From a virus, in the IMG/VR virus record IMGVR_UViG_3300035180_002231, positions 1 through 33,184 of that record: 33,184 nucleotides of DNA. The stretch is one strand, 5' to 3'. Made by a program: the position numbers and the translations under genes. Positions 1 to 33,184 of this stretch are shown here, in pieces (the first letter of the stretch is position 1; each line of letters starts with the position of its first letter). The notes below the pieces were generated by a model. That model was not told the origin of the DNA. It did not search any database and worked only from the letters and a program-made list of their open reading frames with translations.

Positions 1-1016
1 TCATGATCTAGCGGACCCATGCCGCCACCACCTAAGCCAAACCGATCAATATGAACCTGAATAGAGACCGCTGATAAAATCGTACCGATCTTAAGAGCGC
101 CTTGATCAGCTAGCACCGGATCGCCTTGATATAAAGTGCCATTAACTCCGCAGAAGATGTCCTTACCTAACGAGAAGTCCCAGTTCCACTGATCATTATA
201 GATCACACCTTCGAAGAGATACTCTACCGATTCGCCTAACGCTGCTTCCTTCGTAGTAACACCGATCGGGTAGAATTCGATGTTGAATGGGTTAGCAAGC
301 TTGGCCTCCGAGAGGTCAAAGTTTGTCACGCATGTAAACGCGGGGATTGGCTCGGCCGCTACTAGCGCGGCGCTTGCTGCTTCTAATGTAATTGGCGAGC
401 TGTACCGTCCGGTGTTAACTACTAGGTCCGTTGACGACGTTAAGAAGGTACCATCATCAAGCCGAATGCCTTTCAAGTCCTCGCCGTAAGCGATGTAACC
501 GGCAAGCACATCGACACCGCTAATACCTACCTGTGAGTAGAACGGCCGAGGCGTGATAACTTGCGTGCTTGGGCCAAATGAAGCTGCGAAGACACGGCAC
601 TTTTGCTGCCATGCCGTAGAGTCCCACACATACATTATGTTATCTAACGTGCTGAACCAATGCTGATCAATGCGCTGATTAGTTGGCGGTGTAGGGCCGT
701 AAACAGGCGTCCAAGGTGTGTAGCCCTTTGTGACTGCACCTGTTGCAAGATTTACATCCCAGAACAGCTGATAGGTGATGACAGTAGGAGCTGTGCCCCA
801 CATTGTGGCATTCCACAAGAACGGCCCCCAAGACTGAGCTTGATTTGCACGTTCCTCAAGCAGGTAGTTCTTGTCTTTGAACGCTGCGGTAACTATCAAC
901 CAAGGCGTTGTAATGTTAACATCAACTGTGCTAAACACATTGTTGTATGTCAGGAAATCCGGCACACCTAGAACCGCGCGGCTACGAGTAATCCCTTGCC
1001 GAAAGTTTAATCTCAT
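1..1016 (-). CDS. Tail-fibre/adhesin-like protein, N-terminal part (runs off the window)
   Basis: An open frame of 338 codons starts at the ATG complementary to 1014-1016, with an AGGTGA ribosome site just upstream, and leaves the window at base 1. Residues ~40-230 resemble the N-terminal module of the fibre gene at 3100-4749: both have KNYL(I/L)EE, a WGP segment, (Y/F)WD(I/V)(D/N)(V/L)ATG and a following RVFA. Residues ~275-330 (WDFSLGKDIF, GTLYQGDP, GTILSAVSIQVHID) match a second module present in both neighbouring fibre genes. The visible end is glycine-rich (FGLGGGGMGPL). It is probably a structural virion or adhesin protein, inferred from paralogy with collagen-like fibre genes. The receptor and exact structural role cannot be seen. 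Confidence 0.75.
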   Translation of the reverse strand, partial: MRLNFRQGITRSRAVLGVPDFLTYNNVFSTVDVNITTPWLIVTAAFKDKNYLLEERANQAQSWGPFLWNATMWGTAPTVITYQLFWDVNLATGAVTKGYTPWTPVYGPTPPTNQRIDQHWFSTLDNIMYVWDSTAWQQKCRVFAASFGPSTQVITPRPFYSQVGISGVDVLAGYIAYGEDLKGIRLDDGTFLTSSTDLVVNTGRYSSPITLEAASAALVAAEPIPAFTCVTNFDLSEAKLANPFNIEFYPIGVTTKEAALGESVEYLFEGVIYNDQWNWDFSLGKDIFCGVNGTLYQGDPVLADQGALKIGTILSAVSIQVHIDRFGLGGGGMGPLDH

Positions 1017-1033
1017 AGCTTCACCTTTGTTGC

Positions 1034-1041
1034 TATTTATG
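1034..1041 (-). promoter_or_regulatory. T4-late-like promoter box CATAAATA
   Basis: On the minus strand the eight bases read CATAAATA, one base from the T4 late consensus TATAAATA. The box ends 17 bases before the ATG of the fibre gene at 1-1016. The ten-base context GCATAAATAG recurs ahead of the first gene of the fibre cluster. Late control is an inference. Confidence 0.45.
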
Positions 1042-3097
1042 CTCCGACTAGCGTAACGATCAGTCCTCGAGCACCTACACCAGCTGAGTCAACGTCAACG
1101 CTAAGCACACCGTCAGCAGGAATGCTTGTAATAGCTAGCACAGCAGGTACAATAGCTGATAAGCTTGAGTGTTCGTTTACATCAATAGAAAGTCTAGTAT
1201 TAAAGATTGACACGCCGTTAAGCTTAATGTCGATGATGATCTGCCCTGCAAAGCTCTGACTAAGCACAAAAGCTTTTACGGATGCTAGTGTAAAGGCGCG
1301 CGGCGCAACTGTATAGAGCACTGTCGAGTCAGCTACCAATGTCTTTGACAAGTCACGTTCTGCAAGCTGTAAAATTAGCTCAGACGCACTAATCGGCCCT
1401 GTAGCACCCATAGGACCTGTAATCGACGGACCAGTAGGACCCGTAGCAATCGGGCCTGTAGGACCAGTCGGACCTACCGCTGTGCTTGCAGCGCCTGTCG
1501 GACCTGTAACTGAAGGACCTGTAGGACCTGTGGCACCGATCAACCCTGTCGGGCCTGCGATACCTGTCGGACCTGTAACTGAAGGGCCAGTTGGGCCGAC
1601 TACACCGGCCGCGCCCGTCGGACCTGTAACTGAAGGTCCTGTTGCGCCAAGCGCTCCAGTAGGACCAGTAGCGCCTTGAGTGCCTACCGTGCCTGTAGGA
1701 CCGGTTACTGAAGGTCCTGTTGCGCCGGTGGCACCAACGGCGCCGGCGTTGCCTGTGGGACCAATTATCGATAAGCCTGTTGGTCCCGTTACGCCTTGTA
1801 AGCCGATTGCTCCTGTTGCGCCCTTAGGACCTGTTGCGCCTGTAGGACCAACTGTAGTACTCGCTGCACCCGTAGGACCTGTCACTGACGCGCCCGTTGG
1901 GCCCGTTGGGCCACCTGAAGCTCCAGTAGGCCCGAAGGCGCCAGTTGGGCCTGTAGGACCTATATCACCAGGATAGCCCTGTGGGCCAGCCATGCCAGTA
2001 GGACCGCGGTCTCCAACAGGACCTGTGGCACCTGAGCCGGCTGGTCCTGTTACTGATGCGCCTGTTGGGCCCGTAGGTCCGGTTGAACCCGTACCTGCAG
2101 GTCCTGTTGGCCCAACGCCGCTTGGACCAGTTACTCCAGCCGGTCCAGTATGACCTGTCGGCCCTTGTGAGCCCGGATCTCCTACTGGGCCTGTAGCGCC
2201 CTTTGGTCCTGTCGGACCTATGCCGGTAGGACCTGTTGGCCCACCAGCTGGCCCAGTTGCGCCGAAACCTGTCGGACCTGTCGGACCTGCTAATCCGATT
2301 GAACCGGTAGCACCAGTAGCACCTGTAACGCCAGTCGGGCCTCTTGGACCGGTCATGCCTGCAACACCGACCGAGCCAATTAGACCTTGTGGGCCAGTCG
2401 GGCCTTTTAGGCCTTGCGAGCCTGTTGGGCCGGCATGACCCGTAGGACCTACAAAGCCGGTTGGGCCAGTGGCACCAGTCGGACCCGAAGGCCCAAAATA
2501 ACCTGTTGGCCCCAAAGGACCAGTTGGGCCTGCCGCGCCATTAACGCCTGTCGGTCCAGTAGCTCCCTGCGAGCCAGTAGCCCCTCTAGGCCCTAAGCCA
2601 CCTGCAAGCCCCTGTGGACCTGTTGGACCCGCCGCTCCGTCAACGCCTGTTGCGCCTCTCGGCCCAACTGAGCCAATCGAACCTACAGCTCCTGTTGGAC
2701 CTGTTACTCCACGAGCGCCTACAAATCCTTGCGGGCCAGTTGGCCCCATTGAAAGGCTATCAACGTCAAGCAGCACTGTAGTAGCGTTGATAATTGTACC
2801 AGCACGTTGATATTGGCTAAGCGTTGGTGCTTGCTGTGTTAACGTGCCTGAATCATCAATGTAGAGATCACGGCCGCTTGCTATGTCCCATGACCATGAC
2901 GAGTTGCTTACTTCGCCTAACGTAGTCACAGTCAACGTGGCCGCGCCTGGCCCAACGCCAGTTGTAAGCATGCCAATTGAGCTGACGGTCGAGGTAGCTC
3001 GGCGTAAACCGTTAACGATAGTCTCATCCATCGCTACCATTGTGTATGGCGCGATGTTGTCGAGAACGTTAAACAACTGGGTAAATGTAGTTGTCAT
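1037..3097 (-). CDS. Collagen-like (Gly-Pro-Thr repeat) phage fibre protein, 686 aa
   Basis: Residues 1-117 form a non-repeat head that contains the same module as the flanking fibre genes ([34 protein letters not shown]). About 450 residues of Gly-X-Y triplets follow, dominated by GPTGPT and GATGPT and periodically broken by GPSVTGPTG units. The last ~115 residues are a beta-rich, repeat-free tail that may trimerise the collagen rod. The start lies 2 bases beyond the stop of the upstream gene and has only a weak ribosome site, so translation is probably coupled. Collagen-like repeats are common in phage fibres. The Thr-rich Y position is the kind of site that is O-glycosylated in Bacillus BclA, and two glycosyltransferase genes lie just beyond the cluster. 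Confidence 0.85.
1400..2760 (-). repeat. Degenerate 9/18-bp collagen repeat tract (686-aa fibre)
   Basis: The DNA encoding the Gly-X-Y rod is a long degenerate array of 9-bp Gly-Pro-Thr units (on the + strand cctgtwgga and similar). It produces many spurious proline/valine-rich open frames on the + strand. Such arrays expand and contract easily by slippage. Confidence 0.8.
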
Positions 3098-3099
3098 AG

Positions 3100-4749
3100 T
3101 TAGTTAATAGCAAGCCAGGCAACAGTGCTAGTATCACCTGTCTGTGTTGCACCGGCTGCATCCTTGGATTCAATTAAGAATGAAGTACCAACATTCTTTG
3201 TAATTGAATAGCTTGTACCAATGGTGCCGCTATCTGAATTGCGGGTGATGAAGATCTTCGAGCTGCTCGTAACGGCAAAGGTAACAGTTGCAGTGCCGCT
3301 GCTTAAAGCAGCCGTACCTGCTGTCATTGGCAGTGCTGATGGACCTGTCGGTCCGTCAATACCAGGTGCACCAGTTGGGCCAGTTACTGTCAAACCTTGA
3401 GCGCCTGTTGGTCCAACGGAACCTTGAGCGCCTGTTGGTCCAACAGAACCTTGAGCGCCTGTTGGTCCCGTAACTGTGCTAGCAGCACCTGCGGCGCCCG
3501 TTGGACCAGTAGGACCTCCTGCTACACCTACTGCACCTGTTGGACCTGCTACTCCTGTTGGGCCAGTCACACCGGCGCCAGTAGGTCCGGTTACACCAAA
3601 GCCACGAGGACCTTGTATGCCAGTAGGACCTGTAAGAGATAAGCCAGTAGGACCTGTAAGAGCGAAGCCGCGAGGACCTTGCATGCCAGTAGGACCTGTT
3701 GGGCCGACTGAACCTGCACCAGTAGGACCTGTTGGGCCTCCTGCAGGACCTGTCGGTCCGACTGAACCTGCACCAGTAGGACCGGTCGGACCTGCAGCTA
3801 GCGATAGGTTATCAAGCGTAAAGCCTAGGAGCAGCGTATGCTGACCGCGAATTACACCCAACGCTTGGGCGATGATTGTGTTCGGACGAGTAGCAGATAC
3901 GGTACCGCCTGGTTCAAGCCAAAGCAGCTTACCGATATCGTTTAGGTCAAAGTCAAGCGTGCTGTCATTGATGATGCCGCTTGTCATTGTACGAGCTACC
4001 GCACCGGTAGGAGTACCTAACCGAATATAACCTGACGCCCAACGGTCAAGGCTTGGATCTGCAAGCATTACAGCACCAGGCGCTGTAACAGACACAAATG
4101 ATGCTGGAGGAATCGGCTCACCAGCTAGCAAGTACTCTTGCTCTGCATCAAGCGATACAACGCTATCATACTCACCCGTGTTGATCTTAAAGCCCGAAGC
4201 TGTGTTAATGAACGTACCGTCTACTGGATCCTTCAAGCCCACGCCTGTTAAGCTATACACGATATAGCCGGCTGTTTGGATGGAGGTTAGACCGACCTGT
4301 GACGCAAATGCGTTAGGGGCAACAACCCCGCTTGCTGAAACCTGACCTGCAAATACACGGATCTTCTCAATCCAAGTACCGCTTACGCCGTAGTACATCA
4401 CGCGTTCAGCGGTATTGAAGAAGTGCAGGCCGTTTGTAACGGTGCCTGGCGTTGTCGAGCCGTAGGTAGGAGCAACTGTCGTGTAACCACGAGCAGCAAC
4501 GCCTGTAGCAACGTCAATGTCCCAGTAGAGATAAGTCTGGGTACTCAGAGGCAATGGGCCCCATGCATGTGAGACGTTGAACGGCTCTTCAATTAGGTAG
4601 TTCTTCGTCTTATGAGCCGCTACAGCTAGCAGCTTCATGTCAGTGACATACACATTGACATATGCGCCGTCTGCTTGCAAGAATAGCCTCGTGTTAGACG
4701 GTAATGTTGTTTGTCCTTTTAGGACGCCTTGGGTATACGGAACTTGCAT
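3100..4749 (-). CDS. Modular collagen-like phage fibre protein, 549 aa
   Basis: Residues 1-~215 match the start of the partial gene at 1-1016. Residues ~240-315 ([19 protein letters not shown], then [11 protein letters not shown]) match the module that begins the 686-aa neighbour. Residues ~320-470 are Gly-Pro-Thr collagen repeats, including tandem GPTGAQGSV units. Residues ~470-549 are a Ser/Thr-rich beta domain of the type that ends many phage fibres. It is the first gene of the minus-strand cluster and is divergent from the methyltransferase-glycosyltransferase gene at 4852. A CATAAATA box lies ~65 bases upstream. A role as tail fibre or capsid decoration is inferred. Confidence 0.85.
3330..3800 (-). 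repeat. Collagen repeat tract (549-aa fibre), with a near-perfect 27-bp tandem repeat
   Basis: This stretch encodes the Gly-X-Y rod of the 549-aa protein. Around 3395-3470 three tandem copies of a 27-bp unit encoding GPTGAQGSV are almost identical, which points to recent duplication. Confidence 0.75.
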
Positions 4750-4813
4750 GTGGGCCTCGCAAAATGCCTCAAATTAGCAACCATAGATATAATGGGTACT
4801 AAGAATAATGCTC

Positions 4814-4821
4814 TATTTATG
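4814..4821 (-). promoter_or_regulatory. T4-late-like promoter box CATAAATA for the fibre cluster
   Basis: The minus strand reads CATAAATA within GCATAAATAG, the same ten bases as upstream of the fibre gene at 1-1016. It lies in the 102-bp divergent intergenic region, ~65 bases before the 549-aa fibre start. On the + strand a TATAAT at 4788-4793 could serve the gene at 4852, but no matching -35 box is visible. Confidence 0.45.
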
Positions 4822-4851
4822 CATAGTCCCACTTCATACTAGAGGATATAA

Positions 4852-6498
4852 ATGCCTTACAGTTCAAACTCTGGCAAACAGGTCATTAAAACAATTCTTC
4901 AACGACTCGACAAGATTGCATATCGAGGCGCTCCGCTAAAAGCGCTTGACATTGGCTGTGGTAGTGGCACCTACCCCAAGCTCGTTAAAGAGCTGATGAC
5001 CTCAAAGCTGCATTGGACCGGCATTGAAATTTGGGAGCCGTATGTCAAGCAGTTTGGGCTTGATCGCCTTTATGACGTGCTATGCATTGAACCGGCTCTC
5101 GACGCGCTTAATAAGCAGTATAAAGCCCTTCAAGCTAGCGATAAACCGCTCGAGCTGCTATATGACTTGATCTTTATCGGTGACGTGCTTGAGCACATGC
5201 CAAGGTCAGACGCAAAGGGCGTGCTTGAAACTTGTAAACGCTTGCTCGCGCCTCGCGGCGTGCTGATCGTGTCTGTGCCTATCGGCTTATATCCGCAAGA
5301 CGAGTACTTAGGCAACCCGCATGAAGCGCATGTAGACACGTGGGAAACAGCTGAAGAGCTATACAATGAGCTCAACAGCATCGAGTCAATTGACTGGCGC
5401 TTCGGTTCGAATGCAACCAAAGTCGTGCAAGATAACGAGATCGGCGTTGGCTTCTACACTTCAGAAAACATCATTCAGCTGTTAGCGCCCAAGGTTGCAG
5501 CCTACATGATCTGTAAGGATGAGGAAGCTTTTATAGGACGTTGCTTAGAAAGCCTTGAAGATGCTGACGAAGTAGTTGTCTGTGACACAGGCTCGTCAGA
5601 CCGCACTATCGAGATCGTGCAAGGCTTTACCGAAAATAGAGACTATCATCCTGAGGTTATACTGAAGCAGATCGCTGTCTCTCCTTGGCGCTTTGATGAT
5701 GCAAGGAATGCTGCGCTAGCTTATGTTGACCCAGGCATCGACCTTTGCATTTCGATTGACGCGGATGAAATGCTAGTTGATGATTTCATACTTAGCATTA
5801 AGAGCGCTTGGTGGGACTCATTATGGACAGGAAAGCCGTTCACTCGGTTCAACCACTCGTTCATGACCCATTGGAACTGGGACAAGCCAGGCGAAGAGCC
5901 TTCTATCAGCAAGCACTATCATGAACGAGTACATGCTCGGTTTGGTTATCATTGGGTGCATCCTGTGCATGAAAAATTAATAGCTGATAATGAATATGCT
6001 GGTTGGTGTATCGATGCCATGATGCTGCAAAACCCAGACAATACAAAGAGCAGAGCGGCATACGGACCGCTACTTGAGCAAGCAGTTAAAGAGGACCCAT
6101 CTGACTGGAAGCTTTGGTCATTTCTCTCAAATGAGCGCTCGCAAGCAGGTAACATAGACGGCGCCCTCGAGGCTTTGCAAGAATGTGAAAAGCTGCACGG
6201 CGTCGACAAGATCTTCATTGCATGGCGCCGTGCAGCGCTTTTTGAGCACGTTAGGAAGCCACGTGAGGCTCGACGCGAGCTTGAAAAAGCCATCGAGCTC
6301 AACGGGTTTCTTAGAGAGTCATACGTGCTGATGATCGAACTGATCCAACGTAATGACTCATTGGATAAGAGCTTGCTTAAGGTATATGCCAATGATGCGT
6401 TAGCTTGCAACATTCAAACCCAAGGCTACCTCCGTAATGAGAAAGTTTGGTCAGCAGAGCATGAAGAGCAACTGAAAGAAATGGCGTTCAGATCATGA
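4852..6498 (+). CDS. Methyltransferase-glycosyltransferase fusion, 548 aa
   Basis: Residues ~25-200 are a class I SAM-dependent methyltransferase: motif I LDIGCGSGTYPKLV, then LIFIGDVLEHMP and a GVLIVSVP strand. Residues ~222-380 are a GT2-type (GT-A fold) glycosyltransferase: MICKDEEAFIGRCLESL, DTGSSDRT, PWRFDDARNAAL and SIDADEM (DxD-like). The remainder is helical and TPR-like. An AGAGG ribosome site precedes the ATG by 6 bases. The glycosyltransferase half is paralogous to the next gene. Because it stands beside a Gly-Pro-Thr collagen cluster, its product may add and methylate sugars on fibre Thr residues. The acceptor is an inference. DNA or cell-surface sugars remain alternatives. Confidence 0.85.
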   Translation: MPYSSNSGKQVIKTILQRLDKIAYRGAPLKALDIGCGSGTYPKLVKELMTSKLHWTGIEIWEPYVKQFGLDRLYDVLCIEPALDALNKQYKALQASDKPLELLYDLIFIGDVLEHMPRSDAKGVLETCKRLLAPRGVLIVSVPIGLYPQDEYLGNPHEAHVDTWETAEELYNELNSIESIDWRFGSNATKVVQDNEIGVGFYTSENIIQLLAPKVAAYMICKDEEAFIGRCLESLEDADEVVVCDTGSSDRTIEIVQGFTENRDYHPEVILKQIAVSPWRFDDARNAALAYVDPGIDLCISIDADEMLVDDFILSIKSAWWDSLWTGKPFTRFNHSFMTHWNWDKPGEEPSISKHYHERVHARFGYHWVHPVHEKLIADNEYAGWCIDAMMLQNPDNTKSRAAYGPLLEQAVKEDPSDWKLWSFLSNERSQAGNIDGALEALQECEKLHGVDKIFIAWRRAALFEHVRKPREARRELEKAIELNGFLRESYVLMIELIQRNDSLDKSLLKVYANDALACNIQTQGYLRNEKVWSAEHEEQLKEMAFRS

Positions 6499-6690
6499 AA
6501 ACGCTCAGATGAAACGAAAGCAAAAATGTCAAATGCACAATTAAGTTTTTCAGCAGAAAAACGAGCTGAAGTTAATGCAAAAAAATCGGCTGCACAAAAA
6601 GGCAAACCTAAAAATCCAGAATCAATAGCAAAAATGAAAGCAACAATGGCCTTAAAAAAGGCGATTAAATTGGAGACACATCATGCTTAA
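6499..6690 (+). pseudogene. NUMOD3-type homing-endonuclease tail (relic)
   Basis: Directly after the TGA of the upstream gene, in the same frame, 63 codons read KRSDETKAKMSNAQ, then KRAEVNAKKSAAQKGKPKN and PESIAKMKA, ending at TAA 6688-6690. This Lys-rich (S)xETKAKMS repeat is the NUMOD3 DNA-binding motif found at the C-terminus of GIY-YIG and HNH homing endonucleases. No start codon with a ribosome site and no catalytic domain remain. The segment is AT-rich, unlike the gene upstream. It runs 8 bases into the next gene and supplies that gene's GGAG ribosome site. Confidence 0.6.
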
Positions 6691-7774
6691 AATTGCTGTT
6701 GCTACGATTGCATTAAATGAAGAAAAATTCGTTGATCGTTTCATGGATTCAGCACAAGAAGCTGATGGCGTTTTTGTTCTTGATACAGGATCATCTGATA
6801 AGACTGTTGAAAAATTAAAAAATAGAGGTGCAAATGTAGAAATAGGAATTGTAAAACCTTGGAGATTTGATATTCCTAGGAACATTGCTCTTTCAATGGT
6901 TCCATTTGATTTTGATATAGTAGTATCATTTGATTTAGATGAAGTATTCACAGTTGGTTGGGTTGATGCTATTAGAAAAGCATGGGTGCCCGGCACGACA
7001 CGTTTACGTTATCCGTATGCGTGGAGCCACAACGCTGATGGGTCGCCTGCCACAAAATTTTACTACGATAAAATTGTACAACGGCGTGGCTACCGTTGGG
7101 TCAAGCCTGTGCATGAAATTCTCCAGCTGTACGGCGAGCCCGAGGTGCAATCATGGACTGATGCATTCATGCTGCATCATTGGCCTGATACAGCTAAGAG
7201 CCGTGGCAGCTACCTACCGTTGCTCGAGCTTGCTGTCAAAGAAGAGCCGAATGATGACCGCAGCTGTCATTACTTAGGACGAGAGTACATGTACTATGGC
7301 ATGTACCACAAGGCTATCGAAGAGCTGCAACGGCATCTAGCTCTTCCATCTGCTACTTGGAACGCCGAACGCGCCGCATCGATGCGGTTTATCAGCCGGT
7401 GCCATGTAAACCTAGGCATGCTACCTGAAGCGAAGGTCTGGGCGTTCAAAGCCTGCACTGAAGCTCCGCTTGACCGCGAGCCTTACTACGAGCTTGCAAA
7501 GGTTGCATATGCGGCACAGGACTTTAACCTGCTCTACTATGCTGCATCTACCACACTTAAGACAGGTGAAGCAGGTAAGACATACATTAGCGATCCTGAG
7601 TCATGGGGTTACCTGCCTCATGACTATGCAGCGCTTGGAGCCCACAACATCGGCTTCAAAGCGGCCGCTCTAAAGCATGGCGCTGAGGCGCTGCTAACAG
7701 CGCAACGGATGCTTGAGCCAAAGCATGTCATTGACAGGTTGACTAACAATATTACCTTTTATGAAGCTGCTTAA
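6683..7774 (+). CDS. GT2-family glycosyltransferase, 363 aa (composition mosaic)
   Basis: It begins with a GT-A fold domain: VATIALNEEKFVDRFMDS, DTGSSDKT, PWRFDIPRNIAL and a DxD-like FDLDE near residue 85. A conserved KPVHEI motif follows, then a helical TPR-like C-terminus. It is a paralogue of the glycosyltransferase half of the preceding gene (the RGYRWVKPVHE segment corresponds to FGYHWVHPVHE). A GGAG ribosome site lies 8 bases before the ATG. The first ~300 bases are AT-rich with many AAA/ATT codons. From about 6985 the gene returns to the composition of its surroundings, so the N-terminal third looks imported or co-converted. Confidence 0.85.
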   Translation: MLKIAVATIALNEEKFVDRFMDSAQEADGVFVLDTGSSDKTVEKLKNRGANVEIGIVKPWRFDIPRNIALSMVPFDFDIVVSFDLDEVFTVGWVDAIRKAWVPGTTRLRYPYAWSHNADGSPATKFYYDKIVQRRGYRWVKPVHEILQLYGEPEVQSWTDAFMLHHWPDTAKSRGSYLPLLELAVKEEPNDDRSCHYLGREYMYYGMYHKAIEELQRHLALPSATWNAERAASMRFISRCHVNLGMLPEAKVWAFKACTEAPLDREPYYELAKVAYAAQDFNLLYYAASTTLKTGEAGKTYISDPESWGYLPHDYAALGAHNIGFKAAALKHGAEALLTAQRMLEPKHVIDRLTNNITFYEAA

Positions 7775-7776
7775 CA

Positions 7777-7782
7777 TATAAT
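7777..7782 (+). promoter_or_regulatory. -10 box TATAAT placed for a leaderless mRNA
   Basis: TATAAT ends 5 bases before the ATG at 7788, and no Shine-Dalgarno is present. A TTACCT at 7752-7757 (19-base spacing) is a weak -35 candidate. A transcript would start at or within a base or two of the ATG. Confidence 0.4.
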
Positions 7783-7787
7783 CTATC

Positions 7788-8795
7788 ATGGACTTAACAG
7801 AACTTGCTTTTCGTAAAATCTACGCCGATGTAGGTAACGGCATCTTGGTGCGGCCTAGAAATGAGCCTGTCATCGAGATCGAGGACTACTCATACTCGTT
7901 ACCTCCGTATGCTCGCTTCGCCAACTTCGATGCTCGCAAGCTAAAGCTTGACTACATCAGGAAAGAGCTGTTATGGTACTTCCGAGCCAACCCGTTTGAC
8001 AGCTCAATCGTCGACTCAGCTTCAATCTGGCAAGAGCTGCCGAATGCAGATGGCACGATCAACTCAAACTACGGCGCGCACGTCTTTGGCAAGACCGCAC
8101 CTGCTTTAGTGTCAATCTCGACCAACTCATCAGCTTACATGCCCACAGATGAAAATGTAGGTAGGTCATCGACTAGCATCGGCATGCCTGTCTGGCATGA
8201 ATCACAGTTTGACAAAATCATTGAAACGCTGGCCGCCGACAAGGATTCACGTCGTGCTTCAGCTGTCATTCTAAACCGGGCGCACCTCCTCTCGCCTAAG
8301 ACCAAGGACTACCCTTGCACCTATGCGCTCAACTTCCGAATTCGGAACAACGAGCTCAAGATGTCGGTCCATATGCGTAGCCAAGACGCGGTCTTTGGCA
8401 TGGGTAATGACGCCCCGGCTTTTTCGGTAATTCAAGAGATGGTCTATGTCACACTGCGTGACACAGCTTACCCTGACTTGCAGATGGGCAGCTACCATCA
8501 TACCGCTGACTCGTTTCACTATTACGAGCGGCACTTCGAGATGGTCAAGCAGATCAACAAGGCTGACAACTATACGCCGCTTGTGATTCCGAAGATCCGT
8601 GACGTGCGCGAAGTAATCTACCTGCTCGGCGGCATTCATCAGACTTATGAGGGTGGCAAGTATGCGGGCAACTACATCTCGCTAAAGACAAACCTTGAAA
8701 CTCATCAAAAGCTAAGCGAAACGCTTGGCATTACAGTCGATGCTCGAAACGCGGCAGGTGACTTCTCTAACTGGCTTACACAAGGACTATCATGA
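7788..8795 (+). CDS. Thymidylate synthase-family enzyme, probable dCMP hydroxymethylase
   Basis: The ThyA-fold landmarks are in order: SRRASAVILN (phosphate-binding Arg pair, ~154-155), catalytic Cys177 in DYPCTYALNF, RSQD at 197-200, and HYYERH at 244-249. In thymidylate synthases the segment after RSxD reads GxPFN, and its Asn reads the pyrimidine ring. Here it is GMGND, with Asp208 at the Asn position. The same Asn-to-Asp change marks T4 dCMP hydroxymethylase (gp42), so the substrate is more likely dCMP than dUMP. The length (335 aa) is above typical ThyA. The last bases overlap the next gene by ATGA. NMP kinases at 9166 and 30424 could phosphorylate a modified product. The family is sure; the specificity is inferred from one residue. 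Confidence 0.8.
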   Translation: MDLTELAFRKIYADVGNGILVRPRNEPVIEIEDYSYSLPPYARFANFDARKLKLDYIRKELLWYFRANPFDSSIVDSASIWQELPNADGTINSNYGAHVFGKTAPALVSISTNSSAYMPTDENVGRSSTSIGMPVWHESQFDKIIETLAADKDSRRASAVILNRAHLLSPKTKDYPCTYALNFRIRNNELKMSVHMRSQDAVFGMGNDAPAFSVIQEMVYVTLRDTAYPDLQMGSYHHTADSFHYYERHFEMVKQINKADNYTPLVIPKIRDVREVIYLLGGIHQTYEGGKYAGNYISLKTNLETHQKLSETLGITVDARNAAGDFSNWLTQGLS

Positions 8796-9082
8796 ACATC
8801 ATTGGCATCAAGCTTATAAACGGCGACGAAGTAATCGGGCGTGTTACAGCAGTCAACAGCGGCAGCCTAGCTGTCGATGACCTTGCAGTTGACACGCCGC
8901 GTATCATCGGCTTGCAAGAGACTCAGCAAGGTATGGGCCTCGGCTTCATGCCTTGGACGCTCGGCAACCCAGACGCCACCGTGGTCATCACTCGCAAGGA
9001 CATTGCGTGTACTTACACACCGAAGGCCGAGATAGAGAAAGCATACCTCTCTCAAACCTCAAAGATCCAGCTGATGGGTTGA
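8792..9082 (+). CDS. Small beta-rich protein, possibly Sm-like fold
   Basis: This 96-aa protein starts in an ATGA overlap with the thymidylate synthase-family gene. It opens with IGIKLINGDEVIGRV, a pattern of short strands around a Gly-Asp/Glu-Glu turn seen in Sm/Lsm-like folds and in a small protein family common in marine T4-like phages. A conserved-looking MPW and a charged C-terminal helix follow. No catalytic motif is visible, and the function is unknown. The 83 bases after it contain a small inverted repeat (CTCGT/ACGAG, 9124-9141) and no T-run. Confidence 0.65.
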   Translation: MNIIGIKLINGDEVIGRVTAVNSGSLAVDDLAVDTPRIIGLQETQQGMGLGFMPWTLGNPDATVVITRKDIACTYTPKAEIEKAYLSQTSKIQLMG

Positions 9083-9165
9083 TGCAAAACATATCTAATT
9101 GTTCGATGCTTTCTAAGGATAAGCTCGTTATCATAGACGAGAGCAAATACCTAGGATAGAAAAAC

Positions 9166-9795
9166 ATGTTACAAAATATAATTTGTGAAGGAATTGACAG
9201 ACTTGGAAAAAGCACGCTTATCGAAGAGATTCAAAAGCGGCTAGGCTTCTTCACCGTGATCCACTACGGCAAGCCTAAAGAGCTGCTGTACTACAAGCAG
9301 ATGATCGGCACGGTTAACGCCAAGCAAGGCTATCAACGCGAGTCATTCGAGCAGATGTTCAAGCTGCTCAACTCTGAAGCTAGGATCATCCTCGACCGAG
9401 CCCACCTGGGCGAAGCGGTTTACGCCAAGCGCTATCGTGGCTATCACGGTGACTATGTCTTCAACATGGAGTCGGTTCAGAACGCCGAAGCGCTGAGTAA
9501 CACGCTGCTCGTGCTGCTGGTCAATGACGATAAGGAGCTTGAGAAGAAGCTTGTTGATGACGGCGACTCGTTTGATTGGGCCCAACGCTCTAACGAGCAG
9601 GATGACTTTACTCGTGCATTCTGGCGCTCGAAGTTTCAGCACAAGGTCATCGCCAATGTCGGTGGCAATGGGATCTTGACAGGCAATAATCCTGGCACGT
9701 TCATCAACAAGGACTTGCTAGCTGATTGGGTAGTTGACGCTTACAAGAATCCTGTTGCGCACACAGCTATCAATCAGCGAGGCGCTGGTGGCTAG
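9166..9795 (+). CDS. P-loop nucleoside monophosphate kinase (thymidylate kinase-like), 209 aa
   Basis: Walker A GIDRLGKST lies at residues ~9-17. A DRAHLGEAVY segment at ~87 resembles the DR(Y/F/H) nucleoside-binding motif of thymidylate kinases, and a Lys/Arg-rich lid region follows. It probably converts a deoxynucleoside monophosphate to the diphosphate, and it sits two genes after the dCMP hydroxymethylase-like gene. The start ATG at 9166 has only a weak upstream AGGATA. The first ~40 bases are AT-rich. The gene overlaps the next by 8 bases. The substrate cannot be read from the sequence. Confidence 0.75.
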   Translation: MLQNIICEGIDRLGKSTLIEEIQKRLGFFTVIHYGKPKELLYYKQMIGTVNAKQGYQRESFEQMFKLLNSEARIILDRAHLGEAVYAKRYRGYHGDYVFNMESVQNAEALSNTLLVLLVNDDKELEKKLVDDGDSFDWAQRSNEQDDFTRAFWRSKFQHKVIANVGGNGILTGNNPGTFINKDLLADWVVDAYKNPVAHTAINQRGAGG

Positions 9796-10198
9796 CAACA
9801 TCAGCTTCAAACATGAAGACGCATATAAGCTGCTGCTGCGCTTCAGGTATCTTCCCACAGCAATTGAGGGCTTCATTATGCTTAGCACGTCAATGGTAAC
9901 TATTACGGACATCGGCTACTCTCAGGTCTTGCTAGGCAAGCTCGAGGGTGACACGCTTGTCTCAACAGTCTACAGCTTTGACTACGGCAAGCCTTATAAT
10001 GAACTGTTCAATAGCTTGTGCGCTCTCTGCTCGAGCGAGACGCCGATGATAATTCGCCATACAATTACCTCAAATGATGATAGGATCATCACAGGATTTG
10101 GCGAGTCTCGGCTAGGCAGCTACACTGTTAACCAACGGGTCTCGCACGGTCCTACCAACTTGACGCTCACAGCTAACATTAGGTACCCGCAAGCATGA
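9788..10198 (+). CDS. Hypothetical protein, 136 aa
   Basis: I prefer the GTG at 9788, which has GAGGC 6 bases upstream and overlaps the previous stop by 8 bases. A TTG at 9734 would give a 154-aa form with a 62-base overlap. The protein has mixed alpha/beta character with no known motif, and its C-terminal half is Thr/Ser-rich. It ends in an ATGA overlap with the deoxyribosyltransferase-like gene, so it is probably co-translated. I do not recognise it. Confidence 0.6.
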   Translation: MASNISFKHEDAYKLLLRFRYLPTAIEGFIMLSTSMVTITDIGYSQVLLGKLEGDTLVSTVYSFDYGKPYNELFNSLCALCSSETPMIIRHTITSNDDRIITGFGESRLGSYTVNQRVSHGPTNLTLTANIRYPQA

Positions 10199-10656
10199 AG
10201 ATTGTCACAGCACCCGAAGAAGTCAATTTAGATGTCTTCTATAATAACCCAAGCCTCTTCCTTGCCGGTTCAATCGAGCAAGGTAAGGCTGTTGACTGGC
10301 AGAAGGTCACCTTGTCACAGCTCGGCGACATGGACATTACAGTGTTCAACCCACGCCGAGCTGAATGGGACTCAACATGGACTGAAGATGATCCTCGCTT
10401 CATCGCCCAAGTTCATTGGGAGCTGACAGCGCTTGACCATGTTGCGCAGATCATCATGCACTTTGAACCAGATACGCTGAGCCCGATCACGCTGCTTGAG
10501 CTTGGCCTCTACGCCGGCACTGGCCGCTTGATCGTGTCATGTCCACCGGGCTTCTATCGTCGAGGCAATGTCAGGATTGTTTGCGCTAAGTACAGTATTC
10601 CTTGCTACGACTCACTTCAGAAAGCCATTGACGCCGTTAGGAACAGATTGACCTGA
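10195..10656 (+). CDS. Nucleoside 2-deoxyribosyltransferase-like protein
   Basis: This 153-aa Rossmann-type protein has the pattern of the nucleoside 2-deoxyribosyltransferase-like family: LAGSIEQGKAVDWQ near residue 23, FNPRRAEWD near 51, WELTALDHA-type helix near 80, and SPITLLELGLYA near 101, the family's acidic active-site region. Related enzymes cleave or exchange N-glycosidic bonds of nucleosides. It lies directly upstream of the natV/nadV NAD operon, so a role in nucleotide or NAD-derivative turnover is possible but not shown. Confidence 0.7.
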   Translation: MKIVTAPEEVNLDVFYNNPSLFLAGSIEQGKAVDWQKVTLSQLGDMDITVFNPRRAEWDSTWTEDDPRFIAQVHWELTALDHVAQIIMHFEPDTLSPITLLELGLYAGTGRLIVSCPPGFYRRGNVRIVCAKYSIPCYDSLQKAIDAVRNRLT

Positions 10657-10661
10657 TCTAG

Positions 10662-10691
10662 TTTACATCCATGCAAGACATGGATTACAAT
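10662..10691 (+). promoter_or_regulatory. Promoter TTTACA-N18-TACAAT with an inverted repeat in the spacer
   Basis: -35 TTTACA (10662-10667) and -10 TACAAT (10686-10691) are 18 bases apart, matching the motif found before several other genes here. A perfect inverted repeat CCATG-caaga-CATGG (10669-10683) lies between the boxes, where a repressor or activator could bind. It heads the NAD salvage operon. Confidence 0.6.
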
Positions 10692-10695
10692 CATC

Positions 10696-10703
10696 TATAA
10701 ATA
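10696..10703 (+). promoter_or_regulatory. Exact T4 late promoter octamer TATAAATA
   Basis: The perfect T4 late consensus lies 5 bases after the -10 box of the upstream promoter, so the NAD operon may be transcribed both early and late. The match could be chance in an AT-rich spacer. Confidence 0.4.
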
Positions 10704-10706
10704 CCC

Positions 10707-10731
10707 GTACGGCAACACAGAGATGCCGTAC
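10707..10731 (+). promoter_or_regulatory. 8-bp leader hairpin upstream of natV-like gene
   Basis: GTACGGCA and TGCCGTAC pair perfectly around a 9-base loop in the leader, 20 bases before the ATG. A second small CGG/CCG pairing can cover the GGAG ribosome site. There is no T-run, so this looks like mRNA stability or translational control rather than a terminator. Confidence 0.5.
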
Positions 10732-10751
10732 TACCACACGGAGAGTTCCGC

Positions 10752-11975
10752 ATGGCGATTTCTAAGACCGATGTCACGGTATACATCGGACGTTTCAATC
10801 CCCTTCATCTTGGCCACTGCCACATCCTGAAGCAAGCCTTGCTTCAATCCAGGCTCGTAATTGTGCTCGTTGGTTCGGCTGGCCTCTCAAGGTCGCTGAA
10901 GAATCCCTTCACCTTTGCCGAACGCTCGGGGGTGTTGTATGACTGGTATTCCGAGCTCACTGAGCAAGACCCGCGAGTTGGCGCGCTGATAGTCAAGGCT
11001 GCACGTGACTTCCCGTACAACAACACTCTCTGGTGCCGAAATATCCAGAGCCTTGTCAAGGAAGCCATTCATGACTTCCAGCTCCAAGATCCAAAAACCG
11101 ATTTCAAGCAGTATGACCTAGGCCCTAACCCGCATATCACGTTGACTGGCTCTGACCGAGACGAAACCACTTGGTACTTGCAATCATTCCCGCAGTGGAA
11201 GCAAGCATTCATCGAGCCGTATCGTCACAATGGCACCGCTGATGTCTCAGCCACGCAAATTCGCCACTGGCTCTTTGACGATGAGCTGAGTCCCGAACAC
11301 AACTCTATCCTGCACATGATGCCGGAGGAAACGTTTGACTTCATCGAGTACTTTGAAGATACGCAGGAGTATGTGCAGCTCAAGGCTCTCTACGAGTTCG
11401 TCAAGGACTATAAGGCTCGTGCCAAGGCATACCCGTACCCACCGATCTATCACACAGTCGACGCCGTCGTGGTCCAGTCAGGACATATCCTAGTCGTCGA
11501 GCGAGGCAAGCAACCAGGCAAAGGCCTGTGGGCTCTGCCTGGTGGCTTCGTCAATCAAGATGAACGACTGCGTGACGCAGCCATTCGCGAGCTGATTGAA
11601 GAGACCAACATCCAGCTCGCCTTCATCCCTGCGCCCAAGAATCCGTCACCTGCTGAGGCAAAGGCCCACAAGAAGCGCGTGATGGACATGCTCAAGAAGA
11701 TCTTGGGTGGCTCGATCCGCGGTCAAGGAGTCTTTGACAAGCCAGATCGGTCTGACCGAGGCCGCACAATCACCAACGCCTACTTCTTCAGGCTTGATGA
11801 CATGAAGCCGCTGCCTGAAGTGACAGGTGTCGAGCAAGGTAACATCGATCCCGAGTGCGACGTGAATCGGTGCTTCTGGCTGCCGATTGACGAAGCGCTC
11901 GAGCGTTCGGACATGTGGTTCGAGGACCACCATGCAATCATCGAGACTCTAATCGGTGCAGAGGACCTGAAATGA
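10752..11975 (+). CDS. natV: Bifunctional NMN adenylyltransferase / Nudix hydrolase (NatV-like)
   Basis: The N-terminal half is an archaeal-type NMN adenylyltransferase: GRFNPLHLGH near residue 13 (nucleotide-binding HxGH) and SATQIR near 165 (the SxTxxR motif). The C-terminal half from ~225 is a Nudix hydrolase with the box GGFVNQDERLRDAAIREL followed by IEETNI; the usual Gly of EExG is Asn. This domain order matches NatV of phage KVP40. It should make NAD+ from NMN and ATP, while the Nudix domain cleaves ADP-ribose-type compounds. It is first in an operon ending with nadV, has a GGAG site before the ATG, and overlaps the next gene by ATGA. Confidence 0.9.
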   Translation: MAISKTDVTVYIGRFNPLHLGHCHILKQALLQSRLVIVLVGSAGLSRSLKNPFTFAERSGVLYDWYSELTEQDPRVGALIVKAARDFPYNNTLWCRNIQSLVKEAIHDFQLQDPKTDFKQYDLGPNPHITLTGSDRDETTWYLQSFPQWKQAFIEPYRHNGTADVSATQIRHWLFDDELSPEHNSILHMMPEETFDFIEYFEDTQEYVQLKALYEFVKDYKARAKAYPYPPIYHTVDAVVVQSGHILVVERGKQPGKGLWALPGGFVNQDERLRDAAIRELIEETNIQLAFIPAPKNPSPAEAKAHKKRVMDMLKKILGGSIRGQGVFDKPDRSDRGRTITNAYFFRLDDMKPLPEVTGVEQGNIDPECDVNRCFWLPIDEALERSDMWFEDHHAIIETLIGAEDLK

Positions 11976-12250
11976 CTAAGCCATATGAATTGTTGATAAA
12001 TTTCAAAGAGCTGTTTCGAGCTAGCTCATATGATGGCAAAGGCGTCATGCCTGTTGTTCAAAGCGGCGCTTACGCTGTAGCTGATGCTGTTACCAATATG
12101 TTGGTGGCTCGTGCAGAGCTAACTTTTGCTAAGGAAAATGTCCCTGACTATACCGGTCAATTGGGCGATGACTACTACCGTGACCAACAAGCAACCTATA
12201 ATGAGGCTTGCAATGACTTGCTCGCTGCTTTGAAGAGCGCGCTTACTTAA
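11972..12250 (+). CDS. Small hypothetical protein between natV and nadV, 92 aa
   Basis: The ATG at 11972 overlaps the natV-like stop (ATGA), so it is probably translationally coupled. The product is mostly helical and acidic, with no motif I recognise. Its place inside the NAD operon suggests expression with the salvage enzymes. It is followed by a terminator-like hairpin before nadV. Confidence 0.6.
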   Translation: MTKPYELLINFKELFRASSYDGKGVMPVVQSGAYAVADAVTNMLVARAELTFAKENVPDYTGQLGDDYYRDQQATYNEACNDLLAALKSALT

Positions 12251-12258
12251 CACAACCT

Positions 12259-12280
12259 GAGCGACACAGAGTCGCTCTTT
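12259..12280 (+). terminator. Hairpin with short T-run between the small ORF and nadV
   Basis: GAGCGAC-acaga-GTCGCTC forms a perfect 7-bp stem followed by TTT. The T-run is short, so it may be a weak terminator that lowers nadV expression relative to natV, or an mRNA processing or stability element. Confidence 0.5.
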
Positions 12281-12305
12281 AACCGCTGACAAGGAGCTTA
12301 TCAGC

Positions 12306-13856
12306 ATGAACCAAGCAATCAATAACAAGCTGTTTCGTCACAGCAAGATCGACATGGGTCAGATCCTGGCGCCGAAACCGACCGACAAGGCCTACATGCA
12401 AACTGATCAGCTGACCATCAGCTTGATCTGTCGCGCCGACAGCTACAAGTTCTCCCACGCCTTTGCCTTCCCGGATAACGTAGTCGGCATGTCAGCCTAC
12501 GGCACGGCTCGTGTTAAGTCGCATGTTACGCTCATCCCGTTCGGCATGCAGTTGCTTGTCAAGCGGTTCCTGACACAACGTGTCACCATGGCCCACATCG
12601 ATGCGGCCGAAGAGTTCGCCGAGGCTCACTTCGGCCGCAAGCTCTTTGCACGTGCTGACTGGGAGAAGGTGGTCACAGACTATGACGGTGCGCTGCCGCT
12701 CATTATCCGTGCAGTACCTGAAGGCACACCTATCAAGGGTGGCATGCCGATGTGGACTGTCACATGCCTTGACGAGGATCTCTTCTGGATATCCGTCTAC
12801 TTCGAGACCATTATTCAACGCGGGGTCTGGTACCCTACAACGGTGGCTTCGCTCGACTACGATATCAAGCAAGAGATCAAGCGCTTCTACGAGATCAGCG
12901 GCGCTGATATGGGTTTGCTGCCCTTTGCGCTGCATGACTTCGGCGGCCGAGGCGTGACCTGCAGCGAGCAAGCTGAGATCGGCGGCGCGGCTCACTTAGT
13001 CAGCTTCATGGGCTCTGACACCATCGAAGGCGTGTTGACGGCCAACTTCTACTACAAGGAGGCCATGGCCGGCTTCTCGGTCTTCGCTACCGAGCACAGC
13101 GTCGAGTGCTCGTTCGGCTTGGACGCCAAGGGTGAGCACAACTACCTCGAGCACGTGCTGAACCAAGCGGTGCCAGGCTCGATCATCTCCATCGTCATTG
13201 ACGGCAAGGACGTGCTACGGTGCGCCGCAACGCTCTGCGCACCCGAAGCAGAAGGTGGCTTCCGTGAGAAGATCATTGCCAGCGGCGCCAAGATCGTGTT
13301 TCGCCCTGACAGCGGTGACATGCTCGAGATCGTGCCCAAGATCTTACGTATGCAGGAAGCAGCCTTCGGCTCGGTCATAAACTCCAAGGGCTACCGCAAG
13401 ATCAACTACGTAGGCATCATCCAAGGCGACGGTGTTGACCACATGATGATCAAGACCCTCTTGGGCAATGTGCTGGCCATGGGCTTCAGCGCCGACAATG
13501 TGGTCTTCGGCTCTGGTGGTGCCCTGCTACAGAAGATGGACCGTGACACTTTCAAGTTCGCACAGAAGGCTGCCTCTATCCTGGTGCGTACCTTGCACCT
13601 GGGTGCGCACGGCGGCGTTGAGGTTGACGAATGGATAGGCATCGCCAAGGACCCGGTTACCGATCCTGGCAAGAAATCGCTCGAAGGCGTCTTGACCCTG
13701 GCGCGCTCGAAGAGCACCGGCGAGCTGGTGACCGCCCGACTGGATCAAGGTCCGTTGTCTGATGACCTCGAGGATGTGCATGTGCTGGTCTACCACACCG
13801 GCACAACGTACAACGAGACCACTCTGGCTGAAGTCCGCGAAAGAACCAAAACGTGA
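12306..13856 (+). CDS. nadV: Nicotinamide phosphoribosyltransferase (NadV/NAMPT), 516 aa
   Basis: It matches NAMPT across its length: DSYKFSHAFAFP near the N-terminus, the substrate motif HDFGGRGVTCSEQAEIGGAA (the Asp equivalent to human Asp219, which favours nicotinamide, is present), the catalytic His in ATEHSV, FRPDSGD, IQGDGVD and FGSGGALLQK. It makes NMN from nicotinamide and PRPP. The NMN would feed the NatV-like enzyme encoded just upstream, giving a complete two-step route to NAD+. An AAGGAG ribosome site precedes the ATG. The gene ends in a GTGA overlap with the next small ORF. NAMPT plus NMNAT in phages is described as a pathway restoring NAD+ depleted by host immunity. Confidence 0.95.
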   Translation: MNQAINNKLFRHSKIDMGQILAPKPTDKAYMQTDQLTISLICRADSYKFSHAFAFPDNVVGMSAYGTARVKSHVTLIPFGMQLLVKRFLTQRVTMAHIDAAEEFAEAHFGRKLFARADWEKVVTDYDGALPLIIRAVPEGTPIKGGMPMWTVTCLDEDLFWISVYFETIIQRGVWYPTTVASLDYDIKQEIKRFYEISGADMGLLPFALHDFGGRGVTCSEQAEIGGAAHLVSFMGSDTIEGVLTANFYYKEAMAGFSVFATEHSVECSFGLDAKGEHNYLEHVLNQAVPGSIISIVIDGKDVLRCAATLCAPEAEGGFREKIIASGAKIVFRPDSGDMLEIVPKILRMQEAAFGSVINSKGYRKINYVGIIQGDGVDHMMIKTLLGNVLAMGFSADNVVFGSGGALLQKMDRDTFKFAQKAASILVRTLHLGAHGGVEVDEWIGIAKDPVTDPGKKSLEGVLTLARSKSTGELVTARLDQGPLSDDLEDVHVLVYHTGTTYNETTLAEVRERTKT

Positions 13857-14050
13857 ACAATCAATCCCATACCAAGAGCTCGCGGTCAAAGCTTGTTCCG
13901 AACCTACCTGCTGCTTGGAGCAGTAAGGTCAGCAACAAGCTGGTCATGCTTGAAAAACGTAAAAAGCTGCTCAAGCGACTCGAAGTCTCAACCAACCTCA
14001 CAGAACTCAAAGTCCTGCTCCGTGAGCTCATCTTGATCGTAACAGAGTAA
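13853..14050 (+). CDS. Small basic helical protein, 65 aa
   Basis: A GTG start overlaps the nadV stop (GTGA). The product is Lys/Arg-rich in its middle (LEKRKKLLKRLE), then a leucine-rich amphipathic helix. There is no known motif. Coupling to nadV is suggested by the overlap. The following 94 bases to the next ATG hold a promoter but no further gene. Confidence 0.45.
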   Translation: MNNQSHTKSSRSKLVPNLPAAWSSKVSNKLVMLEKRKKLLKRLEVSTNLTELKVLLRELILIVTE

Positions 14051-14106
14051 GCAGAATTGGGAAGAGGATTTTGGGCTAAACCACTCAGAATTTTTCACGA
14101 GGCCAG

Positions 14107-14136
14107 TTTACTTGCCTTTCTTTTTTGTGGTAAAAT
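14107..14136 (+). promoter_or_regulatory. Promoter TTTACT-N18-TAAAAT
   Basis: The -10 box ends 8 bases before the ATG at 14145, and there is no Shine-Dalgarno between them, so the mRNA should begin at or within two bases of the start codon. Confidence 0.6.
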
Positions 14137-14144
14137 TCGTGCTT

Positions 14145-14780
14145 ATGCAGAACCTTCCAATCCTCCTTGACCAAGACGGCGTGCTCGCGGACTTCGTTGC
14201 TGGCCTCTATCACGAAGTCAAGCAGTTTGTTAACGCTGCTACCTTTGCACGCTTGCCAGATCAGCAGAAGCTGACCACCTTCTACATCGAGGACTGCATC
14301 AACACAGGTGACCCGATCCTTGATGATGAGCTTAAAACACTGATTCGAGAGATCGTTGATGACCGAAGCGGCCTCTTCCGCAAGCTACCTGCTATGACTG
14401 GCGCGCTGTTCTACGCCAAGCAGCTCAAAGAGCAAGCAGCAGTTGAAGGCATTGATGTGCTCATCTGCACCGCGCCTCACGTCGAGAACGGCACGTGCCA
14501 CTCTGACAAGGCTGCATGGACCCAATACTACTTCGGTCATGAGTGGGCCAAGAACATGATCATGACGCACGATAAGACCTTGGTGCAGGGTCTCGTGCTC
14601 GTGGACGACAAGCCAAAAGTCACAGGGCGCCTCATGCCGACATGGCAGCATATCATCTTTAATGCCAAATACAATCACGGCTCACCTGGTCCTCGTGTTG
14701 AGGGTTGGAATGAGCAAACCGTCGAGCGGATCCTCGACATCGCCCTCAAAAGGCAACTTATCAACGGGATGAAATCATAA
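14145..14780 (+). CDS. 5'(3')-deoxyribonucleotidase-like HAD phosphatase, 211 aa
   Basis: The HAD motif I is LDQDGVLADF (nucleophile Asp9, general acid Asp11), motif II is the Thr in CTAP near residue 108, and the late motif LVDDKP carries the metal-binding Asp pair. The pattern matches the pyrimidine 5'-nucleotidase (NT5C) family, which dephosphorylates dNMPs. I chose ATG 14145 over an upstream TTG because the longer frame would begin inside the promoter. In a phage it could adjust dNMP pools or remove unwanted pyrimidine dNMPs. Confidence 0.85.
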   Translation: MQNLPILLDQDGVLADFVAGLYHEVKQFVNAATFARLPDQQKLTTFYIEDCINTGDPILDDELKTLIREIVDDRSGLFRKLPAMTGALFYAKQLKEQAAVEGIDVLICTAPHVENGTCHSDKAAWTQYYFGHEWAKNMIMTHDKTLVQGLVLVDDKPKVTGRLMPTWQHIIFNAKYNHGSPGPRVEGWNEQTVERILDIALKRQLINGMKS

Positions 14781-14864
14781 AGCCGATAGAGGCACGCATT
14801 TCGCAGGCAGTGTTTGCTATCTAACATGGAGTTGAGCCGCCGACGGCGCTACAGGAGTATGAAG

Positions 14865-15023
14865 ATGGAACCCGCCGGTCATGGCGTTAAAATGGATGAC
14901 ATGATCTCTCGCATGATTTCTTTGATTGTCGAGCTAAAGGCTGCCGACTTTAAGGTCTGGCGCTACAAAATTGAAGACTGCGTCATTGACAGTCGTACAC
15001 AAGACTTGTTGGAGCTTTTATGA
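14865..15023 (+). CDS. Small hypothetical protein, 52 aa
   Basis: AGGAG lies 7 bases before the ATG at 14865, which I prefer. Earlier in-frame ATGs at 14826 and 14859 are less well placed. The product is a short helical protein. It overlaps the acetyltransferase gene by ATGA. The function is unknown. Confidence 0.5.
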   Translation: MEPAGHGVKMDDMISRMISLIVELKAADFKVWRYKIEDCVIDSRTQDLLELL

Positions 15024-15589
15024 TCATCGTCAACCTCACCAAAGCTGACCGCTTCGCAATCGCTCAGCACCTCACAGGCCTAAGCCTTGAAGATCGGCAC
15101 CTTCGATTCTTCTCGGCGCTGAGCGACTACGCGATCAACACGTATGTCGACAAGCTTGACTTCTACAAGGATCGGTGCTTCGGCGTATTTGACGACACGC
15201 AGCACCTGGTCGCATTCATTCACATCAGCATGATCGAGAAGCTTGGCAGCGCTAAGCAAGTTGACATCGGCATCTCGGTTAACAAGGCGCACCGCGGTAA
15301 AGGAATTGCCAAAGCGCTTATCAACCGGGCTATCGGTTTCTGCAAAGCTCTCAACATCAGCCTGATCTACATGTGCTGCTTACGCGAGAACAAGACGATG
15401 CAGCACATCGCTCGCTCTGCTGGCTTAAAGGTATCAGTTGACGCCGACGAAGCATATGCAGAGCTTGAGCTGAAGCAGAACCTGTTCGAGCATGCAACGG
15501 CTGCGGTGACGGAGCTTCAGATCACTATCATGGACAAGATCTTTCGCTACAACGCTGACATGTCAAAGATGCTTGGGCTGACAGCATGA
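15020..15589 (+). CDS. GNAT-family N-acetyltransferase, 189 aa
   Basis: It has the GNAT core: a strand VDIGISVNKAHRGKGIAKAL with the acetyl-CoA pyrophosphate loop (RGKGIA, ~93-98), then the helix and a strand ISLIYMCCLRENKTMQHIAR with the family's Asn. It probably acetylates a host protein or small molecule. The target cannot be seen. About 30 C-terminal residues extend beyond the domain. It lies in a run of overlapping small genes, starting in one ATGA overlap and ending in another. Confidence 0.85.
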   Translation: MIIVNLTKADRFAIAQHLTGLSLEDRHLRFFSALSDYAINTYVDKLDFYKDRCFGVFDDTQHLVAFIHISMIEKLGSAKQVDIGISVNKAHRGKGIAKALINRAIGFCKALNISLIYMCCLRENKTMQHIARSAGLKVSVDADEAYAELELKQNLFEHATAAVTELQITIMDKIFRYNADMSKMLGLTA

Positions 15590-15831
15590 AGCTCGTTCTT
15601 ACAATCGAAAATGACAACACGTTTGTCTCGATTGAAGAGGCCATCGAGCTAGCAATCAAGCACAATGTTCATGCGCTGTTGATGGCGTATGACTTTGATG
15701 CTGAAATGCCTACGTCAAAATGCAACTCATCGGACTTGCACTTTGCGCTTGACCAAGATTCAGCATCAGCGACTGAGCTCTGCTGGTCACGTGGTTGTCA
15801 TGTAATCGAGCTATACCGAGCATCATTATGA
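15586..15831 (+). CDS. Hypothetical protein, 81 aa
   Basis: This short protein starts in an ATGA overlap with the acetyltransferase and ends in another with the HNH gene. It has a beta-strand start followed by a helix (SIEEAIELAIKHN), and an acidic segment. There is no known motif. Its retention in an overlapping run suggests it is real. Confidence 0.55.
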   Translation: MKLVLTIENDNTFVSIEEAIELAIKHNVHALLMAYDFDAEMPTSKCNSSDLHFALDQDSASATELCWSRGCHVIELYRASL

Positions 15832-16121
15832 CTTTGTGCCCGCTATGCCAACGGCCTCTAGGTGAGGTCAATATTGACCGGCATCACATGGTCCCTAAAA
15901 CTCATGGTGGGAAAGCGATGGAGCCGATCCACCGGATCTGTCACCGCAAGATCCACGCTACCTTCACCGAGAAGGAGCTTGAGAAGCGGTTCCACACGTG
16001 GGAGGCGCTACGTGCAGAGTCTCCTATTCAAAACTTCATCGAGTGGGTCAAGAACAAGGATCCTGGCTTGTATATCGGCTCAGATGAGACAACCGCACGC
16101 AAAGGTAAACGGAGACGTTGA
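15828..16121 (+). CDS. HNH nuclease-like protein, 97 aa
   Basis: It begins with a zinc knuckle CPLC, then DRHHMVPKTHGGK, and HRICHRKIHATF carrying the remaining His/Cys. This is an HNH (His-Asn-His-like) beta-beta-alpha metal nuclease fold with structural zinc. I chose the ATG at 15828 (ATGA overlap with the preceding stop) over an upstream TTG. It is compact and lacks the NUMOD DNA-binding repeats of homing enzymes, so it may be a host-directed or processing nuclease rather than a homing enzyme. Confidence 0.8.
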   Translation: MTLCPLCQRPLGEVNIDRHHMVPKTHGGKAMEPIHRICHRKIHATFTEKELEKRFHTWEALRAESPIQNFIEWVKNKDPGLYIGSDETTARKGKRRR

Positions 16122-16414
16122 TGAACGAAGAACTTGAGTACCTGAAGTCCAAATGCATGGACGATAAGTTCTTGGGCGAAGATGAGCTCGATGATCGGTG
16201 GGTGTTGGTCGTAGACGACGACTGGGTGCAGAAGCACAAGTCCCAGTACAGCACCTGCATCTTCCGTCACGATCCCACCGGCAAGTACTTTGCCATCCAC
16301 AACTGCCGTCAGGGTAGCTATCATACCGACTGGTACTACAGCAAGCCAAAAGTGAACGAGGTTGAGAAGGTGGATGTGGTCACCACCATCACAACTTGGG
16401 TACCGAAGAAATAA
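16121..16414 (+). CDS. Hypothetical protein, 97 aa
   Basis: The ATG overlaps the HNH stop by one base (TGATG) and has GGAG upstream. The protein is acidic at its N-terminus and rich in Trp and Tyr, with an RHDPTGKYFAIHNCRQGSYH segment suggesting a compact beta domain. I do not recognise it. Confidence 0.6.
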   Translation: MNEELEYLKSKCMDDKFLGEDELDDRWVLVVDDDWVQKHKSQYSTCIFRHDPTGKYFAIHNCRQGSYHTDWYYSKPKVNEVEKVDVVTTITTWVPKK

Positions 16415-16647
16415 TGGACATTCCCGATATTCCTGATTACTTTTACACCAGGCTCACAGACTATCGCGGCGGTTGTAGGTGCATGCATCCAAATGCAGCT
16501 CCTCCTTGTTCGGCTTGCACTAATGCAATGACAGACGAAGAAGCATCAGTAATTCTGACAAGCTTAGCTGGTCTAATGCCTAGGCATGAGCTCTTTTCGC
16601 TTCAAACAATTCTAATTGATAATGGCTATGACGCAAATATCATCTAA
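16414..16647 (+). CDS. Small Cys-rich protein, 77 aa
   Basis: It starts in a TAATG overlap. It contains CRCMHPNAAPPCSAC, four Cys that could bind zinc, followed by a helical part. The function is unknown. Its end overlaps the next gene in another frame by 26 bases. Confidence 0.5.
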   Translation: MDIPDIPDYFYTRLTDYRGGCRCMHPNAAPPCSACTNAMTDEEASVILTSLAGLMPRHELFSLQTILIDNGYDANII

Positions 16648-17215
16648 ACCACCTATCATTCGGGTTGGCGACCGCGTCAAAGTCATCAACAACAAGTTCA
16701 TCAAGCGAATCGGCTACCCATTGATCTGGACCGACATCGCTGACGAGGTTCGTGATGACCCTCGTACGCTTGAAGCCTACTACGTTTTGGTCGGCATTCC
16801 CAAAGCGTCATTGGCAAAAGCTGCATTGTTTAGCAGCAAGTTATCAGATGACATCCCATTTGACTTGGTGCGCGCTGTTGCTCGGATGCGAGTCGAAGAG
16901 ATGGCCTTCGGTGGGAATGAGCGGCAAATTCATTACAAGATCACCTGTCCTAAAAAGTCTGGCCTCTGGTGGAACACGGAGGATGAGGTTGCCGACTACA
17001 CCGGTCAAATTCTCGAAGTAACAAGCAAGAGGCTGGCTAAGACAGGCACACGCTTCCCTTCGGCTAGCGGTCGAAGCTCATATGATGATGAGGCTTGGTA
17101 TGAGCCAGGCGGCTTAGAGCACTGCAAGACTCATATCATTCTCGGGACAGATGCAGGCGAGATCGAAAGCATTAACGTCGAGCTAGTTAGCAAGGTCAAG
17201 AGAAAGGCGTCGTAG
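16622..17215 (+). CDS. Hypothetical protein, 197 aa
   Basis: The first in-frame ATG is at 16622, with another at 16628; no clear ribosome site marks either. The N-terminal segment (VGDRVKVINNKFIKRIGYP) looks like a small SH3-like beta barrel. The rest has no motif I recognise. It follows the overlapping small-gene run. Confidence 0.6.
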   Translation: MAMTQISSKPPIIRVGDRVKVINNKFIKRIGYPLIWTDIADEVRDDPRTLEAYYVLVGIPKASLAKAALFSSKLSDDIPFDLVRAVARMRVEEMAFGGNERQIHYKITCPKKSGLWWNTEDEVADYTGQILEVTSKRLAKTGTRFPSASGRSSYDDEAWYEPGGLEHCKTHIILGTDAGEIESINVELVSKVKRKAS

Positions 17216-17229
17216 GCTAAATAAGGTCT

Positions 17230-17766
17230 ATGGCAAAGTACCTCCAGCTCGAGAAGCTAAAGACCGATCTATCCGGCACCACCACGATGATCATCAACCA
17301 AGATGACATCTTGCTGATTGATGATCAGCCGCTGCAAAACAAGGTCACGCAAGCTATCGAAGTAACACGACGTGTTACTCTTGTCGGCTACCCATCCTAC
17401 ACGTTGTACACGCGAACTTCGCTCGCGGCCTTTGAAGCTCAGCTAGGCACCATTGACTTTACAGGTGGACCTGGGGTTGGCTCGTCATGTTCAGTTCCTG
17501 GCGTGCTCGATGTTGTCAACATCGCTACCACCTTTCCGACTGTCAAGCTGCTACGTGTCAAGAACCGCACACTAGTAACCACAGAGGCTCACATCGTCAA
17601 CCTAAACTACCTCTACTTTGCTGAAGAGGTGCCGTTTCTTGACGAAGAGACAAACACGCAGGTTAATGCGTACATGATCGCGCTAAAGGGCAATCCTTAT
17701 GAGCGATTTCTCGCAAAGATCACATTAGCAGAGCTACAAGCGGTGCTCGACCCGACTATGATTTAA
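17230..17766 (+). CDS. Hypothetical protein, 178 aa
   Basis: The ATG at 17230 is preceded by AAGG and a CTAAATAA stretch. The sequence is beta-rich with no charged clusters, Thr-rich, and contains a Gly/Ser loop (GGPGVGSSCS). It could be structural. No family is recognised. Confidence 0.6.
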   Translation: MAKYLQLEKLKTDLSGTTTMIINQDDILLIDDQPLQNKVTQAIEVTRRVTLVGYPSYTLYTRTSLAAFEAQLGTIDFTGGPGVGSSCSVPGVLDVVNIATTFPTVKLLRVKNRTLVTTEAHIVNLNYLYFAEEVPFLDEETNTQVNAYMIALKGNPYERFLAKITLAELQAVLDPTMI

Positions 17767-17792
17767 AGGTATCTAAGCTTTCTGTGTCGGTA

Positions 17793-17798
17793 TACAAT
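17793..17798 (+). promoter_or_regulatory. -10 box TACAAT placed for a leaderless mRNA
   Basis: TACAAT ends 7 bases before the ATG at 17806, with no Shine-Dalgarno. The -35 region is poor (no TTTACA), so this call rests on the -10 box and the analogy with 14107-14136 and 29556-29585. Confidence 0.35.
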
Positions 17799-17805
17799 TC
17801 TTTAT

Positions 17806-18363
17806 ATGAAGAAGCTCAATTTTACACTGATCGCGCAACAGCTCACTGAGCTTGCCAAGTACAACCCGCTCATGATCGTCTTGATCGGCGCGCCAGGCTC
17901 TGGGAAGAGCACGTTCATCAAGCGCTTGAGCGAGTCGCTCAAGCTTGTTATCGGCTCGACCGATAACCAAATTGATGCATATGCGGCAGAGCGTGGTCTG
18001 AATTATTCCGAAGCATTCAAAGAGATCAACTTCAAGATGCTGAAACGGCAGATGGAGGCTGACATCCTGGGCGCCGTGAGCAAGGGTGAGCACGTCATCG
18101 TGGATCAGACCAACATGCACCGCAAGTCCCGCAAGGACAAGCTTGCCATGGCAACGTCATCCTATGTGAAGGTTGCCATCGTGTTCGAGGTTGCTGAGAA
18201 GGCGTTGTTCGAGCGATTGGCAAAGCGTGAAGCCGAAATCGGCAAGCACATCCCGCATGTCGCCGTCTACAGTATGCTCAAGAACTACGAGGCGCCGTCA
18301 CGTGACGAAGGCTTTGACCATTGCTTGGAGATAGAGCAAGACTCGAACTTTCGCCCACTTTGA
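17806..18363 (+). CDS. Polynucleotide kinase-like P-loop kinase, 185 aa
   Basis: Walker A GAPGSGKST lies at residues ~28-36. DQTNMHRKSRKDKL near 105 matches the (D)TNxxxxxR motif of T4 Pnk-type kinases, and a VFEVAEKALFERLAKRE lid helix follows. It should 5'-phosphorylate RNA or DNA ends. It is kinase-only: there is no room for the 3'-phosphatase domain of T4 Pnk. With the Rnl1-type ligase at 31570 it could form the end-healing and sealing pair that repairs host-cleaved tRNAs. A small-molecule kinase of the same AAA_33 group is the alternative. Confidence 0.75.
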   Translation: MKKLNFTLIAQQLTELAKYNPLMIVLIGAPGSGKSTFIKRLSESLKLVIGSTDNQIDAYAAERGLNYSEAFKEINFKMLKRQMEADILGAVSKGEHVIVDQTNMHRKSRKDKLAMATSSYVKVAIVFEVAEKALFERLAKREAEIGKHIPHVAVYSMLKNYEAPSRDEGFDHCLEIEQDSNFRPL

Positions 18364-19103
18364 AGCAACTTCTCCGTCAACAGCTGCTCGAACGCGTCAA
18401 GCACGATAACGCGCCGCTTAGGGCGATCAAGCCTAGATTAGAAGACAGCGACCTCGTTGCAACGGTCACCAACTTCACAGCTGAGTTCCCGGCGTTTAGC
18501 AAGAAGCTCTTCAACATCTCGGGTCAGGTTGACGGCTTTGGTCATGGTATCGGTCGAGGTGAGCTGCTTGTATACTTCATCTATGATGACGTGACTCTTG
18601 GAGCAAGCACCAGCAGCATCGACGTACACGTCAGCGGTATTCCCTACGTTGAAGTCAAGTGCGCTCGTAAACGTGCGGACCTCTGGACCGACTTCAGGCT
18701 TGGCACAGACGAGTGGACTGCATCTCACCATCTCCTTGGCCACGTTGTTCAGCAAGTCATTCGCTTGGACTCCAAAGACAAGCTGATTGCTCCCGAGAAC
18801 TTAGGCAACATCCCAAAGTCGATGCTTGACGAGGTTCGGCGCTTAACTCCCAAGTCGATGAAAGCGGCTGAGGATGCCTACTACTCGAAGCTGTTTAGCG
18901 GACGTATAGGGAGCAAGAGATTCCTCTTCTTTGACAGCACTACACGGCTGCCTATATACTATGGCAAGCTGCACCCAGAGCAGCTCTTCTTGGAACGCTT
19001 CTCAGCGGGGCAAGCAAAGCTGCTTTTTGACCCAACAGCAAGTTTACATAGATCAAGCGATGATGATATAATCTCGCTACCACTAGAAAGCAATAACATA
19101 TGA
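18360..19103 (+). CDS. Hypothetical protein, possible PD-(D/E)XK nuclease, 247 aa
   Basis: A TTG start overlaps the kinase stop (TTGA), and no better start follows for some distance. A central stretch SSIDVHVSGIPYVEVKCARK has the D-x(n)-E-x-K layout of PD-(D/E)XK nucleases, and DFRLGTDEW follows. This is only a pattern match; no family is recognised. The promoter for the next gene lies inside its 3' end. Confidence 0.55.
   Translation: MKQLLRQQLLERVKHDNAPLRAIKPRLEDSDLVATVTNFTAEFPAFSKKLFNISGQVDGFGHGIGRGELLVYFIYDDVTLGASTSSIDVHVSGIPYVEVKCARKRADLWTDFRLGTDEWTASHHLLGHVVQQVIRLDSKDKLIAPENLGNIPKSMLDEVRRLTPKSMKAAEDAYYSKLFSGRIGSKRFLFFDSTTRLPIYYGKLHPEQLFLERFSAGQAKLLFDPTASLHRSSDDDIISLPLESNNI
19043..19072 (+). 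promoter_or_regulatory. Promoter TTTACA-N18-TATAAT
   Basis: This is the best match to the repeated promoter motif of the window. It lies inside the end of the upstream gene, 27 bases before the ATG at 19100. Confidence 0.6.
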
Positions 19104-19603
19104 GCAACGACCTTCGCCTATATACCTTTGTGAATATGTATCTTTCAAGCATTCAACAGGGTATCCAGTCAGCGCACGTCGCGACAGATCTCAGTTCTAA
19201 GTATCGGCGCGCTCGCTCCAAAGCCTCGCTGCTCCTTCAACAGTGGGAGGATGAAGGCAAGACGATGATCGTGCTGAACGGCGGCATGGCAGTTGACGTA
19301 CGTAACTCATACTACGAGTACCGTGATGCTGCTATGAATTTCCCCAAGCAAAACATCTACCCGTTTACGTTCTTCTACGAAGAGGTAGGCGCAATCCATG
19401 AGTCAAGGTCAGCGATGACCGCCTGGGGCATCGTGCTACCCCCTGAGGTCTACAACGCAAAGCCGGTTGAAATGTTCCCGGCGCGTACAGGCTTCTCGAC
19501 CGTACCTCAAGCTTCAATCACTGATGGAGACCCGATCTGGGAAGCCGGCAGCATCGAGCATGTGATCTGCACCATCTTGCAAGGCAAGTCACTCGCGAGG
19601 TAA
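19100..19603 (+). CDS. Hypothetical protein, 167 aa
   Basis: It starts in an ATGA overlap. The segment YLSSIQQGIQSAHVATDLSS resembles the QxGxQxxHA helix of peptidyl-tRNA hydrolase 2-like folds, and a MIVLNGG strand follows, but the similarity is short. It has its own promoter. The function is uncertain. Confidence 0.6.
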   Translation: MSNDLRLYTFVNMYLSSIQQGIQSAHVATDLSSKYRRARSKASLLLQQWEDEGKTMIVLNGGMAVDVRNSYYEYRDAAMNFPKQNIYPFTFFYEEVGAIHESRSAMTAWGIVLPPEVYNAKPVEMFPARTGFSTVPQASITDGDPIWEAGSIEHVICTILQGKSLAR

Positions 19604-19609
19604 CTCGTC

Positions 19610-19681
19610 ATGGAAATGAAAGTTCAGTTTAACTATGTCTCGTTTTGGCACAACGAGCAAACTCAACAGCTTAGGCTCTAA
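19610..19681 (+). CDS. Possible 23-aa micropeptide
   Basis: This short frame sits in the 157-base gap between genes (MEMKVQFNYVSFWHNEQ and so on). It has no clear ribosome site, and coding status is doubtful. Confidence 0.2.
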   Translation: MEMKVQFNYVSFWHNEQTQQLRL

Positions 19682-19701
19682 ACGTGGGACTGATAACTTC
19701 T

Positions 19702-19764
19702 ATGACAGCCGAGCTTGACAGAGAGTCGCTTAACTTCTGCACGGTCACAGGTGGCTTTGAATGA
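19702..19764 (+). CDS. Possible 20-aa micropeptide
   Basis: A 20-codon frame ends in an ATGA overlap with the gene at 19761, a pattern typical of coupled genes here, but it is very short and has no clear ribosome site. It could be a leader or a gene relic. Confidence 0.2.
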   Translation: MTAELDRESLNFCTVTGGFE

Positions 19765-20393
19765 GCGAGGCGTTTGCGCCCGCAAAGCTGAGCCTCCTCA
19801 CAGGCTTCGCTCAGCTGTACAGGTCATTCAAGCCTGTGTCGTTTGACTTTAACCTACCTGCTGTTGAGTATGACGCTTGCGCCGCATTTTGCCGTCACAA
19901 GTGGGAGTTTACTCGCACGCCAATCACCGTCACTTATGAAGGCTTCTTAGCTAGGCATCTCGCTAGCAAGAAGGCTGACTACCTCCTAGCCAAGCATGCC
20001 CAGCAGCAAGGGTTCATGATCGAGCTCAATGACGAGCTCAAGACCGATGTTGTGGGCTATGACTTCGTAGTGACCGTTCCCAGCCTCGGCGCACTGCCTA
20101 ACCGAGTTCGCTTTGAGACCAAGCGCATGAACCAGGCTCGAGACGCTACTATCGTCTTCAAGACGCCGTTTATCAAGACTCATTCATGCACAAACTGGCG
20201 TGACTATGACCTGCTGCTCGCTTGGCACATTGACTCTGGACTTTTCAAGCCTTGGGCACTTATTATCAACCAGCTAATGTCATCGCCAATCTACACAGTA
20301 GCCTGGAAGCCCAACAAAGGCTCAGAAGGCGGCTCTCACTTAAACCTTGCAACTTTACCTGCACCATATAATGCGGGAGCAATCATCTTGTGA
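19761..20393 (+). CDS. Hypothetical protein, possible PD-(D/E)XK nuclease fold, 210 aa
   Basis: A helical N-terminal half is followed by DVVGYDFVVTVPS and RVRFETKRMNQARD, again a D-x(n)-E-x-K arrangement, and a YDLLLAWHID segment resembling the later conserved helix of restriction-like folds. It could be a nuclease or an inactive relative. The family is not recognised. It is the last gene before the 0.9-kb stretch without an intact ORF. Confidence 0.55.
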   Translation: MSEAFAPAKLSLLTGFAQLYRSFKPVSFDFNLPAVEYDACAAFCRHKWEFTRTPITVTYEGFLARHLASKKADYLLAKHAQQQGFMIELNDELKTDVVGYDFVVTVPSLGALPNRVRFETKRMNQARDATIVFKTPFIKTHSCTNWRDYDLLLAWHIDSGLFKPWALIINQLMSSPIYTVAWKPNKGSEGGSHLNLATLPAPYNAGAIIL

Positions 20394-20423
20394 TAAAATT
20401 TTTTCATAACGTTCATAATTTCC

Positions 20424-20800
20424 AGTCGGCCCGCAGCGCCGTTGAGTTGATTACCTCGCACGAGTGGTAGAACTGCAGGAAAGCCAGTGTGAAGGCTGAG
20501 GCACCCTTCATCTCGTAAGGGATAGATGTGTCTTTCCCTCTGTCAAGCCCGGGGACTAAAAGCGTGCAGGCGCTTAGATAAACAGCAACGTCAAAGCCAT
20601 CATGAAATAGCGGTAAAGTTCCGCTGCTGATAACTCGCTGCGAGGCATGGGGTGGTGCCCATGACCAACCGTAGCACCTGCTTAAGAGGATCATCAAAGC
20701 TCCCTCTTAAGGTGTGATTCATGTGCCAGCTGACATGGTTTTCAACATCACACTCGCTCACCAGCAAACTGCTCTATGCATATGGTGAGACCTGGGCTTG
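20424..20800 (+). ncRNA. Candidate novel structured RNA
   Basis: This ORF-poor stretch is dense in perfect inverted repeats: AGCC/GGCT (20482/20494), CCCTT/AAGGG (20504/20517), AAGCG/CGCTT (20560/20571), AGCGG/CCGCT (20609/20621), CATGGG/CCCATG (20646/20658), CTTAAGAGG/CCTCTTAAG (20681/20703), GTGTGAT/ATCACAC (20712/20747) enclosing CATGT/ACATG, and CTCACC/GGTGAG (20757/20784) enclosing AGCA/TGCT. Two long-range helices, CCTCGCA/TGCGAGG (20454/20639) and CAAGCCCGG/CTGGGCTTG (20544/20792), interlock as a pseudoknot. The second contains a G-T pair that works only if the + strand is transcribed. No known class was matched: no group I P7 pair, group II domain V, tRNA or tmRNA ends. Confidence 0.45.
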
Positions 20801-20813
20801 TCAAGCTTAAAAT

Positions 20814-21246
20814 TTAGTACGGGCCAGCACTAATCTTCGCTTTATGCTCATCTGAACAAGCAAACCCGACTCTTATACGACGGCTGCGTTGCGCTTCAGA
20901 GATTCTGCGTCGATGCTCATCTGAAATTGGCTTTCGTGGTATGTGAGAATTTGCTTTGCTAACTCTAGCTCTATCCATAGCATAGATCTTGCGGCTTAGA
21001 GCACCTTTACACCCTTTGCTCATAAGTACTACCGCGTACGCTAGTGATGGAACCGGATAAATTCTGCACAGTAGTCGATGCGCAAAGAGATGTTCTTCTG
21101 GTAGTAGCTTCACGAGATTAGACTTTACGTCTTCGCCACCTACGCATTTGGGAATTATGTGATGTTTCTCAATGTAAGTTTAATCTCGGAAGCGTTCTAG
21201 CAAGAGCTCTTGCTACTAAAGCTTCATAGTGGCGCTTGTAGTTCAT
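20814..21246 (-). pseudogene. Frameshifted HNH homing endonuclease with NUMOD3 repeats
   Basis: On the minus strand, an ATG at 21246 opens a frame (MNYKRHYEALVARAL) that stops at 21169-21171. The continuation is in another frame: IEKHHIIPKCVGGED, then LVKLLPEEHLFAHRLL, with the HH, Asn and His of the HNH motif. Two NUMOD3-type repeats follow (ISDEHRRRISEAQ and CSDEHKAKIS). A frameshift near 21172-21185 separates the halves, and the C-terminus is short. The order matches phage HNH homing enzymes, so this is a decayed selfish element beside the candidate structured RNA. Confidence 0.75.
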
Positions 21247-21262
21247 GACTTTATTTAGCCAG

Positions 21263-21291
21263 TTTACAAAGGCAAGGTTTTGATGTATGAT
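21263..21291 (+). promoter_or_regulatory. Promoter TTTACA-N17-TATGAT
   Basis: It fits the repeated promoter motif and lies 25 bases before the ATG at 21317, in the gap after the homing-endonuclease relic. Confidence 0.5.
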
Positions 21292-21316
21292 TTAACCATC
21301 AATATCGAGAAACATT

Positions 21317-21793
21317 ATGACCATCAAGAGCGATATGCAACAGGTTCTTGAAAGCCACATCGGCATTCCGCTTGAATTCACCGACGGCACTACGATCGAA
21401 GCGAGCTCAAGTGGTACGGGGTCACCGTTGATAACTCTTAAGGAGACTGACATGAGCTTCGACACCATGGCACCGATGACTGAACTTGAAGAGCTCGAGA
21501 GCCTCTACTGCGAGATGCACAAAGATGTGCACGGCGTGAAGGCTCGTTGGTATCACGCTGAATCGGTTGAGAAGGCTCGCGAGGTCCTCGCACATCTCGA
21601 AGAGGCATTGAAGATCCAGCTTGACCATGACAAGCAAGCGCAACAGCTTGCTATCGCTGCATTTCAGGAGCTCGTCAAGAGTTACGGGTTTGAGAACGCC
21701 AAGTGTTGGCAACATCAAGCATACGGCACACAAGGTGACGATGAGTTTTTGTGTTACCGGCTCGGCCTCCCTTACGGTTACTTTGTAAAGTAA
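21317..21793 (+). CDS. Conserved phage-type protein, 158 aa (or 113 aa from an internal start)
   Basis: The first ATG follows the promoter by ~25 bases but has a weak ribosome site. An in-frame ATG at 21452 has AAGGAG 6 bases upstream and begins MSFDTMAPMTELEELESLY, so a shorter product is likely made instead or as well. The segment KDVHGVKARW resembles a small conserved protein found in many tailed phages. The function is unknown. Confidence 0.7.
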   Translation: MTIKSDMQQVLESHIGIPLEFTDGTTIEASSSGTGSPLITLKETDMSFDTMAPMTELEELESLYCEMHKDVHGVKARWYHAESVEKAREVLAHLEEALKIQLDHDKQAQQLAIAAFQELVKSYGFENAKCWQHQAYGTQGDDEFLCYRLGLPYGYFVK

Positions 21794-21798
21794 CAATC

Positions 21799-21951
21799 AT
21801 GATCTATTTGAATAAAATCCCTGTCATCATGGGCTCAGCCGTTTCTATGAGCTCAAAGACCTCCATGAGCCTTGTTGACTGGCTGTTTGTCATCGTCGGC
21901 GTCATGTTCATCGTCGGCTTCTTATACGCTATCTACAAGGTGCTGAAATGA
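21799..21951 (+). CDS. Small single-pass membrane protein, 50 aa
   Basis: The ATG at 21799 lies 5 bases after the previous stop. A hydrophobic helix (DWLFVIVGVMFIVGFLYAIY) occupies the C-terminal half, with Lys at the end, consistent with an inner-membrane peptide. The function is unknown. An 11-codon frame overlaps its stop (ATGA) and is probably not meaningful. Confidence 0.55.
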   Translation: MIYLNKIPVIMGSAVSMSSKTSMSLVDWLFVIVGVMFIVGFLYAIYKVLK

Positions 21952-22016
21952 GCAAGCCTGGTACAAGCAGTGGAACAGAATGATAGGCGATAGCAAGACG
22001 CCGCTTGGAGCAAAGC

Positions 22017-22232
22017 ATGAGCATCATTGTGTATTGGCTTTGCGTTGATGATCGCCCGCACTCTGCGGCATACAGCGACAAAGAGCTTGTCAAGGCGCTT
22101 GACTTTGTCAAGATCCTGCGTGAAGATGGCATGCGACACGTGTGCATCAGCTCTGAGCTCGAATGCTTTGTGGGTAAACCTGGCGTTGATGTGACCGGCG
22201 CTGACTATGATTGGAAGAAGAGGCATGTATGA
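22017..22232 (+). CDS. Conserved phage-type protein, 71 aa
   Basis: GGAG lies 7 bases before the ATG at 22017. The product has an alternating strand/helix pattern (IIVYWLCVDDRP, KELVKALDFVKILREDGMRH, VCISSE) and ends with YDWKKRHV, a C-terminus seen in small proteins of several phages. The function is not known. Confidence 0.65.
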   Translation: MSIIVYWLCVDDRPHSAAYSDKELVKALDFVKILREDGMRHVCISSELECFVGKPGVDVTGADYDWKKRHV

Positions 22233-22314
22233 ATTTCCTCAAGCGGACAAGGCACTCATTCTGTTCGAGTACGAGTTTAGAATAAATCTACCGCAAAGAT
22301 ACATTTGGAGCTAA
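22225..22314 (+). CDS. Small protein, 29 aa
   Basis: The ATG at 22225 overlaps the end of the previous gene by 8 bases. The stop lies directly before the next ATG. The residues look protein-like (MYEFPQADKALILFEYEF), and the spacing fits the coupled-gene pattern of the region. It is short, so confidence is limited. Confidence 0.4.
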   Translation: MYEFPQADKALILFEYEFRINLPQRYIWS

Positions 22315-22315
22315 C

Positions 22316-22534
22316 ATGACCGACAAGCTGTGGCATGGCAAGAAACCGGTGCTGTGTGATCTTTGTGGCATGCACGTAGAAGGCAAGTTCTATGACGCTC
22401 GGTCTCGCTTGGGTCCGTGGGCATGTATGTGTGTCACATGCAACACGGTCTACGGCGTAGGCAAGCTTGGGCCAGATTGCGGTCAAGAGTACACGCAACG
22501 TGCTGATGGTGAATTTGTAAAAACCGACGGATGA
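22316..22534 (+). CDS. Zinc-ribbon-like phage protein, 72 aa
   Basis: GGAG precedes the ATG by 6 bases. CDLCG and CMCVTC provide the paired cysteines of a zinc ribbon, separated by EGKFYDARSRLGPWA. The C-terminus has a G/C/Y-rich tail. Similar proteins are common in phages and their function is not established. Confidence 0.7.
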   Translation: MTDKLWHGKKPVLCDLCGMHVEGKFYDARSRLGPWACMCVTCNTVYGVGKLGPDCGQEYTQRADGEFVKTDG

Positions 22535-22615
22535 TCGCTTTGATTTTGTCCATATATATTAGCTTACCTTGTAAAGAGTATTAAGCGTGCATATCATGGG
22601 CATGCCAGCTTAGAT

Positions 22616-22844
22616 TCATTGAGCTTTTTGCTCGTTTATGACTTTGCTATAATAAACTTTTAAGTTGATTATAGAGTATGATGGCGCTGCTCACAGAGAC
22701 GATGTAAGTCTTGACGCTGATAAAGAGCGAGTCGCTAATCTTAAAGGTTATACGGTGCTTAAAAAACCTACGAAGAAACGATACGAAAGCTTAAGCATGT
22801 ATTTAAATTCACAAAAGTTTGGGAAACAGTATGAGCGTGCTTAA
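22616..22844 (+). pseudogene. Vsr-like / PD-(D/E)XK homing nuclease fragment with a one-base frameshift
   Basis: One frame reads VYDFAIINF and stops at 22661-22663. The next frame continues KLIIEYDGAAHRDD, then DADKERVANLKGYTVLKK. Removing one T from the TTTT at 22658-22661 joins them into DFAIINFKLIIEYDGAAHR, the D...E-x-DG-x-H core of Vsr-like homing nucleases. The fragment runs 14 bases into the topoisomerase gene and has no usable start. The rest of the 22535-22830 gap holds a TATAAT (22648) and a GAGC/GCTC hairpin, with no other gene. Confidence 0.6.
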
Positions 22845-24642
22845 GTATAAAAAATTGACAGATACAGAGCATGTACTACTTAGACCAGGTATGTACATAG
22901 GCTCAATCAAGCCGCATACAGCAAAAGTCTACATTATTGAAAATGATGTAGCCAAGTCAGAAGTTGTAACTTGGAATCCTGGCTTTGTTAAGCTGTTCGA
23001 TGAAGTTATTTCAAATTCCGTTGACCATTCAAATCGTCAAGAAGGTAAACATCTCGATACGATTAAGGTTGACATTGATCGTCAAGCAGGAACAATTTCT
23101 GTTTTTGATAATGGGGGTATACCTGTTCAGATTCACCCTGAACATAAAGAATATGTCCCAACGATGATCTTTGGAAGCTTACGATCAGGTTCAAACTTCG
23201 ATGAATCTGAAGATCACGCGGTCACAGGACAGAACGGCCTTGGCGCGAGCCTCACAAATTGTTTCAGCACGAAGTTTGTGATCGAGACGTGTGACGGTAA
23301 GAGCACCTTCAAGCAGACATTCACCAACAACATGATGGAGAAGACGAAGCCATCCATCATGGAGATGGATGAGCCTGGCTACACTCGGATTACCTACACG
23401 CCTGACTACGCTCACTTGGGCACGACTCTCGATGAGAACTATTCGAAGCTGGTCAAGCGGTGCTATGACATCGCAGGCTGCAACCCACAGCTGAAGATCT
23501 ATCTCAACGGCAAGCGCATCCGCATCGACTCGTTCAAGGACTATGTTAAGCTGTACACGGCCGAGTTTGAGATTGACGAGACGCCTGACTGGCAGGTTGC
23601 CGTTACAGCGAGCGATGAGGGTTTCAAGCATGTGAGCTTTGTCAACTCAACTGAGACGGTGCAAGGTGGCAGTCACATCGACTATGTCACCGAGCAGATC
23701 GTTGACAAGCTTCGTGAGTTCTTCAAGTCAAAGCACAAGGTTGACATCAAGCCGGCTGAGATCAAGCAGCACATGCGCTTGTTCATCAATGCGCGGATCA
23801 TCAAGCCTAGGTATGACTCCCAGACCAAGGAGAACCTAATCACCGAGCCGAAGGAGTACAAAACCTCCTACAAGGTTTCGGAGAAGTTGATCACAAAGCT
23901 GCTGAAGTCGTCCATCATCGAGCGTGTGCTGATCTGGGTCGAAGCAAAGGCTCGCGCCAAGGAGCTCGAGGAACTCAGGGCGAAGAACAAGGACCTTGAC
24001 AAGGTCAACCCGAAGCGGATTCTCAAGCTCGAGGACGCAGGTCTCGCTGGGAAGAAGCCGGCTGAATGCTACCTCTTCATCGCAGAGGGCGATTGCATCG
24101 AAGATCAAACCTTAGTAAGAACAATTCACGACAGCGTTCTTAAGGACGTGCCTGCTGGCGAGCTGCATGTAGGTGATCTTGTACTAACTCACAAAAATAG
24201 GTATAAGCCTATTACAAACATTGCATATGCTGTTAAGCAGCTCTTAGAGATTAAGCTTGATAATAATACTATGATTAGATGTTCACCGGAACACAAGCTG
24301 CTTACGTATGATGGAATTGAGCTGACTTGGAAGCCTGCTAGCAGCTTAGCACTTGGTGATAATGTGGTTAGGTCTACATTGCTTGACGCATTTCACGTAG
24401 CTGTTATTAAGGTGGCTTCTCGCGATGATAAAATCTTTACGCGTTTAATTGAGCTTGATATTGGGTTTGATCCGATCATGTCTTCAGCGAGCCATACTTT
24501 TTATTGTCTAGATATGCATGATCTAGAATATAAAATGGTTAGCGCAGCTCGATTACATCCTGGCAGGCATCTTATAGTCTTCCGTTATAAATATGACTGT
24601 TCTTCAGGGAAGAGTCATGAAGTGGAAAATTGCAGAGACTAG
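22831..24642 (+). CDS. DNA topoisomerase II large subunit, N-terminal part fused to split-intein N-half
   Basis: Residues 1-421 are a type IIA topoisomerase ATPase, transducer and TOPRIM start: RPGMYIGS, the ATP-site Glu/Asn in DEVISNSVDH, DNGGIPV, and TGQNGLGAS. The extein stops exactly after YLFIAEGD, the first acidic motif of TOPRIM. Cys422 (TGC 24094) then begins an intein N-part: CIEDQTLV, a GELHVGDLVL block and the block-B CSPEHKLLT. About 90 further residues follow before the stop. I prefer ATG 22831 to a TTG at 22819. The first ~385 bases are AT-rich, then the composition shifts near 23215. The partner is the gene at 25656. The assembled protein (421+218 residues) matches fused T4 gp39 plus gp60. 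Confidence 0.9.
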   Translation: MSVLKYKKLTDTEHVLLRPGMYIGSIKPHTAKVYIIENDVAKSEVVTWNPGFVKLFDEVISNSVDHSNRQEGKHLDTIKVDIDRQAGTISVFDNGGIPVQIHPEHKEYVPTMIFGSLRSGSNFDESEDHAVTGQNGLGASLTNCFSTKFVIETCDGKSTFKQTFTNNMMEKTKPSIMEMDEPGYTRITYTPDYAHLGTTLDENYSKLVKRCYDIAGCNPQLKIYLNGKRIRIDSFKDYVKLYTAEFEIDETPDWQVAVTASDEGFKHVSFVNSTETVQGGSHIDYVTEQIVDKLREFFKSKHKVDIKPAEIKQHMRLFINARIIKPRYDSQTKENLITEPKEYKTSYKVSEKLITKLLKSSIIERVLIWVEAKARAKELEELRAKNKDLDKVNPKRILKLEDAGLAGKKPAECYLFIAEGDCIEDQTLVRTIHDSVLKDVPAGELHVGDLVLTHKNRYKPITNIAYAVKQLLEIKLDNNTMIRCSPEHKLLTYDGIELTWKPASSLALGDNVVRSTLLDAFHVAVIKVASRDDKIFTRLIELDIGFDPIMSSASHTFYCLDMHDLEYKMVSAARLHPGRHLIVFRYKYDCSSGKSHEVENCRD

Positions 24643-25787
24643 CTATGTCATCAATATCAACAAACCTTTAACTCGAGCTTCGCTTAGGCAATCGCTAAAA
24701 GTCAAATGTAGTAGAATGAAGCTTGACTGGATAGAGCAGCTACTTCAAAAATTTGACAATGTAAGAACTTGCGGTTTTTGTGATCGCATCGACGGTTCAT
24801 ACCAGTTCTTATACGAGCAAGTCGGTTTAAACGAACTAAAGATTTTAGGTATAGAGTATGAAACAGATTTGCATTATTGTCGACGTTCAGCATGTGAAGG
24901 TTCAAAGCTGAATCCAAATTCTATTGAATTTGTCGCTAAGAGCAGAAAAATTACTACAGATGCTGCCCTTACGCTAATTCATGCACGAAACAGAACGCCC
25001 TTTTATAGATGCAATCATAGCTCTGATACAGAGTATGCTAAGAGTCAAAACATCTACGACGGCTTAACGTTAGAACAGCGCGAAGGTGTTATTGCTAAGC
25101 AAAACTACGCAAGATCACTAGAAGGATATAAAGAGCGCCATGGACTTGACGGTGAGCGATTATGGCGAGAAGTTCAACGTCATAAAGCCATTACAGTTGA
25201 AAATCTGTCACGCTTGCATGACGACGCTCCTCAGCGAATAGCAACTTGGAAAAGTAAGACTAGTTGCTCTCTTGATAACTATGTTAGACGTTACGGTGAC
25301 ACAGAGCTAGCTAAAGAGCTGTATGTTCAGCACGTACGAAAAATAACTGCGCATTACGGAAAACGTTTTGAATATGAAGGGTATACCTTCTATTCTAAGG
25401 TAGAGGCACGGTTCTTTGACATGCTACGTCAACATGCAAGAGGAATAATTTTTGAACATGATGCTTATTATCCAGATAGTGCAAGACGAAGTGATTTTTA
25501 CTTCCCAGCTATTAACTTACATGTCGAGTTAGCATTTGCGTTCTACTTTGACGGATATGCTAAACGGTTAGATGAGAAGCGTAAGCTATTCAACCCTTTA
25601 ATCATCACAGCTGAATCGGATTTTCAAACAGCCATCGATGATATTGTTAGACAGCATGATCAACTTAAAATCAATTCAACTAGTTAAAGTAATCGATATC
25701 ATCGATGTGGGGCTATGTAACACTATCGATTTAACGGTTACAGATGACGAATCATTTACCCTTTCATCCGGCGTTATCAGCCATAAC
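24094..25787 (+). mobile_element. Split intein with inserted endonuclease gene in the TOPRIM motif
   Basis: The AT-rich block has sharp borders: GAG-GGC-GAT before Cys (TGC 24094) and CAT-AAC before Ser (TCG 25788). The order is intein N-half (24094-24639), endonuclease ORF (24617-25687), intein C-half (25656-25787), in three different frames. This is the arrangement described as fractured genes with split inteins and Vsr-like homing nucleases. Confidence 0.8.
24617..25687 (+). CDS. Free-standing homing endonuclease (PD-(D/E)XK/Vsr-like), 356 aa
   Basis: The ATG at 24617 has GGGAAG upstream; an earlier in-frame ATG at 24593 is possible. The N-terminal part has a zinc-ribbon-like CGFC with a later CRRSAC. 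The middle is helical and basic, perhaps DNA-reading. The C-terminus YSKVEARFFDML, SDFYFP and LHVELAF, then FDGYAKRLDEKRKLF, has the E-D-E-x layout of PD-(D/E)XK/Vsr-type nucleases. The gene overlaps the intein N-half by 26 bases and the C-half by 32 bases in other frames. It would cut intein-less topoisomerase genes and spread the insertion. The DNA target is unknown. Confidence 0.7.
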   Translation: MKWKIAETSYVININKPLTRASLRQSLKVKCSRMKLDWIEQLLQKFDNVRTCGFCDRIDGSYQFLYEQVGLNELKILGIEYETDLHYCRRSACEGSKLNPNSIEFVAKSRKITTDAALTLIHARNRTPFYRCNHSSDTEYAKSQNIYDGLTLEQREGVIAKQNYARSLEGYKERHGLDGERLWREVQRHKAITVENLSRLHDDAPQRIATWKSKTSCSLDNYVRRYGDTELAKELYVQHVRKITAHYGKRFEYEGYTFYSKVEARFFDMLRQHARGIIFEHDAYYPDSARRSDFYFPAINLHVELAFAFYFDGYAKRLDEKRKLFNPLIITAESDFQTAIDDIVRQHDQLKINSTS

Positions 25788-26444
25788 TCGGCCTCCAAAG
25801 CTGTCGTGTCAGGGCGTGACGCCAAGATCATGGGCGCACTTGCTCTTCGTGGCAAGCCGCAAAACGCAAACTCGGTGACGCTCAAGAAGCTCCTAGGGTT
25901 GGACACTGACAAGAAGATTGAGACCGAATTCTCAAACATCATGGCAGCCATGGGCCTCAAGATCGGCGTGCCTGTCAAGTCGGTCAAGGACCTTCGTTAC
26001 GGTCACCTTGTGATCACGTCAGACGCGGACGTTGATGGCTCACACATTGCAGGCCTGATGATCAGCAACCTCCACAAGTTTTGGCCTGAGCTCTTTGACA
26101 TGGGCATCGTATACCGCTTCTACACGCCGATCATCAAGGTCTGGCTGAAGGGCGCCAAAGAGCCTCTCGCATTTGACACCGAGGATGAGTACAGCGCGTG
26201 GCTTGCTGATCCTGCTCACAGGGCTCGTGTCAAGAACTTCAAGTACTACAAGGGTCTGGGCACGTCAACACCTGAAGAGTTTGAAGAGTACCTCTCTGAC
26301 TTGCCTAAGCATCTTGTGAAGATCGAGGTGACCAGCAAGGCTGACGGCGACATCATTAACCTGGTCTTTGGCAAGGAAGATGGCTCGTCAGACCGCCGGA
26401 AGGTTTGGCTCGATTTGAGCGTTGACACAATCATTTTGGACTGA
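25656..26444 (+). CDS. Split-intein C-half fused to topoisomerase large-subunit C-terminal part
   Basis: Residues 1-44 are an intein C-half: the segment around NTIDLTV is block F and the block ends VISHN. Ser45 is the +1 extein residue. The extein resumes SASKAVVSGRD, completing the TOPRIM EGDSA motif, then has SDADVDGSHIAGL (the second TOPRIM acidic cluster DxDxDGxH) and YKGLGTSTPEEF. The C-terminal 218 residues complete the large subunit after trans-splicing. ATG 25656 is my choice; ATG 25638 adds six residues. No strong ribosome site is visible. Without splicing neither half carries the whole TOPRIM active site. Confidence 0.88.
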   Translation: MINLKSIQLVKVIDIIDVGLCNTIDLTVTDDESFTLSSGVISHNSASKAVVSGRDAKIMGALALRGKPQNANSVTLKKLLGLDTDKKIETEFSNIMAAMGLKIGVPVKSVKDLRYGHLVITSDADVDGSHIAGLMISNLHKFWPELFDMGIVYRFYTPIIKVWLKGAKEPLAFDTEDEYSAWLADPAHRARVKNFKYYKGLGTSTPEEFEEYLSDLPKHLVKIEVTSKADGDIINLVFGKEDGSSDRRKVWLDLSVDTIILD

Positions 26445-26446
26445 GC

Positions 26447-26743
26447 ATGACAAGCCTACAGATGACTTTCCTCAGGCACTTGGAGCTCGACAATCCAACG
26501 CACTGCCCGAAGCTTAATGACGCGCTCGCTGAACTTCGTGAGGTCACCAGGCGGAACTGGCAGCTGATCGAGACCGAAGTCGAGTGGCCTATCTGGTCGC
26601 TCAAGAAGCTATATCACTATAAGCTTTTCATTGAGATGCCAGATGCCTCCGCCTTGCCGTTCAAGACGATCAGGAGCGACTCAACGGCTGAAGTCATGTT
26701 GGCCTACGTCAATGGCTATTTAGACGCTGTAAAGGGCCTCTAA
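26447..26743 (+). CDS. Hypothetical protein between topoisomerase subunit genes, 98 aa
   Basis: The ATG lies 2 bases after the large-subunit stop. The product is helical, with conserved-looking WPIWSLKKLYHYKLFIEMP and a C-terminal helix. I do not recognise it. Its position between the topoisomerase subunits may reflect co-expression. Confidence 0.6.
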   Translation: MTSLQMTFLRHLELDNPTHCPKLNDALAELREVTRRNWQLIETEVEWPIWSLKKLYHYKLFIEMPDASALPFKTIRSDSTAEVMLAYVNGYLDAVKGL

Positions 26744-27065
26744 TGTTTACATTCAAACCTATTTCCGGTTGTGTTGGTAAGTTCCAGGCGTTTCGGGGGC
26801 AATCCTAATGCAAAGCTTTATCCAAGCGCTTGGTGTTTTGCTAGACCGACTGGCGTGGTGATCACAGAAGTTGGATAGATGATGCCAAGTCTGCTTATGC
26901 TCTTGACATAAAAGCGGATAGGTTGGCATGCGTTCAAGCTCAACTTGGTATACAATCTATCAAAGAGAAACTTTACCTCTTAGCTGCATGGTCCAACCGA
27001 TATTTTATTGTCATCGATCAAGAGAAACTCGATAGCTTGATCGATGAACACAGAGAAGAATACAA
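26743..27065 (+). pseudogene. Likely pseudogene in three frames upstream of the medium subunit
   Basis: Starting at a TAATG overlap, one frame reads MFTFKPISGCVGKFQAF and stops after a GGGGG run (26795-26799). A second frame continues GNPNAKLYPSAWCFARPTG to a TAG at 26876. A third continues WIDDAKSAYALDIKADRL up to the next ATG at 27066 and then into it. Protein-like sequence carried from frame to frame suggests one ~110-aa gene broken twice. No family is recognised. A TATACAAT at 26949 could be a -10 box. Confidence 0.4.
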
Positions 27066-27635
27066 ATGCGTACTACCACCGTCTCCGACTTTTTCGCTAC
27101 CTCCGTTCGTGACTACTCAGTCCACGCAAACGTTCGGGCCATTCCCGATCTCATTGACGGCTTCAAGCCCTCCCAACGAAAAGTCATCTTTGGCACGCTG
27201 AAGAAAGCAGGCACGATCCCTGAGACCGGCATCAAGGTCTCACAGCTTGCTGCGCAAATTTCTCTATGCGTTGCTGCCGATACACAAATCAATATTTTTG
27301 GTCGACTAATTCGGGTTGATACATTATATGAGCTGCTTGGGCCAAATGCCAGTTTTGAAATTGATGCTATTGATCCAAAATCCGGTCAGCTGATTATTGC
27401 TCAATGCAACGGCATTCTAGAAAAGGGCGAAGAAACTGATTTTATTGAAATCGAGCTTGCTAATGGTGAGCTGATAAAAGTAACCCCACGACATAAGCTT
27501 CTTACAGATAGTGGTTGGAAGAAAGCTTGTGAATTGACAACAGATGATGAGCTTATTGACCTCCCTGTGATAAACAAAAATACTACCATCACAGAGATGA
27601 TTGATGAGCTTTATTCAGGAGACACTGTCAAGTAA
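27066..27635 (+). CDS. DNA topoisomerase II medium subunit, N-terminal part fused to split-intein N-half
   Basis: Residues 1-67 match the start of T4 gp52/GyrA-type proteins: SVHANVRAIPDLIDGFKPSQ followed by RKVIFG. Cys68 (TGC 27267) opens an intein: CVAADTQINIFGRL (block A), then TPRHKLLTDSGW (block B, with the TxxH). The 122-residue N-half ends at TAA 27633. It pairs with the gene at 27682. It has no endonuclease domain. Splicing would give 67+393=460 residues, close to T4 gp52. Confidence 0.88.
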   Translation: MRTTTVSDFFATSVRDYSVHANVRAIPDLIDGFKPSQRKVIFGTLKKAGTIPETGIKVSQLAAQISLCVAADTQINIFGRLIRVDTLYELLGPNASFEIDAIDPKSGQLIIAQCNGILEKGEETDFIEIELANGELIKVTPRHKLLTDSGWKKACELTTDDELIDLPVINKNTTITEMIDELYSGDTVK

Positions 27636-27798
27636 GAATGTCATTGACAATTGGAAATTATGCAAGATACCATGGTGCAAAATGCAAATCAAGTCAATCC
27701 GTAAACTAAGCTATCAAACGCCAGTGAAGGTCTTCGACCTGTCAGTTGAAGGTGTTCATAATTTCACAATTGGTGTGTCTAAGATTGTAAGCCATAAT
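27267..27798 (+). mobile_element. Second split intein, in the topoisomerase medium subunit
   Basis: The AT-rich block lies between a TCT-CTA boundary (ISL) and the TGT for the +1 Cys at 27799. N-half 27267-27632, C-half 27682-27798, with no full endonuclease between. Only a 23-codon ORF lies there. Block order and end residues (Cys1; His-Asn with +1 Cys) are canonical. Confidence 0.75.
27638..27709 (+). pseudogene. 23-codon remnant at the site of the endonuclease gene
   Basis: An ATG 2 bases after the N-half stop opens a frame MSLTIGNYARYHGAKCKSSQ that ends overlapping the C-half start by 28 bases. Its place and overlap mirror the full endonuclease gene of the first intein (whose end overlaps its C-half by 32 bases). 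The YxxxHGxxC pattern is seen in some homing enzymes. I infer an internal deletion of an endonuclease gene that left its ends. Confidence 0.4.
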
Positions 27799-28980
27799 TG
27801 TGCCGCTTACCACCACGGCGAAGCAAGCCTTGAGTCCACGATTGTTGGCCTAGCCCAAGATCACCCAGGCGCCAACAACCTCAATTACCTCAAGCCACTA
27901 GGCCAGTTTGGTTCTAGGCTTGGAAACTCGCCAAGCGCGTCTCGCTACATCTTTACTGACATAGCTACCTGCTTTCGTAAGATTTTCAAACGGGACGATG
28001 ACCTGATTCTCAAGCATTTGGTTGAGGACGGCGAGGAGATCGAGCCTGAGCGCTACCTGCCGATCCTGCCTAACGTGCTGGTCAACGGCGCTGCGGGCAT
28101 GGGCACTGGCTTTGCGTGCCGAATCCTCTCGTATAACCCAGAGGACCTACGCAAGTACATCATCGACAAGCTGAAGACAGGCGCAACCAAGGTCAAGCTC
28201 ATTCCCTGGTTCCGAGGCTTTAAGGGCAAGGTCGAGCGGATGCCGTCGGGTCAGGTGCAAGTCACCGGCGTTGTCGTCAAGGAAACCTCAACCAAGCTCG
28301 TCGTGACAGAGCTGCCTATTGACATGTACCAAGACTCTTACAAGGAGATTCTGTTCGGGCTGCAGGACGCTGGCTTCATCAAGGACTTTGACAACGGCTC
28401 GACGGTGAATGGCTTTCGCTTTGAGCTCGACGTGCCGAGAGCCACCGGCTACGCCGAAGAGGAGGAGCTAATCGGCAAGCTGAAGCTGACCACGAAGATC
28501 ACCGAGAACTTCACGGTGTGGCTGCCGTCAGGCAAGCTCAAGTGCTTCAAGACACCCGAGGAGCTTTGCGACGCCTTCATCGAGTATCGTCTCGAGCGCT
28601 ACGAAGATCGGCGCCTTGCAAAGATTGTCGAGCTGAGCGAGAAGCTCGACGTGCTAAATGAGAAGGTACGCTTCATCGAGATGTACTTGCAAGACGGGAT
28701 GTCAGGCAAGATCTCGAAGATGACCAAAGCCAAGCTCGAAGAGATGCTGACGGCCGATGGGTACAAGCATGTAGAGCAGCTGCTTGAAATCCGAATCTAT
28801 AACCTGACCCAGGATAACATCGACAAGCTGTTGGCTGAGATCATAGTTTTGAAGCAGCTTGTTGAGTACTTTGAGCAGCAGACCAAGCAAACGCTGTATC
28901 TCAATGACTTGACTGAGTTGGATATGAAGGATGACCTGAAGCCACCTGTGCAGATTGTCAAAGTTAAGAAGGGAAAGTAA
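27682..28980 (+). CDS. Split-intein C-half fused to topoisomerase medium-subunit C-terminal part
   Basis: Residues 1-39 are an intein C-half (block F around VKVFDLSVEGVHNF, ending KIVSHN) with Cys40 as the +1 residue. The extein resumes AAYHHGEASLESTI and carries the DNA-cleaving Tyr in SPSASRYIFT, as in T4 gp52 and eukaryotic topoisomerase II, followed by LPNVLVNGAAGMGTGFA. A long coiled-coil-like region lies near the end. I prefer ATG 27682, which parallels the first intein's C-half start (MINLKSI / MQIKSIR). An upstream ATG at 27604 would overlap the N-half. Confidence 0.88.
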   Translation: MQIKSIRKLSYQTPVKVFDLSVEGVHNFTIGVSKIVSHNCAAYHHGEASLESTIVGLAQDHPGANNLNYLKPLGQFGSRLGNSPSASRYIFTDIATCFRKIFKRDDDLILKHLVEDGEEIEPERYLPILPNVLVNGAAGMGTGFACRILSYNPEDLRKYIIDKLKTGATKVKLIPWFRGFKGKVERMPSGQVQVTGVVVKETSTKLVVTELPIDMYQDSYKEILFGLQDAGFIKDFDNGSTVNGFRFELDVPRATGYAEEEELIGKLKLTTKITENFTVWLPSGKLKCFKTPEELCDAFIEYRLERYEDRRLAKIVELSEKLDVLNEKVRFIEMYLQDGMSGKISKMTKAKLEEMLTADGYKHVEQLLEIRIYNLTQDNIDKLLAEIIVLKQLVEYFEQQTKQTLYLNDLTELDMKDDLKPPVQIVKVKKGK

Positions 28981-29277
28981 ATGAAAATCAACATGAATAA
29001 TTGGGAACTGGAAACAGAGCACGGTATCTATTTCTGGGGCGGAATCTTGTCCAACTGGGCAAGGTCAATGTTTACCGCTAAGTTGGCTCCTACTGGGAAT
29101 CTGTTAGAATTCAATACTGCTGAGCAGTACATGATGCGCATCAAGGCTGAAGTGTTTAATGATACTGTCAGCGCTGAGCAGATCATGCTGTCGGTTGACC
29201 CACGTCATCAGAAACGGTTAGGACGAGCAATCATTGGCTACAGCGATGCAGTTTGGAATCCTATCGCTAGGATTTGA
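28981..29277 (+). CDS. NADAR domain protein, N-terminal half (frame-broken)
   Basis: The segment GILSNWARSMF, then NTAEQYMMRIKAEVF and HQKRLGRAI, is the NADAR (YbiA/DUF1768) N-terminal signature. These proteins cleave N-glycosidic bonds of ADP-ribosyl or riboflavin-related compounds. The frame ends at TGA 29275 after DAVWNPIARI, where the family normally continues. The remainder lies in the -1 frame from TTG 29274 (TTGA overlap). See the next entry. Confidence 0.8.
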   Translation: MKINMNNWELETEHGIYFWGGILSNWARSMFTAKLAPTGNLLEFNTAEQYMMRIKAEVFNDTVSAEQIMLSVDPRHQKRLGRAIIGYSDAVWNPIARI

Positions 29278-29543
29278 GCTACGTTGGTATCTACAACAAG
29301 TTTATGCAAATTCCTAGCATGCAAAAAGCGCTGCTTGGCTCTGGTGACAAGCTTATCATCGAAGCCTCTCCGGTTGACACCAAGTGGGGCGTTGGACTAG
29401 ATTATCATGATTTACGCATTTTTGACAAGGCACAGTGGCGCGGAACGAACTGGCTTGGTCAAATCTTGATGAAAGTCAGAGATGACATTCGTAATGGTGC
29501 ATCAAGCGAGTTCACCAAGATTGACTGGACTCGATACGAGTGA
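29274..29543 (+). CDS. NADAR domain protein, C-terminal half (-1 frame)
   Basis: It continues the NADAR fold: YNKFMQIPSMQKALLGSG, IIEASPVDTKWGVGLD and WLGQILMKVRDD, carrying the family's conserved EASP..D..WG signature. Read together, the two frames give ~186 aa, close to a full NADAR. Either they are separate polypeptides joined by a TTGA start-stop overlap, a -1 frameshift makes the full protein, or the gene is decaying. Confidence 0.75.
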   Translation: MSYVGIYNKFMQIPSMQKALLGSGDKLIIEASPVDTKWGVGLDYHDLRIFDKAQWRGTNWLGQILMKVRDDIRNGASSEFTKIDWTRYE

Positions 29544-29555
29544 AGGCCGAAGATA

Positions 29556-29585
29556 TTTACAAAGCGGCTAAAAGTAAAATATAAT
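29556..29585 (+). promoter_or_regulatory. Promoter TTTACA-N18-TATAAT, placed for a leaderless mRNA
   Basis: The -10 box ends 6 bases before the ATG at 29592, and no Shine-Dalgarno is present. A start 7 bases after the -10 box would be the A of the ATG. Confidence 0.65.
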
Positions 29586-29591
29586 CATGCT

Positions 29592-30161
29592 ATGAAAACC
29601 TTCAAGAGCTTTATCGAGCGGACCAAGGAGCTTCGTGAGCTTGGATACCACTACAACATTGACGGTAAGCGCACGCTGACTGAAAGCGCCATTGACCCGG
29701 CTGTGTTAAAAGCTCTTCGTGACTGGACAAAAGCCAATGTCAAAGATTGTGTATTGATCGGTGGCTTGGCTTTAAGCTATCACGGTAAGGCTAGGTATAC
29801 TGAGGACGGCGACTTTCTGTTCTTGTCAGCCAGCGACGTGCCGGACACTATCAGTGGTTTTAAGCGCACGCGGCCGCATTGCTTTAGGCACAATGAGACG
29901 CACGTTGAGATTGAGGTGCTTGATCCTGAATTTCTGAAGCTTGACGCTGGCTTAGCCAAGAAGATCTTTGACACGGCAATCGAGTCGGATGGGGTCAAGG
30001 TGGCGTCACGTGAAGGGTTGATTGTATCTAAGCTTGGCAGGTTTAACCGCCGTGATCAGGCTGACATCGAGCATCTTGTCGAGCTGCCTAATTCGGTTAG
30101 CTTTGTTGACTGGAATCTTGACAAGGATCAGCTCGCAAAGCTTGCTGAGTTCGGTGTCTGA
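29592..30161 (+). CDS. Nucleotidyltransferase-like protein, 189 aa
   Basis: Residues ~55-80 (VLIGGLALSYHGKARYTEDGD) have the GG-x-A...R-x-T-x-D-x-D layout of the nucleotidyltransferase fold (MNT/AbiEii-type). The rest resembles small nucleotidyltransferase-like proteins that include toxin or antitoxin relatives. It ends in a TGATG overlap with the membrane-protein gene. Its substrate is unknown. Confidence 0.6.
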   Translation: MKTFKSFIERTKELRELGYHYNIDGKRTLTESAIDPAVLKALRDWTKANVKDCVLIGGLALSYHGKARYTEDGDFLFLSASDVPDTISGFKRTRPHCFRHNETHVEIEVLDPEFLKLDAGLAKKIFDTAIESDGVKVASREGLIVSKLGRFNRRDQADIEHLVELPNSVSFVDWNLDKDQLAKLAEFGV

Positions 30162-30418
30162 TGCTGTTCACACTCTTCAACGCTTTTATTCTGCTTACGG
30201 GGTGTATTGCTCTTTATTGCGGCTATGTACACCTAAGATATGACGGTCAGGATTACCTCGGTTTAGATGACGAGTTATGGGTGATCCTTGGTATGTTTAC
30301 AGGCTCGATCTTCTGCGCATACATGATCGTGTGGGGTCTTGCGTCATCTGTTATCTCGTTCTTCGCCGTCATTAAAGCCGGCGCCAGCTCTCTCGTAGCG
30401 CTGCTCCTCCATCACTGA
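30161..30418 (+). CDS. Small membrane protein, 85 aa
   Basis: The ATG overlaps the previous stop by one base (TGATG). Three hydrophobic stretches (residues ~3-25, ~40-62 and ~65-84) surround a short acidic loop DGQDYLGLDDE. It is probably an inner-membrane protein of unknown function. Confidence 0.55.
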   Translation: MLFTLFNAFILLTGCIALYCGYVHLRYDGQDYLGLDDELWVILGMFTGSIFCAYMIVWGLASSVISFFAVIKAGASSLVALLLHH

Positions 30419-30423
30419 TATAC

Positions 30424-30984
30424 ATGCTTATTGGAATTCACGGCCCTCTTAACGGCGGCAAAGACACAGTTGCTAACATCATCCAGCTGCACAAGCCTCA
30501 ACGGTTCAACCGTTATGCTTTTGCAAAGCCGCTCAAAGACGCTCTTAAGGTTATGCTTGGGTTCTCTGATCAGCAGATCGAAGACCGAACGCTTAAAGAG
30601 CAGGTAGACCCATACTGGGGCTTTGCGCCGCGCAAGGCGATGCAGCTCCTGGGCACAGAGTTTGGCCGTGAGATGCTTCGTAAGGACATCTGGATCAAGC
30701 GCGCTGAGCTCGAAGTTACTAAGAACGCCGAAGCAGGCAAGCACACAATCATCACAGACGTGCGTTTCGAGAATGAGGCTGAGTGGCTTCGGTCTCGTGA
30801 CGATGCTGTGCTGATCTACATCGTCGCTCCCGACGTGGTCAAGGACGAGCGGCACCTGCACGCCTCAGAGGCTGGCATCTCACGTACAGACACCGACATC
30901 GTGCTTGTCAATGACAAGGCCAAAGGCCTTGACGTGCTTATCGAGCAGGTAAAGGTTATTGTCGATAAGCTGCTACCCGTCTAG
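30424..30984 (+). CDS. Deoxynucleoside monophosphate kinase (T4 gp1-like), 186 aa
   Basis: Walker A GPLNGGKDT at residues ~7-15, then the dNMP-binding segment PRKAMQLLGTEFGREML with DIWIKRAE, matches the T4 gp1 family, which phosphorylates dNMPs including modified dCMP. ITDVRFENEAEW and a C-terminal helix complete the fold. With the dCMP hydroxymethylase-like gene at 7788 it could supply modified dCTP precursors. The start is 5 bases after the previous stop. Confidence 0.85.
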   Translation: MLIGIHGPLNGGKDTVANIIQLHKPQRFNRYAFAKPLKDALKVMLGFSDQQIEDRTLKEQVDPYWGFAPRKAMQLLGTEFGREMLRKDIWIKRAELEVTKNAEAGKHTIITDVRFENEAEWLRSRDDAVLIYIVAPDVVKDERHLHASEAGISRTDTDIVLVNDKAKGLDVLIEQVKVIVDKLLPV

Positions 30985-31026
30985 TTTAGTTTACCTTGCT
31001 ATTAAATCCTCTTATAAGGAGAGCAC

Positions 31027-31491
31027 ATGAGCAATCAAGAGCCTGTTGCGTGGTATGACCCCACCAACAAAAAACCTGGACAGAGCGTGACGTTCAAAAA
31101 AGAGGATCATGAACGTTGGCCGCACATCTATTCAGTGCCCCTTGTGCCTCTTGTTGCACAGACGAAGGCAAAGTCAGGCGTGGTCATTACTCCTGATGAA
31201 GCCCTGCATGAAAAGCATAACGTCATCCCTGAAGCGGTGCTGAACGTTGTCAATCAGCTCTTGAGAGAACGGTGGGACAATCATACTGCTCGAATCACGC
31301 AAGCAGAGGTTTTCAAAGAGGCTTTTGCGATCATGCGAGCCGACGGTGCAAATGTCACCAAGGATGACTTCTTCAAGCGGCATTGGTTGGACTTTGAGCA
31401 GGTTTACAAGAATGCAGGCTGGAAGGTCGAGTATGACAGGCCTGGCTATAATGAGTCCTACGAGGCCTTCTGGGTCTTCAGCAAGCCATAA
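31027..31491 (+). CDS. Conserved phage-type hypothetical protein, 154 aa
   Basis: AAGGAG precedes the ATG by 6 bases. The N-terminal EPVAWYDP and the later YSVPLVPLV are a motif pair common in small phage proteins. A helix around EAVLNVVNQLLRERWDNH follows. The function is unknown. A TTTACC at 30990 with TATAAG at 31013 could be a promoter but would remove the ribosome site, so it is not annotated. Confidence 0.65.
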   Translation: MSNQEPVAWYDPTNKKPGQSVTFKKEDHERWPHIYSVPLVPLVAQTKAKSGVVITPDEALHEKHNVIPEAVLNVVNQLLRERWDNHTARITQAEVFKEAFAIMRADGANVTKDDFFKRHWLDFEQVYKNAGWKVEYDRPGYNESYEAFWVFSKP

Positions 31492-31504
31492 TTTGCAGAA
31501 AGTG

Positions 31505-31533
31505 TTTACTTGCTGAGCGGGATGTAGTACAAT
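31505..31533 (+). promoter_or_regulatory. Promoter TTTACT-N17-TACAAT
   Basis: It matches the repeated promoter motif and lies ~37 bases before the RNA ligase ATG, leaving a short leader with GGAG. Confidence 0.6.
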
Positions 31534-31569
31534 CATTCTATCAGCAAACCGAATACTTTTGGAGCGAGA

Positions 31570-32772
31570 ATGACTTATCATCCCATTGCATCCGCGTTTC
31601 CCTTCGTCAATGATCTTGAGATTTTTCGTGCCCAAGTTGGCGAAAAAGAGGAAATCCGGTACATGTTGCAGGACAATGGCTACACTGTTGTTTCTTACGT
31701 GGTTTCTAGTGAAAGCACGTTTGATAATCTATACGCTCTTGAATGTCGTGGCATTGTATTTGATTCGACGGGCAAGTTGGTTGCCCGTCCATTGACAAAG
31801 TTCTTCAACATGAACGAGAAGCCGAGCACGCAAGTTGCGGCGCTCGACTGGACGAAGGTTGTCCGCGTCATGGACAAGCGTGACGGCTCGATGATTCACA
31901 CAGTCAGGGTGACTCCGCAAGAGTCACCCTTCGAGCTCAACACGTTCACCCTGAAGTCCAAGAAGAGCTTCAAGTCGGACGTTGCTGTGCAAGCGCTCGC
32001 TTGGATGAAAACTCGTCAGAACTTCATCGATTTCTGCCAAAGCGTCACTGAAGCAGGCATGACGGCGATCTTCGAGTGGACATCGCCGACCGCCCGCATC
32101 GTGCTGCCGTATCAGCAAGACGAGCTGCAGCTCTTGCACATCCGTGAGAACTCGACTGGCCGGTACTTGAACCTCAGCGAGCTTGAGCTAACCGCAAGCG
32201 CCTTTGGCGTGCAGGTTGTCGAGACCACGCCGACCGCTCGTCAGCTGAATGACGTGATTCGGTTTTGTCCGTCCAGCATGGCTGAGATCCTGCTGAAGCT
32301 GGCTGAGACCGAAGAAAACATCGAAGGCTGGGTGGTTCAGTTTGAAGACGGTAACATGGTCAAGGTCAAGACCAAGTGGTACCTCGAGCGGCACCGTGCC
32401 ATGACCTTCTTGCGCGAGCGTGACATCGTCGGCGCTGTGCTCAACGAGAGCTTGGATGACCTGAAGGCGATGTTGGTCGGAGAGGGCGTGTGCATCGACG
32501 AGATCGTTGCAATCGAAGAGCAAACGGTGAGCTACATCCGTGGCATTGAATCCGAGCTCGACATCACCTACGCTCAGGCCATGCATATGACCAAGAAAGA
32601 AGCTGCGCTGCGGTTCGGTCCCGCTGGTGAAAAGCTTCCGTTGTTTAGTTTGCTCATGCACAAGATGGACGGCAAGGAGCCGGATATCAAGGGTTGGTAC
32701 CAGCGTAACGTACTGCCGACGATCCCGCTGCGACAGCTGAACCTGCTGCAATCGGTCGCTGAAGTTGAGTGA
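31570..32772 (+). CDS. rnlA: T4 RNA ligase 1-like (Rnl1), 400 aa
   Basis: The nucleotidyltransferase lysine is Lys103 in DKRDGSMI (motif I KxDGS). ECRGIVF near 58 and PLTKFFN near 75 precede it as in Rnl1. IFEWTSPTARI near 168, EGWVVQFEDG near 276 (motif IV) and MVKVKTKWY near 287 (motif V) follow. The C-terminal domain is Rnl1-like, and the total is slightly longer than T4's 374 aa. It joins RNA 5'-phosphate and 3'-OH ends, probably sealing tRNAs cut by host defences, with a PNK-like kinase at 17806 making the ends. It has its own promoter and GGAG ribosome site. Confidence 0.9.
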   Translation: MTYHPIASAFPFVNDLEIFRAQVGEKEEIRYMLQDNGYTVVSYVVSSESTFDNLYALECRGIVFDSTGKLVARPLTKFFNMNEKPSTQVAALDWTKVVRVMDKRDGSMIHTVRVTPQESPFELNTFTLKSKKSFKSDVAVQALAWMKTRQNFIDFCQSVTEAGMTAIFEWTSPTARIVLPYQQDELQLLHIRENSTGRYLNLSELELTASAFGVQVVETTPTARQLNDVIRFCPSSMAEILLKLAETEENIEGWVVQFEDGNMVKVKTKWYLERHRAMTFLRERDIVGAVLNESLDDLKAMLVGEGVCIDEIVAIEEQTVSYIRGIESELDITYAQAMHMTKKEAALRFGPAGEKLPLFSLLMHKMDGKEPDIKGWYQRNVLPTIPLRQLNLLQSVAEVE

Positions 32773-32774
32773 GA

Positions 32775-32870
32775 TTGTCAGCCGAGTACATCGCTTACCA
32801 AGAAGGTTACACCGTTTGTGATTGGAAAACATATGAGCGAAATAAACAAGTACACCGTGACCGGACCTAA
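32775..32870 (+). CDS. Possible 31-aa small protein
   Basis: A TTG start 2 bases after the RNA ligase stop opens a frame SAEYIAYQEGYTVCDW and so on, ending inside the next gene in another frame. It looks protein-like but has no ribosome site and may be a relic. Confidence 0.25.
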   Translation: MSAEYIAYQEGYTVCDWKTYERNKQVHRDRT

Positions 32871-33184
32871 CGGCGAGGTCCTCACTGTTCTCAACGGCAG
32901 TCTCGCACAGCGTCAAGGCGTCTCTGATGAAGCCATGGCAGCGCTCGTGACTTCGCATCAGCTTCGGCACGTTCTCTTCACAGCCGCAGAGCAGGTCAAG
33001 AGTGAACCACTGAAGCTTCGCATGCTAGCTCGCATGTTTACGGCTCTCGAGTTTGAACAGCAGAGGCTGTGGAACTTCGCGCTCGATGACAGGTTCCACC
33101 ACTTCTTCGAGCTTCCTGGATGCACATGTCCGAAGCTGGATAACCTTGAACGGCTTGGCACGAGCTACTCGATCAGGGCGCTTG
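32833..33184 (+). CDS. Conserved phage-type protein, N-terminal part (runs off the window)
   Basis: The ATG at 32833 begins MSEINKYTVTGPNGEV. A helical middle follows, then HHFFELPGCTCPKLDNLERL, a Cys/His-containing motif found at the end of a small protein in many tailed phages (ending CPxxDNxER). Its Cys-x-Cys may bind metal. The stop is beyond the window. The function is unknown. Confidence 0.65.
   Translation, partial: MSEINKYTVTGPNGEVLTVLNGSLAQRQGVSDEAMAALVTSHQLRHVLFTAAEQVKSEPLKLRMLARMFTALEFEQQRLWNFALDDRFHHFFELPGCTCPKLDNLERLGTSYSIRAL

What the first reader, a model, noticed from the sequence alone, without database searches (positions are those of the whole stretch)
27066..28980. Second split intein in the other topoisomerase subunit
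The medium subunit is also broken: 67 extein residues, Cys-led N-half with TPRH block B, stop, then a C-half ending His-Asn and a +1 Cys before AAYHHGE. Both subunits of one holoenzyme would therefore be assembled from four half-proteins by two separate splicing reactions. The differing block sequences should reduce cross-splicing, but cross-reaction is an open question.
Basis: partly seen in the sequence, partly recalled or inferred. Interest (0 to 1): 0.8.

Follow-up and report, generated by a model that had tools for sequence, protein, structure and literature searches.

The report
Split intein in phage topoisomerase gene
In this phage fragment the gene for one half of a DNA-untangling enzyme is broken by the two halves of a self-splicing protein segment, just as its partner gene is; the pieces are probably stitched together after translation, a known trick that also hits both genes in one other giant phage, although here a single missing or extra base could equally explain the break.

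Summary
The T4-type topoisomerase II medium subunit is encoded as ORF 27066-27635 (67 extein residues, then a Cys-led N-intein with TPRH) and a +1-frame ORF ending a C-intein (VSHN|C) followed by 393 extein residues. Both halves exceed the NCBIfam intein cut-offs. A sister phage (L027) carries both subunits uninterrupted, and the window's joined exteins align to it without a gap at either site. The large subunit is a textbook 'fractured' split intein with a freestanding endonuclease-like ORF. Most likely the medium pair also trans-splices, giving a 460-aa subunit. This is not unprecedented: uncultured phage LR756500 has both subunits fractured, large at the same site, medium 8 codons downstream. 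One thing is odd: the medium halves have no endonuclease between them, unlike about 14 comparison pairs, and their ORFs overlap by 35 nt, so one indel in 27598-27635 would give an ordinary 177-aa cis-splicing mini-intein. Evidence points both ways: ATG 27682 sits at the canonical split C-half start, but the C frame is open 27 codons upstream (1.7% by chance in this AT-rich DNA). Reads would settle it. New member of a known kind.

The parts
27066..27266 (+). N-extein of topoisomerase II medium subunit (67 codons)
   Evidence: PHROG 551 E=1.2e-14 and PF00521 above cut-off; aligns to the intact 451-aa subunit of L027
27267..27632 (+). N-intein (122 aa): Cys1 at 27267, TPRH block B at 27483-27494, 24-aa tail after block N4; stop 27633-27635
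   Evidence: TIGR01445 33.5 bits, over cut-off 24.5; PF14890 28 bits, below cut-off
27598..27635 (+). Interval from the last C-frame stop (TGA 27598-27600) to the N-half stop (TAA 27633-27635); the ORFs overlap at 27601-27635. A single indel here would join them into one 177-codon intein; longest homopolymer 3
27604..27681 (+). Open upstream extension of the C-half (alternative start ATG 27604); no homologue found
27682..27798 (+). C-intein (39 aa) from the canonical start ATG 27682, ending His-Asn 27793-27798
   Evidence: TIGR01443 27 bits, over cut-off 15.6; 38-48% identical to split C-halves in viral clamp-loader genes and LR756500
27799..28977 (+). C-extein of medium subunit (393 codons), Cys+1 at 27799; stop 28978-28980
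   Evidence: PF00521 242 bits; PHROG 551 E=8.6e-107
22831..24093 (+). N-extein of topoisomerase II large subunit (421 codons, to AEGD)
   Evidence: PHROG 543 E=6e-123
24094..24639 (+). N-intein of the large subunit (Cys1, SPEH block B)
   Evidence: PF14890 30.3 bits, below cut-off; homologous to LR756500 large N-half, z=21
24593..25687 (+). Freestanding ORF between the large-subunit halves, putative homing endonuclease
   Evidence: tblastn to the equivalent ORF of LR756500, E=3e-17 over residues 57-235; weak PHROG nuclease hits
25638..25787 (+). C-intein of the large subunit (VISHN end); overlaps the endonuclease-like ORF
   Evidence: TIGR01443 19.4 bits, over cut-off 15.6; 17/38 identical to LR756500
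25788..26441 (+). C-extein of the large subunit (218 codons, Ser+1)
   Evidence: PF16898, PHROG 543 E=2.5e-45; seamless junction against L027

Best explanation
The medium subunit gene was invaded, at a codon boundary just upstream of the conserved YHHGE motif, by a class-1 (Cys1, His-Asn, Cys+1) intein that is now encoded as two polypeptides. The N-half protein (189 aa) and the C-half protein (translated from ATG 27682 or ATG 27604) associate through their intein pieces, rebuild a HINT fold and splice in trans to give a 460-aa medium subunit. The large subunit does the same with a different intein pair to give 639 aa. The medium pair probably descends from an endonuclease-bearing fractured gene, or from a continuous mini-intein, by deletion or frameshift in the linker. 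Shown: gene anatomy, intein motifs, seamless exteins, empty sites in sister phages. Inferred: trans-splicing, orthogonality and evolutionary route.
For: Intein blocks on both halves above curated cut-offs. Sister phages L027 and L028 have an uninterrupted medium subunit, and L027 an uninterrupted large one. Joined exteins match L027 at 285/447 (medium) and 444/630 (large) residues with no gap at either junction. The insert is AT-rich (GC 0.37-0.40) in a gene of GC 0.53. ATG 27682 lies where known split C-halves start, and that segment is 38-48% identical to viral clamp-loader split C-halves and to LR756500. The same element type occupies the large subunit next door and both subunits of LR756500. 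No frameshift appears elsewhere in profile-matched genes of the contig, and the critical interval has no homopolymer over 3.
Against: No endonuclease ORF lies between the medium halves, whereas every comparator pair that I inspected (about 14) has one. The ORFs overlap, and one indel makes a 177-aa mini-intein of ordinary size. The C frame is stop-free for 27 codons upstream of ATG 27682, which off-frame element DNA shows only 1.7% of the time (16 codons, enough for overlap: 13%). Ribosome-binding sites are weak at both candidate starts. The AlphaFold model of the joined intein is of low confidence (pLDDT 49.6).
Confidence: 0.6

Rival explanations
1. The medium intein is a continuous cis-splicing mini-intein (177 aa, no endonuclease), and the break is a one-base sequencing or assembly error in a metagenomic contig.
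For: The insert is 532 nt = 177 codons + 1; both frames are open across 27601-27635; the N-half carries a 24-aa tail and the C frame an upstream extension, as a frameshifted continuous ORF would; C-frame openness is rare by chance; the continuous terminase intein of Oceanotoga phage UFV02 has a linker of similar length.
Against: No other indel in profile-matched or L027-matched coding of the contig; no homopolymer over 3 in the interval; a Met sits exactly at the canonical split C-half start.
Confidence: 0.22
2. The sequence is real but the gene is a recent frameshift casualty: the halves do not ligate efficiently, or the subunit fragments work by non-covalent association, as inferred for the split T4 topoisomerase large subunit.
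For: T4-type topoisomerase and other phage enzymes tolerate split subunits (PMC2988022). No activity data here.
Against: All splicing residues (Cys1, TxxH, HN, Cys+1) and both exteins are intact.
Confidence: 0.12
3. The two ORFs are joined by programmed ribosomal frameshifting into one precursor that splices in cis.
For: Overlapping ORFs in the +1 relation.
Against: The site GTC AAG TAA G is not a +1 slippery site known to me; no homologous case found.
Confidence: 0.03

Closest known systems
LR756500.1, uncultured 462-kb phage (also IMG/VR 3300025030_000039), topoisomerase genes
   Same: Both subunits of the T4-type topoisomerase II are fractured by split inteins; large-subunit site identical; its medium halves are the closest relatives found of this medium intein (C-half 18/39, N-half 28/75)
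   Different: Medium insertion is 8 codons downstream (YHHGD|SALNQ) with Ser+1 and has an intervening endonuclease-like ORF; N- and C-halves do not overlap
Fractured genes with split inteins and freestanding endonucleases (Dassa et al. 2009, known to me and cited in PMC6892783; paper not held)
   Same: DNA-metabolism gene broken between intein N and C domains, halves as separate adjacent ORFs; the window's large subunit fits fully
   Different: The medium pair has no endonuclease gene and its ORFs overlap
Phage MIJ3 DNA polymerase B split intein with HNH ORF (PMC6892783)
   Same: Jumbo phage replication gene with split intein blocks
   Different: Different host gene; endonuclease present
T4 gene 60 topoisomerase large subunit split by mobA (PMC2988022)
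   Same: Phage topoisomerase subunit in pieces because of a mobile element
   Different: No intein; the fragments stay separate polypeptides
DnaE, gp41-1 and NrdJ-1 split inteins (background knowledge)
   Same: Trans-splicing with Cys1 and a C-half of about 35-40 aa; NrdJ-1 is a weak sequence hit
   Different: Other host genes; activity proven there, not here

Membership tests
Class 1 intein (HINT domain) | Cys at intein position 1 in block A | tested here: met
   CVAADTQI at 27267; TIGR01445 over cut-off
Class 1 intein (HINT domain) | Block B TxxH | tested here: met
   TPRH 27483-27494
Class 1 intein (HINT domain) | C-terminal His-Asn followed by Cys, Ser or Thr | tested here: met
   VSHN|C 27793-27801; TIGR01443 over cut-off
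Class 1 intein (HINT domain) | Precise insertion: joined exteins equal an intact homologue | tested here: met
   No gap at the junction against L027, pf16, X1 and XacN1
Class 1 intein (HINT domain) | HINT fold of the rejoined halves | tested here: inconclusive
   AlphaFold pLDDT 49.6; PF14890 below gathering score on each half
Class 1 intein (HINT domain) | Protein splicing activity | not testable with these tools
   needs an assay
Fractured-gene split intein with homing endonuclease | N and C halves in separate ORFs at the canonical split point | tested here: inconclusive
   Separate ORFs in the contig and ATG 27682 at the canonical C-half start, but a one-base indel would abolish the split
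Fractured-gene split intein with homing endonuclease | Endonuclease ORF between the halves | tested here: not met
   Medium pair: none. Large pair: putative, ORF 24593-25687
T4-type topoisomerase II medium subunit (exteins) | Family match across both exteins | tested here: met
   PHROG 551, PF00521; 64% identity to L027

The most novel reading that the evidence does not exclude
A natural split intein without an endonuclease, encoded in two overlapping frames one base out of register: a snapshot of the conversion of a cis-splicing into a trans-splicing intein, in a phage where both subunits of one holoenzyme must each be built by a separate, non-cross-reacting trans-splicing reaction.
Probability: 0.4. 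Interest if true: 0.5.

Novelty: new member of a known kind. Interest (0 to 1): 0.35.

Why it matters
Split inteins in both subunits of one holoenzyme set a natural test of orthogonality between two trans-splicing reactions in one cell. If the medium pair is real, its overlapping frames would show how a continuous mini-intein can become a split one. It would also add a compact candidate pair (122 + 39 aa) for protein ligation. Otherwise it is a further case of a well-known pattern: mobile inteins in phage DNA-metabolism genes.

Tried and rejected
Same-site inteins elsewhere: a DNA pattern for HN-xxx-YHHG[ED] in viral contigs gave 6 hits, none in a topoisomerase. Single-protein scans with P0001 and P0002 found nothing. 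Intein alignment A2 found only L021, which is the LR756500 phage again, and L022, a continuous intein. A genome-contig scan with A2 found nothing. The F-x-AEGD-C pattern for the large site gave 14 chance hits. An endonuclease-alignment scan found nothing, but its patterns were poorly placed. Intron: no Rfam match in the window. Endonuclease remnant: the C-frame tail SKNVIDNWKLC resembles the end of the LR756500 medium endonuclease (TESIEENYKLC), p=0.026 for the last 40 aa, but nine endonucleases were tried, so it is not significant. A Klebsiella phage KP13-7 hit over the same tail is an out-of-frame reading there. Linker homology to continuous inteins: none convincing. Structure: low-confidence model, so no fold search was run. 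Relatives cannot be drawn for a virus record with the genome search.

Full report
Observation. The window is a 33,184-bp IMG/VR virus record. The medium-subunit ORF 27066-27635 carries 67 residues of a T4-type topoisomerase II medium subunit, then Cys1 and an N-intein with TPRH, then a stop. A second ORF in the +1 frame ends a C-intein with VSHN, then Cys+1 and 393 residues of the same subunit.

Insertion, not decay. Related phages L027 and L028 (63% identical over the C-extein) have an intact 451-aa medium subunit, and L027 an intact 637-aa large subunit. Aligning the window's joined exteins codon by codon to L027 gives no gap at either site: medium QISL|CAAYHHGE against AVSM|VAAYHHGE, and large AEGD|SASK against AEGD|SAAK. 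The insert's GC is 0.37-0.40 inside exteins of 0.53.

Two lineages. The window's large and medium halves resemble each other only around block B and the C-terminal block. The large halves match the large halves of LR756500.1 (z=21 and 14.5) and the medium halves match its medium halves (z=14.4 and 14.9). LR756500.1 has both topoisomerase subunits fractured, each with an intervening ORF. Its large site is the same as the window's; its medium site is 8 codons downstream. The only phage-collection relative of the window's large-subunit intervening ORF is the ORF at the same place in LR756500 (E=3e-17, residues 57-235); the C-terminal parts of the two diverge. The double fracture therefore already exists in a public genome. 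I found no held paper that describes it, which is not proof of novelty: the library is partial and the key 2009 paper on fractured genes is not held.

Is the medium intein truly split? For: the C-half Met at 27682 lies 18 residues before the block F aromatic residue, within the range of about 15-21 seen in the other split C-halves (viral clamp-loader genes L012, L013, L016, L018, L019; LR756500; Klebsiella phage KP13-7 nrdA; Vibrio phage vB_VmeM-32 uvsX; my count), and it is 38-48% identical to the clamp-loader and LR756500 ones. The contig shows no other frameshift where it can be checked against profiles or L027, and the critical 38 nt hold no homopolymer longer than 3. Against: every comparator pair inspected has an endonuclease-like ORF between the halves, and this pair has none. 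One indel would produce a 177-aa mini-intein. The C frame is open for 27 codons before ATG 27682, seen at only 1.7% of off-frame positions in the AT-rich element DNA. I judge a real split more likely than an error, mainly because indels are absent from the rest of the checkable contig; this weighting is my judgement, not a computation.

Mechanism. Inferred: the halves associate, the Cys1 thioester forms and is transferred to Cys+1, the terminal Asn cyclises, and the 460-aa subunit is released. The two pairs probably do not cross-react: in a published test 15 of 16 split inteins were mutually orthogonal (PMC7090010), and these two pairs are divergent. No activity was tested here, and the structure model was too poor to use.

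Verdict. Observation confirmed; interpretation partly supported; a new member of a known kind with one unusual feature (no endonuclease, overlapping frames) that reads could confirm or remove.

Noticed in passing
24593-25687 and L005:4105-5226 (-): The intervening ORFs of the large subunit in the window and in LR756500 share a middle region (about residues 57-235 of the window protein) but their C-terminal parts diverge, suggesting a swapped nuclease module on a common DNA-recognition part.
   Followed up: partly
L005 and LR756500.1 around 209850 and 249596-259006: LR756500 carries about five fractured genes with split inteins and an intervening ORF, including both topoisomerase subunits, a clamp-loader gene and a polymerase-like gene.
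   Followed up: partly
26445-27065: About 620 bp with a 98-aa ORF (weak PHROG 27870) separate the two topoisomerase genes; L027 has only 42 bp there.
   Followed up: no
10752-11975 and 12306-13856: Adjacent cytidyltransferase/NUDIX and nicotinamide phosphoribosyltransferase genes, which look like an NAD salvage pair.
   Followed up: no
1037-4749 (- strand): Two long proteins with extended collagen-like GPTGPTG repeats, possibly tail-fibre proteins.
   Followed up: no
L032 (Klebsiella phage KP13-7) 549-6079: nrdA is broken at least twice, with several intervening ORFs and two fragments that begin with a C-intein.
   Followed up: no
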